From positions 1 through 33,466 of the forward strand of contig JAHILF010000104.1 of assembly GCA_018897105.1 (NCBI GenBank): a stretch of 33,466 nt of DNA, written 5' to 3'. The DNA comes from Pseudomonadota bacterium. GTDB lineage: Bacteria > Desulfobacterota > Desulfobulbia > Desulfobulbales > SURF-16. This document shows positions 1 to 33,466 of the stretch, in pieces. Position numbers and translations under genes: made by a program. The notes beneath the pieces are model-generated. The model was not told where the DNA came from. It was given only the letters and a program-made list of their open reading frames with translations, and made no database searches. Position 1 is the first letter of the stretch. Each line of letters opens with the position of its first letter.

Positions 1-1
1 G

Positions 2-289
2 GGACAACGATTTTTTGTTGAACGCTCCTTTCAGGATGCCAAGGAAACAGCCGGCATGGATCATTACCAAGTTCGGGGCTGGCTGGCCTGGCATCATCAT
101 ATGGCCATGGTGATGATGTCCACGCTCTTTCTGTTGGAAACCAGAATGGAACAGAAGGAGACGCACCCGTTACTCAGTTGTCCTGACATTGCAAAATTGC
201 GTGCTCACTTTCTTCCACGGAGGGATAAACTCACGAAGAAGTCTTCGGTAAATGAGTGTCAGGCACCAGCAAAGGCAAGCATCCATTGA
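2..289 (+). CDS. IS701/IS4-type transposase, C-terminal part (5' end outside window)
   Basis: The reading frame is open from the first bases and ends at TGA 287-289, so only the last 95 or so residues are present. It begins with FVERSFQDAKETAGMDHYQV, which carries the glutamate-containing ER-FQDAK-GM-YQVR block typical of the C-terminal end of IS701-like DDE transposases. A WHHHMAMVMM segment, also common in that group, follows. In the family this region supplies the last acidic residue of the DDE active site, which cuts and joins DNA at the element's ends. Whether the full gene is intact cannot be seen. The lysine-rich tail after about residue 65 is not diagnostic. Family-level confidence is good; the exact IS group is less certain. 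Confidence 0.8.
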   Translation, partial: GQRFFVERSFQDAKETAGMDHYQVRGWLAWHHHMAMVMMSTLFLLETRMEQKETHPLLSCPDIAKLRAHFLPRRDKLTKKSSVNECQAPAKASIH

Positions 290-744
290 CTCTGCATACA
301 AACGGCAGAGTGATGGGTAATGTGACAAAGTAGAACTAAAACGGTAAATTTATAATTTTCATATCCTTTAGCTTGTTTTTTTAATGCATCTTCTTGTTAT
401 GAGGTGAACTTTTTATTGAGTTTAATTTTTTTTTTCCCACATATAATATAAAAGTAACATTTCGATTAAGAGGAAAAGTCGCATTACTAATTGATTTTAT
501 ATGTTTTTTGTCGTTGAGTGTGGTTTCAATTGTCAAAATCGCAAACTTGCTGTGCCTATAAAAAATATTTTATTCCAACGTTATGATGGTGGATTTCCAT
601 GTTGAGCTGAAGTTTTTTTTGTTGCATGCGTGGTACCCCCGCCCAGAGTATTTTTATTTTGCTGCAAAAACACGTCAGTTTTTGGGAAAGGCAACATCTA
701 TTAAACATGAACATGCTCAATATCATGAAACAGGAGGTGTGCTG
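290..744. other. IS right flank and AT-rich leader of the solute-binding protein gene
   Basis: No convincing gene lies here. A short hairpin (CTCTGC/GCAGAG, 290-310) directly follows the transposase stop, and the right end of the IS should fall in the next few tens of bases, but no partner repeat is visible to fix it. From about 345 the sequence turns strongly AT-rich. A perfect TATAAT lies at 442-447 with only a poor -35 (TTGAGT, 416-421, spacing 20), so a promoter for the downstream gene is possible but weak. An in-frame upstream extension from 583 has no ribosome binding site and is not taken as coding. Confidence 0.4.
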
Positions 745-1464
745 ATGAAACGAATGGGAATCTTTGTTCTATTGTTTCTCTGGGGGATGCATTGCAGTGC
801 GCTAGCGGCTGAGACACCCAAAGAAATTATGCTGGCAAGCGAGGAGTGGACTGATGCCACCAACAAGGACGGTACCGGTCTCTACTGGGACATTTTCAGG
901 GCGGTATATGAACCTGCCGGGGTGAAAGTTAATTTTATCATCCGTTCTTACGAGGGATCGATCAACCTGGTTACTACCAACAAAGCTGATGCGGTAGTCG
1001 GTTCGTACCTCAATGAGATCAAGGGGATGATTTATTCCAATGATGCCTTTGATGCTGATTCCATCGTTGCTTTGTTTAAAAAAGGCACCGTCAGCAGCTG
1101 GCAGGGTAAGGAATCGCTGAAGGGGAAAACGGTTGCCTACGTAAAAGGCTATTCGATTGCCAAATATCTTGGCGTCCCGGTTGAGCAAAAGGAGTTTGAC
1201 ACCCGAGAAAATATTCTGCAGATATTGGATAAAGGGCGGGTTGATTTTTACCTGGAGAACGAGACAGATCTGGACGAAGTTCTGGAATTGAAAATTGTCG
1301 ACAAGGATAAATTCCAGAAAGAGCCGGTGATGGAACTGGGACTTTATCTTGCCTTTCCGGATAATGACAAAGGCAAGGCCCTGAAGGCCATTTTTGACGA
1401 GGCGTACCCGAAACTCGAGGCCTCCGGTGAAATCCAGAAACTGAAGACAAAATGGAACTGGTAA
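745..1464 (+). CDS. Periplasmic solute-binding protein, family 3 (amino-acid-binding type)
   Basis: This gene encodes a 239-residue secreted protein. The start at 745 is chosen because AGGAGGTG (732-739) sits just before it and the protein then opens with a clean signal peptide (MKRMGIFVLLFLWGMHCSALAA, cut near residue 22). The mature part has the look of SBP_bac_3 proteins: IMLASEEWTDATN near the start, GLYWDIFRAVY, a central LKGKTVAYVKGYSIAKYLG hinge-like segment, and a helical end. Such proteins bind amino acids or related small solutes and deliver them to an ABC importer or to a membrane sensor. No permease or ATPase gene is adjacent. The next gene is a chemoreceptor, so a sensing role is inferred. 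The ligand is not predictable from what is visible. Confidence 0.8.
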   Translation: MKRMGIFVLLFLWGMHCSALAAETPKEIMLASEEWTDATNKDGTGLYWDIFRAVYEPAGVKVNFIIRSYEGSINLVTTNKADAVVGSYLNEIKGMIYSNDAFDADSIVALFKKGTVSSWQGKESLKGKTVAYVKGYSIAKYLGVPVEQKEFDTRENILQILDKGRVDFYLENETDLDEVLELKIVDKDKFQKEPVMELGLYLAFPDNDKGKALKAIFDEAYPKLEASGEIQKLKTKWNW

Positions 1465-1629
1465 GTCGACGGAGCCTCCAGACGGATGAGAACTGCGGTC
1501 GCAGTGCAAGAAAAAGCGTATCAGATAAAGCCCAACTGATGATTGCAATGAATAATGAATGACGAATACCATAAATCGTAAAGAATTATTTCGTATCTGT
1601 TCAATAATTCATGCATGCCGGAGAAAGTT

Positions 1630-3066
1630 ATGGGTTTTAAAAACCGTGTGAATCCCAGCGCAACAAGCGTTCAGACCAAGCTTGGTATTCTGGTCAATGC
1701 TGCCGCGACCCTTGCCCTTATGTCTTTTGCCGTTGTCAGTTATTTCATCAACAAGGCCAATATGGAGGCCGGGTTGGAAAAGTGTATCACTATGACTTCC
1801 CAACGTCTGGCTGAAAACCTGAAAAACCCACTGTGGAATCTCGATAAGGAGAAGGCTGACAATGTCATGTCGGTGGAAATGCTTGAAAAGCAGATTTATG
1901 CCGTCATTGTCTGGGAAAATGATGGGAAAACACTGTTTTTGGGAAAAAAGAGAAATGCTGAAGGTAAAATCGTCGATTTTACCGGTCAGGTCTCCGGGGA
2001 TTTGAAAACCAAACGCGTTGATGTGGTCAAGGATGAAGAAAAACTAGGAGTTGTCGATGTTTTCCTCAGCACATCATACATGAAAGCGAGTCTTTACCGG
2101 TCGACGCTTAACATTATATATGCAGTGGTGATATTGAATGTTGTTCTAGCCGCCCTCATGTTTCTGGCCTTCAGAAAGGTGCTTACCAATCCTCTCCGGA
2201 GGGCCATTGGCGCGATAAACCATAGCAGAGATCAGCTGGCGGTAACAAGCGAACAGGTTGAGACGGCCAGCAGATCTCTGGCGGATGGAGCCCAGAATCA
2301 GGCTTCCTCTCTGCACGAAACCTCATCTTCCCTTGATGAAATTTCTTCCATGATCGAGATGAATGCCGAGAATTCGCGAAAGGCCAATGATCTTATGCAG
2401 GAAACAAATCAGGTGATCAGCAAGGCAAACAGCGTGATGTCCGAACTGACCGCATCCATGGAAAAGATTTATAAATCAAGTGAGGAATCATCCAAAATCA
2501 TCAAAACAATTGATGAAATTGCCTTCCAGACCAATATTTTGGCACTGAATGCCGCGGTTGAGGCGGCCAGGGCCGGTCAGGCCGGCGTCGGCTTTGCCGT
2601 GGTGGCCGATGAGGTGCGCAATCTGGCCATGCGATCGGCAACGGCAGCCAGAAACACCAATGATCTCATTGCCAACACCGGGGATTTGATAAAAAAAGGT
2701 ACCCATCTGGTAAAAGATACGGAAAATTCATTTTCCGAAGTGACAGAGAATGCCAGCCAAGTCGGCAGCTTCCTAAATGATATTGCCACTGCTTCAAAGG
2801 AACAGGCCCAGGGAATCGAATATATCAATAAAGCCGTAGCCGAGATGACCGGAGTCACCCAGGATAATTCGGAAACAGTGGCCTATCTGTCTGAGGCATC
2901 ACAGATCACCAATCAACAGGTGGGCGAGGTGAAAGAGGTGATAGACGAGCTGGCCAATCTTATTGGTCAGAAGACTTCCGCCTTTGAAGCCGTTGAAAAG
3001 ATCAAAGCTGATAGACATCTGACGTTGTCAGACGATAGCATCGTCCCGGCTGAGACCGAAGTTTGA
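1630..3066 (+). CDS. Methyl-accepting chemotaxis protein without a HAMP domain
   Basis: The start at 1630 is preferred over ATG 1615 because GGAG (1620-1623) is six bases before it; this gives 478 residues. TM1 is about 18-40, followed by a small periplasmic domain of about 115 residues carrying [10 protein letters not shown], then TM2 about 160-183. Only a short [10 protein letters not shown] linker separates TM2 from the long coiled-coil signalling domain, so a full HAMP domain seems absent. The conserved hairpin tip is intact ([20 protein letters not shown] through [13 protein letters not shown], about 294-333). In this family the tip binds CheA and CheW and controls flagellar or similar responses. 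The gene follows the solute-binding protein on the same strand after 165 bases. A small perfect palindrome (1492-1505) lies between them, and no clear terminator does, so cotranscription is possible. Confidence 0.9.
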
Positions 3067-3178
3067 GGGCAGGAATTTTAAAGTCGGCTTTGCCAACTAC
3101 GGTGTTCCCGTAAATTTTTTTCAAAAAGACCATGCCGTACCATGGTAAAATAGCAGAAGTAGTTGCTCACCTGCAAAA

Positions 3179-4288
3179 TCACCTCTGCTGCTGGCTGCCC
3201 AGCCAGTAAGGATCGGCTACTGCCTGCCGGTAGGCCGACAGGGCCTCCGGAGAAGAGTTGACCCTTAAGTTGGAATGCGTTTCATCTTTATTTTGCCAGC
3301 GTTCATGCCAGTAAACCGCGGCCTTTACCCGCGGATACTTCTTTTTGTAAGCGGTAAAAGCCTGTGCAAACCAGGCAGCCTTATCACCTGCTTTCGGGAA
3401 CTCCCCGACCCCCCACTCGGCAACGATAAGCGGTTTGGCGGTATCAAGTAGACAGAGTTCCTTGTAACCGTTGTCCATGGCCTGTTCAAACGAAATCCAC
3501 CGGCTATCGGGAAAGAGCTTGCCGTAAACGCTCAGAGCCAGAATGTCTACCATATCAGACCCGGGATAATACTGACTCAGGGCGTTCCACTTGGTGGCTG
3601 GAACCGAAAAGTTGTTGGCATGGAATACCCAGAGGATCTTACCGGCACCACGTGCTCTTACCCGTTCTACCACATAACGATAAGTCTGTTTGAAAAGTTC
3701 CGGTCCGGCATATCTGGCGGGTTGGTCCGGGGCGGAGACGGGCTGTCCTCCTCCGTAATGCACGCCGGACCAAGGAAACCATTGACCGTTCATCTCCAGG
3801 CCCAAGGATACCAGCAGCGGTTTATCGATGGCGCGTGCCTCATCAGCCCATTTATCGATATATTTGTCCCACTTGCCGGCCAGAATGTTATTCAGACTGA
3901 AACGGTCAGGCGGTCTCCCTTCCTCATAAGGCAGGTCCCAGGGTGACCAGAAGATCAGCGGAATGGAACCATGGCGAATAATGAGTCCCATATTTTTTTT
4001 CGGGAATTTCTGTTCCCCCCAATAACTTGAGGAGGCAATGATGGCCTGGTGTTTACCGACCATGGTTTCGAATTTTTCAATGGCCTCGAGCGTCACATCA
4101 TCTTCGTAATCCCCGAAGTCGATGTAGGCCCCGGTAAAAGCGCCGGTAGCGGGAAAATCAACGGTGATGCTTTCCCTGGCGCCCGTTTTGCCGGATGGGG
4201 TGGCGGGTTCCTGATTGTCGCAACCGGCCAACAGAACCAGCAAAGACAACAGCAAAGCGGCCGGCAGTTTTAAAGGGGGAAAAAGCAT
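3179..4288 (-). CDS. Glycoside hydrolase family 26-like lipoprotein
   Basis: This is a 369-residue protein with a lipoprotein signal: a hydrophobic run followed by the lipobox LLAGC, with lipidated Cys23. Asp follows the cysteine, which by the E. coli rule could mean inner-membrane retention. The catalytic region resembles clan GH-A, GH26 enzymes. LGLEMNGQWFPWSG supplies the acid/base Glu165, and KPLIVAEWGVGEFP supplies the nucleophile Glu291. Family members cut beta-mannan or mixed beta-glucans, and relatives occur in exopolysaccharide loci. The gene lies 67 bases downstream of the deacetylase/synthase gene on the same strand with no terminator seen between, so it probably acts on that polymer at the membrane or in the periplasm. 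The ribosome binding site (GGTGAT) is weak. Substrate unknown. Confidence 0.75.
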   Translation of the reverse strand: MLFPPLKLPAALLLSLLVLLAGCDNQEPATPSGKTGARESITVDFPATGAFTGAYIDFGDYEDDVTLEAIEKFETMVGKHQAIIASSSYWGEQKFPKKNMGLIIRHGSIPLIFWSPWDLPYEEGRPPDRFSLNNILAGKWDKYIDKWADEARAIDKPLLVSLGLEMNGQWFPWSGVHYGGGQPVSAPDQPARYAGPELFKQTYRYVVERVRARGAGKILWVFHANNFSVPATKWNALSQYYPGSDMVDILALSVYGKLFPDSRWISFEQAMDNGYKELCLLDTAKPLIVAEWGVGEFPKAGDKAAWFAQAFTAYKKKYPRVKAAVYWHERWQNKDETHSNLRVNSSPEALSAYRQAVADPYWLGSQQQR

Positions 4289-4355
4289 TTTATCACCAAT
4301 CGATACCTGACTGTCGTTTTCGTAAAACCATCTTTATCATCACTGGAAAAATATT

Positions 4356-7300
4356 TTAGTTTTTAAGAGTAATAGAGGCGGACCTTTCCAGCTTGCCCCA
4401 GCCGACCAGGGCACCTTTGACGGCCCTGCTAATTGATTTCCATACCACCCAGGCCAGCAGTGGACGGTAAAGAAAACGCATGGGCAGGATGCGCCAGGCT
4501 GCCTTGAGAGACTCTCCCTCCATCCAGCACGCCAATGCCGCCAGTAACAGGTCCATGGCAAGAAAAGCAACTAAGTACAGTAAAATGGCGATTTGCATGC
4601 CAAAAAACAGGGAAAACAGCAGCAGACCGTCGACCAGTGGGCTGACGGCCACCAGTAGTATCTGAAAAAGCCATATGGAAGGCAGACTGAACCAGCCAAG
4701 TGCTCTGTGTCTCGGGTTGCCGACCAGATCGCGGTGTTTCCAAAGACACTGCAGGGTGCCGAAAGCCCAGCGAAAACGTTGTTTGGCCAAGGCGGAGAAG
4801 TTTTCCGGCGCCTCTGTCCACGCCACGGCTCGTGGTGCATAGGCGATCCGGTAACCGGCGCGATGCAGGCTCAGCGTCAGGTCCGTATCTTCAGCCAGGG
4901 TGTCGCTGCTGATCCCGCCGGCGGCCATAACGGCAGAGCGGCGCCAGGCGCTTACCGCACCCGGCACCACCGTGATACAGTTAAGCTGCTGGTATGCCCG
5001 TCTGTCAAGATTAAACCCGCAGGTATATTCCAGATCCTGGAAACGGGCGACAAGGGTCTGTTTGTTGCCGACCTTGACATGCCCTGATACGGCCCCGATG
5101 CGTTCATCACGCATTGGCTGTACCAGATGGATGATGGTATCGGGCTGGAAAATCGTATCAGCGTCGAGAGTCACAATGATCTCATGGGCCGCGGTATGGA
5201 ATCCGGCACGGAGGGCGCGGGCCTTACCCAGGTTCTTGTCCTGAGAAAGCAGCGTGATGCGGTTATCTTCAGCTGCGATTTTCGCTACCGCCGATGCTGT
5301 CCGGTCAGTGGAGCCATCATCGACCACGATGATATCCATTGTGCCGGCATAGTCTGTACGTAGAAGGTTTTCCAGAGTGCGAGCGACCACCTTTTCTTCA
5401 TTATAGGCGGCAATGACAATACTGATCGGCGGCTGGAAGTCATCGGGCGCGGCAGTCGGGGGAGAGAGGTGGCGATGCCTGTGGCTCTGGGCAAGGATTG
5501 CCACGAACAGGGTGCGCAGGGTAATCAGAATGGTGGCCACGATCATGAAGGCCCAGCCAAGTTCTCCGACTGCATGCATGATCTTAAAGCCGCTGTCACC
5601 GATCAGTCGCTGAAGCGGCTGATGATTTTCCGGTAACGGCGGCATGAGTGATGAGGCGGATGCACCCAGCAGCCGGCCGAGGGAAACCACTTGATCGCCG
5701 CGGGCCTCAAGATAATCGATGATCAACGGCAGGGCGGCGACGGTCTGGTGGCGGTTGCCGCCGGCATCGTGCAGCAGAATGACATTGCCCTGGAGTCGCT
5801 GCTCCTTTACCCGTTGGACAATGGCATCCACTCCGGGCTGTGACCAGTCTTCAGGGTCAATATCGCTGGACACCGTGAGATAGCCAAGCCCCTGGGCAAT
5901 TTTTATCGGCACCAGTTCCTCCGGAGCATGGGGCTCGGAATCGGCGTTGTATGGCGGCCGGAAAAGAAAAGTTGAGCGGCGGGTGATCGTTTCAATGAGA
6001 CGCCGGGTGGCATTAAGTTCCAGTCGGGCCCGTTCAGCGGAAACCTCGGCCAGATTCGGATGAGTGTATGTATGCACGCCGATCTCATGCCCTTCCCTGA
6101 CGATTCTCTCGACAATCTCAGGATTTCTCTCCATCCGCTCACCCACCATGAAAAAGGATGCCGTGACGCCTCTGGACTTGAGGATATCGAGCACAGCCGG
6201 GGTCCATTTGGAGTCGGGACCGTCATCAAAGGAGATCGCTACCTCATCGGGTTGTCCATTGCCCTGGTGGTTGATAGTGGTGTAGGAGGGGAAAACCCGG
6301 TAAGTGTGGGTGAGTTTTCCGCCGGTATCCTCTGCTATCTCCCGGTAACCGTTGGCGTGATTGTCCTCTATCATCAGAAAGTTTCCGCTGCCCAACTGGG
6401 CCACAGCATCCTGCGGAACAAGGGGACGGAGGAAGTCCAGCGCGGCGGACGGTAGAGGAGCGGTACGAGCCAGGGGCAGGACCTGCCAGACGGCAGGATC
6501 TTCGGTTCCCAGACGCGAGAGGGCAATACCACCGGCATGCAGCCCACGGGCGGAACAGATCTGGTTAAAAAACGTCACACCATCCAGGAACCAGACCGTG
6601 TGCTCTGTCTCTCCATCCATATAGGAGAAGCGAGGATTGTCCGCGGGCTGCCGGGAACGGCAGTCATGCAGACCGGCCCGGCCGGCCCGGGTCAGGACAT
6701 CGGCAAAGCCGATGGTATGCGCCTCTTTTTGTCCCTGTGCCCAGTCGTATCCGTAGGCGCCGATGCCCACCACCCATTGCGCAGGTTTGCCGTAAGCAAG
6801 AAGGGTCTGCAGCCAGCCGTCAAACCAAGGCTGGGAGGCGATGGGACCGGGAGGATCGACTTCTGAATTTTCATCATGCAGCACAGCTACAAAACGATCG
6901 ACAACAGGGGAGAGGTTTTCAAGGTCAAAGGCTTTCAGTTCAAGCCCCACGGGGATACACAGCCAGAGCTCCATTTTCTGCTGGTGGAGGGCATCAGCCA
7001 GACGGGAGAGCAGGAGAGTAAGAGACTGTTGATAAGCGGGGTCCATCTGGTTCCAGTCAATGAGCACCCCCCCGGCCTCCGCCTCCATGAGATGGTCAAG
7101 CAAGCGGGCGATAAATCGATCCTGTCGGGCCTGCGGGCCATTGATCAGACCTTCGACGGCTTCTGGTTGCCAGGTGTCACCGACAAGGTTGCGCAGGAGC
7201 GGCAATACGATAATATTTTTTTCTCTGGCCACATCCAGCACCCGCCGGTCTGGTTTCACCTGCAGGGTTCCTTCACCATCGATAAGTGTCATCCATTCCG

Positions 7301-7736
7301 GGCTGATATGGGTCAGTTGCCCGGCATGCGCCACGAGCGAATCATAACTGTCCGGATCCCAGCTGACGTAGAAGCCAAGATGCACCTCGGGGACTGCGCT
7401 ATCCATTTCAGGTGGGGCAGGGATCTTGGTCGTTGCGGAGGCTGGCGAAAGCCCTTTGGTTTTGGTGAAACGCAGCCAGAGCGGCGCAGGTGCAGCAGGA
7501 GAAGTGAGATTGTCCTGAGGCTTCATGCCGCTACGTAAATGAGCCCGGAGTTGCTGTACAGCCTCAGGCAACTGCAACTTGGGCGTTATGATGAGATATC
7601 TGACAAAAACCACACTCCCCAGGAAAAAAAGCGAACCGGCGATCAGCAGCGCAAGTCGCAGACGCGGCCAACGTTTGCCTTTCACATCTCGGAAAATAAA
7701 TAACGAATCATTAAGGTCAGCCATGGAGCGTTCCAT
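4356..7736 (-). CDS. Trimodular GH18-like / CE4 deacetylase / GT2 membrane polysaccharide synthase
   Basis: This 1126-residue protein has three enzyme modules in one chain. After a cytoplasmic basic start and TM about 28-50 comes a GH18-like barrel (about 116-420). Its catalytic motif is degenerate: in GGVLIDWNQ the expected acid Glu is Asn229. Next is a NodB-type deacetylase with all five motifs: SFDDGPD (502-508), HTYTHP (555-560), RPPYN (593-597), DIDPEDW (625-631) and ILLHDAGG (653-660). TM about 726-750 leads back to the cytoplasm and a processive GT2 domain with VVDDGST (804-810), LDADT (857-861), AEDTD (948-952) and QRFRW (986-990), then several TM helices. The topology places the synthase inside and the deacetylase and GH18-like domain in the periplasm, as expected for making and trimming a GlcNAc-type polymer. 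It heads a two-gene unit with the GH26-like lipoprotein. An alternative start at M5 (7724) is possible. Confidence 0.88.
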   Translation of the reverse strand: MERSMADLNDSLFIFRDVKGKRWPRLRLALLIAGSLFFLGSVVFVRYLIITPKLQLPEAVQQLRAHLRSGMKPQDNLTSPAAPAPLWLRFTKTKGLSPASATTKIPAPPEMDSAVPEVHLGFYVSWDPDSYDSLVAHAGQLTHISPEWMTLIDGEGTLQVKPDRRVLDVAREKNIIVLPLLRNLVGDTWQPEAVEGLINGPQARQDRFIARLLDHLMEAEAGGVLIDWNQMDPAYQQSLTLLLSRLADALHQQKMELWLCIPVGLELKAFDLENLSPVVDRFVAVLHDENSEVDPPGPIASQPWFDGWLQTLLAYGKPAQWVVGIGAYGYDWAQGQKEAHTIGFADVLTRAGRAGLHDCRSRQPADNPRFSYMDGETEHTVWFLDGVTFFNQICSARGLHAGGIALSRLGTEDPAVWQVLPLARTAPLPSAALDFLRPLVPQDAVAQLGSGNFLMIEDNHANGYREIAEDTGGKLTHTYRVFPSYTTINHQGNGQPDEVAISFDDGPDSKWTPAVLDILKSRGVTASFFMVGERMERNPEIVERIVREGHEIGVHTYTHPNLAEVSAERARLELNATRRLIETITRRSTFLFRPPYNADSEPHAPEELVPIKIAQGLGYLTVSSDIDPEDWSQPGVDAIVQRVKEQRLQGNVILLHDAGGNRHQTVAALPLIIDYLEARGDQVVSLGRLLGASASSLMPPLPENHQPLQRLIGDSGFKIMHAVGELGWAFMIVATILITLRTLFVAILAQSHRHRHLSPPTAAPDDFQPPISIVIAAYNEEKVVARTLENLLRTDYAGTMDIIVVDDGSTDRTASAVAKIAAEDNRITLLSQDKNLGKARALRAGFHTAAHEIIVTLDADTIFQPDTIIHLVQPMRDERIGAVSGHVKVGNKQTLVARFQDLEYTCGFNLDRRAYQQLNCITVVPGAVSAWRRSAVMAAGGISSDTLAEDTDLTLSLHRAGYRIAYAPRAVAWTEAPENFSALAKQRFRWAFGTLQCLWKHRDLVGNPRHRALGWFSLPSIWLFQILLVAVSPLVDGLLLFSLFFGMQIAILLYLVAFLAMDLLLAALACWMEGESLKAAWRILPMRFLYRPLLAWVVWKSISRAVKGALVGWGKLERSASITLKN

Positions 7737-8132
7737 ATACTGTTGTGTAAACGGGGGTATACCCTTGTTTATCTTTTGGGATACGGATCGGTGTTTTTTG
7801 AGGGATTCAGAAGCCGGTTTAACCAGGCAAAGGGATGCTTCCGGGCTGCATCGTCAGTAAATAGAATAGCCATAATTTAATAATTTGAGATATCTACCAC
7901 GGAAGAAAAGAGGATACAAGGGCGATTTGATGGACCCTGGCAACACCAGTTACTGGCAGCCGGTTGCACAATAAAAAAAACGCGCAGCCGATGCTGCGCG
8001 TTTTTGATGAAAATATTACTATCTTATCTCAAGGGCCGTTGCGAAATAACCATTACCTCTCTAAACCATTTCGTGACGGCCCTCTATACCATTCACAGTT
8101 TTGCCATGTATCAGATATTTTTTTACACCGGC
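7737..8132. other. Intergenic region between the polysaccharide and symporter units
   Basis: About 400 bases without a credible gene on either strand. It should hold the promoter and 5' leader of the deacetylase/synthase gene (reading leftward from about 7900) and the 3' end of the symporter transcript. Apart from the strong hairpin at 7973-8005 no defined element stands out. No clear sigma-70 promoter could be picked. Confidence 0.4.
7973..8005 (-). terminator. Intrinsic terminator of the symporter transcript (possibly bidirectional)
   Basis: A perfect 8-bp GC-rich stem (CGCGCAGC, 7981-7988, pairing with 7993-8000) has a 4-base loop, flanked by eight A on the left and five T on the right. 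Read on the minus strand it gives a hairpin followed by eight U, 128 bases after the symporter stop codon. Confidence 0.88.
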
Positions 8133-9908
8133 TTAGTGATCAATACTGGCGCCGGCTCCCCTGGGGAAACGGATGTTTTCCACCATCTCCTGCACGTCAG
8201 CTGGCGGAGGAGCGGTGATAAAGGAAACAAGCAGCGTCACGATAAAATTGATGAGCATACCCACGGTACCGATTCCTTCAGCACTGATGCCGAGCAGCCA
8301 GGGGGTGCCGCCCAGGAACTTGATATTGACAATGTAGTAACAGGTGAAGGAAATGCCGGCAATCATACCGCAGATTGCCCCTTCGCGATTCGCCCTTTTG
8401 AAGAAAATGCCAAGAACGATAATCGGGAAGAACGATGAAGCGGCAAGGCCGAAGGCAAAGGCCACAACCTGTGCCACAAAGCCCGGAGGATGAATCCCGA
8501 AATATCCGGCCACACACACAGCCAGTCCTATCATGATGCGGCCAACCATTAACCGCTGTTTTTCAGAGGCGTTGCGGTTGATGAGGCGGTAGTAGAGATC
8601 ATGCGAGATGGATGAAGAAATTACCAGCAGCAGACCGGAAGCGGTTGAAAGGGCAGCGGCAAGACCACCGGCGGCAACGAGGGCAATAACCCAGGGAGGA
8701 AGATTGGCGATTTCCGGGTTTGCCAGAACCATGATGTCACGGTCAATGAAAAGCTCATTCTTGTTGTCGGTGGGGCTGTTTGAAAGAAGTTCCTGGCCGT
8801 AGGAGCCTTTTTCACCGGTGAATGTGGGTTTGCCGGTAAAGGGATCGCCTGGGAAATATTCAATAATACCGTCCTGGTTTTTATCAGACCAGGCGATAAG
8901 ACCTGTTTTTTCCCAGTTTTTAAACCAGGTAGGGGCTTTCGAATATTCAACGCCGCTGATGGAGTTAATCATGTTGTAGCGGGCAAAGGAAGCGATTGCC
9001 GGTGCGGTGGTATAGAGAATGGCGATAAAAAGCAGAGCGTAACCGGCGCTGAGGCGGGCAGCGCGAACACTGGGAACCGTGTAGAAGCGGACGATGACGT
9101 GGGGCAGGCCTGCCGTACCAACCATCAGCGCCATGGTGATGCAGAAAACGTCCAGCATGGACTTGCTGCCCTGACCGAAGGCCTTGGTATATTCCGCAAA
9201 TCCCAGGTCAGCGTTTAAGTGGTTGAGAACATCCAGCAGATATTTGCCGGCATTCGGTCCTTCAGCAATGGTAGAACCGAAGCCGAGCTGCGGCAGGAAA
9301 GTTCCGGTGATTTTTAATGAAATAGCAATAGCCGGGACCAGATAGGCCACAATAAGCACCAGGTACTGAGCCACCTGGGTATAGGTGATACCCTTCATGC
9401 CACCCAGTGAGGCGTAGAAGAAAACGATGGCCATACCGATGAGGACCCCGGTGTTGACGTCCACTTCAAGAAAACGGCTGAAGACGATGCCAACGCCGCG
9501 CATCTGGCCGGCAACATAGGTAAATGACACAAAGATGGCGCAGATAAGGGCGACAAAACGGGCAATATCTGAATAATAGCGGTCACCGACAAAGTCCGGA
9601 ACGGTGAATTTGCCGAATTTCCGCAGATAGGGTGCCAGGAGCAGGGCCAGAAGCACATAGCCGCCGGTCCAGCCGAGCAGATAAATTGAACCCGTATAGC
9701 CCATGAATGAGATCAGACCGGCCATGGAAATGAAAGAGGCGGCACTCATCCAGTCAGCAGCTGTAGCCATGCCGTTGGCGAGAGGGGAAACACCGCCACC
9801 GGCAACATAAAATCCACTGGTTGTTTTAACCCTCGCAATCCAAGCTATACTTAGATAAAGGCTGAAGGTGATTCCAACCATTATGTAAGTCCATGTCAGA
9901 ATTGACAT
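8133..9908 (-). CDS. Sodium/solute symporter large subunit (acetate permease-like, VC_2705 type)
   Basis: This 591-residue polytopic membrane protein belongs to the solute:sodium symporter family. The N-terminal FYVAGGGVSPLANGMATAADW and the later GGLAAALSTASGLLLVISSS (about 414-433) are typical of ActP-like members; the Ser/Thr residues of the latter line the second sodium site in the fold. Between membrane helices there is a long hydrophilic loop (about 312-405) containing DKNQDGIIEY (342-351), which resembles a calcium-binding EF-hand loop. Such proteins import acetate or other short carboxylates with sodium. The start has an excellent AAGGAGA site. Its small partner subunit lies upstream on the same strand, but 260 bases away, longer than the near-adjacent spacing expected for subunits. 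The exact substrate is not known. Confidence 0.87.
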   Translation of the reverse strand: MSILTWTYIMVGITFSLYLSIAWIARVKTTSGFYVAGGGVSPLANGMATAADWMSAASFISMAGLISFMGYTGSIYLLGWTGGYVLLALLLAPYLRKFGKFTVPDFVGDRYYSDIARFVALICAIFVSFTYVAGQMRGVGIVFSRFLEVDVNTGVLIGMAIVFFYASLGGMKGITYTQVAQYLVLIVAYLVPAIAISLKITGTFLPQLGFGSTIAEGPNAGKYLLDVLNHLNADLGFAEYTKAFGQGSKSMLDVFCITMALMVGTAGLPHVIVRFYTVPSVRAARLSAGYALLFIAILYTTAPAIASFARYNMINSISGVEYSKAPTWFKNWEKTGLIAWSDKNQDGIIEYFPGDPFTGKPTFTGEKGSYGQELLSNSPTDNKNELFIDRDIMVLANPEIANLPPWVIALVAAGGLAAALSTASGLLLVISSSISHDLYYRLINRNASEKQRLMVGRIMIGLAVCVAGYFGIHPPGFVAQVVAFAFGLAASSFFPIIVLGIFFKRANREGAICGMIAGISFTCYYIVNIKFLGGTPWLLGISAEGIGTVGMLINFIVTLLVSFITAPPPADVQEMVENIRFPRGAGASIDH

Positions 9909-10169
9909 TATTTTTTCTCCTTATGAATTTGTCTTTAATGTTCAGTATGAATGTTTTTTGGACGGACCTGTAATGCAATCTTAAACACCGTAATCATCGG
10001 AGTTTCCCCCGTTTTGTGAGTTTTTCCTGAATAACGAATCGTATTTTTTGCGGACGATCCGACGGTGTTCAAAATTAATGCGATTTATTGCTGTTTGCGA
10101 AAGTGACTGGAGCCTTTACGAACTCGTACAGGTTGATTTGTCCTGATATTCTGGACTCAATTGAAACCT

Positions 10170-10421
10170 TTATTCGTGAACGTCATACTCTTCGTCAACT
10201 TTCTTCATGATAAAATAGTAAATAAAGATAAGGACCACAAAGATATAGATGGCGCCTTGCTGAGCAAACCAGAAGCCAAGCGGAAAGCCGGCGATTTTAA
10301 TGGCATTCAACTGTTCGACAAATATGATACCGAATCCATAGGAGACAATTGCCCAGATTGAAAGCAGGACAACCATTAGTGAAAGATTTTTTTTCCAGTA
10401 CATTTTCAAATCTTTTTTCAT
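10170..10421 (-). CDS. Sodium/solute symporter small subunit (DUF4212 family)
   Basis: This small membrane protein of 83 residues has two hydrophobic helices (about 13-35 and 48-68). It opens with YWKKNLSLMVVLLSIWA and has the GFPLGFWFAQQG signature between the helices, which matches the DUF4212 small subunit that accompanies VC_2705-type sodium symporters. It probably stabilises or regulates the large subunit encoded next on the same strand. The ribosome binding site GGAGGGG precedes the chosen ATG; another ATG four bases upstream is out of frame. The 260-base spacer to the large-subunit gene shows no recognisable gene or terminator. Confidence 0.88.
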   Translation of the reverse strand: MKKDLKMYWKKNLSLMVVLLSIWAIVSYGFGIIFVEQLNAIKIAGFPLGFWFAQQGAIYIFVVLIFIYYFIMKKVDEEYDVHE

Positions 10422-10807
10422 TCATTCCCCTCCGTTGTAATTTGTTTATGTACAATTGTGAATCTGTAAGATGATAAGCCCAGGAAAACAGAAAGTCCCA
10501 ATTCGCTCTGTTTGCACAATGTTCAATTTCATATAGGAAATCAATAAAATAACTCCCCAATAGACACAAATTGCGGTGATACGAGCTTTTAAGGAAAAAA
10601 TCAATAGGTAGATTTACTGGTTTAGATTCGTCTGAAAATGAAACAATCTGAAAAATTCATGTGTGTAGTAATACTTAGATGAAAATACAAACAGAGAGCG
10701 GAGGGATTTTTTTTCTGTTGCGGCAGATTTATTCAAGAAGAAAGTGTAAGAAATTGTGATTTGGTGAAATTCCAACCAAGGACAAGAATGAGTAGGAGGC
10801 AGTGGTC
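10422..10807. other. Intergenic region between the symporter unit and recO
   Basis: About 390 AT-rich bases with no gene I can support on either strand. It should hold the 3' end of the recO transcript and the promoter of the small symporter subunit. I could not identify a clear terminator hairpin or a promoter with good -35 and -10 boxes. Confidence 0.4.
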
Positions 10808-11563
10808 TCATTTGGCCAGGTTGAATTGTTTCCAGGAATGGATTTCACGCTGCAGCTGAAAATTACCATAAAATTTGAGAACCTTTGCCGCTTCAGCAAG
10901 TGATTTCCCGGAGATTTTAAGACGGTTCAGTCTGGTCAGCGGCAGGGATCTGGCCATCTGCATGCTTTTGATAGCTGGCATTGATAATGGGATCAGCCCG
11001 ATTTCATTCGTCCGGCAGCAACGCGAACAGATAATGCCGCTTTGCGCCGGGCTGAAATAAAAGGGAAGGGTAGTCTGTTCCATTTCTCCGCAAACAAGAC
11101 AATGTTCCAGCATAAGACCCATGCCAAGGATGTCGAGCATCTTGATTTGAAAAAAAATGACGGTTTCAGCAATGTTGTCTCTGTCTGAAAGCTCATGCAG
11201 ACACCAGCAAAGCAGTTGGAAAAGCGACTCGTCGCTGTCATTTTCCCTGGTCCACTGGTCCATTAATTCGCAGACAAGCATGGCGGCGGTGTAACGGTGA
11301 TAGTTCTCACGTAATGGCGGGAAGGGGTTGACCAGGCTGGCATTGTCGATTCGGCCCATACTGGAAAGACGGCCGGGAACAATGGTGATATCCAGCAGGG
11401 AAAAGAATTCAAGTTTGTTGACAAACCGTTTTTTGCTTCGTTTGGCCCCTTTAGCAATGGCCTTCAGTTTGCCGAAATGTCGGGTATAAAATATGACAAT
11501 TTTATCTGATTCGCCATAGTCCATGACCTTCAGGACTATGGCGCGGGACTGGAGAAAAGACAT
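10808..11563 (-). CDS. recO: DNA repair protein RecO
   Basis: RecO (251 residues, normal length) loads RecA onto SSB-coated single-stranded DNA with RecR during recombinational repair. The N-terminal OB-fold is recognisable (AIVLKVMDYGESDKIVIFYT, GKLKAIAKGAKRSKKR). The central helical domain follows, with a zinc-binding cluster CLVCGE...CSRCC formed by four cysteines around residues 158-182. Its ATG overlaps the stop codon of the preceding HTH gene by one base (TAATG), so translation is probably coupled. It is the last gene of the long minus-strand run. Confidence 0.93.
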   Translation of the reverse strand: MSFLQSRAIVLKVMDYGESDKIVIFYTRHFGKLKAIAKGAKRSKKRFVNKLEFFSLLDITIVPGRLSSMGRIDNASLVNPFPPLRENYHRYTAAMLVCELMDQWTRENDSDESLFQLLCWCLHELSDRDNIAETVIFFQIKMLDILGMGLMLEHCLVCGEMEQTTLPFYFSPAQSGIICSRCCRTNEIGLIPLSMPAIKSMQMARSLPLTRLNRLKISGKSLAEAAKVLKFYGNFQLQREIHSWKQFNLAK

Positions 11564-12345
11564 TATTGGGCAGGAGGCGTTGCCTCCTGACTGTCAAAAC
11601 TGTTGGGTGGAGAGTTGGCCGTGGAGGGGGTTCCGGCAGAAGGAGACACTGCCTGTGGCAGGGGTTGATCATTGTTATTATTCAAGGAAGTGGTTGCCTG
11701 GTTTTGACTGTCGGTATTATCCATGGGAGGGTTGCCTGCTGAGGGAGAGGTTGCCGAAGAGTAAGTATTCCCTGTGGCGGATGGAGAAGTATAATGGTTT
11801 TGCACGGGGGTCTGCACCGTATCAAATTTTTCATTGATCTGTGATGAAAGAGACCCGTTTCCCGACCCCTGGAAAAAAGATGAACGGCGGGGTGTCGGCG
11901 ATTCTGAGTAGAGAAAGAAATAGTAGCCAAGGGCAAAGAGCGCAAGCAGAATGAGCAGAATGAAAATTTTACGCAGGCTTAAAAAAGATGTAGATTCAGC
12001 CAGTTTTTCATTGTAGAAAACATCATGATTTCTGATGTTTTCCTCGTCGGACTGCCCCATTTCGCGATCATAAAGTTCGAGTACTTCCTGTTGGTCAATT
12101 CCGAGGAATTTTGCATACAGCTTGATAAATCCCCTGGAAAATACCTCTGCCGGCATTTTACTGCGGTCATTGCTTTCTATTGCCCGCAGTGTCCCAATGT
12201 TGATACAGGTCTGTTCCGCAACCTGCTCCAGGCTGAATTGTTTTTTTATCCGTTCACGCTGCAGATAACTGCCCAGGGATGGTCCTGTATCGTTGTCGGT
12301 CGAGTCGTTGATTTTTGACCGGTTATGCTGGGAATCTTGTGCCAT
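11563..12345 (-). CDS. RodZ-like membrane-anchored helix-turn-helix protein
   Basis: This 260-residue protein has an N-terminal XRE-type helix-turn-helix (about 24-92: LGSYLQRERIKKQFSLEQVA, then INIGTLRAIESND and FSRGFIKLYAKFLGI), which is the RodZ/YfgA form. A single TM helix follows (about 124-146). The outer part is about 110 residues rich in Ser, Thr, Asn, Gln and Pro and looks disordered. RodZ proteins bridge MreB to the cell-elongation machinery. This one lacks a visible C-terminal beta domain (DUF4115), so the extracytoplasmic part is either reduced or diverged. AAGGA lies upstream of the start with a somewhat long spacing. Its stop overlaps the recO start. The cell-shape role is an inference from domain order. 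Confidence 0.78.
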   Translation of the reverse strand: MAQDSQHNRSKINDSTDNDTGPSLGSYLQRERIKKQFSLEQVAEQTCINIGTLRAIESNDRSKMPAEVFSRGFIKLYAKFLGIDQQEVLELYDREMGQSDEENIRNHDVFYNEKLAESTSFLSLRKIFILLILLALFALGYYFFLYSESPTPRRSSFFQGSGNGSLSSQINEKFDTVQTPVQNHYTSPSATGNTYSSATSPSAGNPPMDNTDSQNQATTSLNNNNDQPLPQAVSPSAGTPSTANSPPNSFDSQEATPPAQ

Positions 12346-12417
12346 TTGGCTTCAGTCCTTTTGCAGGAATAATGAGTTTTTCCGAGGTCATTATCCCATC
12401 CGAATGAAAGTGAGAGA

Positions 12418-13434
12418 TCAAAGGAGTTCCTTTACATAAGAATTTTCACGTAATTCCTTGACCCAGTATTCAAATTTTTTCTTTAGTTCCTGGTCGTAAA
12501 GAGTTGTCCTGATTTCTTCCTTTACATTTTCCAGAGGGGCTTGGGCAATAACACCGTCGCTGCTTTTTGACAGGAGTTTAAAGAACTGAAATCCCGCAGG
12601 AGTTTCGATGATGGGGCTTACTTCTCCGGGATGCAGGTCTTTAATAGCCTGCCACATGTAGTCAGCCAGTTCATTTTTCTTAAAAGTGCCTATGTCGCCG
12701 CCATCAACTCCGGAAGGCAGGTCTGAATAATTTTTAGCTATTTCATTGAAATTCTCACCAGCTATGACCATTTCCCGCAACTGCTCCGCACGTTTGAGGG
12801 CCTCTTCTTTGGAAGCGGAACGCCCCTTATCCTCCCAGCCGCTGCCAAACTGCAGGATGTGATAGCCTTCCGGAGAATTGTGCTGCATGTACTTATTGCG
12901 GTAGTATGCCTCGACCTGCTCATTGGTGATTACCACCTTTGACCGGATTTCGTAACTGAGCAGTCTTGAGCGGAGAATCTGATCGCGCAGTGAGGTGCGA
13001 TATTTTTCCTCTGTTACACCCATGGTCGCAAGCTGTTCCCGGAACTGTTCCACGGTAAGGTTGTTCTGTTCCATTATCCGGTCGATGGCTGCGTCGATGT
13101 CCGCATCGGCAACCTCAATCTGTAGTTTGGCGGCACGTTGGAGAAGCAGTTTGTGATCAATCATATTGCGCAGGATATCCTGGCGCGCTTTCTGGATGGC
13201 ATCATCAACCTGGGCGGGAGGAGCTTCCGCTCTGATTTTTGCAATGGTCGACGTAGCTTCTTCTTCAAGCTCGGAAAGGGTGATGACATCATCGTTTACC
13301 ACGGCAACAACCCGGTCAACAAGTTCTCCGGCAAGGGTCACAGAGCAGAGAAAGAGTTTGACGATCAGGAAAAGAAATAAAGCGGTTAAACGGGCTTTAC
13401 TGAATGATATGGGGGAATTTATCGTTTTAAACAT
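12418..13434 (-). CDS. surA: Periplasmic chaperone/peptidyl-prolyl isomerase SurA
   Basis: SurA-type proteins carry unfolded outer-membrane proteins across the periplasm to the Bam complex. This one has 338 residues from ATG 13434, which yields a signal-peptide-like hydrophobic segment (LTALFLFLIVKLFLCSVTLA). A longer frame uses an upstream TTG without support. The SurA N-terminal chaperone domain is clear (LVDRVVAVVNDDVITLSELE, ILRNMIDHKLLLQRA). One parvulin PPIC domain follows (FNEIAKNYSDLPSGVDGGDI through TPAGFQFFKLL) and then a C-terminal helix. E. coli SurA has two parvulin domains; only one is seen here, as in many non-enteric forms. Its place between mfd and the HTH gene, in one run with bamA, fits outer-membrane biogenesis. 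The Shine-Dalgarno is weak. Confidence 0.87.
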   Translation of the reverse strand: MFKTINSPISFSKARLTALFLFLIVKLFLCSVTLAGELVDRVVAVVNDDVITLSELEEEATSTIAKIRAEAPPAQVDDAIQKARQDILRNMIDHKLLLQRAAKLQIEVADADIDAAIDRIMEQNNLTVEQFREQLATMGVTEEKYRTSLRDQILRSRLLSYEIRSKVVITNEQVEAYYRNKYMQHNSPEGYHILQFGSGWEDKGRSASKEEALKRAEQLREMVIAGENFNEIAKNYSDLPSGVDGGDIGTFKKNELADYMWQAIKDLHPGEVSPIIETPAGFQFFKLLSKSSDGVIAQAPLENVKEEIRTTLYDQELKKKFEYWVKELRENSYVKELL

Positions 13435-13515
13435 GCGAAAACCAAGATGAATACAGTATGTTTCCGCCAACACGCGGATTTGGTAGCTCAACGTTAAGGT
13501 TTAGTATTTACGATA

Positions 13516-16500
13516 CTAAGCGAGGGCCTGCAATACTTTTTTAATTTCATTAAAAAGAGAATCATTACTTTCTATCTGCGACGGGACAACGAGCTTTCCA
13601 TCAGGGGTAAAACGCATCTTGTTCTTGCTTTTGCTCACCAGTGCAAGAATATTTTCCGGCTTCACCGGTGTCTGGTTGAGAAATGTAAAAACCAACCCGC
13701 CTGCTCCCCGTTCAAGTTTGCAGATTTTCAATTCCCGCAGGAAAAATTTGATGCTGATAACCCGCAGCAAGTTGATGGTTTCCTCCGGGATTTCTCCATA
13801 CCGATCACGCAGCTCATCCTGCAGATCCTCAAGTTCAAGCTCATCCCTGATGCTGGTGATTTTCCGATAGGCGATATATCTCTGATCACTTTCAGATATA
13901 TAGTGATCAGGAATAAAGGCGGAGATTCCCAGATTAATCTCCGGTTCCACCTCAGGCTCTCCAAGGGCGAGCTCACCGTCTTTTCCTCTTCTTTTCAGAT
14001 CTTCAACCGTCTTCTGCAGCAGATCAAGGTAGAGATCATAGCCAACGGCCACAATATTGCCGCTCTGGGATTTGCCGAGAATGCTTCCGCCTCCTCTGAT
14101 CTGCAGATCGCTCATGGCTAGTTTAAAGCCGCCTCCCAGTTCATTGTAATCCATCAGGGCACGCAGTCTCTGTCTGGCATCCTTGGACAATCCGTCCAGG
14201 GAGGGGACCAGCAGATAGGCATAAGCCTGTTCGCTGCTGCGTCCCACTCTTCCACGCAGTTGGTATATTTCAGCCAGACCGAAGCGGTCGGCGCGGGTGA
14301 TAATAATGGTGTTAGCATTAGAGATATCAAGGCCTGATTCAATAATCGTGGTGCAGACCAGGACATCCACCTCATTTTTGACAAAACGGACCATAATATC
14401 TTCAAGCTGCTTGCCCGGCATCTGGCCATGGGCCACGGCAATTTTTGCTTGCGGCACGAGCTTCTGCACGCGGTGGGCCATTTCGTGGATGGACTGCACG
14501 CGATTGTGGACAATAAAAACCTGTCCCTTGCGCTGCAGTTCCTTGATGACAGCCTCCTTGATAACCAGATCGTCATGTTTGGCAACAAAGGTCTTCACTG
14601 CCCGCCGCTGACTGGGCGGGGAACTGATAACGGAGAGATCCCTGATGCCGAGCAAGGAGAGTTGCAGGGTGCGCGGAATGGGGGTGGCGGTCAGGGTAAG
14701 CACATCCACATTGCTTTTGAGTTTTTTGATCCTTTCCTTATGGGCCACCCCAAAGCGGTGTTCTTCGTCGATGATGAGCAGGCCGATCCGTTTGAATACG
14801 ACATCTTTTGACAGAATGCGGTGGGTGCCGATTACCATGTCTGCCTTGCCGTCTGCCAGATCCTTGATGACCTGTTTCTGTTCCTTGTCGCTGCGGAAGC
14901 GGTTCAGACACTCAACCTGGAGCGGAAAGCCGGCGAAACGCTCCCTGAAGGACTCAAGGTGCTGTTCGGCAAGTACGGTGGTGGGTACAAGCATGGCCAC
15001 CTGAAAACCATCCTCAATAACCTTGAAAGCGGCACGAACCGCCACCTCGGTCTTGCCGTAGCCGACATCGCCGCAGACCAGTCTGTCCATTGACTGTTCG
15101 GAGGAGAGGTCCGTGATGACATCATTAATCGCCTTGAGCTGGCCTGATGTTTCTTCATAGGGGAAGGTTTCTTCCAGTTCGTTAAATAACGGGTCAGGCT
15201 GGCTAAAGGCATGTCCGGTTGCCAGTTTGCGTCTGGCATAGATATCGAGGAGTTCCTGGGCCACTTTCCAGACCGCTTCCGTCACTTTCTGTTTGGCTTT
15301 TATCCAGAGTTTGCCGCCGAGTTTGTTGACTTTCGGCTCTTTATCCGAAATTCCCTGGTACTTGCTGATGGTGCTTAAACGATCAACCGGTACGTAGAGT
15401 TTATCATTGCCTTCATAGGTGATCTGCAGAAAATCGTTGGCCACCCCGTTTAACGACATGTTAATGATACCGTTAAAAACACCGATGCCGTGATCGACAT
15501 GCACTACAAAATCTTCGGGGCGCAGTTCTTCAAAACGGATATTTTCAACAGGGCTGGCATGTTTTTTTCTTTTTCTGGAGCCAAGTCGTTTTTCGCCGAA
15601 GAGTTCATTTTCTGAGAGCACATGCAGACTTTCCAGCGGCAGATCGAAACCTGCACTTAAAGGAGAGGTGACCAGTGTCACATATGCTGCGTCAGTATGC
15701 TCAAGCCTCAGGGGTGCTTGCTGTTGTCGTAATTCAATGTCGTAATGGGAAAGCATTTCAGCCAGATGGAGAGCATGTCTTTCCGTCCGGCAGGCCAGGG
15801 CGACCTTGTCATGGTTTTGCTGCCATTCTCTGATCTGCTTAACCAGCGGGGCGATAAAACCTTCCTTTTTACGGGACAGCTCCAGTTGCTGCTTGAGCAG
15901 GAGATGGTTGCCGGTTTGAATGGAGAGAGTCTTTTCCTGGTCAGGTTGCGGGGAGGCAAAATCGTGCAGAAATACCTGGCTGAAAAGATGCAGGGATTTC
16001 TCCAGTTCTGTTTCCGGCAGAAAAAGGGATTCAGGTGGGAGTGCCGGGTTATTGACACTGCAGGCCTCCTGATAATTTTTGGTAATTCTTTCCCAGATCA
16101 GCTGGATGGATTGGGAAGATTCCTGAGGAGCGTAAGAAAAGGCAATGGTATTTTTCGGAAGAATATCCGTGGGGGCGGAGAGTTTTCCATAAAAGAGGGG
16201 AAGGAAAAACTCGATGCCGGGAAAAGGTGTACGGGTTTTGATCTTTTCTGCGATGGCATTTTTCTGCAGATAATTCCAGTTTCGCTCTTTACCTTCCCGG
16301 TCAAATGCTGCCAGTAGCTGTTGGTAATCAGCGCTAGTAGGATCAGGGAAAAGTGTGTCGCTGACCGGCAGAAAAATCATCTCCTTAACTTCTTTGAGTG
16401 ATCGTTGGGTTATCGGGTCAAAATAGCGGATCGATTCAACCGTTTCTCCGAAAAAATCAAGCCTGACAGGTGCGTCAATGGCTGAATCATCTTCGGCAAA

Positions 16501-17025
16501 AGGTGGGGGATAAAGATCGATAATGCCGCCACGCACGGCAAACTCTCCGCTGTTCTGGACAAGAGAAACCTGTTCGTAGCCTTTTCTGACCAGGGATTGC
16601 ACAAGCCCGTGCTGATCAGTCTCCTCACCCTCGATGACAATTTCTGCAAGTTCATCAAGAATATGCACCGACAGGATGCGGCGCAGCAATGCTTCACTTG
16701 AGGATATCAGGATGAATTGCCCCTGGTTTGACAGCACCCGGTAAAGGGTTGCTAACCGTGAAGCGGTGGTAGAGCTGTCCGGGGAAAGGGGTGTGTAGGG
16801 CGGAATCTCATAACCCGGATAGCAGAGTACGGGAAGAGAGGTGAAAAGGTGCAGATCCTGTTCCATGCTGGCAAGCATGGACTCCGAGGGGACGATAAAG
16901 AGAACGGACCGTCCGGTTCTTTCCGCAGTCTGGGCGGCAAGCATGGCCGCAGCCGAAGGCCTCAGCCCGCTGACATGAACGGTTTCTTTAAGGTTACCCT
17001 GAAGGAAGGTGAATAATTGCTGCAT
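13516..17025 (-). CDS. mfd: Transcription-repair coupling factor Mfd
   Basis: Mfd (1169 residues, full length) binds RNA polymerase stalled at DNA lesions, pushes it off and recruits UvrA. The UvrB-like N-terminal region includes GYEIPPYTPLSPD and FAVRGGIIDLYPP. The RNA-polymerase-interacting domain begins near residue 500 (EELRPEDFVVHVDHGIGVF). The RecG-like motor has Walker A GDVGYGKT (652-659), DEEH (753-756) and TATPIPRT (779-786). The C-terminal TRCF domain ends the protein. The ATG at 17025 comes nine bases after a perfect hairpin followed by six U, and no Shine-Dalgarno is visible there, an odd arrangement for an essential-length gene in the middle of a run. Confidence 0.96.
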   Translation of the reverse strand: MQQLFTFLQGNLKETVHVSGLRPSAAAMLAAQTAERTGRSVLFIVPSESMLASMEQDLHLFTSLPVLCYPGYEIPPYTPLSPDSSTTASRLATLYRVLSNQGQFILISSSEALLRRILSVHILDELAEIVIEGEETDQHGLVQSLVRKGYEQVSLVQNSGEFAVRGGIIDLYPPPFAEDDSAIDAPVRLDFFGETVESIRYFDPITQRSLKEVKEMIFLPVSDTLFPDPTSADYQQLLAAFDREGKERNWNYLQKNAIAEKIKTRTPFPGIEFFLPLFYGKLSAPTDILPKNTIAFSYAPQESSQSIQLIWERITKNYQEACSVNNPALPPESLFLPETELEKSLHLFSQVFLHDFASPQPDQEKTLSIQTGNHLLLKQQLELSRKKEGFIAPLVKQIREWQQNHDKVALACRTERHALHLAEMLSHYDIELRQQQAPLRLEHTDAAYVTLVTSPLSAGFDLPLESLHVLSENELFGEKRLGSRKRKKHASPVENIRFEELRPEDFVVHVDHGIGVFNGIINMSLNGVANDFLQITYEGNDKLYVPVDRLSTISKYQGISDKEPKVNKLGGKLWIKAKQKVTEAVWKVAQELLDIYARRKLATGHAFSQPDPLFNELEETFPYEETSGQLKAINDVITDLSSEQSMDRLVCGDVGYGKTEVAVRAAFKVIEDGFQVAMLVPTTVLAEQHLESFRERFAGFPLQVECLNRFRSDKEQKQVIKDLADGKADMVIGTHRILSKDVVFKRIGLLIIDEEHRFGVAHKERIKKLKSNVDVLTLTATPIPRTLQLSLLGIRDLSVISSPPSQRRAVKTFVAKHDDLVIKEAVIKELQRKGQVFIVHNRVQSIHEMAHRVQKLVPQAKIAVAHGQMPGKQLEDIMVRFVKNEVDVLVCTTIIESGLDISNANTIIITRADRFGLAEIYQLRGRVGRSSEQAYAYLLVPSLDGLSKDARQRLRALMDYNELGGGFKLAMSDLQIRGGGSILGKSQSGNIVAVGYDLYLDLLQKTVEDLKRRGKDGELALGEPEVEPEINLGISAFIPDHYISESDQRYIAYRKITSIRDELELEDLQDELRDRYGEIPEETINLLRVISIKFFLRELKICKLERGAGGLVFTFLNQTPVKPENILALVSKSKNKMRFTPDGKLVVPSQIESNDSLFNEIKKVLQALA

Positions 17026-17060
17026 AATAAAAAAGCCATGGCAGTGAAAGCTGCCATGGC
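17026..17060 (-). terminator. Intrinsic terminator after bamA, abutting the mfd start codon
   Basis: On the minus strand a perfect 10-bp stem (17060-17051 pairing with 17044-17035, core GCCATGGCAG) with a 6-base loop is followed by six U (17034-17029). The mfd ATG begins three bases after the U run. It ends the bamA message and may act as an attenuator for mfd. Confidence 0.83.
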
Positions 17061-17118
17061 GGTAAGAGATTAAGTTGGTTTGAGGATGCGTTCCTGCGGC
17101 AAGAAATCAGGAAAGCTG

Positions 17119-19806
17119 TTAGAACTGACCTCCGATGCTGAAATCCCAGAGGCTTTGGTCTTCATCATACAGGGGGTCAATATTATACCCCCATTCCAGC
17201 CGCAGAGGCCCCATGGGTGACAGCCAGCGAAAGCCGAAACCGACACTTGAGCGAAGATCAGTGCCAATATTTTCCGAATCGCGGACGACATTACCTATAT
17301 CATAGAAGACCACACCATTGAGACCGATATCTTTGACAAGAGGGAAAATGTACTCAAAGTTCGCATAGGCCATTTTCTCGCCGCCTATTTTTTCATCGGT
17401 AAGCGGATCGCGCGGGCTGATGCCGTAATTTTCAAAACCGCGCATGGTGCTTAACCCGCCCAAATAAAATTTTTCATAAACAGGCAGCTTGTCTGTTTCG
17501 TCTTCGGTGATGTAACCGGCAGCACCCCGGACATGGAACACAGTATCCCAGCGGTAGGGGAAATACCAGCTGGTCGATCCCTCGAATTTGGTAAAGGCGC
17601 TGTCGCCGCCCAGAATGGAGCCGGCTTTTTTGACGGACAGAGAATGCAGGGAGCCTTCGGTGGGATTATACCGGCGATTTCTGCTGTCGCGGGAAAGGCC
17701 AAGGGTCACTGAGTGAGTGATATTGATGTCCATGGAGTCCAAGATGTACTGCGAAGCGTATGGGCTGACATTGGACAGTTCCGAGTCATCATAGCCCCAG
17801 CTGCCCCAGACCGTCCATTTCTCCCAGATGGGATAGCCGAGCCGGATTGCTGTTCCGAGGGATTTTTTGTCATAGTCGTCGTAATCCCGCGTCCAGTGGT
17901 AAACATCAAAACCAAAGGAGAGTTTGGAGTCATTGAGATGGGGTTCGGTAAAGCTCAGATTGTAATGGGTACTTGACCCGCCGACGTTGGCCTGTAATGA
18001 CACAGACTGGCCGCGGCCGAGAAAATTGTGCTGGGTGATGTCCGACATGAACAGTAAACCGTCGGCAGAGCTGAATCCTGCACCGATACTGAAGGTGCCG
18101 GTGGATTTCTCCTTCAGGTCGACGATGACATCCATCAGGTTGTCTTCCTCTGTCGGTTCAGGGGTAATGTTGACGTCCTCAAAAAAATCAAGCTGCTGCA
18201 GACGCTCCGTGCTCTTCTTCAAGGCGGTTGCGTCGTAAATGCTGTCTTCGTCAACAGCCATGACGCGGCGAATGACCTTGTCCCGGGTTCTTGTGTTTCC
18301 CTTGATAATGATCCGGTTGATATGGACCAGATCTCCTTTGCTGATATGGATGTTAAGCTCAACCCGTTTTTCTTCACTGTTCTTGGTAACCTGGGGATCA
18401 ACCTCGGCAAAGGCGTATCCTTTGGAGGCGTAGTAATCGGAAATTTTCAGCACATCATCACGCAGAACCTGGCGATTGAAATATTTTTCCTCGCCGATGG
18501 TTGTCATACCCTGGAGAACTGATTTTTCTTCGATCAGGTCACCGCCGATATCGATGACGCCTACCTTATAACGGTCACCTTCCGTGATGTTGAAAGTAAC
18601 ATAGAGCCATTCGCCTTTTTTCTCCACCTCGGGATCACCCACTTGAACATCGATAAACCCGTGATTCTGGTAAAAAGCACCGATGCGGGAGGCATCCTGC
18701 TTCAAGATGTCTCTTTTCAGCAGGCCTGAATCCGTGAACCAGGAGAACCATGTTTTAGTTGAAGTGGAGAGAATTTTTTCTATTTCATCATTGGCAAAGG
18801 TATTGTTGCCGTGGATGATTATTTCCTTGACGTATATTTTATCCCCTTCCTTGATTTCAAACAGGATATTGACCCGGTCCTTGTCAGGGTAGGTGAGTTT
18901 CGTGGTGACTTCGGTGTCAAAATATCCTTTTTCCTTGTAAAGCTTGCGGATGTTTTCCGCTGAGGTCATGACCTCCTGGGGATTGATAATGGTGTTTGCC
19001 GTAACGGTGATGACCTCTTTGACGGTGTCAGTCTCGAGATTTTTTTCACCGGAGATAGTGACGCTTGTGATAACTTCCTTTTCTTTGACGGAAAAGGTCA
19101 CCACCTTTCCTTCCTCGGTGTTTTCCACATTGATCTGGACATCGTCAAAGTAGCCCATTTTGTAAATGTTCTTCAGGTCCTCGCGGAGCTGCGCCTGATT
19201 ATATCGGTCGCCCGCCCTGTTCTGGATATGTTTGAGGATGGCCCCTGAGTCGATGCGGGTATTGCCGCTGATTTCTATTTTGGCAATACGGTAAAGCCGG
19301 CCGGTGTAGGAAAGAATCTTGTCCACAAGGGTGTCGAGTACGATGGCCAGCTCTTCGGAGCTTGCCGCTTCCTGGTAGAATGTGCGGGAGGACTTGGCGT
19401 CAAGGAGATCAACCGTCTGAATGTCGACACTTAATTTGCTGCCGAGCTGGGTGATGCTGCCGAACACGATGTACTCGAGATTTCCTTCCGGGATTATCTG
19501 GCGGATTTTTTCCGGAGGGGGCGGGAAGAGCGCGGCATAATCAATGTGCGCCATCACCTGGGTGCGATCCAGAAACTTCTGTCCTCGTGAGGTAACGTAT
19601 GTTGACAGGATCTGGTCGCTTTTTTCGGACAAAAGCGCGGGATCTCCGCCGGTGTTGATTTTAAACGGCAGAAAAACGGTGTTTGCTGTTGTCGCATCAG
19701 CAGTTGCCGCCTCGGTGGCCGCTTTGCTGCCGGAGGAAAAAGGCAATAAAAAAGCAAGAATGAAAAGAGGGATAACAAGGCTCAGGGGAAAACGGGATAT
19801 ATGCAT
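17119..19806 (-). CDS. bamA: Outer-membrane assembly factor BamA with an extra N-terminal periplasmic domain
   Basis: BamA inserts beta-barrel proteins into the outer membrane. This form has 895 residues, about 85 more than E. coli BamA. After a signal peptide (about 1-29) there is an extra domain (about 40-168; VFLPFKINTGG, EYIVFGSITQLGSKLSVDIQ) that recalls TolB-N-like folds. Five POTRA domains follow at about 172-244, 245-320, 324-411, 413-491 and 494-567, then a barrel with the STMRGFENYG loop-6 motif, and the chain ends in a phenylalanine-terminated beta signal (FSIGGQF). It lies downstream of lolC-lolD, as in related bacteria. No skp-like chaperone gene follows. No good Shine-Dalgarno precedes the ATG, but the signal peptide supports this start. 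Confidence 0.95.
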   Translation of the reverse strand: MHISRFPLSLVIPLFILAFLLPFSSGSKAATEAATADATTANTVFLPFKINTGGDPALLSEKSDQILSTYVTSRGQKFLDRTQVMAHIDYAALFPPPPEKIRQIIPEGNLEYIVFGSITQLGSKLSVDIQTVDLLDAKSSRTFYQEAASSEELAIVLDTLVDKILSYTGRLYRIAKIEISGNTRIDSGAILKHIQNRAGDRYNQAQLREDLKNIYKMGYFDDVQINVENTEEGKVVTFSVKEKEVITSVTISGEKNLETDTVKEVITVTANTIINPQEVMTSAENIRKLYKEKGYFDTEVTTKLTYPDKDRVNILFEIKEGDKIYVKEIIIHGNNTFANDEIEKILSTSTKTWFSWFTDSGLLKRDILKQDASRIGAFYQNHGFIDVQVGDPEVEKKGEWLYVTFNITEGDRYKVGVIDIGGDLIEEKSVLQGMTTIGEEKYFNRQVLRDDVLKISDYYASKGYAFAEVDPQVTKNSEEKRVELNIHISKGDLVHINRIIIKGNTRTRDKVIRRVMAVDEDSIYDATALKKSTERLQQLDFFEDVNITPEPTEEDNLMDVIVDLKEKSTGTFSIGAGFSSADGLLFMSDITQHNFLGRGQSVSLQANVGGSSTHYNLSFTEPHLNDSKLSFGFDVYHWTRDYDDYDKKSLGTAIRLGYPIWEKWTVWGSWGYDDSELSNVSPYASQYILDSMDINITHSVTLGLSRDSRNRRYNPTEGSLHSLSVKKAGSILGGDSAFTKFEGSTSWYFPYRWDTVFHVRGAAGYITEDETDKLPVYEKFYLGGLSTMRGFENYGISPRDPLTDEKIGGEKMAYANFEYIFPLVKDIGLNGVVFYDIGNVVRDSENIGTDLRSSVGFGFRWLSPMGPLRLEWGYNIDPLYDEDQSLWDFSIGGQF

Positions 19807-19972
19807 GGCAAGTCTTTGTAATAGAGTAGGGAATAAGAGAAGAAATTATCTTCACCAGGATATTGAAAAATTGCCGCACCGGCAACCTTTTTCCCGATCC
19901 TGTTCATTTGCATCAATTAAAAGTATAACTTGTGATAGTTAATAAAAAATGAAGATAGTTGCCATTAAAAAA

Positions 19973-20713
19973 TCAATGGAAGGCGGCGAGTGCATCATTT
20001 TCCTGCAAAATGCCGCTGTCGAACAGCCTGCCGTTTCGTAAGGTCAGACAGCGGTCCATCTGGCGGGCGAGGGCATAATTATGGGTAACCATAACCGTGG
20101 TCAGTCCGAAATCATGATTCATGTCCCGGATCAGATTGAAAACCTTTTCACCTGTTTTGGGATCAAGGTTGCCGGTCGGTTCATCAGCCAGCAGCAGTGC
20201 TGGCTTCATAATAATTGCTCTGGCCAGGGCGACCCGCTGCTGTTCACCGCCGGACAGCTCGCCGACCCGGTGCTCCAATCTGTGACCGAGACCTACTTTG
20301 TTGAGCAACTCCCTCGCATCGTCGAAAAGTTCTTCTTTATTCCTGCCTGCGATAAGGCCTGGCATGAGGGTGTTCTCCAATGCGGAAAACTCGGGGAGCA
20401 GATGGTGGAACTGGAAAACAAAGCCGATGGTCTGATTGCGGAAAGCTGCCAGACTTCCGTCATCACGTTTAAAAATATCTTCATTTTTATAGGTTAAGGT
20501 TCCTTTATCCGGTCTGTCTAAAGTGCCGAGAATATGGAGAAGCGTCGATTTGCCGGTCCCCGAAACACCGGTGATAGCCACCATCTCGCCCCTCAGGAGT
20601 TCCAGGCTGAGATCACTGAGGACCTCAACCCTGCCGGGACCATGGCCGTAAGACTTCACCAGTCCCCGGGCTGAAAAATCAACTGTTCTGCTGCTGGAGT
20701 CTCTCATATGCAT
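19973..20713 (-). CDS. lolD: Lipoprotein-releasing ABC transporter ATPase LolD
   Basis: LolD (246 residues) powers extraction of outer-membrane lipoproteins from the inner membrane. All ABC motifs are intact: Walker [10 protein letters not shown] (49-57), signature LSGGEQQR (153-160) and Walker [13 protein letters not shown] (173-184), followed by the switch histidine in VTHNYALA. It follows lolC with a one-base stop/start overlap (TAATG), the usual sign of translational coupling. A 165-base spacer then leads to bamA. The closely related MacB and FtsE ATPases are less likely, given the lolC and bamA neighbours. Confidence 0.93.
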
Positions 20714-21945
20714 TAATAACGCAGGGCTTCGGCCGGTTCAACCCGGGACGCCTGCCACGACGGATAGATGGTTGCAAGGAAGGTAATAAGTACCGCGGCA
20801 AAGGCAACAGCTGTCACATCAAAGGGCAGAATCTGGACCGGCAGGGTGGACATGGGATAGACATCGCTGGGTAGCTTGATAAACTGGTAGCGGCTCAGGA
20901 TTTTGCATAAGCCGAGACCACCGGCGACGCCGATTGCCGTGCCGGTACAGCCGATGATAAGCCCTTCATAAACAAAAATACGGAGAATGCTGCCGGACTT
21001 GGCCCCCATGGATTTTAACACTGCGATGTCTTTGGTCTTTTCCATGACCACCATGGTAAGGGTGCTGATGATGTTAAAGGCCGCAACCAGCACAATCAGG
21101 GTAAGGATGATAAACATGGCCGTTTTCTCAAGTTTCAGGGCGGAAAAGAGATTCTGGTTCATGCGCATCCAGTCCTTGGCCACAAAGCCCGGGCCAAGCA
21201 TTTCCTCGATCCTGGTGGCAATGTCCTGGGCCTGATAAATGTCATTGACATTGACTTCGATGCCGTGCACGGCATCGCCCATGCCGAGAAACTGCTGGGC
21301 GGTTTTGAGGGAAATATAGGCCAGGGAGGAATCGTACTCATACATGCCGGTGTCAAAAATTCCCGTAACTTCGCATGATTTTATTTTAGGAATCACTCCC
21401 ATGGGGGTCAGGGGGCCGGATGGAGACAGCAGCCTCACCCTGTCTCCCATTCCTAACCCGAGCTGCCGTGCCAGATGCTTGCCGATGATGATGCCCGGTG
21501 GCATACCAGGTTCCTTTTCGGAACGGGAAAGACCGGAAATATGTCCCTGGATCAGCTGGCTTGACAGGGAAAGTACCGAGGAGGCGCTGTCCGGGTCAAT
21601 ACCGCGCAGCACGATGCCGGTGCCGTTATTACCCGTGGTAATCATGGTTTGGGAATAGATGTAGGGGGTGACTGACTTTACCCCTTCCGTATGCTGGATG
21701 GCGTTAACCAGGGCCGGGTAGTCATCGATGATGCCGCCAAGCTTCTGCACAACAATGTGGGAGTTTACCCCGAGAATTTTATTGCGCAGCTCAGAGGTGA
21801 ATCCCGCCATGACGGCCAGCACGACAATGAGGGCCATGACCCCCACGGCGACACCAGCCACGGAAATAAAGGTGATAAGCGAAATAAATCCCTGTTTTCG
21901 CTTTGCCTTGAGGTAGCGGAAACAGATAAATGTCTCGAAACTCAA
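20713..21945 (-). CDS. lolC: Lipoprotein-releasing ABC transporter permease LolC/LolE type
   Basis: This is the integral membrane partner of LolD, 410 residues from a TTG start. The first TM is about 20-47 (GFISLITFISVAGVAVGVMA), followed by a large periplasmic domain (about 48-272), then three TM helices (about 277-301, 320-345, 376-393) forming the FtsX/MacB-like unit. The start at 21945 (TTG) gives SFETFICFRYLKAKRKQG, the standard LolC/E beginning. It lies four bases after the lysS stop, with an AAAGG-like site inside lysS. A longer frame would overlap lysS and add a stretch that does not belong. Only one permease gene is present, so a homodimer (LolF-like) with LolD is inferred. Confidence 0.9.
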   Translation of the reverse strand: MSFETFICFRYLKAKRKQGFISLITFISVAGVAVGVMALIVVLAVMAGFTSELRNKILGVNSHIVVQKLGGIIDDYPALVNAIQHTEGVKSVTPYIYSQTMITTGNNGTGIVLRGIDPDSASSVLSLSSQLIQGHISGLSRSEKEPGMPPGIIIGKHLARQLGLGMGDRVRLLSPSGPLTPMGVIPKIKSCEVTGIFDTGMYEYDSSLAYISLKTAQQFLGMGDAVHGIEVNVNDIYQAQDIATRIEEMLGPGFVAKDWMRMNQNLFSALKLEKTAMFIILTLIVLVAAFNIISTLTMVVMEKTKDIAVLKSMGAKSGSILRIFVYEGLIIGCTGTAIGVAGGLGLCKILSRYQFIKLPSDVYPMSTLPVQILPFDVTAVAFAAVLITFLATIYPSWQASRVEPAEALRY

Positions 21946-21949
21946 GTTG

Positions 21950-23425
21950 TTAACCTTTCTCAGGACGCAGATGGGGAAAAAGAATGACGTCACGGATGGA
22001 GGGAGCATCGGTCAGCAGCATGACCAGACGGTCTATGCCGATTCCTTCGCCAGCAGCCGGAGGCATGCCGTATTCCAGGGCTCGGACAAAATCCTTGTCA
22101 AGTTCCGGGAAGATTTCCTCGTCATCGCCCCGCTCGGCAATCTGTTTTTCCAGGCGCTGTTTCTGGTCGATGGGATCGTTTAATTCACTGAAGGCGTTGG
22201 CTATTTCCCGGCCGGTGATAAAAAGTTCGAAGCGGTCGGTAACATCAGGATTGTCCTTGTTTCTCCTGGCAAGAGGGGAGATCTCCGTAGAGTATTCGGT
22301 GATAAAGGTCGGGTTGATGAGCTTTTCTTCCACCAGCAGTTCAAAAAGCTCGGTTTTGGCCTTACCCGGCCCTGCCGTGGCTTCCAGTTTAATGCCCTTG
22401 TCGCGGGCAAGTTGCCTGATTTTTTCCGGATCGTCTAAAGTGGTCTGGTCAATGCCGGCGATTTCCATGAGCGCTTCTTCCATGGTATATCGTTTCCAGG
22501 GCGGGGAAAGATCAATCTCATCACCCTGATAGGTGATCTGCATGGAACCGGTCACCTCAGCCGCAATCCAGGAAATCATCTCTTCGGTCAAGTCCATCAG
22601 GTCATGGTAAGTGGCATAGGCCTGATAAAATTCCAGCATGGTGAATTCCGGATTATGCCTGGTTGACAGACCTTCGTTTCTGAAATTACGATTAATCTCA
22701 AAGACTTTTTCAAATCCGCCCACCAACAGGCGTTTCAGATAGAGTTCAGGCGCGATACGCAGATAAAGATCCATATCCAGGGCATTATGGTGGGTCTTGA
22801 ATGGTTTTGCCGTGGCCCCCCCGGCGATGGGCTGCATCATCGGGGTTTCCACCTCCATGAATCCTCTGTTGACCAGAAAATCACGGACAAGTCGGATAAT
22901 TTCCACCCGTTTACGGAAGGTATCCCGCACCTCGGGATTAACGATAAGATCAACATAGCGCTGCCGGTAGCGGATTTCCACATCAGTCAGTCCGTGAAAC
23001 TTCTCAGGAAGAGGCCGCAGGGATTTGCTGATGTGCTGGAAGGAAATGGCCTGCAGCGTCGGTTCACCGGTCTTGGTGCGGAAAAGCGATCCTTTGAAGC
23101 CGGCAATATCGCCGATGTCCAGTTTTTTGAAAATAGTGTATGCCTCTTGGCCAACCACATCCTGTTTCATATAGACCTGCAGGCGGCCGGTTTCATCCTG
23201 AATCTGCAGGAATGTGGCTTTGCCGAATTTGCGCATAGCGACAATCCTGCCGGCCAGCGACATGGTGCCGGGCATCAGGGGTGCCTCCGGATCGGGATTT
23301 TCCGGCAAAACGTCCTTTACCTGATGGGTCGGTTTGTAATTGTTGGCATACAGCTCAACCCCCAGTTCGGCCAGCTCTGCGGCTTTTGCCCGTCTCTGCA
23401 GCAGTACTTGATTTAATTCATCCAT
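21950..23425 (-). CDS. lysS: Lysyl-tRNA synthetase, class II
   Basis: This enzyme charges tRNA-Lys (491 residues, normal length). The N-terminal OB-fold (VAMRKFGKATFLQIQDETGR) reads the anticodon. The class II catalytic core shows motif 2 (FRNEGLSTRHNPEFTMLEFY) and motif 3 (GEGIGIDRLVMLLTD), and the protein ends in the usual ILFPHLRPE. GAGGTGG lies before the ATG. It is the first gene of the minus-strand run that continues with lolC four bases later, an arrangement known from other deltaproteobacteria. The 141-base spacer upstream contains repeated GAAATCCG-like words. Confidence 0.96.
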   Translation of the reverse strand: MDELNQVLLQRRAKAAELAELGVELYANNYKPTHQVKDVLPENPDPEAPLMPGTMSLAGRIVAMRKFGKATFLQIQDETGRLQVYMKQDVVGQEAYTIFKKLDIGDIAGFKGSLFRTKTGEPTLQAISFQHISKSLRPLPEKFHGLTDVEIRYRQRYVDLIVNPEVRDTFRKRVEIIRLVRDFLVNRGFMEVETPMMQPIAGGATAKPFKTHHNALDMDLYLRIAPELYLKRLLVGGFEKVFEINRNFRNEGLSTRHNPEFTMLEFYQAYATYHDLMDLTEEMISWIAAEVTGSMQITYQGDEIDLSPPWKRYTMEEALMEIAGIDQTTLDDPEKIRQLARDKGIKLEATAGPGKAKTELFELLVEEKLINPTFITEYSTEISPLARRNKDNPDVTDRFELFITGREIANAFSELNDPIDQKQRLEKQIAERGDDEEIFPELDKDFVRALEYGMPPAAGEGIGIDRLVMLLTDAPSIRDVILFPHLRPEKG

Positions 23426-23566
23426 ATTCCACCTCGCCCCGTCATGTTGACCGATGCGTTTGTTTTATCTAAAATCCGAAATTTGTAAAACAACCCTATG
23501 ACGTTATCTTCGAAATCCGCATGCCTCATTCTGCATTCCGAAATCCGAAATCTTCATATTGCAAGA

Positions 23567-24661
23567 CTACAGATATTTTCCCCTCAGTCTCTCTGAAACC
23601 TCCCGGGTCAACTCGAGAACCCGGGCAGCCAGATCCGCGGTCAATGCGCCGGTGCCACAGCTGGGCGTGATCAGGCTCCGGCGTAGCAGGGTTGACATAT
23701 CCCAGTCATTGTTGACGAGTTGAGCGGCCTGCTCTTCCCAGCGGGCAACGAGAGAATCCGTGCTTTCGGCAAGGATGCGTTCTTTTTCTGCGGTCGGGAC
23801 GATTCCCCAGGCAATAATACCGCCCCGGGTAAGAAAAGCATAGAGCTCATTTTTAAATGATGCAAGGCGGTCGAAAAAGCCATAGGCGTCAAAGTTTAAG
23901 ATGTCAAAATCAAGGGAAAGAAGGAGTGCCCAGTCTGTGTTGGCGCAGACGTGGATGCCGGCCAGACCACCGGCTTGATGAATTGCCTCGATCATCTCGT
24001 TCTGGTCGGTGGAGATGTCCTCTTTGGAAATACTGATAAATGACGATGAGCCTAAACCTGCCAGGGCCGGTTCATCGATGAAAACTATAACCGGTTTGCC
24101 CGCTTTTTTGAGGAAAGAGACCTGCCAGGCGGCCTTCATGGCAAGCCCCTTGGTGATCATCTCCCGGATCATCGGATCATAATAACCGGCACGGTTATTA
24201 TGATCCGATATGCCGGTGAGCAGGGTGAAGGGGCCTGTAATCTGTCCCTTCAGGGCGAGAATGCCATCCCTGTTTTTTGCCTGTTCCATCAGTTTGTAGA
24301 GCCCTTGAGCATGAGAAGGACTTACTTTGAAGCGGGAATCGGCAAGCTTGGTAAAATTTTCCGCCACTTCAAGGTATTCCTCAAAAAAGGCGAGCTGGTC
24401 CGCCTCGAAATGGTCGGATCCGGTGTTGAAGAATATCCTTTCACCCTCTGATGAAATGCCTGGCAGTCCTTCGTTAAACTGCTGAAGCATTCCTTCAAGG
24501 CGATTGCCCGGCAGCTGGGGCCAGAGCGGGATGTGCGGTGTGTGCCGAAACACGAGTTCAAGCGCCTCATCGTGATTGGTCAGAGGGATGCTGCCTATTA
24601 ACGTGGCATGTCCGTCTGCCTCAAATGAGGAACCTGCTTTGCTGTTATTCTGGGGGGACAT
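23567..24661 (-). CDS. Core-MetE-like (cobalamin-independent methionine synthase C-terminal type) methyltransferase
   Basis: This 364-residue protein belongs to the UROD/MetE-like barrel superfamily. The start is ATG 24661, where AAGGAT is well placed; the longer frame adds a hydrophobic stretch without support. It corresponds only to the catalytic half of MetE (full MetE is about 750 residues). Candidate zinc ligands are His237 and Cys239 in GIHVCANTDW and Cys335 in ITPSCGTGAL, matching the MetE His-x-Cys and Cys-Gly positions. ITGPFTL and IDEPALAGLG are also MetE-like. Such stand-alone core proteins may make methionine from homocysteine with a corrinoid-bound rather than folate-bound methyl group. 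That role, and the methyl donor, are inferred. It is separated from lysS by 141 bases on the same strand. Confidence 0.75.
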   Translation of the reverse strand: MSPQNNSKAGSSFEADGHATLIGSIPLTNHDEALELVFRHTPHIPLWPQLPGNRLEGMLQQFNEGLPGISSEGERIFFNTGSDHFEADQLAFFEEYLEVAENFTKLADSRFKVSPSHAQGLYKLMEQAKNRDGILALKGQITGPFTLLTGISDHNNRAGYYDPMIREMITKGLAMKAAWQVSFLKKAGKPVIVFIDEPALAGLGSSSFISISKEDISTDQNEMIEAIHQAGGLAGIHVCANTDWALLLSLDFDILNFDAYGFFDRLASFKNELYAFLTRGGIIAWGIVPTAEKERILAESTDSLVARWEEQAAQLVNNDWDMSTLLRRSLITPSCGTGALTADLAARVLELTREVSERLRGKYL

Positions 24662-24844
24662 TGTTCTATCCTTAATATAATTTATCTGCAGGATGATCAG
24701 GGTGATACAGTAATATAAAAAGATGATCAACTTACTCTCAAAAAGATCAAAGTGCAAAGCCAAAAATAAAAAGATAGCGCCCTGCTGGTTCTGCCTTATA
24801 TTACTATTATTATAAATGTTTTACCGGAAATGTTTTTACCGGCC

Positions 24845-24873
24845 TTGACGGTCCTGCTGAATTTGTTTATTTT
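24845..24873 (+). promoter_or_regulatory. Sigma-70-type promoter of tRNA-Leu
   Basis: TTGACG (24845-24850) and TATTTT (24868-24873) are spaced by 17 bases. The predicted start, about seven bases further, falls just before the mature tRNA 5' end. Confidence 0.55.
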
Positions 24874-24882
24874 CCACAAAAT

Positions 24883-24968
<86 letters not shown>

Positions 24969-25207
24969 TTTTTTTTCACGGCAATACCTGTGAACAAAAT
25001 CAACACTGGCGATGTTATTCATTAACATTGTTGTGCTCTGTCTACATCCCTGGGTCAATCGTATCACGGCCAGCAGCCTTTTGGTGCATCTTTGGCCAGT
25101 TATGACTTGGTAAAGCTGTTTGGGTGAGTTTGCGGTACAGTGTTTCATTCTTCCGTCGAGATCCTCGCCTCTACAGCAGGAAATCAGGAAATAAAAAAGG
25201 GAGAGCC

Positions 25208-25381
25208 ATGGTGATCCTGCCTTGGCGTGTTATTCGGTTGAAAAGGGAAATCAGGTTTTATTGTTACGTCTCCCTCCTGCCTGTCCGATGCGACAGATTT
25301 TTGGCGGTGGCAACGGTTGCACTGATAGCGTTTACCTGTGTTGATTTCACAACAAGTAAGGCCATACTCAGGTCAGACTAA
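25208..25381 (+). CDS. Possible small hypothetical membrane protein (57 residues)
   Basis: ATG 25208 is preceded by GGGAG at a short spacing. The product is basic in its first half and has one hydrophobic segment (FLAVATVALIAFTCV), so a single-pass membrane peptide is conceivable. No family is recognised, and the frame may be chance. It lies alone between tRNA-Leu and the inverted-repeat element. Confidence 0.25.
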   Translation: MVILPWRVIRLKREIRFYCYVSLLPVRCDRFLAVATVALIAFTCVDFTTSKAILRSD

Positions 25382-25538
25382 TCCCAGCGGCCCATCTTAA
25401 TATTAAAGAGAATTTGGCGACATTTCTCGGCACTGCCTATTTGGGAAAGAATGGGCTAATCTCAAACCTATTTGGAACTGAATTGCATTTTTTTGTCATG
25501 GTCTTTCTCCAACTATCCAACTAAATGACAACTAGTAT

Positions 25539-25826
25539 ATAAACATCAGATCTCCTGATGTCGGCAGTATGACAGCAGCAACTAATTCTTTCTAATGTGC
25601 TGAAATAGCGTTAAATTGTGTACCTGCTCACAAGGGAGGCCACAAACGACAGCTTCCAAGCAGGATTTCTTCTTGGTACCATTTTAGGCCTGGATGGTGC
25701 CAGGAGAACTTTGAAGAAATCTAATATCTATATGACATTGTTAATTTTTAAAAAAATAACGATGAGACCACTTTAAAAATCTAGTATCGGACTATAATCT
25801 GTCGACATCAGGAGGTCTGAACTTAT
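25539..25826. repeat. Possible MITE-like element bounded by imperfect terminal inverted repeats
   Basis: Left arm 25539-25567 and right arm 25799-25826 are inverted copies sharing the core CTCCTGATGTCG, with about three mismatches and one gap over 28 bases. The inner part contains a further imperfect hairpin (GGTACCAT/ATGGTGCC, near 25674-25701) and no gene. A clear target-site duplication was not found, so it could also be a decayed IS or a regulatory structure. Confidence 0.4.
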
Positions 25827-25949
25827 GCCATGAGACATAGGACAAACAAGGTCCTATGCGTTAAAGAAAACTGAAACTTAGTGGAAATCGCAAAATATTA
25901 TTGGTACCCAAAAAGCTAACTTTCTGTTATTTTGCTCAGTATTTTAGCA

Positions 25950-25978
25950 TTGACAGTTAAGGTGGTTAATCTTAATTT
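25950..25978 (+). promoter_or_regulatory. Sigma-70-type promoter upstream of tig
   Basis: A perfect TTGACA (25950-25955) and TAATTT (25973-25978) are separated by exactly 17 bases. Predicted transcription starts near 25985. Confidence 0.55.
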
Positions 25979-26100
25979 CTAAAAAGCTGTATGGAAAAGG
26001 GAACTGTACGGATGTTGTTCAGGCTGACTTCTATCCCAATAAAATCAGGACGGAAGTTTGCTTAAAATCCTATTCTCCCGAGGCAGAGCTTGAGAAATAA
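25954..26100 (+). pseudogene. Possible coding remnant without a start codon
   Basis: One frame is open for 48 codons to TAA 26098-26100 and ends in natural-looking protein sequence (...KSYSPEAELEK). It has no ATG, GTG or TTG with a ribosome site, and its 5' end overlaps the promoter above. Either it is the tail of a lost gene or the frame is chance inside a small RNA. Confidence 0.15.
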
Positions 26101-26145
26101 GGTTAAGGCAAAGGGCTCATTTGTTCAGCACCTTTGCCTTTTTGA
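25985..26145 (+). ncRNA. Candidate 160-nt small RNA or attenuated leader of tig
   Basis: A good promoter (25950-25978) and an intrinsic terminator (26105-26145) delimit a transcript of about 160 nt with no convincing reading frame. The only ATG (25991) opens a 24-codon frame without a Shine-Dalgarno. The terminator ends about 60 bases before the tig ATG, and I see no second good promoter in between, so the unit may be a leader that controls tig by read-through. No known RNA family is recognised. Confidence 0.35.
26105..26145 (+). terminator. Intrinsic terminator upstream of tig
   Basis: A 10-bp stem AAGGCAAAGG (26105-26114) pairs with CCTTTGCCTT (26131-26140), with a 16-base loop and a following T run. 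It acts in the plus direction. Confidence 0.8.
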
Positions 26146-26205
26146 GTTTATTGGCCAATCGGAAACAAATAGATTTTTTTATATTTCAGAAAAGGAAGGT
26201 ACCAT

Positions 26206-27540
26206 ATGCAGGTTAGCGTGGAAGATGTAAGTCCTCTTACAAAAACACTGAAGATTGTTGTTCCGGAAGACGTGGTCGCCAGGAAAATTGAGGACGCATA
26301 TAAAAAATTAAAGGCGGAAGTATCGATCAAGGGCTTCAGAAAGGGCAAAGTGCCGAGAAAAGTGCTTGAAAAAGGATACGGCGAAAAGATTAAAATGGAA
26401 GTGGGAGAGAAATTAGTTCAGGATACCTATTTCGACGCCTTGGAAAAGATCGACTGTAAACCGGTTGTACATCCTGAGATCAAGAGCCACAAATTTGCCG
26501 ATGACGGTACCTTTGTTTATGAAGCCGAGATCGATGTGAAGCCCCAGTTCGAGCTTGGTCAGTATAAGGACATTGAAGTTGAAATGCCTGAAATCATCGT
26601 GACTGATGAGGCGGTTGCTGCGGAGATTGAGTCTCTGCGCAAGGAATTGGCGCCCCTGCGCAATGTTTATGACCGCGGGATTATTGCTGGTGACCTGGCG
26701 GTTGTCGATTTCCAGGGTTTTGATGAGAATGGAGAAGCAATAAAGCAGGTGAAGTCGGACAATTATTCGGTTGAAGTCGGCTCGGGTCGCAACGGCACGG
26801 ATTTTGAGAATGCCTGTCTTGGTCTGAAAAAAGGTGAGGAGGGAAGCCGGATCGTGGAATTTCCCTCGTCTTTCCCCAATCCCGTTCTTGCCGGGAAAAA
26901 AGTGGAGTTCCGCATCAATGTTAAGGAAGTAAAGGAGCGTGTCCTTGCCGATGTCAATGATGAATTTGCCCAGGATGTGGGAGAGGAATTCAAGAATCTT
27001 GACTCGTTGAAAGATCATCTCCGTAAAAAATTGGAGAAACAGCGAAACGATGCGCAGACCGGCGACCTGACAGACAAAGTCATGATGCAGATTCTGGAAA
27101 AGTATGATTTTGAAGTACCGAACAAGCTTGTTGCTTACGAGGTGAATGAGCAGATTAAGCAGTTGGAGGATCACCTGCAGAAACAGGGACTCACCCTTGA
27201 ATCAGCCGGTATGAACCAGGAAAAACTGGTGAATGATTATAAGGATGCCGCGGCAAAAAGAGTGCGCGGTGATTTTATTCTGAAGAAGATTGCCGAAATT
27301 GAAGAGATCAAACTCAGTGACGAAGATATCAACAAGGGGTTTGACAGGATTGCCACCCAGTATGGCATGCCGATTGACGAGGTGAAAAAATATTTCCGTA
27401 GCCGCAACGAACTGTTGCCTTTCATGAATGAACTCCTCAGTGAAAAAATCCTTGAGTTCTTACGCGCAAATGCCGTTGTAAAGAAAGTACCGGTTGCAGT
27501 GGGCGATAACGAATCAGAACAAGCAGGAGCCACCGAATGA
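26206..27540 (+). CDS. tig: Trigger factor, ribosome-associated chaperone/prolyl isomerase
   Basis: Trigger factor (444 residues) binds at the ribosome exit tunnel and protects nascent chains. The ribosome-docking loop is intact ([14 protein letters not shown]; Gly43-Phe-Arg-Lys46, the E. coli positions). The FKBP-type prolyl isomerase domain follows (about 150-245, [11 protein letters not shown]...), then the long helical C-terminal arms. A strong AGGAAGG lies before the ATG. Its TGA overlaps the clpP ATG (ATGA), so the two are translationally coupled; tig-clpP-clpX-lon is a classic quality-control order. A possible leader RNA with a terminator lies upstream. Confidence 0.96.
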
Positions 27541-28139
27541 ATTTGATCCCAGTAGTTGTTGAGCAAAGCCCGAGAGGTGAGCGGGCTTATGATATTTACT
27601 CCCGTCTCTTAAAGGAAAGAATTATTTTCCTAGGCGGGGCGGTGAATGATGATGTCGCCAATGTTATCATTGCCCAGTTGCTCTTTCTCGAAGCGGAAGA
27701 CCCTGACAAGGATATCACGTTTTATATCAACTCTCCGGGAGGCGTGGTTACTGCAGGACTGGCAATCTATGATACAATGCAGTATATTAAAAGTGATATT
27801 GCCACGCTTTGCATGGGGCAGGCGGCAAGTATGGGCGCTTTTCTCCTGGCGGCGGGAGCACCGGGAAAACGGTATGCCCTGCCGAACTCGAGGATTCTTA
27901 TTCATCAGCCCATGGGCGGTTATCAGGGACAGGCCTCGGATATCGACATTCATGCCCGTGAGATTCTGCGGATGCGGGAAGACCTGAACAGGCTTCTTGC
28001 TCAGCATACAGGTCAATCCCTTAAAAAAATCCGCACTGACACCGAAAGAGACTATTTCATGAGCGCTACGGAGGCCAAGGAATACGGTCTGATTGACAAG
28101 GTTCTGGACAAGCGGGAAAACGTTGACGAGGAGGTATAA
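27537..28139 (+). CDS. clpP: ATP-dependent Clp protease proteolytic subunit ClpP
   Basis: ClpP forms the 14-subunit barrel peptidase that degrades proteins unfolded by ClpX or ClpA. At 200 residues it is of normal length, and the catalytic triad is complete: Ser98 in GQAASMGAF, His123 in ILIHQPMGG and Asp172 in ERDYFMS. The start overlaps the tig stop codon by four bases, and clpX begins two bases after its stop, so the three are one translation-coupled unit. A short N-terminal segment ([20 protein letters not shown]) leads straight into the mature sequence, with little or no propeptide. Confidence 0.97.
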
Positions 28140-28141
28140 TT

Positions 28142-29398
28142 ATGGGAGATGACCATAATGATATTGATGTGATCTGTTCCTTTTGCGGCAAAAGCCAGGA
28201 CGAGGTCAGAAAACTTATTGCCGGGCCGAATGTCTACATCTGTGATGAGTGCATAGATCTGTGCAATGAAATAGTCAGCGAAGACCGTCTCCATGATCTC
28301 GAGGAACAGGGTGACGGGGCTATATTGAAGCCCCGGGAAATCAAGGCCCATCTCGATCAGTACGTCATCGGGCAGGATCTGGCTAAACGTATCCTGTCGG
28401 TTGCCGTGCATAATCATTATAAACGCGTTGAGTCTAAATATACCAACAAAGAGGGTGATGTTGAGCTGCAGAAAAGCAACATCATCCTCATTGGTCCCAC
28501 CGGCAGCGGCAAGACGCTGCTGGCCCAGACCCTGGCCAAGATTCTCAATGTTCCCTTTGCCATTGCCGATGCAACTACATTGACGGAAGCCGGATATGTG
28601 GGAGAGGATGTGGAAAACATTCTGGTGAATCTTCTCCAGTCAGCAGACCATGACATTGAAAGGGCAAGCCGGGGCATTGTCTATATCGACGAGATAGACA
28701 AGATCGCCAGGAAATCCGACAGCGCCTCCATCACCAGGGATGTTTCTGGTGAAGGTGTCCAACAGGCCCTGCTGAAAATCATTGAGGGAACAGTGGCCAG
28801 TGTGCCGCCCAAAGGCGGCAGAAAGCATCCCCAGCAAGATTATGTAAGGATTGATACCTCAAATATCCTTTTTGTCTGCGGCGGCGCCTTTGTTGGCCTG
28901 GAAAAAGTCATTAAAAGAAGGACCGGTACGAAATCCATCGGTTTTGGCGCCAAAGTGGTGGGCAAAACCAACAAAAAGGTGGGAGAGATTCTGGCCTCCG
29001 TGCAGTCCGAAGATCTGCTCCAGTTCGGTCTGATTCCTGAGCTGGTCGGACGTCTGCCTGTTATAGCCACCATGGAAGAACTGGAGGAAGAGGATCTGGT
29101 CAGAATCCTGCGCGAACCGAAGAACGCCCTGACCAAACAGTACGAGAAGCTGTTTGAATTTGAAAATATCCGTTTGCGTTTCACCGAGGGAGCTCTTAAC
29201 GCCATTGCCAAAGAGGCAATGAAACGCAAATCCGGGGCAAGAGGGCTGCGTTCGGTCATAGAAAAAGCCATGCTGGATATCATGTTTGAACTTCCCTCCG
29301 AGTCCAATGTGAAAGAGTGCGTTATCAGCGAGCAGGTGATCCTTAACGGTGATTATCCCGTTGTTCTTTATGAGAATGAAACCAAAAAAAGCGCTTGA
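28142..29398 (+). CDS. clpX: Clp protease ATP-binding unfoldase ClpX
   Basis: ClpX (418 residues) recognises, unfolds and feeds proteins to ClpP. The N-terminal zinc-binding domain has Cys12, Cys15, Cys34 and Cys37 (CSFC...CDEC). The AAA+ core has Walker A GPTGSGKT (118-125), pore loop GYVG (151-154), Walker B YIDEID (181-186) and the sensor-2 segment KSGARGLRS. The IGF loop that docks on ClpP is present (Ile266-Gly-Phe268). It starts two bases after clpP. A 14-bp inverted repeat lies 40 bases after the stop, and lon follows after a 373-base gap. Confidence 0.97.
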
Positions 29399-29771
29399 GA
29401 ATGTGTAGCAGATTGTTGAAAAATATTAAGAAAACCCAAAGGGCATAAACTCCGCTGTACCAAAGTTTATGCCCTTTCAGTAAAAAATGAGGCGACTCGC
29501 AGCAAAGCTCAGACACCGGCTGTGAAGCCGACCTGAGGGCAATTGTCTGCAACAAGCTAAAAGTTCAGGTCACATGAGTCACTGAGTATTTTACGCCGAA
29601 TTTTGACAATGTATCAGCAGCAGTAGTTTTCAACACTTATCAGAGGCGGTCAGGGGCAGAGACGCCCTAGTGAACGCCTGCATCAGCATGCAAGCCGTTA
29701 CGGCTTGTCAGAATTTGTCGTTCGTCAACCCGTATTTTTAATTCCTTAACCTTAAAAATAGAATTGCCTTT
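29399..29771. other. clpX-lon intergenic region
   Basis: No gene is seen in these 373 bases. They hold the inverted repeat described at 29438-29477, a second hairpin CAAGCCG/CGGCTTG (29691-29707, loop of three), and a TTGACA (29603-29608) without a good -10 box. The start of lon lacks an obvious Shine-Dalgarno (only AT-rich sequence precedes the ATG). A heat-shock promoter could be expected for lon, but no convincing match was found. Confidence 0.45.
29438..29477 (+). terminator. Probable terminator hairpin after clpX
   Basis: A perfect 14-bp inverted repeat (AAAGGGCATAAACT, 29438-29451, with 29464-29477) encloses a 12-base loop. The T run after it is short (three T, then CAG), so termination may be incomplete and lon could partly share the clpX message. 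Confidence 0.6.
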
Positions 29772-32186
29772 ATGTCAGATACCGAAACAAATATTTATCC
29801 AATGATGCCTTTGAGGGATATCGTTTTATTCCCCTTTATGGTGGCACCTCTGGTTGTGGGGCGGAGCAAGTCCATTAAGGCCCTTGAACAGGCTATGTCC
29901 AATCGTACGAGCATTTTTCTGAGCACGCAGAAGGATGCCTCCGTTGACGACCCTGACGAAAACGGCGTCCACATGATAGGTACGGTTGCTTCGGTTTTGC
30001 AGCTGTTAAGGTTGCCGGACGGAACGATCAAAGCCCTTGTCGAAGGAAAGCAGCGTGGCAGAATCGTTTCCTTCCTGCCGGACCATGATTATTTCACTGT
30101 TGAAGTTGAAGAATTTCTTGAAACAAAGCAGCCTGATAATCTCACGGTGGCTTACATTCGGGAGATTTTATCTTCCTTCAGGCAATATGCCAAACATAAC
30201 AAGAAGATACCGAATGAGGTAATCAAGTCACTGGCAAAAATTGAAAATCCTGTAAAGTTCATTGATTTTCTGGCCGGACACTTACCTGTGGGCACGGAGG
30301 AGAAACAGCAAATCTTAAGCACTATTGCCCTCCTGGAAAGGATGGAGCTTGTACTTAGTCTCATCCACAAAGAGAGTGAGATTGCTTCCCTGGAGGAAAA
30401 GATCCGCGACCAGGTGAAAAAGAAGATGGAAAAAACCCAGAAGGATTATTATCTGGCTGAGCAGATGCGGATTATCCAGAAGGAGATGGCTGGCGGCAAG
30501 GATGATGTTAGTTCCGAACTGACGGAGCTTGAACAGCAGATCGAAAAGAAGAAGATGACCAAGGCCGCCAAGGATAAGGCAAGGCAGGAGTTTAAAAAAC
30601 TGAAGATGATGCCTCCCATGTCTGCAGAGGCAACTGTTGTCCGCAACTATATTGATACCATTCTCAGCCTGCCATGGCTTGAGAAAACCCGAGCGAAGAT
30701 TGATATCAATAAGGCGGAGAAGATTCTCAATGAGGATCATTTCGGGCTGGGCAAACCAAAGGAACGCATTCTGGAATACCTGGCCGTGCAGGTGCAGGTC
30801 AAGAAAATCAAAGGGCCGATCCTCTGCCTGGTCGGTCCCCCCGGCGTGGGAAAAACATCTTTAAGCAAGTCGGTTGCCAGGGCCATGGGTAGGGAGTTTG
30901 TCCGGATTTCATTGGGCGGTGTCAGGGATGAGGCGGAGATCAGGGGACACCGAAGAACCTACATCGGTGCTTTGCCCGGCAAGATCATCCATTCCTTGCA
31001 GAAGATCAAGGTGAATAATCCTGTTTTTTGTCTTGATGAGATCGATAAGATGAGCATGGATTTCCGGGGAGATCCATCTTCCGCTCTGCTTGAGGTACTT
31101 GATCCGGAGCAGAATAATACCTTCAACGATCATTATCTTGATCTTGATTATGATCTCTCCGATGTTTTTTTCATTACCACTGCCAACAACCTCCATTCAA
31201 TACCTGCGCCCCTGCAGGACAGGATGGAGGTAATCAAGCTCGATGGTTATACGGAAGAGGATAAACTGCAGATCGCCAAAGGCTATCTGATCCCGAAACA
31301 GCTTAGAGAAAACGGCTACGGCGAAAAGGACATAACTTTTAACGACAACTCCATAATGGAGATTGTTCAGCGGTATACCAGAGAGGCCGGGGTAAGAAAT
31401 CTGGAGCGAAGCATTGCCAGCATCTGCCGGAAAATTGCCCGGGATCGCCTGATTGTCAAAAAGAAAAAGAATTATCATATCACTGCCCAGTCAATCGGCA
31501 AGTACCTCGGTGTTGCCAGATACCGATATGGCCAGGCGGAAGAACAAGATGAGGTCGGTCTTTCCATCGGTCTCGCCTGGACGGAAGTCGGCGGTGAGTT
31601 ACTGCAGATTGAAACTGCTCTGATGCCAGGCAGCGGCAAACTGACCATCACCGGCAAGCTGGGTGACGTGATGCAGGAGTCTGCCCAGGCCGCACTTACT
31701 TATGTGCGGACAAGGGCTGATCGTCTCGGCTTAAGCTCTGATTTTTATCAGAAACTTGATATCCACGTTCATGTTCCTGAAGGGGCAATACCTAAGGACG
31801 GACCATCAGCCGGTATCACCATGGCAACTTCCATAGTTTCGGCACTGCTGAAAAAACCCGTACGGAAAGATATTGCCATGACCGGTGAAATAACCCTGCG
31901 AGGCAGTGTACTGCCCATCGGGGGATTGACGGAAAAACTGCTCGCCGCCAAACGCGGCAATATTAAACGTGTGCTGATTCCCAAGTTGAATGAGAGAAAT
32001 CTCAAGGAAATCCCGCCAAAAATTCTGAAAAGCCTCACCATTGAACTTGTCGATCATATGGACAAGGTTCTTGAAAAGGCCATCGTTGTCAAAGAAGGTG
32101 AAACGCTCTTTAAAGCAGAAGCGCCTGACGGTTTCTGTCCGAAATTGCCTCCGATTGAAACGGGGAACAATGTGACTCCCCATTAA
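29772..32186 (+). CDS. lon: ATP-dependent protease Lon
   Basis: Lon (804 residues) is a soluble AAA+ protease that removes misfolded and regulatory proteins. The N-terminal substrate domain begins with [21 protein letters not shown] coiled coil (about 200-275) precedes the AAA+ core with Walker A GPPGVGKT (355-362) and Walker B FCLDEID (419-425). The protease domain carries the Ser-Lys dyad: Ser679 in PKDGPSAG and Lys722 in [10 protein letters not shown], with the same numbers as E. coli Lon. The gene follows tig-clpP-clpX as in many bacteria but is separated by a hairpin-containing gap, so it can have its own regulation. No good ribosome binding site is visible. Confidence 0.97.
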
Positions 32187-32262
32187 TCTCTTTTGGTTAT
32201 TTTGGCGGAGTTATCCGCTGAACTTTTCCCGCTGTTTTTTTGGAGTTACACTTTGTTTTTTC

Positions 32263-32290
32263 TTGACTATATAGGGTGTTATTGTTAAAT
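32263..32290 (+). promoter_or_regulatory. Promoter of the tRNA-Val/tRNA-Asp unit
   Basis: TTGACT (32263-32268) and TTAAAT (32285-32290) are 16 bases apart. Predicted initiation near 32297 lies about ten bases before the first tRNA. Confidence 0.6.
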
Positions 32291-32307
32291 ACACGCATCA
32301 TTTGCTT

Positions 32308-32383
32308 GGGCGGTTAGCTCAGCTGGGAGAGCATCGGCCTTACAAGCCGAGGGTCACAGGTTCGATCCCTGTACCGCCCACCA
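32308..32383 (+). tRNA. tRNA-Val (anticodon UAC)
   Basis: Acceptor stem GGGCGGT pairs with ACCGCCC (32373-32379), and CCA is encoded. The anticodon loop CTTACAA gives TAC. D-arm (TAGCTCAGCTGGGAGAGCA) and T-arm (ACAGGTTCGATCCCTGT) are standard. Confidence 0.97.
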
Positions 32384-32390
32384 GATTTAT

Positions 32391-32467
32391 GGGGTCGTAG
32401 TTCAGTTGGTTAGAACGCCTGCCTGTCACGCAGGAGGTCGCCGGTTCGAGTCCGGTCGGCCCCGCCA
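32391..32467 (+). tRNA. tRNA-Asp (anticodon GUC)
   Basis: Acceptor stem GGGGTCG (32391-32397) pairs with CGGCCCC (32457-32463), discriminator G, and CCA is encoded. The anticodon loop CTGTCAC gives GTC. It lies seven bases after tRNA-Val, so both come from one transcript. Confidence 0.97.
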
Positions 32468-32475
32468 GAAATAAC

Positions 32476-32511
32476 AAGGGATTGCGTTGAAAAACGTAAT
32501 CCCTTTTTTTT
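32476..32511 (+). terminator. Intrinsic terminator of the tRNA unit
   Basis: The stem AAGGGATTGCGTT (32476-32488) pairs with AACGTAATCCCTT (32492-32504) with one mismatch and a tight loop, followed by eight T. It ends the tRNA-Val/tRNA-Asp message. Confidence 0.88.
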
Positions 32512-33316
32512 GTTTGCCCGGCATGATGGGCAAAACCAGCCTGCGTTAAGCAGGCGTCACCCCGACCAGGGGGAAGACAATCCGAATCGCAGGTAAGCGA
32601 AGACTCCGAGAGTGTTGCCGGCAACGGCAGGGTCTGCAGGAAGCGATAGGAAGTGAACGGTACATAGCGCAAGCGAACCTGATTCGGCGGTGCGGGCGGG
32701 TAACCGTGCAAAATAGGGTGAAGCCCTATACCTGGTCAGCCCCGCAAGGTGATTAAGGATGGGATTGTTCACAGGGAGTACGCCTTAACCGGGGAAGCCT
32801 GATATCGTTCCCGTAAGACCTGAAGCAGGCAGGGATAGGGAAGTTCAAGGGGCAACCCGAGACTGACCGAAGCCATGTGAGGTGGCAGAAGATTCCGTAG
32901 TAGTGTTGAAATTCCGGCCTGTGAAGCCTGGTAACAGAGTGGAGGGGAAAACCGGATTGACTGACCCGGCGGCCCAGTCCGCGGGGAGCTGGTGCGAGCC
33001 AAAAGCCGTATCAGTTGCGAAGGGATGAAGTTTATTTGAGGTTCTTTGCAACGTATCAGAACGAGTGATCCGAACACAAATCGTTTGACGAAACGAGGCA
33101 CTCTTTCGGCGGTGGGGTGTGAAAAGCCGTCTCACGATTTTGGCCGTTCATCGGAGCAGCGGAAGTCTCCGGACCGTACATTGCCGAAGGGATAGAAGGC
33201 GGTTTGGGATCTGTGAAGGCCAGGAGAACACGAGGGAAGACAGGAAGGGAAGAATGCAGGACAAGGGAATGCTCAAGGTTTGGTACAGTCTGTATGACAG
33301 AATGCTGAGTAAGGGG
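32512..33316 (+). mobile_element. Group II intron, 5' portion, truncated by an IS
   Basis: From about 32512 the sequence has the conserved run of a bacterial group II intron domain I: CAGGTAAGCGAAGACTCCGA, GCCGGCAACGGCAGGGTCTG, CTGGTCAGCCCCGCAAGGTG, GACCGAAGCCATGTGAGGTG and GTAGTAGTGTTGAAATTCCG occur in the expected order. The inferred 5' end is GTTTGCCCGGCATG (32512), close to the intron consensus GTGYG but with T at the third place, directly after the T run of the tRNA terminator. The intron continues into the beginning of its reverse-transcriptase gene and is cut there by the IS4-type element. Splicing and mobility from this piece are not possible unless the 3' part lies beyond the IS. The family call rests on remembered consensus. 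Confidence 0.8.
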
Positions 33317-33322
33317 TCTTAG
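33254..33322 (+). pseudogene. Group II intron reverse transcriptase/maturase, N-terminal stub
   Basis: ATG 33254 follows AGGAAGGGA (33242-33250). Its 22 codons read MQDKGMLKVWYSLYDRML, which matches the opening of intron-encoded LtrA-type proteins, before the frame runs into foreign sequence and stops at TAG 33320-33322. The gene is interrupted by the IS4-family insertion. Confidence 0.75.
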
Positions 33323-33466
33323 CTCCAATACTGTTCACTTAAGTTAAATTATGTGGTATCCTGTTGTCAAACTCAAGCAGGAGGACCGCATATGGCACGC
33401 ACTGTAGCAGAACTTCCAAGTGGCACCCGCATCACGGATTATATTAGTCTTGGCGTAGTTACTAAA
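33317..33466 (+). mobile_element. IS4-family insertion sequence, left end (continues past the window)
   Basis: The element begins near 33312-33320, where the intron frame breaks. The start of the terminal repeat is probably around TTAGCTCCAATACTGTTCAC. The exact boundary and target duplication need the right end, which lies outside. Confidence 0.65.
33392..33466 (+). CDS. IS4-family transposase, N-terminal 25 residues
   Basis: ATG 33392 is preceded by GCAGGAGGA. The product begins MARTVAELPSGTRITDYISL and continues GVVTK to the last base of the window. This matches the start of IS4-family transposases of the kind MARTV-LP-G-R-TD-ISLGV. The DDE residues lie beyond the window. It points away from the tRNA genes. 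Confidence 0.78.
   Translation, partial: MARTVAELPSGTRITDYISLGVVTK

Follow-up and report, generated by a model that had tools for sequence, protein, structure and literature searches.

The NodB/NodC chitooligosaccharide pair, which was matched in our plasmid search, consists of a CE4 deacetylase and a GT2 synthase of the same broad kinds as those described here, but as separate proteins that make short oligomers and carry no GH18 domain. In the Pga system, a deacetylase and a hydrolase-fold domain work outside the cytoplasm and a GT2 synthase works inside it, all on one polymer. The sections of PMC5933820 on PgaB and PgaC describe these as separate proteins, with a hydrolase domain that belongs to GH153 rather than GH18 and is active by means of an Asp (D474) that aligns with the Asp of GH18 and GH20 and has no Glu partner. 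MatB of Streptomyces lividans and Streptomyces coelicolor comprises an extracellular CE4 domain, a membrane helix and a cytoplasmic PgaC-like GT2 domain (PMC5972031, PMC4391728). This CE4-GT2 protein is required for PNAG in Streptomyces (PMC5972031), and the MatB-dependent PNAG is recognised by mAb F598 and can be removed with dispersin B (PMC5972031, PMC4391728). MatB has only two domains and acts with a partner, MatA; the sections of these two papers that deal with it describe no GH18 domain and do not mention GH26. Finally, a GH18-CE4-GT2 protein of Acetivibrio cellulolyticus, ZP_09465738, is tabulated in PMC3413522, where the entry is listed without a function. Its module order is identical to that of the protein analysed here.

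The two-gene unit

The window, that is, the whole stretch of DNA analysed, is a contig of 33,466 nucleotides (JAHILF010000104.1) from a bacterium of the Desulfobacterota. Its relevant features are as follows.

4356..7736, minus strand: trimodular polysaccharide synthase, GH18(pseudo)-CE4-GT2, 1126 residues, ATG start (Pfam and model)
7590..7673, minus strand: first membrane helix, residues 22–49 (model and hydropathy), with KGKRWPRLR on the predicted cytoplasmic side
6417..7394, minus strand: GH18-fold domain, residues 115–440; D227 kept, catalytic E229 replaced by N, Tyr287 of MxYD replaced by H
5637..6416, minus strand: CE4 (NodB-type) deacetylase domain, residues 441–700 (Pfam and invariant residues)
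5469..5618, minus strand: second membrane helix, residues 707–756, hydrophobic core about 719–751 (model and hydropathy)
4722..5444, minus strand: GT2 catalytic domain, residues 765–1005 (profile scores, invariant residues and structure match)
4416..4715, minus strand: C-terminal membrane helices, residues 1008–1044, 1048–1073 and 1077–1107, the last from the model only
3179..4288, minus strand: GH26-like protein, 369 residues; lipobox LAGC ending at Cys23; presumed catalytic E165 and E291
7976..8005, minus strand: intrinsic-terminator-like hairpin with a 13-pair stem, between the unit and the upstream symporter gene
3129..3146, minus strand: weak terminator-like hairpin 3′ of the GH26 gene (terminator scan), no more than expected by chance

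The synthase gene and the GH26-like gene that follows it on the same strand form a two-gene unit, and the gene beyond is convergent. We infer that the two are co-transcribed. In one scan, terminator-like hairpins occur at seven sites across the region against 5.5 expected by chance.

No outer-membrane exporter gene is found within the two-gene unit. Pga has the exporter PgaA, an outer-membrane TPR porin, whereas the corresponding model, TIGR03939, gives 33 matches in the genome of the window and none over its cut-off; with the same model, 12 of 14 control genomes gave matches, and one gave a match over the cut-off. The genome contains no second copy of the synthase, the remaining matches spanning only parts of the protein. 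Four further CE4 loci are present.

Architecture and predicted topology

The sequence-only reading held that GH18-like, deacetylase and synthase modules are joined in one 1126-residue chain, and this trimodular fusion in a single open reading frame is confirmed. The domain search that it proposed placed CE4 (PF01522, E 6.3e-32, 110.6 bits against a cut-off of 23.1) and GT2 (PF13641, E 1.1e-37, 130.7 bits, far above the cut-off) over their thresholds, but left GH18 (PF00704) at 23.2 bits, below the gathering score of 29.6. The GH18 fold is seen in the AlphaFold model (mean pLDDT 87, pTM 0.67), in which residues 116–426 match GH18 chitinases and SleL with a VIA Z of around 35; the scores, for some 300 aligned residues, are 35.1 for 5jh8 and 34.5 for SleL. 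Residues 726–1126 match hyaluronan synthase with a VIA Z of around 33.

The metal-binding and catalytic motifs of CE4 enzymes are TFDDGP, HxxxH, RxPY, DxxDW and LLHD, and those of processive GT2 synthases are the catalytic Asp residues, ED and QxxRW, accompanied by C-terminal membrane helices. In an alignment of 42 members of the family, which includes the window protein, the CE4 residues D504, D505, H555, H559, R593, P595, D627, D630, W631, H656 and D657 are invariant (42/42), as are the GT2 residues D807, D858, D860, E949, D950, Q986, R989 and W990, while D806 is present in at least 90%. The claim that both sets of catalytic motifs are intact is thus upheld: the Pfam score and motif residues identify a CE4 deacetylase, and the residues, motifs and C-terminal helices identify a processive GT2 synthase.

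The suggestion of a GlcNAc-type synthase is also favoured, in that the PgaC/IcaA model TIGR03937 is the best NCBIfam match and the best-scoring named synthase, at 202.5 bits, which is yet below the equivalog cut-off of 422.3 and does not place the protein within PgaC/IcaA. This model matches all 42 family members at 1e-5. For CE4, the best matches include the deacetylase models PgdA (peptidoglycan GlcNAc) and NodB (chitooligosaccharide), and one of the two best sequence matches is 7fbw, titled as an acetylxylan esterase.

The hydropathy peaks agree with the first four helices of the model and not with residues 1077–1107. In the 15-residue stretches flanking helix 1 there are four basic residues before the helix and two after it, which fits the topology; around helix 2 the count is roughly even. 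On the model, hydropathy and basic residues together, the GH18 and CE4 domains are predicted to lie outside the cytoplasm and GT2 inside it, as the sequence-only reading proposed. By prediction, the window protein therefore contains the MatB-like arrangement of CE4 outside and GT2 inside on one chain.

Full-length relatives at 36–84% identity are found in many phyla (at least seven), so that the fusion is not a chance event. A novel architecture is ruled out, since the fusion is widespread and is already printed in the table of PMC3413522. In the open-licence PMC texts reached with the terms searched, we recognised no functional study of any GH18-CE4-GT2 protein.

GH18 catalytic residues and the GH26 gene

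In the window protein D227 is retained, the acid Glu is replaced by N229 and the MxYD Tyr by H287, also in a pairwise alignment with YdhD. Catalysis in GH18 relies on DxE with its acid Glu and on the Tyr of MxYD; the residue set of an active GH18 enzyme is then incomplete, which speaks against assigning the cutting step of the machine to this module. These replacements, and the GH26 gene directly downstream, had escaped the sequence-only reading. The domain is under purifying selection, like CE4, with dN/dS in three pairs of 0.17–0.24 for GH18 and 0.15–0.24 for CE4. Among the structural matches of the GH18 fold, at Z around 30, are the chitinase-like proteins SPC-40, BRP39, AgBR1 and SI-CLP, which have a binding function and in several cases lack the catalytic Glu; they are animal proteins and stand outside any synthase.

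A tree was made as a quick build without bootstraps from 86 rows of 91 loci (L001 and L009–L098), after removal of two duplicates (L050 of L012, L047 of L013) and three truncated loci (L052, L055 and L057). The Asp-Glu-Tyr set is intact in 42 of the 43 rows outside the GH26-bearing clade (all but L018), which also keep Trp407 where it is readable, and in 4 of the 43 rows inside, where D-x-E alone is retained in 20. The set is intact in none of 10 further genomes of the phylum. On the tree D-x-E changes in 10 steps, nine of them inside the clade (binomial p 0.002), for a branch length of 13.06 inside against 18.62 outside. With PF00704 on a 480-residue stretch, five of five relatives from outside the clade pass (60.9–98.5 bits), as do four of five from inside (32.9–47.9 bits), the fifth, L019, giving no match.

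The loss of the GH18 catalytic residues and the presence of GH26 thus go together. GH26 was gained about once on the tree, so that the association rests on one clade, and an independent-pairs test for a link between motif loss and the presence of GH26 gave no significant result, since the tree has only two changes in GH26.

GH26 is the one neighbour with constant strand and place across phyla. It lies on the same strand, adjacent to or up to about 2.3 kb downstream of the synthase gene, in 35 of the 43 clade rows. Of the other eight genomes, six carry a close copy on a different stretch, one carries a weak copy and one carries none; the synthase contigs end 61 to 1908 bases past the gene in L023, L031, L038, L025, L030 and L024 and 3232 bases past it in L077, so that the two genes are surely apart only in L028, where 7 kb downstream is covered. 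Among 395 sampled genomes of the phylum, the 16 that bear the synthase all have a close GH26, which lies beside the synthase in 14 of them. Outside the clade, none of 34 genomes has a match at 1e-20, a search that covered 34 of the 43 outside rows and left out the plasmid loci L014–L018 and also L063, L065, L090 and L092; the same query gave matches in 5/6 and 6/6 positive-control genomes.

A sample of 80 loci was made up of those scoring best against the query, and so leans towards the clade of the window. Neighbouring ORFs of at least 110 residues were clustered, and among the largest 25 clusters present in at least five loci there is none other with the reach of GH26. A glycerate-kinase-like gene (by eye) lies upstream in 14 loci, of which 12 belong to the clade and one to Bacillota. 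Most other clusters occur mainly among Verrucomicrobiota MAGs. Signalling-type and ABC-transporter-type clusters (by eye) are found in nine loci each across groups, in scattered places and on mixed strands, and eight alphaproteobacterial loci have a TonB-receptor-like gene close to the synthase.

The GH26-like protein of the window belongs to GH26 on its PF02156 score (48 bits against 20.2) together with E165 and E291. Its closest solved structure is Lic26A of Clostridium thermocellum, at 27–28% identity, and E165 and E291 align with both Glu residues that we take to be the catalytic pair of Lic26A. They are invariant, the pair being retained in 47/47 and 46/46 readable ORFs. A lipobox-like pattern was seen in 21 of 48 GH26 ORFs in a crude scan with unpolished starts, so that only the GH26 protein of the window can firmly be called a lipoprotein. 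Members of GH26 hydrolyse mannan, xylan and glucan, and we know of none that acts on an amino-sugar chain. Lic26A itself, the GH26 domain of CelH, is a cellulosomal mixed-linkage glucanase with no known link to a synthase, unlike the partner role proposed here. In the open-licence PMC texts reached with the terms searched, we recognised no published link between GH26 and such a synthase.

The closest solved enzymes being hydrolases of plant polysaccharides, the GH26 protein could serve nutrient uptake or another glycan, and adjoin the synthase gene by shared history only; in some Verrucomicrobiota the two genes are apart or have about 2 kb between them. We regard this as very unlikely, because the genes are paired in Desulfobacterota and Verrucomicrobiota as well as in other delta-type MAGs and in Candidatus Contendobacter, and because no synthase-bearing genome of the phylum sample lacks a close GH26.

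A possible division of labour

We put at about even odds (roughly 0.5) the reading that the two genes form a secretion module for a partly deacetylated GlcNAc-type polymer, in which the GH18 domain is non-catalytic and cutting is done by GH26. On the cytoplasmic side, GT2 would polymerise a GlcNAc-type sugar, and the chain would be extruded through the membrane helices of the synthase itself. CE4, outside on the same chain, would take acetyl groups off the emerging polymer. The GH18-fold domain, which has the full catalytic set in other lineages, may here hold or guide the chain without catalysis, and cutting would be handed to the adjacent GH26 lipoprotein. We infer in this way what the polymer is, that GH18 no longer hydrolyses and instead binds, and that GH26 cuts the same polymer.

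The GH18 domain might still be a hydrolase, using Asp227 alone as PgaB does, with GH26 merely providing a second cut. D227 is present in the window protein and in at least 90% of the 42 aligned members, and because PgaB hydrolyses its polymer through the aligned D474 without a Glu partner, according to the PgaB sections of PMC5933820, the missing Glu is no proof of inactivity. Against this, the Asp itself is lost in members of the clade (N in L023, L037, L041 and L042; E in L051, L121 and L122), the MxYD Tyr and Trp407 are also mostly lost there, and the rows outside, other than L018, keep Asp, Glu and Tyr and, where readable, Trp407. A surviving hydrolase is in our view unlikely.

A change of sugar offers another explanation for the loss. 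Twelve alignment columns differ sharply between the GH26 clade and the rows outside; GT2 holds three of these (H886, A897 and S929) and CE4 holds two (H490 and D681). Together with a lichenase as the closest GH26 structure and the acetylxylan esterase title of 7fbw, these differences would fit a clade polymer that is an O-acetylated β-glucan or mannan-type chain, with CE4 as an O-deacetylase and GH26 as a glucanase. We find this rather improbable, given that the key residues of GT2 and CE4 are identical inside and outside the clade and that PgaC/IcaA, PgdA and NodB are among the best models. In the GH18 domain the residues H143, Y235, W258, W308 and W321 are specific to the clade and, from the alignment, might be binding residues.

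Within the reading of a GlcNAc-type secretion module, we tentatively suggest a hand-over, possible rather than probable, in which GH18 became a conserved non-catalytic chain holder after GH26 joined, and GH26 cuts a de-N-acetylated amino-sugar polymer. Catalysis by GH18 requires the N-acetyl group of the attacked sugar and GH26 has its own nucleophile, so that GH26 could cut a chain deacetylated by CE4, one chemical reason for the swap. The hand-over would concern one clade spanning several phyla, and a polymer that an acetyl-dependent GH18 would be unable to cut.

Hydrolases are often present in synthase-dependent exopolysaccharide systems, and their role is debated. Lineages of this one family seem to differ in their hydrolase, so that the role of cutting could be tested by comparison. 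If GH26 cuts a GlcN-containing chain, this would widen the substrates of the family and provide a new tool against biofilm polymers, and the retained, altered GH18 domain would separate the holding of a chain from its cutting.

Architecture of the fused synthase and its gene unit

An ATG-started open reading frame at 4356–7736 on the minus strand encodes a product of 1126 residues. The Pfam check of its three domains succeeded for CE4 and GT2, which lie far above the cut-off, and failed for GH18, whose match falls below its cut-off. An AlphaFold model based on 42 aligned sequences reaches a mean pLDDT of 87 and a pTM of 0.67. Compared with solved structures, residues 116–426 of the model resemble GH18 enzymes (Chromobacterium chitinase, Z 35.1; SleL, Z 34.5) and residues 726–1126 resemble hyaluronan synthase (Z about 33). 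The CE4 part matches Bc1960, a peptidoglycan GlcNAc deacetylase; 7fbw, titled acetylxylan esterase, is also among its matches. Reading frame, Pfam and model together confirm the sequence-only reading of an intact chain joining GH18-like, deacetylase and synthase modules, and the CE4 and GT2 motifs that it described as intact have key residues invariant in 42/42 aligned sequences. Given a basic stretch before helix 22–49 and a helix (707–756) ahead of GT2, the GH18 and CE4 domains are predicted to be extracytoplasmic and GT2 cytoplasmic; the structure model and hydropathy make this previously suggested topology plausible. Three helices follow GT2 in the model, the last without hydropathy support.

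The synthase gene is flanked by the following features:

3179–4288, minus strand: GH26-like gene with a lipobox, starting 67 bases past the synthase stop
8005–7976: 13-pair terminator-like hairpin between the synthase gene and an upstream symporter gene

The gene after GH26 is a convergent chemotaxis receptor gene, and with the hairpin upstream the unit therefore appears to consist of two genes. It contains no exporter gene, and every match of a PgaA model to the rest of the genome was below the cut-off.

Full-length relatives of the synthase occur in 6 of 198 genomes of the phylum and in 16 of 395 in a larger sample (the window's genome counted in both), and are plasmid-borne in Deinococcus, Novosphingobium, Sphingobium, Sphingomonas and Prevotella. 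Scanning species genomes yielded at least 580 stretches encoding some relative; the best 80, which were retained, cover Verrucomicrobiota, delta-type bacteria, Acidobacteriota, Bacillota, one cyanobacterium, Alpha- and Gammaproteobacteria and one gemmatimonad. According to the available text of PMC3413522, the GH18-CE4-GT2 architecture has been in print for Acetivibrio since 2012. The expectation that such fusions occur elsewhere was thus correct, and the fusion itself is already known and common.

A Limimaricola plasmid (locus L018) carries a shorter, divergent relative (8256–11051; 931 aa as annotated), with a DUF3131 protein gene next (11297–13786). At eight alphaproteobacterial loci (L015, L017, L086, L087, L090–L093) the neighbourhood of the synthase includes a TonB-dependent-receptor-like gene, in most cases on the synthase strand. 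Genome G352 (contig C361, 1996–5338; loci L124 and L125) has the synthase in two ORFs, GH18-CE4 of 826 aa and GT2 of 381 aa, whose matches are separated by ten bases, which may be a naturally divided gene or the result of a frameshift; GH26 is next.

The GH26 partner

Using a profile made from five GH26 neighbours, we found GH26 near the synthase, always on the identical strand, at loci of delta-type bacteria, Verrucomicrobiota and Candidatus Contendobacter; among the largest 25 clusters listed of neighbouring ORFs of at least 110 aa, none matched it in strand, place and reach. The top six GH26 matches in the 198-genome sample come from the six genomes that carry the synthase. A seventh genome, in which the synthase has no match, contains a weaker copy (1.4e-75), and distant copies occur in nine further genomes. 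All 16 synthase genomes of the larger sample have a close GH26, adjoining the synthase in 14 and on a different contig in 2. Locus L020 (10435–12919) has a tandem pair of GH26 genes behind the synthase. The closest solved structure is Clostridium thermocellum Lic26A, and the catalytic Glu pair is retained in 47/47 and 46/46 readable ORFs (from 48 ORFs, including two duplicates).

On Sinorhizobium pSymB (locus L099, 5305–8763) GH26 is again paired with a GT2 gene, in an SDR-GalE-GT2-DUF995-GH26-DUF995 operon consistent with the arabinose-polysaccharide operon named in the accessible part of PMC7902896. An Actinoplanes GH26 gene lies inside a Wzx/Wzy cluster, and in the portion of that paper available its authors were aware of no characterised Wzx/Wzy cluster containing a GH26 enzyme (PMC13390465). 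Precedents therefore exist for GH26 in polysaccharide-making clusters, the sugars of which are other or unspecified.

Loss of GH18 catalytic residues in the GH26 clade

In a pairwise alignment, IDFEQ and AYDW of YdhD read IDWNQ and LHDE in the window protein, so that Asn229 occupies the position of the acid Glu and His287 that of the MxYD Tyr; Asp227 is retained. Against relatives at loci L019, L115 and L117, dN/dS is 0.17, 0.19 and 0.24 for GH18, 0.15, 0.17 and 0.24 for CE4, and 0.14, 0.12 and 0.14 for GT2, values that are rough in the two more distant pairs because dS exceeds 1. With GH18 close to CE4, the altered domain remains under constraint.

For 86 family members, including the window protein, a quick likelihood tree was built from residues 480–1010, spanning CE4 to GT2, to keep GH18 from influencing its branching. 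GH26 presence changes twice on it, and all bearers fall within one 43-row group (SH-aLRT 98). Inside this group D-x-E is lost in 23/43 rows, against 1/43 outside, and D-x-E plus Tyr is intact in 4/43 against 42/43. Nine of the ten D-x-E steps lie inside the group, whose share of the total branch length is 13.06 out of 31.68 units (binomial p 0.002). In the 55 loci that extend 3.5 kb or more downstream, the motif is lost in 10/21 with GH26 and 2/34 without; none of ten genomes retrieved later has an intact GH18 motif. In eight group members no GH26 was seen close to the synthase: six have a close copy on another assembly stretch, L031 has a weak copy and L077 none. A search at 1e-20 that recovered GH26 in group genomes gave a match in 0/34 outside genomes. 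The sole outside row with a changed motif is L018 (DxS, with F replacing Y).

Because GH26 was gained about once, the association is one event with many losses after it; an independent-pairs test of GH26 presence against motif loss on the tree was below significance, and sampling is skewed to the window's clade because only the best stretches of the scan were retained. Within the open-licence literature searched, the loss of catalytic residues from GH18 alongside the gain of a GH26 partner, across several phyla, is new.

At GH18 columns 143, 235, 258, 308 and 321, a His, a Tyr and three Trp are nearly fixed inside the clade and almost missing outside, possibly forming a new binding surface or reflecting a packing change. 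The hydrolase domain of PgaB cuts deacetylated PNAG using Asp without a Glu partner, as described in the available text of PMC5933820, so the retained Asp227 leaves room for residual GH18 activity, but several clade members have lost this Asp as well.

Polymer and proposed mechanism

The closest named models are PgaC/IcaA for GT2 and PdaB, PgdA and NodB for CE4, and PNAG in Streptomyces requires MatB (PMC5972031 and PMC4391728, in the text available), a two-domain relative. By this analogy the polymer is most likely GlcNAc-type. The most likely joint mechanism is that GT2 would synthesise and extrude the chain, CE4 would deacetylate it outside, the GH18 fold would hold or steer it, and GH26 would cut it. 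An N-acetyl group is required by GH18 and not by GH26, which may give a chemical reason for the swap.
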